Of a stretch of DNA of 9,895 nt, positions 1-9,895 are shown piece after piece (position 1 is the first letter of the stretch; each line of letters starts with the position of its first letter). Made by a program: the position numbers and the translations under genes. Origin of the DNA: a bacterium (GTDB lineage: Bacteria; Blakebacterota; Blakebacteria; Blakebacterales; Blakebacteraceae); the NCBI GenBank assembly GCA_025774615.1, contig JALGVQ010000127.1:1-9895 (forward strand), read 5' to 3'. Below the pieces are notes generated by a model. That model was not told the DNA's origin, did not search any database, and worked only from the letters and a program-made list of their open reading frames with translations.

Positions 1-255
1 AACTCGCACGACCGGCAGGTGGGGGCATCAGCAGACGTGAAGAGCCGTATCGCTGCCGGCGCGATCGGGCTCGTGACGACCCACGACCTGGCGCTCTCAC
101 AGGTCGCTGACGAGCTTGGTGATCTGGCGGTGAACATGCATTTCGAGGATCGCCTGGAGGATGGGAAACTGATATTCGATTACCAGATCAAACCAGGCGT
201 CGTGCAGAGGGGTAACGCTCTCGACCTGATGCGTTCGATCGGTCTGGATGTCTGA
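1..255 (+). CDS. MutS-family DNA mismatch-repair-like ATPase, C-terminal end (5' partial)
   Basis: The reading frame is open from base 1 and ends in TGA at 253-255, so only the last 84 codons of a longer gene are present. Visible features are NSHDRQ at the very start, GAIGLVTTHDLAL (the TTHD element corresponds to the conserved His loop of the MutS ATPase, ATHY in classical MutS), then NMHFEDRLEDGKLIFDY, KPGVVQRGNALDLM and RSIGLDV. This order is the end of the MutS domain V ATPase, which dimerises and couples ATP hydrolysis to DNA binding. The sequence looks closer to the shorter MutS-related proteins (NSHDR and TTHD signature, ending soon after IGLDV) than to MutS1, which carries a longer C-terminal tail. 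MutS2 is less likely because no Smr domain follows. The N-terminal domains are outside the window, so the subtype and substrate cannot be judged. The gene is convergent with the ureohydrolase gene, 48 bp away. Confidence 0.85.
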   Translation, partial: NSHDRQVGASADVKSRIAAGAIGLVTTHDLALSQVADELGDLAVNMHFEDRLEDGKLIFDYQIKPGVVQRGNALDLMRSIGLDV

Positions 256-262
256 GCGATGT

Positions 263-274
263 GCCCGATCGGGC
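263..274. repeat. 12-bp perfect palindrome between convergent genes
   Basis: GCCCGATCGGGC reads the same on both strands and lies in the 48-bp gap between the stop codons of the MutS-like gene and the ureohydrolase gene. As RNA it could form only a short stem (GCCC/GGGC with a GATC loop). No T-run follows on either strand, so it is at best a weak bidirectional transcription end. GATC-centred palindromes are common in this window, so chance is a reasonable explanation. Confidence 0.3.
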
Positions 275-303
275 TCTACGTGCAGTCTTCCGGCTCAGAG
301 GTC

Positions 304-1176
304 CTACTTGCCGCGGTTGATTCCCAGGTAAGCGATCAGCTTGAAAACGAGCCGTGCTGCCACAGAATCGGAACCGTGCAGACCTTCACCCGGACAGAGC
401 TCGACCACATCGGCGCCCACCACCCGCTTCTCCCTGCAGAGAGCTCGCAGCAGTGAGAGTGTTTCATACCACTCCAGACCGCCGGGTACCGGAGTACCCA
501 CTGCCGGAACAAGAGAGGAATCGAGACCATCCAGGTCGATGGTCAGGTAGACATCATCACCGGGGATCGCCGAGATGATCCCGGCTGTCCGTTCCTCCAC
601 ACTTCCGGTTCTTTCATGTGCCAGGAAGGTGGTCCTCAGTTCACCGTCGAGCAGCGGCGCTTCACTCTCATCCACCGATCGGATCCCGACCGCCGTGACA
701 TGCACTCCCAGTTCCATGATCCGGCGCATCGGGCAGGCGTGATTGAAGGGAGAACCTTTATAGGTGTCCCGCAGGTCGGCGTGGGCATCGATCTGCAGAA
801 CGCTGAGATCGGGCCACTCCTCATGGTGGGCCTTTACCAGCGGCCAGGTGACCGAATGCTCACCACCAAGGGAGATCAGTGTCCTCTCCCGGCGCAGAAG
901 CCCGGAAGCGAGCGCTTCGATGCTCTCCATCGCGGCAGCAGGTTCACCGGGCAGTTCGGGGATGGCGTGTGTGGCGATCCCCCCGATCGTTGATGCCGGC
1001 TTTCCCAGAACCTCATCGTCGTAATGCTCGATGTGACTGCTTGCCTCAAGGATCGCCGCGGGACCGCCGGCAGTTCCACTCTTCCACGAAACGGTCAGAT
1101 CGAGCGGCAGCGGCAGTATCATCACACCGCTTCTCTCCGGGTCCGAGAGTTCCGGCGGCAGATCGAGAAAGTTCAT
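304..1176 (-). CDS. speB: Ureohydrolase, agmatinase-like (arginase/agmatinase/formiminoglutamase family)
   Basis: This 290-residue protein has every metal-site motif of the ureohydrolase fold: GGEHS (104-108), DAHAD (130-134), NHAC (145-148), DLDGLD (214-219), followed by GTPVPGG (227-233) and ADVVEL (255-260). These residues bind the two Mn ions that activate water to release urea from a guanidino substrate. Length and motifs fit bacterial agmatinases, which convert agmatine to putrescine and urea in the cytoplasm. The family also contains arginases, guanidinobutyrases and guanidinases, so the substrate is inferred. A longer reading with GTG at 1188 is possible, but ATG at 1176 is preferred: it has GGAGG five bases upstream and lies one base after the thiC stop (TGA-G-ATG). 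It is the second gene of the thiC operon and probably translationally coupled, hence indirectly under the TPP riboswitch. The usual DP after DGL/DVL is DS here, a minor deviation. Confidence 0.9.
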   Translation of the reverse strand: MNFLDLPPELSDPERSGVMILPLPLDLTVSWKSGTAGGPAAILEASSHIEHYDDEVLGKPASTIGGIATHAIPELPGEPAAAMESIEALASGLLRRERTLISLGGEHSVTWPLVKAHHEEWPDLSVLQIDAHADLRDTYKGSPFNHACPMRRIMELGVHVTAVGIRSVDESEAPLLDGELRTTFLAHERTGSVEERTAGIISAIPGDDVYLTIDLDGLDSSLVPAVGTPVPGGLEWYETLSLLRALCREKRVVGADVVELCPGEGLHGSDSVAARLVFKLIAYLGINRGK

Positions 1177-1177
1177 C

Positions 1178-2737
1178 TCACCCTCCACCAGGGTGCTCTC
1201 CCGCGCCGAAATCCCCTATCTCCTTACTGATGCGGACCGCGCACCACTCCCGACCGCACATGGAACAGTAGTCCTCATCGGGACAATCATCTTCCTCCCG
1301 GTACGCCTGTGCGGTCTCGGGATCGAAAGAAAGCCTGATGTGTTCCTGCCAGTCGAGGGCGGCCCGGGCCCTGGTGAGCTCGTCATCCCAATCGCGACTA
1401 CCGGGAATACCGAGCGCCACATCGGCAGCGTGTGCCGCGATCTTGTAAGCGATACAGCCCTGCTTCACATCATCTTTTTTCGGCAGGCAGAGATGTTCCT
1501 TCGGTGTGACATAGCAGAGCATCGCCGCCCCGTGATACGCGGCAGCCGTGGCTCCGATGCATGAGGTGATGTGATCGTATCCTGGGAAGATATCCGTCAC
1601 GAGCGGCCCCAGCACGTAGAAGGGAGCTCCGTGGCAGACTCTTCGCTGATATTTCATGTTGTACTCGATCTGATCGAACGACACATGCCCCGGACCTTCG
1701 ACCATCACCTGGCAACCGGCGGCCCACGCCCGTTCGGTGAGTTCTCCCAGCGTGTCGAGCTCGCGCATCTGGGCCTCATCAGTTGCATCGGAGAGTCCCC
1801 CCGGCCGCAATCCGTCACCGAGGGACCAGGCGACATCATATTCACGCATGATGGCGCATATCTCATCGAAGAGATCATACATCGGGTTCTGCCGGCCGTG
1901 ATGGATCATCCATTTGGCGAGCAGGGATCCGCCACGACTCACGATACCGATCTGTCGATCCCCCAGGTAAGGGAGATGCTCCCTCAGCAGACCGGCATGG
2001 ATCGTGAAGAAATCAACACCCTGTTTCGCCTGCTTCTCGATCTCTTCGAGGATTCCGGCGTGGGTCAGTTCCTCGACGCTCCTGCCGATGATCATCGAAT
2101 AGATCGGTACGGTCCCGATCGGAACGGTGGAATGCCTGATGATCGCCTCACGACATTCATCCAGATTCCCGCCGGTCGAAAGATCCATGGCCGTGTCGGC
2201 GCCCCATCGAACCGCCCACTCGAGCTTGTCGATCTCCTCCCCGGTACCGGAGGTGATCGGTGACGCACCGAGGTTCGCGTTTATCTTGGTAGTCGCCGCC
2301 CGGCCGATCGCCATCGGATCGAGACTGTATGAGAGATGGATCCGGTTTGCGGTGATGAGCAGACGCCCGGCGGCTATCTCCTCCCGCACCTGTTCCAGAG
2401 TCAGGTGCTCTTCCCGCTCAGCGACCCGTATCATCTCGGGCGTCACGCTCCCGAGCCGCGCGTGCTCGAGCTGTGTAGCAGCCTTGAATCCCGGTGGCGG
2501 AACACATGAACCGTCAGTCACCTGCCACTCCGGGGGCAGGAAGTCCCAGGCGGTATTGTCGGAGGGTTCCGGCATACCCGGTGTATCGGGAGAACTGAAG
2601 GTATACGGTGTGCCGATCCCGGCTGGACGGGCAAAACTCCCCGGTGTGCTGCCGGCTCCCGTACTTGAGGGATTACTCCCCGATGTCAGATGTGCGAAGC
2701 GATGAGAGTCGTTATCATCAGCGCGTTGAGTATTCAT
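1178..2737 (-). CDS. thiC: Phosphomethylpyrimidine synthase ThiC
   Basis: ThiC is a radical-SAM enzyme that rearranges aminoimidazole ribotide into HMP-phosphate, the pyrimidine half of thiamin. The 519-residue product is a full catalytic domain: [10 protein letters not shown] (151-160), [11 protein letters not shown] (184-194), [11 protein letters not shown] (204-214), FFTIHAG (243-249), [10 protein letters not shown] (267-276), LGDGLRPGG (306-314), [15 protein letters not shown] (346-360), [14 protein letters not shown] (378-391) and [17 protein letters not shown] (420-436). It ends with the ThiC cluster motif CX2CX4C (C491, C494, C499), which binds the [4Fe-4S] cluster. Residues 1-65 are a low-complexity Ser/Gly/Pro/Thr-rich leader; the core resembles the short ThiC type, lacking the large N-terminal domain of E. 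coli ThiC. The start at 2737 is supported by AGAGG six bases upstream and by the riboswitch immediately before it. The gene is first in a two-gene operon with the ureohydrolase. Confidence 0.98.
1182..1186 (-). promoter_or_regulatory. Ribosome binding site of the ureohydrolase gene
   Basis: GGAGG on the minus strand ends five bases before ATG at 1176. It lies inside the last thiC codons (the terminal Gly run) and supports the ATG at 1176 over the in-frame GTG at 1188, whose initiation codon would overlap this site. Confidence 0.7.
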
Positions 2738-2743
2738 GGAGTA

Positions 2744-2748
2744 CCTCT
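2744..2748 (-). promoter_or_regulatory. thiC ribosome binding site touching the riboswitch closing stem
   Basis: AGAGG on the minus strand lies six bases before the thiC ATG. Its first base, and the GA just before it, belong to the 3' strand of the proposed P1 stem of the TPP aptamer (AGCAGAA against TTCGCT). Ligand-stabilised P1 would therefore crowd or partly hide the Shine-Dalgarno sequence. Confidence 0.6.
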
Positions 2749-2832
2749 TCTGCTTTCCTACGCCGGAATGACCCGGATCAGGTTCGAGGGTGTGTTCTCA
2801 GTCCCGCGCTTCCGCGGGACACCCCTAGCGAA
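2748..2832 (-). ncRNA. TPP riboswitch (Thi box) upstream of thiC
   Basis: Read on the minus strand, the thiC leader carries the conserved parts of the TPP aptamer in the right order. They are AGGGGTGT, then a perfect eight-base hairpin GTCCCGCG-GAAG-CGCGGGAC (variable P3 arm), then CTGAGA, ACACCC, GAACCTGATCCGGGT, and CATTCCGGCGTAGGAAAGC. CTGAGA forms the pyrimidine-binding junction; the ACCTGATC...GCGTAGG part forms the pyrophosphate-binding arm. The outer bases TTCGCT and AGCAGAA can close P1 with one bulge. No hairpin followed by a T-run lies between the aptamer and the ATG (11 bases), so control of translation initiation is more likely than attenuation. Binding of TPP would reduce ThiC, and by coupling ureohydrolase, synthesis. 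Confidence 0.95.
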
Positions 2833-2845
2833 CAGTAACCAGTTA

Positions 2846-2874
2846 AAGATACGGGGCTGCCGGAAAATCAGCAA
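2846..2874 (-). promoter_or_regulatory. Probable sigma70-type promoter of the thiC operon
   Basis: On the minus strand TTGCTG (2869-2874) and TATCTT (2846-2851) are separated by exactly 17 bases. The matches to TTGACA and TATAAT are partial (3/6 and 4/6). The expected start, about seven bases downstream, falls just before the aptamer's 5' P1 strand, as usual for riboswitch leaders. The call rests on position more than on hexamer quality. Confidence 0.45.
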
Positions 2875-3004
2875 CCGGACGGCTGAACTGGATGCGGCCG
2901 GCAGCGGATTACGGTACGATGTGAGGAGATGTACTTGTCGGACATTCAGCGGAAAATGGAAACGATACCGATACCACCCGTTTGAAAGGGCTCTGCTACC
3001 AGCC

Positions 3005-4255
3005 ATGCATGATACAGTCATCAATCCGGATAATGTGTCGTCGGCCGACATCATCGTAGGTATTCCCTCCTACAATGAGGCCGACAGTATCGCCTATCCC
3101 GTCGACGTCTCCGATAAAGGTCTGCGCGAGTTCTTCGGCAACCTTGACGCCGTCATCATCAATGTCGACAACAACTCGGACGATGGTACAAAGGATGTGT
3201 TCCTGAACACGCCCACCAGTACACCGAAGGTCTATATCTCCACACCGGAGGGTGTGAAGGGCAAGGGCAACAACATCCGGAATCTCTTCCGGGCAGCGGT
3301 GGAACTGAACGCCAGAGCCGTGGTCATGGTGGACGCCGACCTCAAGAGTATCACTCCATCGTGGATCAGGTACCTCGGCGAGCCCCTCATGGGCCGGTTC
3401 GACTATGTCACGCCGATCTACGTGCGGCACAAGTATGACGGCACCATCACCAACAACATCACCTACCCGATGCTCAGGAGTCTCTTCGGCCTCCGTGTTC
3501 GGCAGCCGATCGGTGGCGACTTCGGCTTTTCCGGGACCATGGCCCGGGCGTTCCTCTCCGAGAAGCTGTGGAACGACAAGATCGCGAACTTCGGGATCGA
3601 CATCTGGATGACAACGATCGCCATCGCCCGCGGGTTCAACGTGTGTCAGGCATTTCTCGGCAGTCCGAAGATTCACCGGGCGAAGGATCCCGCTGAGGAT
3701 CTGAGCACCATGTTCACCCAGGTCGTCGCCACCCTCTTCGACCTGATGATGGAATTCGAGTACCTGTGGAGGGGACTCGATGAAAGCAGACCGAGCAGCA
3801 TCTTCGGCTTCGGCCTGGGAGTCGATGAGAAACCGCCGGAGGTCCACGTGAGCACCGACAAGCTCTATGAGAGCTTCGTCAATGGATGCCATGAATACAG
3901 GGATTTATGGGAAGAGGTCCTCCCCATGCCTGAAATGGTCCAGTGCCAGAAGATCGTCGATGATTCAGATGTCGACACTTTCTACTACCACAGTGACCTG
4001 TGGGCAAGGGTCCTCTTCAATTTCGCGGTGGCTTACAAACGAGAAGAGGTCGACCGGACCCGGCTCCTCGAATCACTGATCCCCTTCTACCACTCGCGTG
4101 TTCTCTCGTTCGTCAACAAGACGCTGAACCATGGCATCCGGGAGACCGAGGAGTACCTGGAGAACATCATCAGGGTGTTCGAGGCGGAGAAACACTATCT
4201 CATCAAGCGGTGGGATGAATCGAGGAATACGCAGGACAGCCTGCTTTTCGAATAA
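3005..4255 (+). CDS. GT-A fold glycosyltransferase, glucosyl-3-phosphoglycerate / mannosylglycerate synthase-like
   Basis: The 416-residue product starts with a GT-A nucleotide-sugar fold: IIVGIPSYNEADSI (16-29), VDNNSDDGT (54-62), GVKGKGNNIRNLF (83-95) and the metal-binding VDADL (109-113). Acceptor-side elements QPIGGDFGFS (167-176), NFGIDIWMTT (195-204) and the conserved His of KIHRAKDP (222-229) follow. This order (PSYNE, KGKG, DADL, QPxGGDF, GIDxW, KxHR) recalls GT81 and GT78 enzymes, which transfer glucose or mannose to 3-phosphoglycerate or glycerate to make compatible solutes. The C-terminal 180 residues are helical, without transmembrane segments, so the protein is probably cytoplasmic. 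The exact donor and acceptor are inferred. The frame is open back to 2690, but that would run antisense across the thiC start, riboswitch and promoter, so ATG 3005 is chosen; its ribosome site is weak (GAAAGGG, 14 bases upstream). It is transcribed alone, divergent from thiC and convergent with feoB. Confidence 0.8.
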   Translation: MHDTVINPDNVSSADIIVGIPSYNEADSIAYPVDVSDKGLREFFGNLDAVIINVDNNSDDGTKDVFLNTPTSTPKVYISTPEGVKGKGNNIRNLFRAAVELNARAVVMVDADLKSITPSWIRYLGEPLMGRFDYVTPIYVRHKYDGTITNNITYPMLRSLFGLRVRQPIGGDFGFSGTMARAFLSEKLWNDKIANFGIDIWMTTIAIARGFNVCQAFLGSPKIHRAKDPAEDLSTMFTQVVATLFDLMMEFEYLWRGLDESRPSSIFGFGLGVDEKPPEVHVSTDKLYESFVNGCHEYRDLWEEVLPMPEMVQCQKIVDDSDVDTFYYHSDLWARVLFNFAVAYKREEVDRTRLLESLIPFYHSRVLSFVNKTLNHGIRETEEYLENIIRVFEAEKHYLIKRWDESRNTQDSLLFE

Positions 4256-4260
4256 GCAGG
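4240..4260. terminator. Short hairpin at convergent gene ends (weak terminator candidate)
   Basis: CCTGCTT and AAGCAGG form a seven-base stem around a seven-base loop, overlapping the stop codon of the glycosyltransferase and lying 20 bp from the feoB stop on the other strand. No T-run follows on either strand, so a classical intrinsic terminator is not shown; it may be a 3'-end-stabilising structure or coincidence. Confidence 0.3.
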
Positions 4261-4279
4261 AGCCACTGACTGCCGGAGA

Positions 4280-5677
4280 TCAGACCCCCGCGATCAACCT
4301 CCAGAGGTTCGCCACCAGGAAGCACACAACGAAGGCGATTGCCAGGGGCATCAATGCCCCTACGGCCGTCCATTTTCTGCTCCCTGTCTCCTTCCACGTC
4401 GTCAGGATCGTTGTGGAACACGGATTATGGAGGAGGCTGAAGAGCATCAGGCAGACCGCGGTCAACAGCGTCCATCCCTGATCCCCGACCAGTATCCCCT
4501 GCAGTTCAGCAAGACCGGTGATATCCACCATCCGGGTCGCGCCGCTGTAAGCCATCAGGATCGCTGGAACGACAATCTCATTTGCGGGTATCGCGATGAT
4601 GTAGGCAAGAATGATCACTCCATCGAGACCGATCGCGTTCCCGAGGGGCTCAAGAGCCGTTGAGATGATGACCGTGAGGCTCTGATCACCTACATGGATC
4701 GCGCTCAGAAGCCAGATCAGCGCACCGGCCGGCGCTGCCATATAGATCGCTCTCTTGAGCACGAACAGCGTCCGGTCGATGATCGAGGTATAGAGAATTC
4801 GACCGATATTCGGACGACGGTACGGGGGCAACTCGAGGGTGAAACTGGAGGCTTCTCCCTTCAGCACCGTACGGGAGAGAAAAGCCGATACCAGCAGAGT
4901 AGTCACGATACCGATTATCACCACCATCACGACCGTTCCAGCGGCAGCGAATGACGCCATCGCCGGTGAGACCGCTGTACCGACAAAGATCGTAGCCAGC
5001 ATGATCAGCGTCGGGAACCTGCCGTTACAGGGAACGAAGTTATTGGTCAATATCGCGATCAGGCGTTCCCGCGGAGAATCGATTATCCGGGTGGCGATGA
5101 CACCAGCAGCGTTGCAGCCGAATCCCATGCTCATGGAGAGTGCCTGTTTACCATGGGCTCCCGCCCACTTGAAGAAACGATCCATGTTGAACGCCACCCG
5201 TGGCAGGTACCCCAGGTCCTCGAAAAAGGTGAAGAGAGGGAAAAAGATCGCCATCGGGGGCAGCATGACCGCGGTGACCCATGCCATGCCCTTGTAAGTG
5301 CCGTGCCAGATGAAGCCGGTGATCCACCATGGTATGCCGATCGAGTTGAAGAGCGCAGCCCCCTGCTCCTCCACCCAGAAGAGAGCTGTGGCTATCATGC
5401 TGGAGGGGACGTTTGCGCCGGTGACGGTTACCCAGAATACCGCAGCCAGACCGAGGAACATGAGTGGGAGACCGAAGATGCGGCTCGTTATCACCCGGTC
5501 AAGGGCTCGGTCGAGATCGCGCCGGCGATCGAGCCTGACGGTCACATACCTGCGGTTCAGGATTCCCGCATCGGTGTAGATCGAGTCAACCAGGCGGTCG
5601 CGCAGGTCAGCTCCCAGTCTTCTCTGCAGGAGATCAGCCTGCGAGAGCACATCGTGTGAGGCGTTGGGCGCCGCCAT
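4280..5677 (-). CDS. feoB: FeoB membrane (permease) part of a split ferrous iron transporter
   Basis: This 465-residue inner-membrane protein is the C-terminal half of FeoB, which moves Fe(II) into the cytoplasm. After a soluble stretch (1-65, the second part of the helical GDI domain) come the FeoB transmembrane elements. They include FFEDLGYLPRVAFNMDRFF (151-169), the gate motif GFGCNAAGVIATRIIDSPRE (185-204), ILTNNFVPCNGRFPTLI (209-225), IPANEIVVPAILM (363-375) and HNPCSTTILTTWKE (417-430), then a final hydrophobic helix. C188 and C217 occupy the family's usual cysteine positions, and the wording of the gates matches the FeoB type common in anaerobes. The ATG overlaps the stop of the GTPase gene by one base (TGATG) and has GGGAGGG eight bases upstream, so it has its own initiation signal. 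The two products together (703 residues) equal one normal FeoB. It is the last gene of the feo operon. Confidence 0.93.
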   Translation of the reverse strand: MAAPNASHDVLSQADLLQRRLGADLRDRLVDSIYTDAGILNRRYVTVRLDRRRDLDRALDRVITSRIFGLPLMFLGLAAVFWVTVTGANVPSSMIATALFWVEEQGAALFNSIGIPWWITGFIWHGTYKGMAWVTAVMLPPMAIFFPLFTFFEDLGYLPRVAFNMDRFFKWAGAHGKQALSMSMGFGCNAAGVIATRIIDSPRERLIAILTNNFVPCNGRFPTLIMLATIFVGTAVSPAMASFAAAGTVVMVVIIGIVTTLLVSAFLSRTVLKGEASSFTLELPPYRRPNIGRILYTSIIDRTLFVLKRAIYMAAPAGALIWLLSAIHVGDQSLTVIISTALEPLGNAIGLDGVIILAYIIAIPANEIVVPAILMAYSGATRMVDITGLAELQGILVGDQGWTLLTAVCLMLFSLLHNPCSTTILTTWKETGSRKWTAVGALMPLAIAFVVCFLVANLWRLIAGV

Positions 5678-6393
5678 CAGCGGTTCCCTCCCGCCAGCTC
5701 GCCGATACTGCCATCGAGCAGGGCCTGTCGCACGGCATAATCACCATCCAGAAGCCGAAGAGCCACCCACCTGGAGTTCGGCAGATCGTGATACTGCTCT
5801 TCGATCATCGGTACGAGTTCATCGAGTGCGTCACTGAGTTCCCCGGTTATCTGCAGTCGCCTGGGTGTCGTCTCGGTCTTCCCGGAAACCATATGCGAAA
5901 CCGCGGTAGTCAGATCATTGAGACCCTTGCCGTACCTGGCGGTGGTCGGAACTATCGGCACCCCGAGTTCCTCAGCCAATCCGGCATGATCGATGGTTAT
6001 TCCCCTCCTCTTCGCCTCATCCATCAGATTGAGACAGATCACCACGCGATCTGTGATCTCCAGGACCTGCAATACCAGGTTCAGGTTGCGTTCCACCGAC
6101 GTAGCATCGACCACAACGACCGTACAATCCGGTTGTCCGAAGAGGATGAAATCGCGGGCTATCTCCTCGTCGACCGAAGCTGAGAGGAGTGAATACGTTC
6201 CGGGAAGATCGATGAGCCTGTACCTCTTCCCGTCATGGAGATAATCACCCTCTGCCCTCGTCACGGTTTTCCCCGGCCAGTTGCCGGTATGCTGTCGCAT
6301 ACCGGTGAGGGCATTGAATACCGTGCTCTTTCCGGTGTTGGGATTGCCGGCCAGTGCGATCTCGAAGTCGATGCCGGATTTGGCTACACGCAT
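5677..6393 (-). CDS. feoB: FeoB GTPase (NFeoB) part of a split ferrous iron transporter
   Basis: This 238-residue protein is the cytosolic G domain of FeoB with the first part of its GDI helical domain. The G motifs are GNPNTGKS (G1, 16-23), T43 within GNWPGKTV (G2), DLPG (G3, 62-65), NLMD (G4, 122-125) and TTARYGKG (G5 region, 150-157). SLLSASVDEEIARDF (68-82) is the switch II region typical of FeoB. Residues 180-228 (ELSDALDELVPMIEEQ, RWVALRLLDGD) are GDI-type helices. It ends at GGNR-stop, inside what is normally a continuous GDI domain, and the membrane part follows in the next frame. GTP binding and hydrolysis gate iron passage in the family; here the switch would have to act on the pore in trans. 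Its ATG overlaps the last ten bases of the upstream DtxR-FeoA gene. Confidence 0.95.
   Translation of the reverse strand: MRVAKSGIDFEIALAGNPNTGKSTVFNALTGMRQHTGNWPGKTVTRAEGDYLHDGKRYRLIDLPGTYSLLSASVDEEIARDFILFGQPDCTVVVVDATSVERNLNLVLQVLEITDRVVICLNLMDEAKRRGITIDHAGLAEELGVPIVPTTARYGKGLNDLTTAVSHMVSGKTETTPRRLQITGELSDALDELVPMIEEQYHDLPNSRWVALRLLDGDYAVRQALLDGSIGELAGGNR
5686..5692 (-). promoter_or_regulatory. Strong ribosome binding site for the FeoB membrane subunit
   Basis: GGGAGGG on the minus strand ends eight bases before ATG 5677 and lies within the last codons of the GTPase gene. A strong, well-placed Shine-Dalgarno sequence at a TGATG junction argues that the FeoB split is translated as two proteins by reinitiation. 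Confidence 0.65.
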
Positions 6394-7400
6394 TCGAGTA
6401 ACACCATTCCAGCCTGTTCCCGACGCAGAGCGATCCTGGTTCCCCGCACCCGATAAGCGCGTGGTTCTCCGAAGGGACTCGTCAGATCAACCACAACTTC
6501 GGCACCCGGCGTGAAACCGAGATCGAGGAGGCGTCGCCGTGTGAGACCGCGACAGGCATCGTCCAGCCCCATCACCACTCCTGCCTCATCCTGTTCAAGG
6601 TCAGAAAGCAGCCTGAAGGGGCCTTCAACCACACCCTTCTCCGGCACCGATGCCAGCGTGATGTTGGCGGCAACGACCGCCGCTACTACGAACTCACGTT
6701 CCTCGGTGAAGAATCTGATCTCGTTGGAGGAGCGCTCGAGGATGCGCACGTCTTCCCCGAGGTGGAGCCCTTCGGCCAGCAGTTGTTTATAGACCTCATG
6801 CGGTTCGTCCTCGAGGTGCACGATCCTTCCCTCGAGGTCGAGAGGCCATCGGGTCATCGGCGTGCCCGTCTCCTCCTCCACCTCACCATCAGAGGTCGGG
6901 ATCGGGTCACCGTGTGGATCGTATCGGGGATAACCGAGTCGAGCATCCAGCTCATCGGCCTCAGTCGGTGTGAGGAGGTGTTCTGCCTTCTCTGCCCGTA
7001 TGTGGATCTCCACGTCATCCACATCTGTCTCGTCTGCGAGATAGCGCTCCCAGAGACGATGCGCTCGTATCACCTGGAGGGCATAGCTTCTGCCGCTGCT
7101 GGTAAGCACATATCCGCGATCTTCAAGCTGGGTGTACCCATGCTGGATGAGTTCACTCACCAGTTCAGCTGCTTCTCCGGTGGATATCCCGACCACACCG
7201 GCGATCGACTCGAGTGTACCCGGCTGTCCCGCGTACTCCTGATGGTGAAGATGTTTGAGAGCGTCTTCACGTCTGACACGGGCAGTCACCACACGGCCGG
7301 CCTGCCAGCGCCAGAACCAGCCGACCTGTGGTCTGAAGGCCGTATACAGCAGGAACCCCGCAACGCAGGCGATAATGAGTGATGTGAGCGGGTCGGGCAT
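6384..7400 (-). CDS. Membrane-anchored DtxR/MntR-type metalloregulator fused to two FeoA-like domains
   Basis: The 338-residue protein has four parts. Residues 5-22 (LTSLIIACVAGFLLYTAF) form one transmembrane helix followed by a basic stretch (RVVTARVRR), which suggests an outside N-terminus. Residues 44-102 are a DtxR-type winged helix (TLESIAGVVGISTGEAAELV, GYVLTSSGR). Residues 103-168 are the dimerisation and metal domain, with H114, E118, E137, E140 and H141 placed like the MntR/DtxR ligands by hand alignment. Residues 185-252 and 272-336 are SH3-like FeoA domains (RIVHLEDEPHEVYKQL..., CRGLTRRRLLDLGFTPGAEV...). DtxR proteins repress iron or manganese uptake genes when metal is bound; FeoA assists FeoB. 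As first gene of the feo operon, behind a DtxR-like palindrome, it is probably an autoregulator and FeoB partner. Its stop overlaps the FeoB GTPase start by ten bases. The start is the first Met; its ribosome site is poor. The architecture is clear; tethering and function are inferred. Confidence 0.88.
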   Translation of the reverse strand: MPDPLTSLIIACVAGFLLYTAFRPQVGWFWRWQAGRVVTARVRREDALKHLHHQEYAGQPGTLESIAGVVGISTGEAAELVSELIQHGYTQLEDRGYVLTSSGRSYALQVIRAHRLWERYLADETDVDDVEIHIRAEKAEHLLTPTEADELDARLGYPRYDPHGDPIPTSDGEVEEETGTPMTRWPLDLEGRIVHLEDEPHEVYKQLLAEGLHLGEDVRILERSSNEIRFFTEEREFVVAAVVAANITLASVPEKGVVEGPFRLLSDLEQDEAGVVMGLDDACRGLTRRRLLDLGFTPGAEVVVDLTSPFGEPRAYRVRGTRIALRREQAGMVLLECV

Positions 7401-7436
7401 GATTCGCTATCGATCTTCCGCCAGAAGTGTTCAGTG

Positions 7437-7459
7437 CGGTATTGCCTGAAGCGATACCG
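7437..7459 (-). other. Possible hairpin in the feo leader RNA
   Basis: CGGTAT and ATACCG are complementary across 11 bases, with two further GC pairs inside after one mismatch, leaving a five-base loop. It lies 36 bases before the start codon of the regulator gene. It could stabilise the leader or influence initiation; nothing links it to a known riboswitch class. Confidence 0.25.
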
Positions 7460-7463
7460 GGCA

Positions 7464-7497
7464 GCACCAATAATTAGGCAAGCCTAATTATTGGTGC
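7464..7497. promoter_or_regulatory. 34-bp near-perfect palindrome, probable DtxR-family operator of the feo operon
   Basis: Two perfect 16-base inverted arms, GCACCAATAATTAGGC and its complement, flank a two-base AA centre. The inner half, TTAGGC-AA-GCCTAA, matches the TTAGG...CCTAA core of DtxR/IdeR/MDR1-type iron boxes. It begins directly downstream of the proposed -10 element, so a bound repressor would cover the transcription start. The first gene of the operon encodes a DtxR-type regulator, which makes iron-dependent autorepression the simplest reading. No T-run follows on either strand, so a terminator is unlikely. Confidence 0.8.
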
Positions 7498-7526
7498 AGA
7501 GTACCACCACTGTCATGGGATGTCAA
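7498..7526 (-). promoter_or_regulatory. feo operon promoter
   Basis: On the minus strand a perfect -35 hexamer TTGACA (7521-7526) is followed after 17 bases by TACTCT (7498-7503). TGG just before it could act as an extended -10 (TGN). The predicted start, near 7490, falls inside the palindromic operator. The -10 is weak (3/6), which fits a regulated promoter. Confidence 0.6.
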
Positions 7527-7541
7527 CGCAAACAATACATA

Positions 7542-8510
7542 TCAGCGGAGGATCAGCAGCTTTCGGGTACTCCTGGCCCCTCCTGCCCTGAGTTCCATCA
7601 GATAGATCCCTGAGGGGACCATTCTCCCCTGGTCGTCGTATCCATCCCACCCGGGCAGCTGCTGGTAGAACCTGTTTTCAAGGGAGCCGTCAATCACGGT
7701 TGCCACATGTCGTCCGCGAACATCGAATACTTTCAGTGTCACCGACGACCAACCTCTCCCCAGATCGGAGAGATCAGCCATTGCGAACAGTGGTCTGCCG
7801 GCTGAAGGATTGGACGGATTCGGATAGGGGGCACCGAGTGATATCGATCGTGTGCCTTCTTCACTGCTGCCGGTTGTCGAAGACCAGGCCTCCACCCGGA
7901 TGTTATCGACGCTCCAGCCTCCTTCTATGGCATCATCAGCGGTGTTGCGATATCCGGTAAACCAACCGAGCCATAACCGGTCGGTACCGATGAAGGGAGT
8001 CAGATCGACCTCTATCTCTTCCCATCCTTCCCGGTTCCCGGTCGTGTAATAGATGGCCGGATCTGAATCGACTGTTGGATCTTGAGGAAGGGGAGTGACG
8101 AAACGATCGGTACTGACAATGATAGCTGCTATATTTTCAGGGCCAACAAGCTGTCGGCTCATGAATCTGAGCGCAGCACCATGATACTCCCGAAGATCGA
8201 TCGGCACCTGAAGAGTAATCAGATTCTCCTCATGGGTCGCCCAGCCGTTCGGCGCGTCGGAAATGCTGTACGATCCGGCAAACGGTTCGATCTCGGTGAG
8301 GGCGAATCCACCGCTGAGGTTCCAGTCGCTGAGACCATTTTCTGCACCCTCCTGCATCAGCAGAACAGGCTCTCCCACCATCATCCCGATCGTATCTATG
8401 CGTGTGTACCCATTCATGGCATCGACACGGAGCGCGAATTCCATCCGCCTCCCCCGGGTTGTCCCTGCTCTCTCCAGCCGCGATATCGCCGATCTGTGAG
8501 GTACCATCAA
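7542..8510 (-). pseudogene. C-terminal part of a frameshifted M14 carboxypeptidase: jelly-roll domain and FlgD-like sorting tail
   Basis: This frame continues the carboxypeptidase after a one-base shift near 8451-8455; recognisable protein starts at about MEFALRVDAMNGYTRIDT (from residue 23, near 8444). Residues 50-208 form a beta-sandwich of the kind seen after immune-inhibitor-A and MAM-like domains, with the typical ending GGWSVDNIRVEAW. Residues 225-322 are a FlgD-Ig-like or type IX-like tail: APYPNPSNPSAG, VTLKVFDVRGRHVATVIDG, WDGYDDQGRMVPSGIYLMELRAGG, ending TRKLLILR. Such tails direct export and surface anchoring or processing in FCB-group bacteria. The nominal Met at 8510 is probably not a true start: no good ribosome site was seen and the first ~20 residues are not family-like. 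If the shift is a sequencing error, this is simply the last third of one intact gene ending in TGA at 7542. Confidence 0.8.
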
Positions 8511-9895
8511 GTACCGTCGCGTCAGCTCCCAGGGCAGTCAGCGTAGCCACAGCCCCGGTAACTGATCGGGAAAATCCGGCATTGGTCCAGGTAACCGTGA
8601 CCTCTGCCGTCTCATCAGGATCGATCCATCCGTTCCCATCCCCTCCGACCTCAACACTCTCGACATCATCAGGAAGAAGCACTCCGCCTGCCATCCAGGC
8701 AGTCAGGTAATTCGGTCCTATCTGTTCCCGGACCAGTGTGGGGATACGCAGAGTGGGCGGCCAGAAATAATCGAACCAGGTGCCCACTTCCGGCACCACG
8801 GCAAGTACGCCGCGATCACCGTATTGCCAGTCGACGGCACCGCCATTGGTGTGGTATCCGATCAACGACGAGCCGGTACCGTAGGCAAAATGGTTGAAGC
8901 TCGACAGGCGCCCGAGCCATCGCTGGTAGGCATCCAGGCTATCCACAGGAGTCGATGTATAGCTCCACGGGAAGAGGTATACATTGCTGTAGGCATGATA
9001 ATTGAGACAGAACTGGAAGGAGCGCCGGTCGAATACCGCCCGCACCGCCCGGGTCTCCGGTTCACTGAACGGCGCCGTTCCGCGGTATGTGCCCCATCCG
9101 GGAATGGGACTGGAACCGATGTCATCCTCACCCCAGTGAAATCCATAGTTCCGGTTCAGATCGACGCCGTCCACGTCGGGATCGAATACTCCATCTCCGT
9201 CATTGTCGCGCTTGTTCTTGCGCCACATCCCGCCCCCACCCGGCATCCAGACCTCGTTGAAGTAATAGCCATCCGGGTTGATAACCGGCACGAACCAGAG
9301 TTCCCGTGATCCCAGGAGCGACTGAACCGTCAGATCGTTCGCTGTCCAGCCACGGGCAATATCCTCAACGAATGCCAGGAGCTGCATGACGCCGATCGGT
9401 TCACGGGCGTGGGTCAGGGAATTATAGAAAACCGCCGGTCGGCTCAGGTCGGGCGTGTCCGGATCGGGAGCGTCTGATACGACGAAGGCCCAGATCTCCC
9501 TGCCTTCCAGCGAAGTGCCGACACTGAATTTCGGACTGATGATATCAGGATAGTTCGTTGAGAGCTCATCAACCTTTGCGAGTACCTCGGCGAGAGTGTA
9601 ATAGCCACCCATGCTGCCGGGCCCCAGAGAGGCATCGAGACGACTCGCAAACCATACTTCGGCATTCTCATGGGTGATCTGGAAGGTGATGCCGGCTGAC
9701 CGAAGGGCCGCAAGTTCTTCCTGGTCGGCAAAGACCACCGCATCTCCACCGAAAGGACTCATCTGGATCTCGAGACCGAGGCGGGATATTCGGGCCAGCT
9801 CGGTCCGGGTAGGAGCATCGATCGCGATCATGGCGATCCGTTCAGGTCCCTGGGCCTCGGCTTGCAGCGGCCAGGCTATCACGACCGCCGTTATG
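8230..9895 (-). pseudogene. Secreted M14 zinc carboxypeptidase, N-terminal and catalytic part (5' partial, frameshifted)
   Basis: The frame stays open to the window end, so the true start is outside. The first visible residues, ITAVVIAWPLQAEAQ, are the hydrophobic core and AEA cleavage region of a signal peptide. A propeptide-like region follows. The M14 catalytic domain begins at GGYYTLAEV. Numbered from the GTG at 9882, it has the zinc ligands H158 and E161 (THARE) and H296 (NYHAYS). It also has NPDGYYFN (202-209), the substrate-binding DLNRN (241-245) and the catalytic Glu E365 in VPEVG. All key residues of carboxypeptidase T/A-type peptidases are present. Residues 405-472 form a beta domain with the GDGNGWIDPDE motif. 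At about residue 477 the frame leaves family-like sequence; the rest to the stop at 8230 is out-of-frame sequence, while the neighbouring frame continues the protein. It should act outside the cell, trimming C-terminal residues from peptides. Whether the gene is broken or misread is open. Confidence 0.85.
8451..8455 (-). other. Frameshift site in the carboxypeptidase gene (G5 run)
   Basis: On the coding strand the sequence is AACCC-GGGGG-AGG. Removing one G joins the catalytic frame (GDIAAGESRDNPG) to the downstream frame (RRMEFALRVDAMNG) without a stop, giving one continuous protein. The shift needed is therefore one extra base, most simply in this homopolymer. No typical programmed-frameshift elements are evident. 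Confidence 0.7.

Follow-up and report, generated by a model that had tools for sequence, protein, structure and literature searches.

The first gene of a feo operon in the window, here the whole 9,895-nt stretch of DNA that was analyzed, encodes a protein that joins an N-terminal membrane anchor, a DtxR-type metal-binding module, and a C-terminal FeoA domain. We put at roughly 60% the probability that this fusion is a membrane-anchored, metal-sensing FeoA subunit that tunes FeoB post-translationally, with a sensing module derived from an old DtxR repressor. It probably adjusts the FeoB importer itself rather than the genes encoding it.

Anatomy of the fusion protein and its operon

The window corresponds to contig C182 in a metagenome-assembled genome of 3.3 Mb that is 82% complete, and the collection includes 4 genomes of the host's phylum. 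The operon lies on the minus strand and consists of overlapping genes for the fusion protein, the FeoB GTPase domain, and the FeoB membrane domain, in this order, with a TGATG overlap joining the membrane gene to the GTPase gene (Table 1). An earlier reading of this DNA made without database searches (the sequence-only reading) had the fusion co-encoded with FeoB, and this was borne out, with a split feoB directly downstream. The split in FeoB, at junction 5677 (window 4280-6393), falls inside the cytosolic helical domain. Ordinary neighbors were identified at window 304-4255, including an agmatinase/arginase-like gene, thiC, and a gene for a mannosylglycerate-synthase-like glycosyltransferase. 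Further, an M14 carboxypeptidase gene (window 7542-9882) is present as 2 overlapping frames, and the break near 8451 is either genuine or an assembly error; a relative in another genome (G002, C16:1607-3019) is 1 open frame, and G000:C162 carries a fragment that is 95% identical.

Table 1. Features of the feo operon and of the fusion protein, in window coordinates
Feature	Coordinates	Strand	Evidence
Membrane-anchored DtxR-FeoA fusion protein, 338 aa	6384..7400	-	ORF, Pfam, AF2 model, structure comparison
FeoB GTPase domain gene, first half of split FeoB, overlaps fusion gene	5677..6393	-	FeoB_N 1.5e-60
FeoB membrane domain gene, second half of split FeoB	4280..5677	-	Gate 3.6e-28, FeoB_C 4e-15
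Transmembrane helix, residues 4-21	7338..7391	-	AF2 helix; conserved in 81/89; hhalign to permease-DtxR fusions
Winged helix, residues 44-103, DNA-reading surface unconserved	7092..7271	-	Pfam, conservation, AF2 pLDDT 94
DtxR metal-binding and dimerization domain, residues 100-169	6894..7103	-	PF02742 (Fe_dep_repr_C) 3.8e-23; conservation
DtxR-type SH3 domain, residues 181-258, with H195-x-E197-D198-E199-P200	6627..6860	-	Profile search, conservation, structure
FeoA domain, residues 259-338	6387..6626	-	Profile search, structure comparison
DtxR-type operator, perfect 16+16 inverted repeat, core TTAGGCAAGCCTAA at 7474-7487	7464..7497		Sequence search
Sigma-70-like promoter TTGACA-N17-TACTCT, directly upstream of operator	7499..7527	-	Read from window and L050

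The AlphaFold2 (AF2) model of the fusion, built from an alignment of 68 sequences, had a mean pLDDT of 94.4. The single N-terminal transmembrane helix proposed from the sequence alone was recovered in the model (pLDDT 94-98), followed by a basic helical linker to about residue 43, and a predicted helix spanning residues 28-56 continues into the winged helix. The basic residues behind the transmembrane helix suggest that the bulk of the protein after it is cytoplasmic. Residues 43-252 of the model adopt the long-form DtxR/MntR fold (manganese repressor 5zr6, Z 24.4, rmsd 1.5), and residues 259-338 adopt the FeoA fold (3e19, Z 14.7; B. fragilis FeoA 7r7b, Z 14.5, rmsd 1.5). The long-form MntR/DtxR repressors (5zr6, ScaR, SloR, and IdeR) have this fold and the metal ligands in common with residues 43-252, but they have kept the surface that reads DNA and possess neither the membrane helix nor the additional FeoA domain. 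The C-terminal part is alike in sequence and structure to FeoA (3e19 and 7r7b) and to FeoAB fusions, and feoB is adjacent; whereas FeoA is otherwise known as a free protein or as a fusion to FeoB, here it is joined to a metal-sensing module.

In the Pfam search, both Fe_dep_repr_C and FeoA matched the fusion, with FeoA found in 2 stretches of the whole protein (3.2e-21). Searched alone, the last domain (257/261-338) scored 64.9 bits for FeoA (E about 6.9e-18) against a cut-off of 23 bits, whereas the first SH3 domain, with 17.7 bits (E 0.0039), fell below it. On these separate domain scores and the structural matches, the fusion has 1 DtxR SH3 domain and 1 true FeoA domain. The claim of 2 FeoA-like SH3 domains was therefore rejected as it stood: the last domain (about 259-338) is more than an ordinary DtxR SH3, but the preceding one is of the ordinary DtxR type. 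No stand-alone FeoA was found in the 82%-complete host genome or in the sister genome. The winged helix had been called a complete DtxR one, and its fold is intact; however, it had no match to PF01325 in the Pfam search, and its DNA-contact positions are not retained. The protein had no Pfam match to FeoC either, and membership in that family was rejected.

The candidate metal-ligand set in the window protein includes D46, H114, E118, H133, E137, E140, and H141, along with the H195-x-E-D-E-P motif. The ligands named in the sequence-only reading (H114, E118, E137, E140, and H141) were all right but incomplete, as conservation adds D46 and H133. The ligands are near invariant, with a mean identity of 92% in the fusions and 93% in soluble DtxR proteins, and the additional H-x-E-D-E-P motif is near-invariant in the fusions. 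PgMntR (Porphyromonas gingivalis PG1044) likewise has DtxR domains followed by 2 C-terminal SH3/FeoA domains and is encoded with FeoB2 (PMC4805248). Compared by published residue numbers only, its H85, E89, H104, C108, E111, H112, D132, H134, H166, D169, and E170 correspond to window positions at a constant offset of 29 (27 for D19), and the spacing of H-x-E-D-E-P is that of H166, D169, and E170, which are candidate PgMntR ligands. The fusion has the domain order and ligand spacing of the twin-FeoA DtxR type but not its solubility without a helix; PgMntR has no room for a membrane helix ahead of its DNA-binding domain (aa 13-65) and has Cys at the position of window E137.

A DtxR-FeoA family next to feoB and the probable source of its anchor

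The window protein is part of a coherent membrane-anchored DtxR-FeoA family present in many bacteria. A scan of GTDB contigs identified relatives in about 8 phyla, including Chloroflexota, Bacteroidota (including Ignavibacteria), Gemmatimonadota, Acidobacteriota, Verrucomicrobiota, Planctomycetota, Myxococcota, and Calditrichota. In all 75 assignable loci, feoB lies directly downstream of the fusion; the split form is the commoner state (52 loci), and feoB is fused in 23, a count that includes L082, whose fused FeoB fell outside the distance rule of the script. Another set of related loci likewise has feoB directly after the fusion wherever the sequence extends far enough. A soluble dtxR gene precedes the fusion on the same strand in 29 loci and is divergent in 4, and about 39 of the 75 loci had none within the sequence available around the fusion. 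Elsewhere in the genome, a soluble dtxR was identified in 18 of 19 genomes tested, mostly those without one at the fusion locus. A text search of a literature collection returned no described membrane-bound DtxR-FeoA protein, though one may still be published.

The transmembrane helix, scored as a hydrophobic stretch with a 17-residue Kyte-Doolittle mean of at least 1.65, is present in 81 of 89 fusions, and the helix is found in the homologues from the same genus (79% identical overall) and the same family (69%). As it is kept in the sister species and across phyla, we rejected the possibility that it is an upstream mis-start or an assembly artefact. When 162 DtxR domains were placed in a tree, the fusions fell on one side of a branch with support of 100/98, soluble DtxR proteins were separate (100/96), and ABC-3 permease-DtxR fusions lay in between. 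Most helix-less members fall in one weakly supported subclade (86/69), which includes 2 Bacteroidales proteins without a transmembrane helix that resemble PgMntR; because of this grouping, loss of the helix is the simpler direction. Locus L067 (G000:C159, 1-2718) encodes a second, divergent FeoB-like protein and, after it, another DtxR-like protein, which has a FeoA-type SH3 domain but an N-terminus of a different kind. Loci L006, L008, and L015 look similar, and these proteins may form a second Feo-linked sensor family.

The N-terminus of the window protein resembles the last helix and linker of ABC-3 permease-DtxR fusions (TroC/YtgC-YtgR), in which DtxR is also attached to the membrane; in contrast to these, the other permease helices are gone, FeoA has been added, and the partner is FeoB rather than an ABC transporter. 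The 46 residues that precede the DtxR domain, with DtxR itself excluded, were made into profiles for 76 fusions and for 20 permease-DtxR fusions, and hhalign aligned the two profiles with a probability of 95% (E 2.7e-8). When an HMM built from the N-terminus of the fusions alone was searched against 1799 proteins, it matched the C-terminal end of 10 of the 20 permeases (E 1.5e-4 to 0.045), and the best unrelated protein had E 0.11. The match is in register with DtxR and ends at or near the DtxR junction, and both groups have in common a hydrophobic helix, P-x-x-G, a basic helix, and E-D. The simplest account of these alignments is that the anchor was left as the last ABC-3 permease helix after truncation, bearing in mind that short hydrophobic segments can converge. 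The argument for a permease origin comes from the helix comparison, because the DtxR-FeoA fusions are not nested inside the permease-DtxR fusions in the tree. Adjacent ABC-3 permease genes, each with a C-terminal DtxR domain, were identified at L155-L159 (G367:C8 and G146:C39), which suggests paired membrane-tethered sensors in one transporter.

The DNA-reading surface, the operator, and the likely repressor

We took T40, Q43, and R47 to be DNA-contact positions of DtxR, from general knowledge of DtxR-DNA structures; the window protein has E76, E79, and E83 at these positions, giving an acidic surface. Mean pairwise identity of the reading surface, defined by contact positions from the DtxR literature, was 14% among 89 fusions vs 39% among 42 soluble DtxR proteins, and the corresponding values were 50% vs 61% for the core and 54% vs 55% for domain 2. 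One protein of the soluble set (L119_sol_3478) is really a cut-off fusion and was left out of the paired test. This test, in which pairing controls for phylogeny, covered 32 loci with both proteins and gave 13% for the fusions and 42% for the soluble proteins (locus-bootstrap difference of 24-33 points), with domain 2 equal (55.6 vs 56.0). Reading-surface columns had a median percentile of 15 among all columns in the fusions vs 52 in the soluble proteins, and the wing is 1 residue shorter in 87 of 89 fusions. The PF01325 profile matched all 29 soluble DtxR proteins searched; of 68 fusions, no more than 17 were matched when E values up to 1 were allowed, the best at 1.4e-4.

The palindromic operator sits just downstream of the -10 box of the feo promoter, and the sister species has TTGACA-N17-TATTCT and TTAGGCTAACCTAA at the equivalent place. 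At up to 1 mismatch, the box TTAGGCNNGCCTAA was found at 2 places in each of the genus's 2 genomes, namely the feo promoter and a site that closely precedes or overlaps the start of a soluble dtxR gene, whose product is the one PF01325 protein of each genome; in the host genome this gene is on contig C298. Besides the window and its own soluble dtxR, the box scored upstream of feo in 23 related loci at a shuffled frequency of 0.02 or less; a motif-free search for inverted repeats upstream of feo operons in related loci found nothing shared. The box precedes feo operons in several phyla and is a very conserved DtxR-type operator. Exact copies were found in Gemmatimonadota and Chloroflexota loci without an adjacent soluble dtxR, and the genomes of these loci hold an unlinked PF01325 protein. 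Perfect boxes stand upstream of the fusion at L082, L108, L111, and L115, common to different phyla. Fusions that follow operators identical at 12 of 12 specified bases have just 0-5 of 14 reading-surface residues in common, whether they are compared with one another or with the window protein. Since the operator and its soluble reader are conserved and the fusion surface is not, the most likely repressor of the feo operon is a separate, soluble DtxR that acts through the palindrome. The sequence-only reading had assigned this repression to the fusion, and we do not retain that assignment.

The fusion could nevertheless function as a metal-dependent repressor of the feo operon that encodes it, at the membrane or soluble, with FeoA as a regulatory appendage. 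Soluble PgMntR resembles the fusion in domain order and in how its ligands are spaced, and it binds the feoB2 promoter of its own operon but no longer does so when FeoA2 is missing (PMC4805248); a DtxR box stands before the window operon, and the winged-helix fold is predicted to be intact. However, PgMntR shifted its promoter in EMSA at 700-1000 nM, near-micromolar, and did so also as the apo protein and with EDTA (PMC4805248). The C-terminal FeoA of the 2 helix-less Bacteroidales relatives is very basic (pI 10.5-11.1), whereas that of the window protein has a pI of 5.3. Further, the box in this genus is common only to the feo and soluble dtxR promoters, nearly all genomes tested have an intact soluble DtxR, and the unconserved, acidic surface of the fusion also stands against this role, which we consider unlikely. 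In contrast to the promoter binding reported for PgMntR, the DtxR part of the fusion is, as judged from its residues, apparently an old repressor that can no longer recognize its DNA site. Poor surface conservation is no proof of lost function or lost DNA binding, because YtgR-type domains bind DNA although the winged helices of permease-DtxR fusions also look divergent; YtgR, the DtxR domain of the Chlamydia permease fusion, is a DNA-binding repressor released by cleavage (PMC5599777).

The DtxR part could also be an inert scaffold that dimerizes and anchors FeoA, with a structural metal and no signal. As such a scaffold would predict, the dimerization domain and FeoA persist regardless of changes in the anchor and the DNA surface, but the near-invariant DtxR/MntR ligand set and the HxEDEP motif fit sensing better, and we regard a purely structural role as improbable. 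A dormant repressor released from the membrane by proteolysis, like YtgR in Chlamydia, is very improbable: the ancestral link to permease-DtxR fusions and the described cleavage of the YtgC-YtgR fusion (PMC5599777) fit it, but release would still require an operator-reading surface, the linker is modeled as an ordered helix running from residue 28 to 56 into the winged helix, and several lineages have simply lost the anchor.

A proposed role in the control of FeoB

How FeoA affects FeoB is a long-standing open question. In B. fragilis, FeoA contacts the FeoB GTPase with a GTP analogue bound and slows NFeoB hydrolysis about 50-fold, and the authors postulated an unknown signal that dislodges FeoA once iron has accumulated (PMC8980893). 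With FeoA tied to a DtxR-type metal site, metal-dependent control of FeoB at the membrane is the most likely role of the fusion. Cytosolic Fe2+ (or Mn2+) would fill the metal site of the DtxR dimer, the filled dimer would change shape and alter the contact of FeoA with the FeoB GTPase, and FeoB import would be switched or slowed, with the membrane anchor keeping the sensor at the transporter. The core of the sequence-only reading, a membrane-anchored DtxR metal sensor that is also the FeoA partner of FeoB, is well supported by the helix, the ligands, the FeoA domain, and the feoB linkage; where that reading had transport state coupled to transcription, a coupling of metal state to transport fits better.

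FeoC is a winged-helix protein that works with FeoB and offers a possible functional parallel to the winged helix of the fusion. More tentatively, we propose a widespread family of metal-gated FeoA proteins in which a DtxR repressor stopped reading DNA, kept its metal switch, and acquired its anchor from the final helix of an ABC permease; it would switch FeoB off or on directly when metal suffices, perhaps with the winged helix as a FeoC-like protein contact.

The signal of iron sufficiency is what the B. fragilis FeoA study lacks, and a membrane-anchored fusion of sensor and FeoA, whose gene always accompanies feoB, offers a direct candidate. The family appears to represent a repressor that has moved from the control of transcription to the control of transport, and many such proteins, although probably annotated as metal-dependent transcriptional regulators, may not control transcription.
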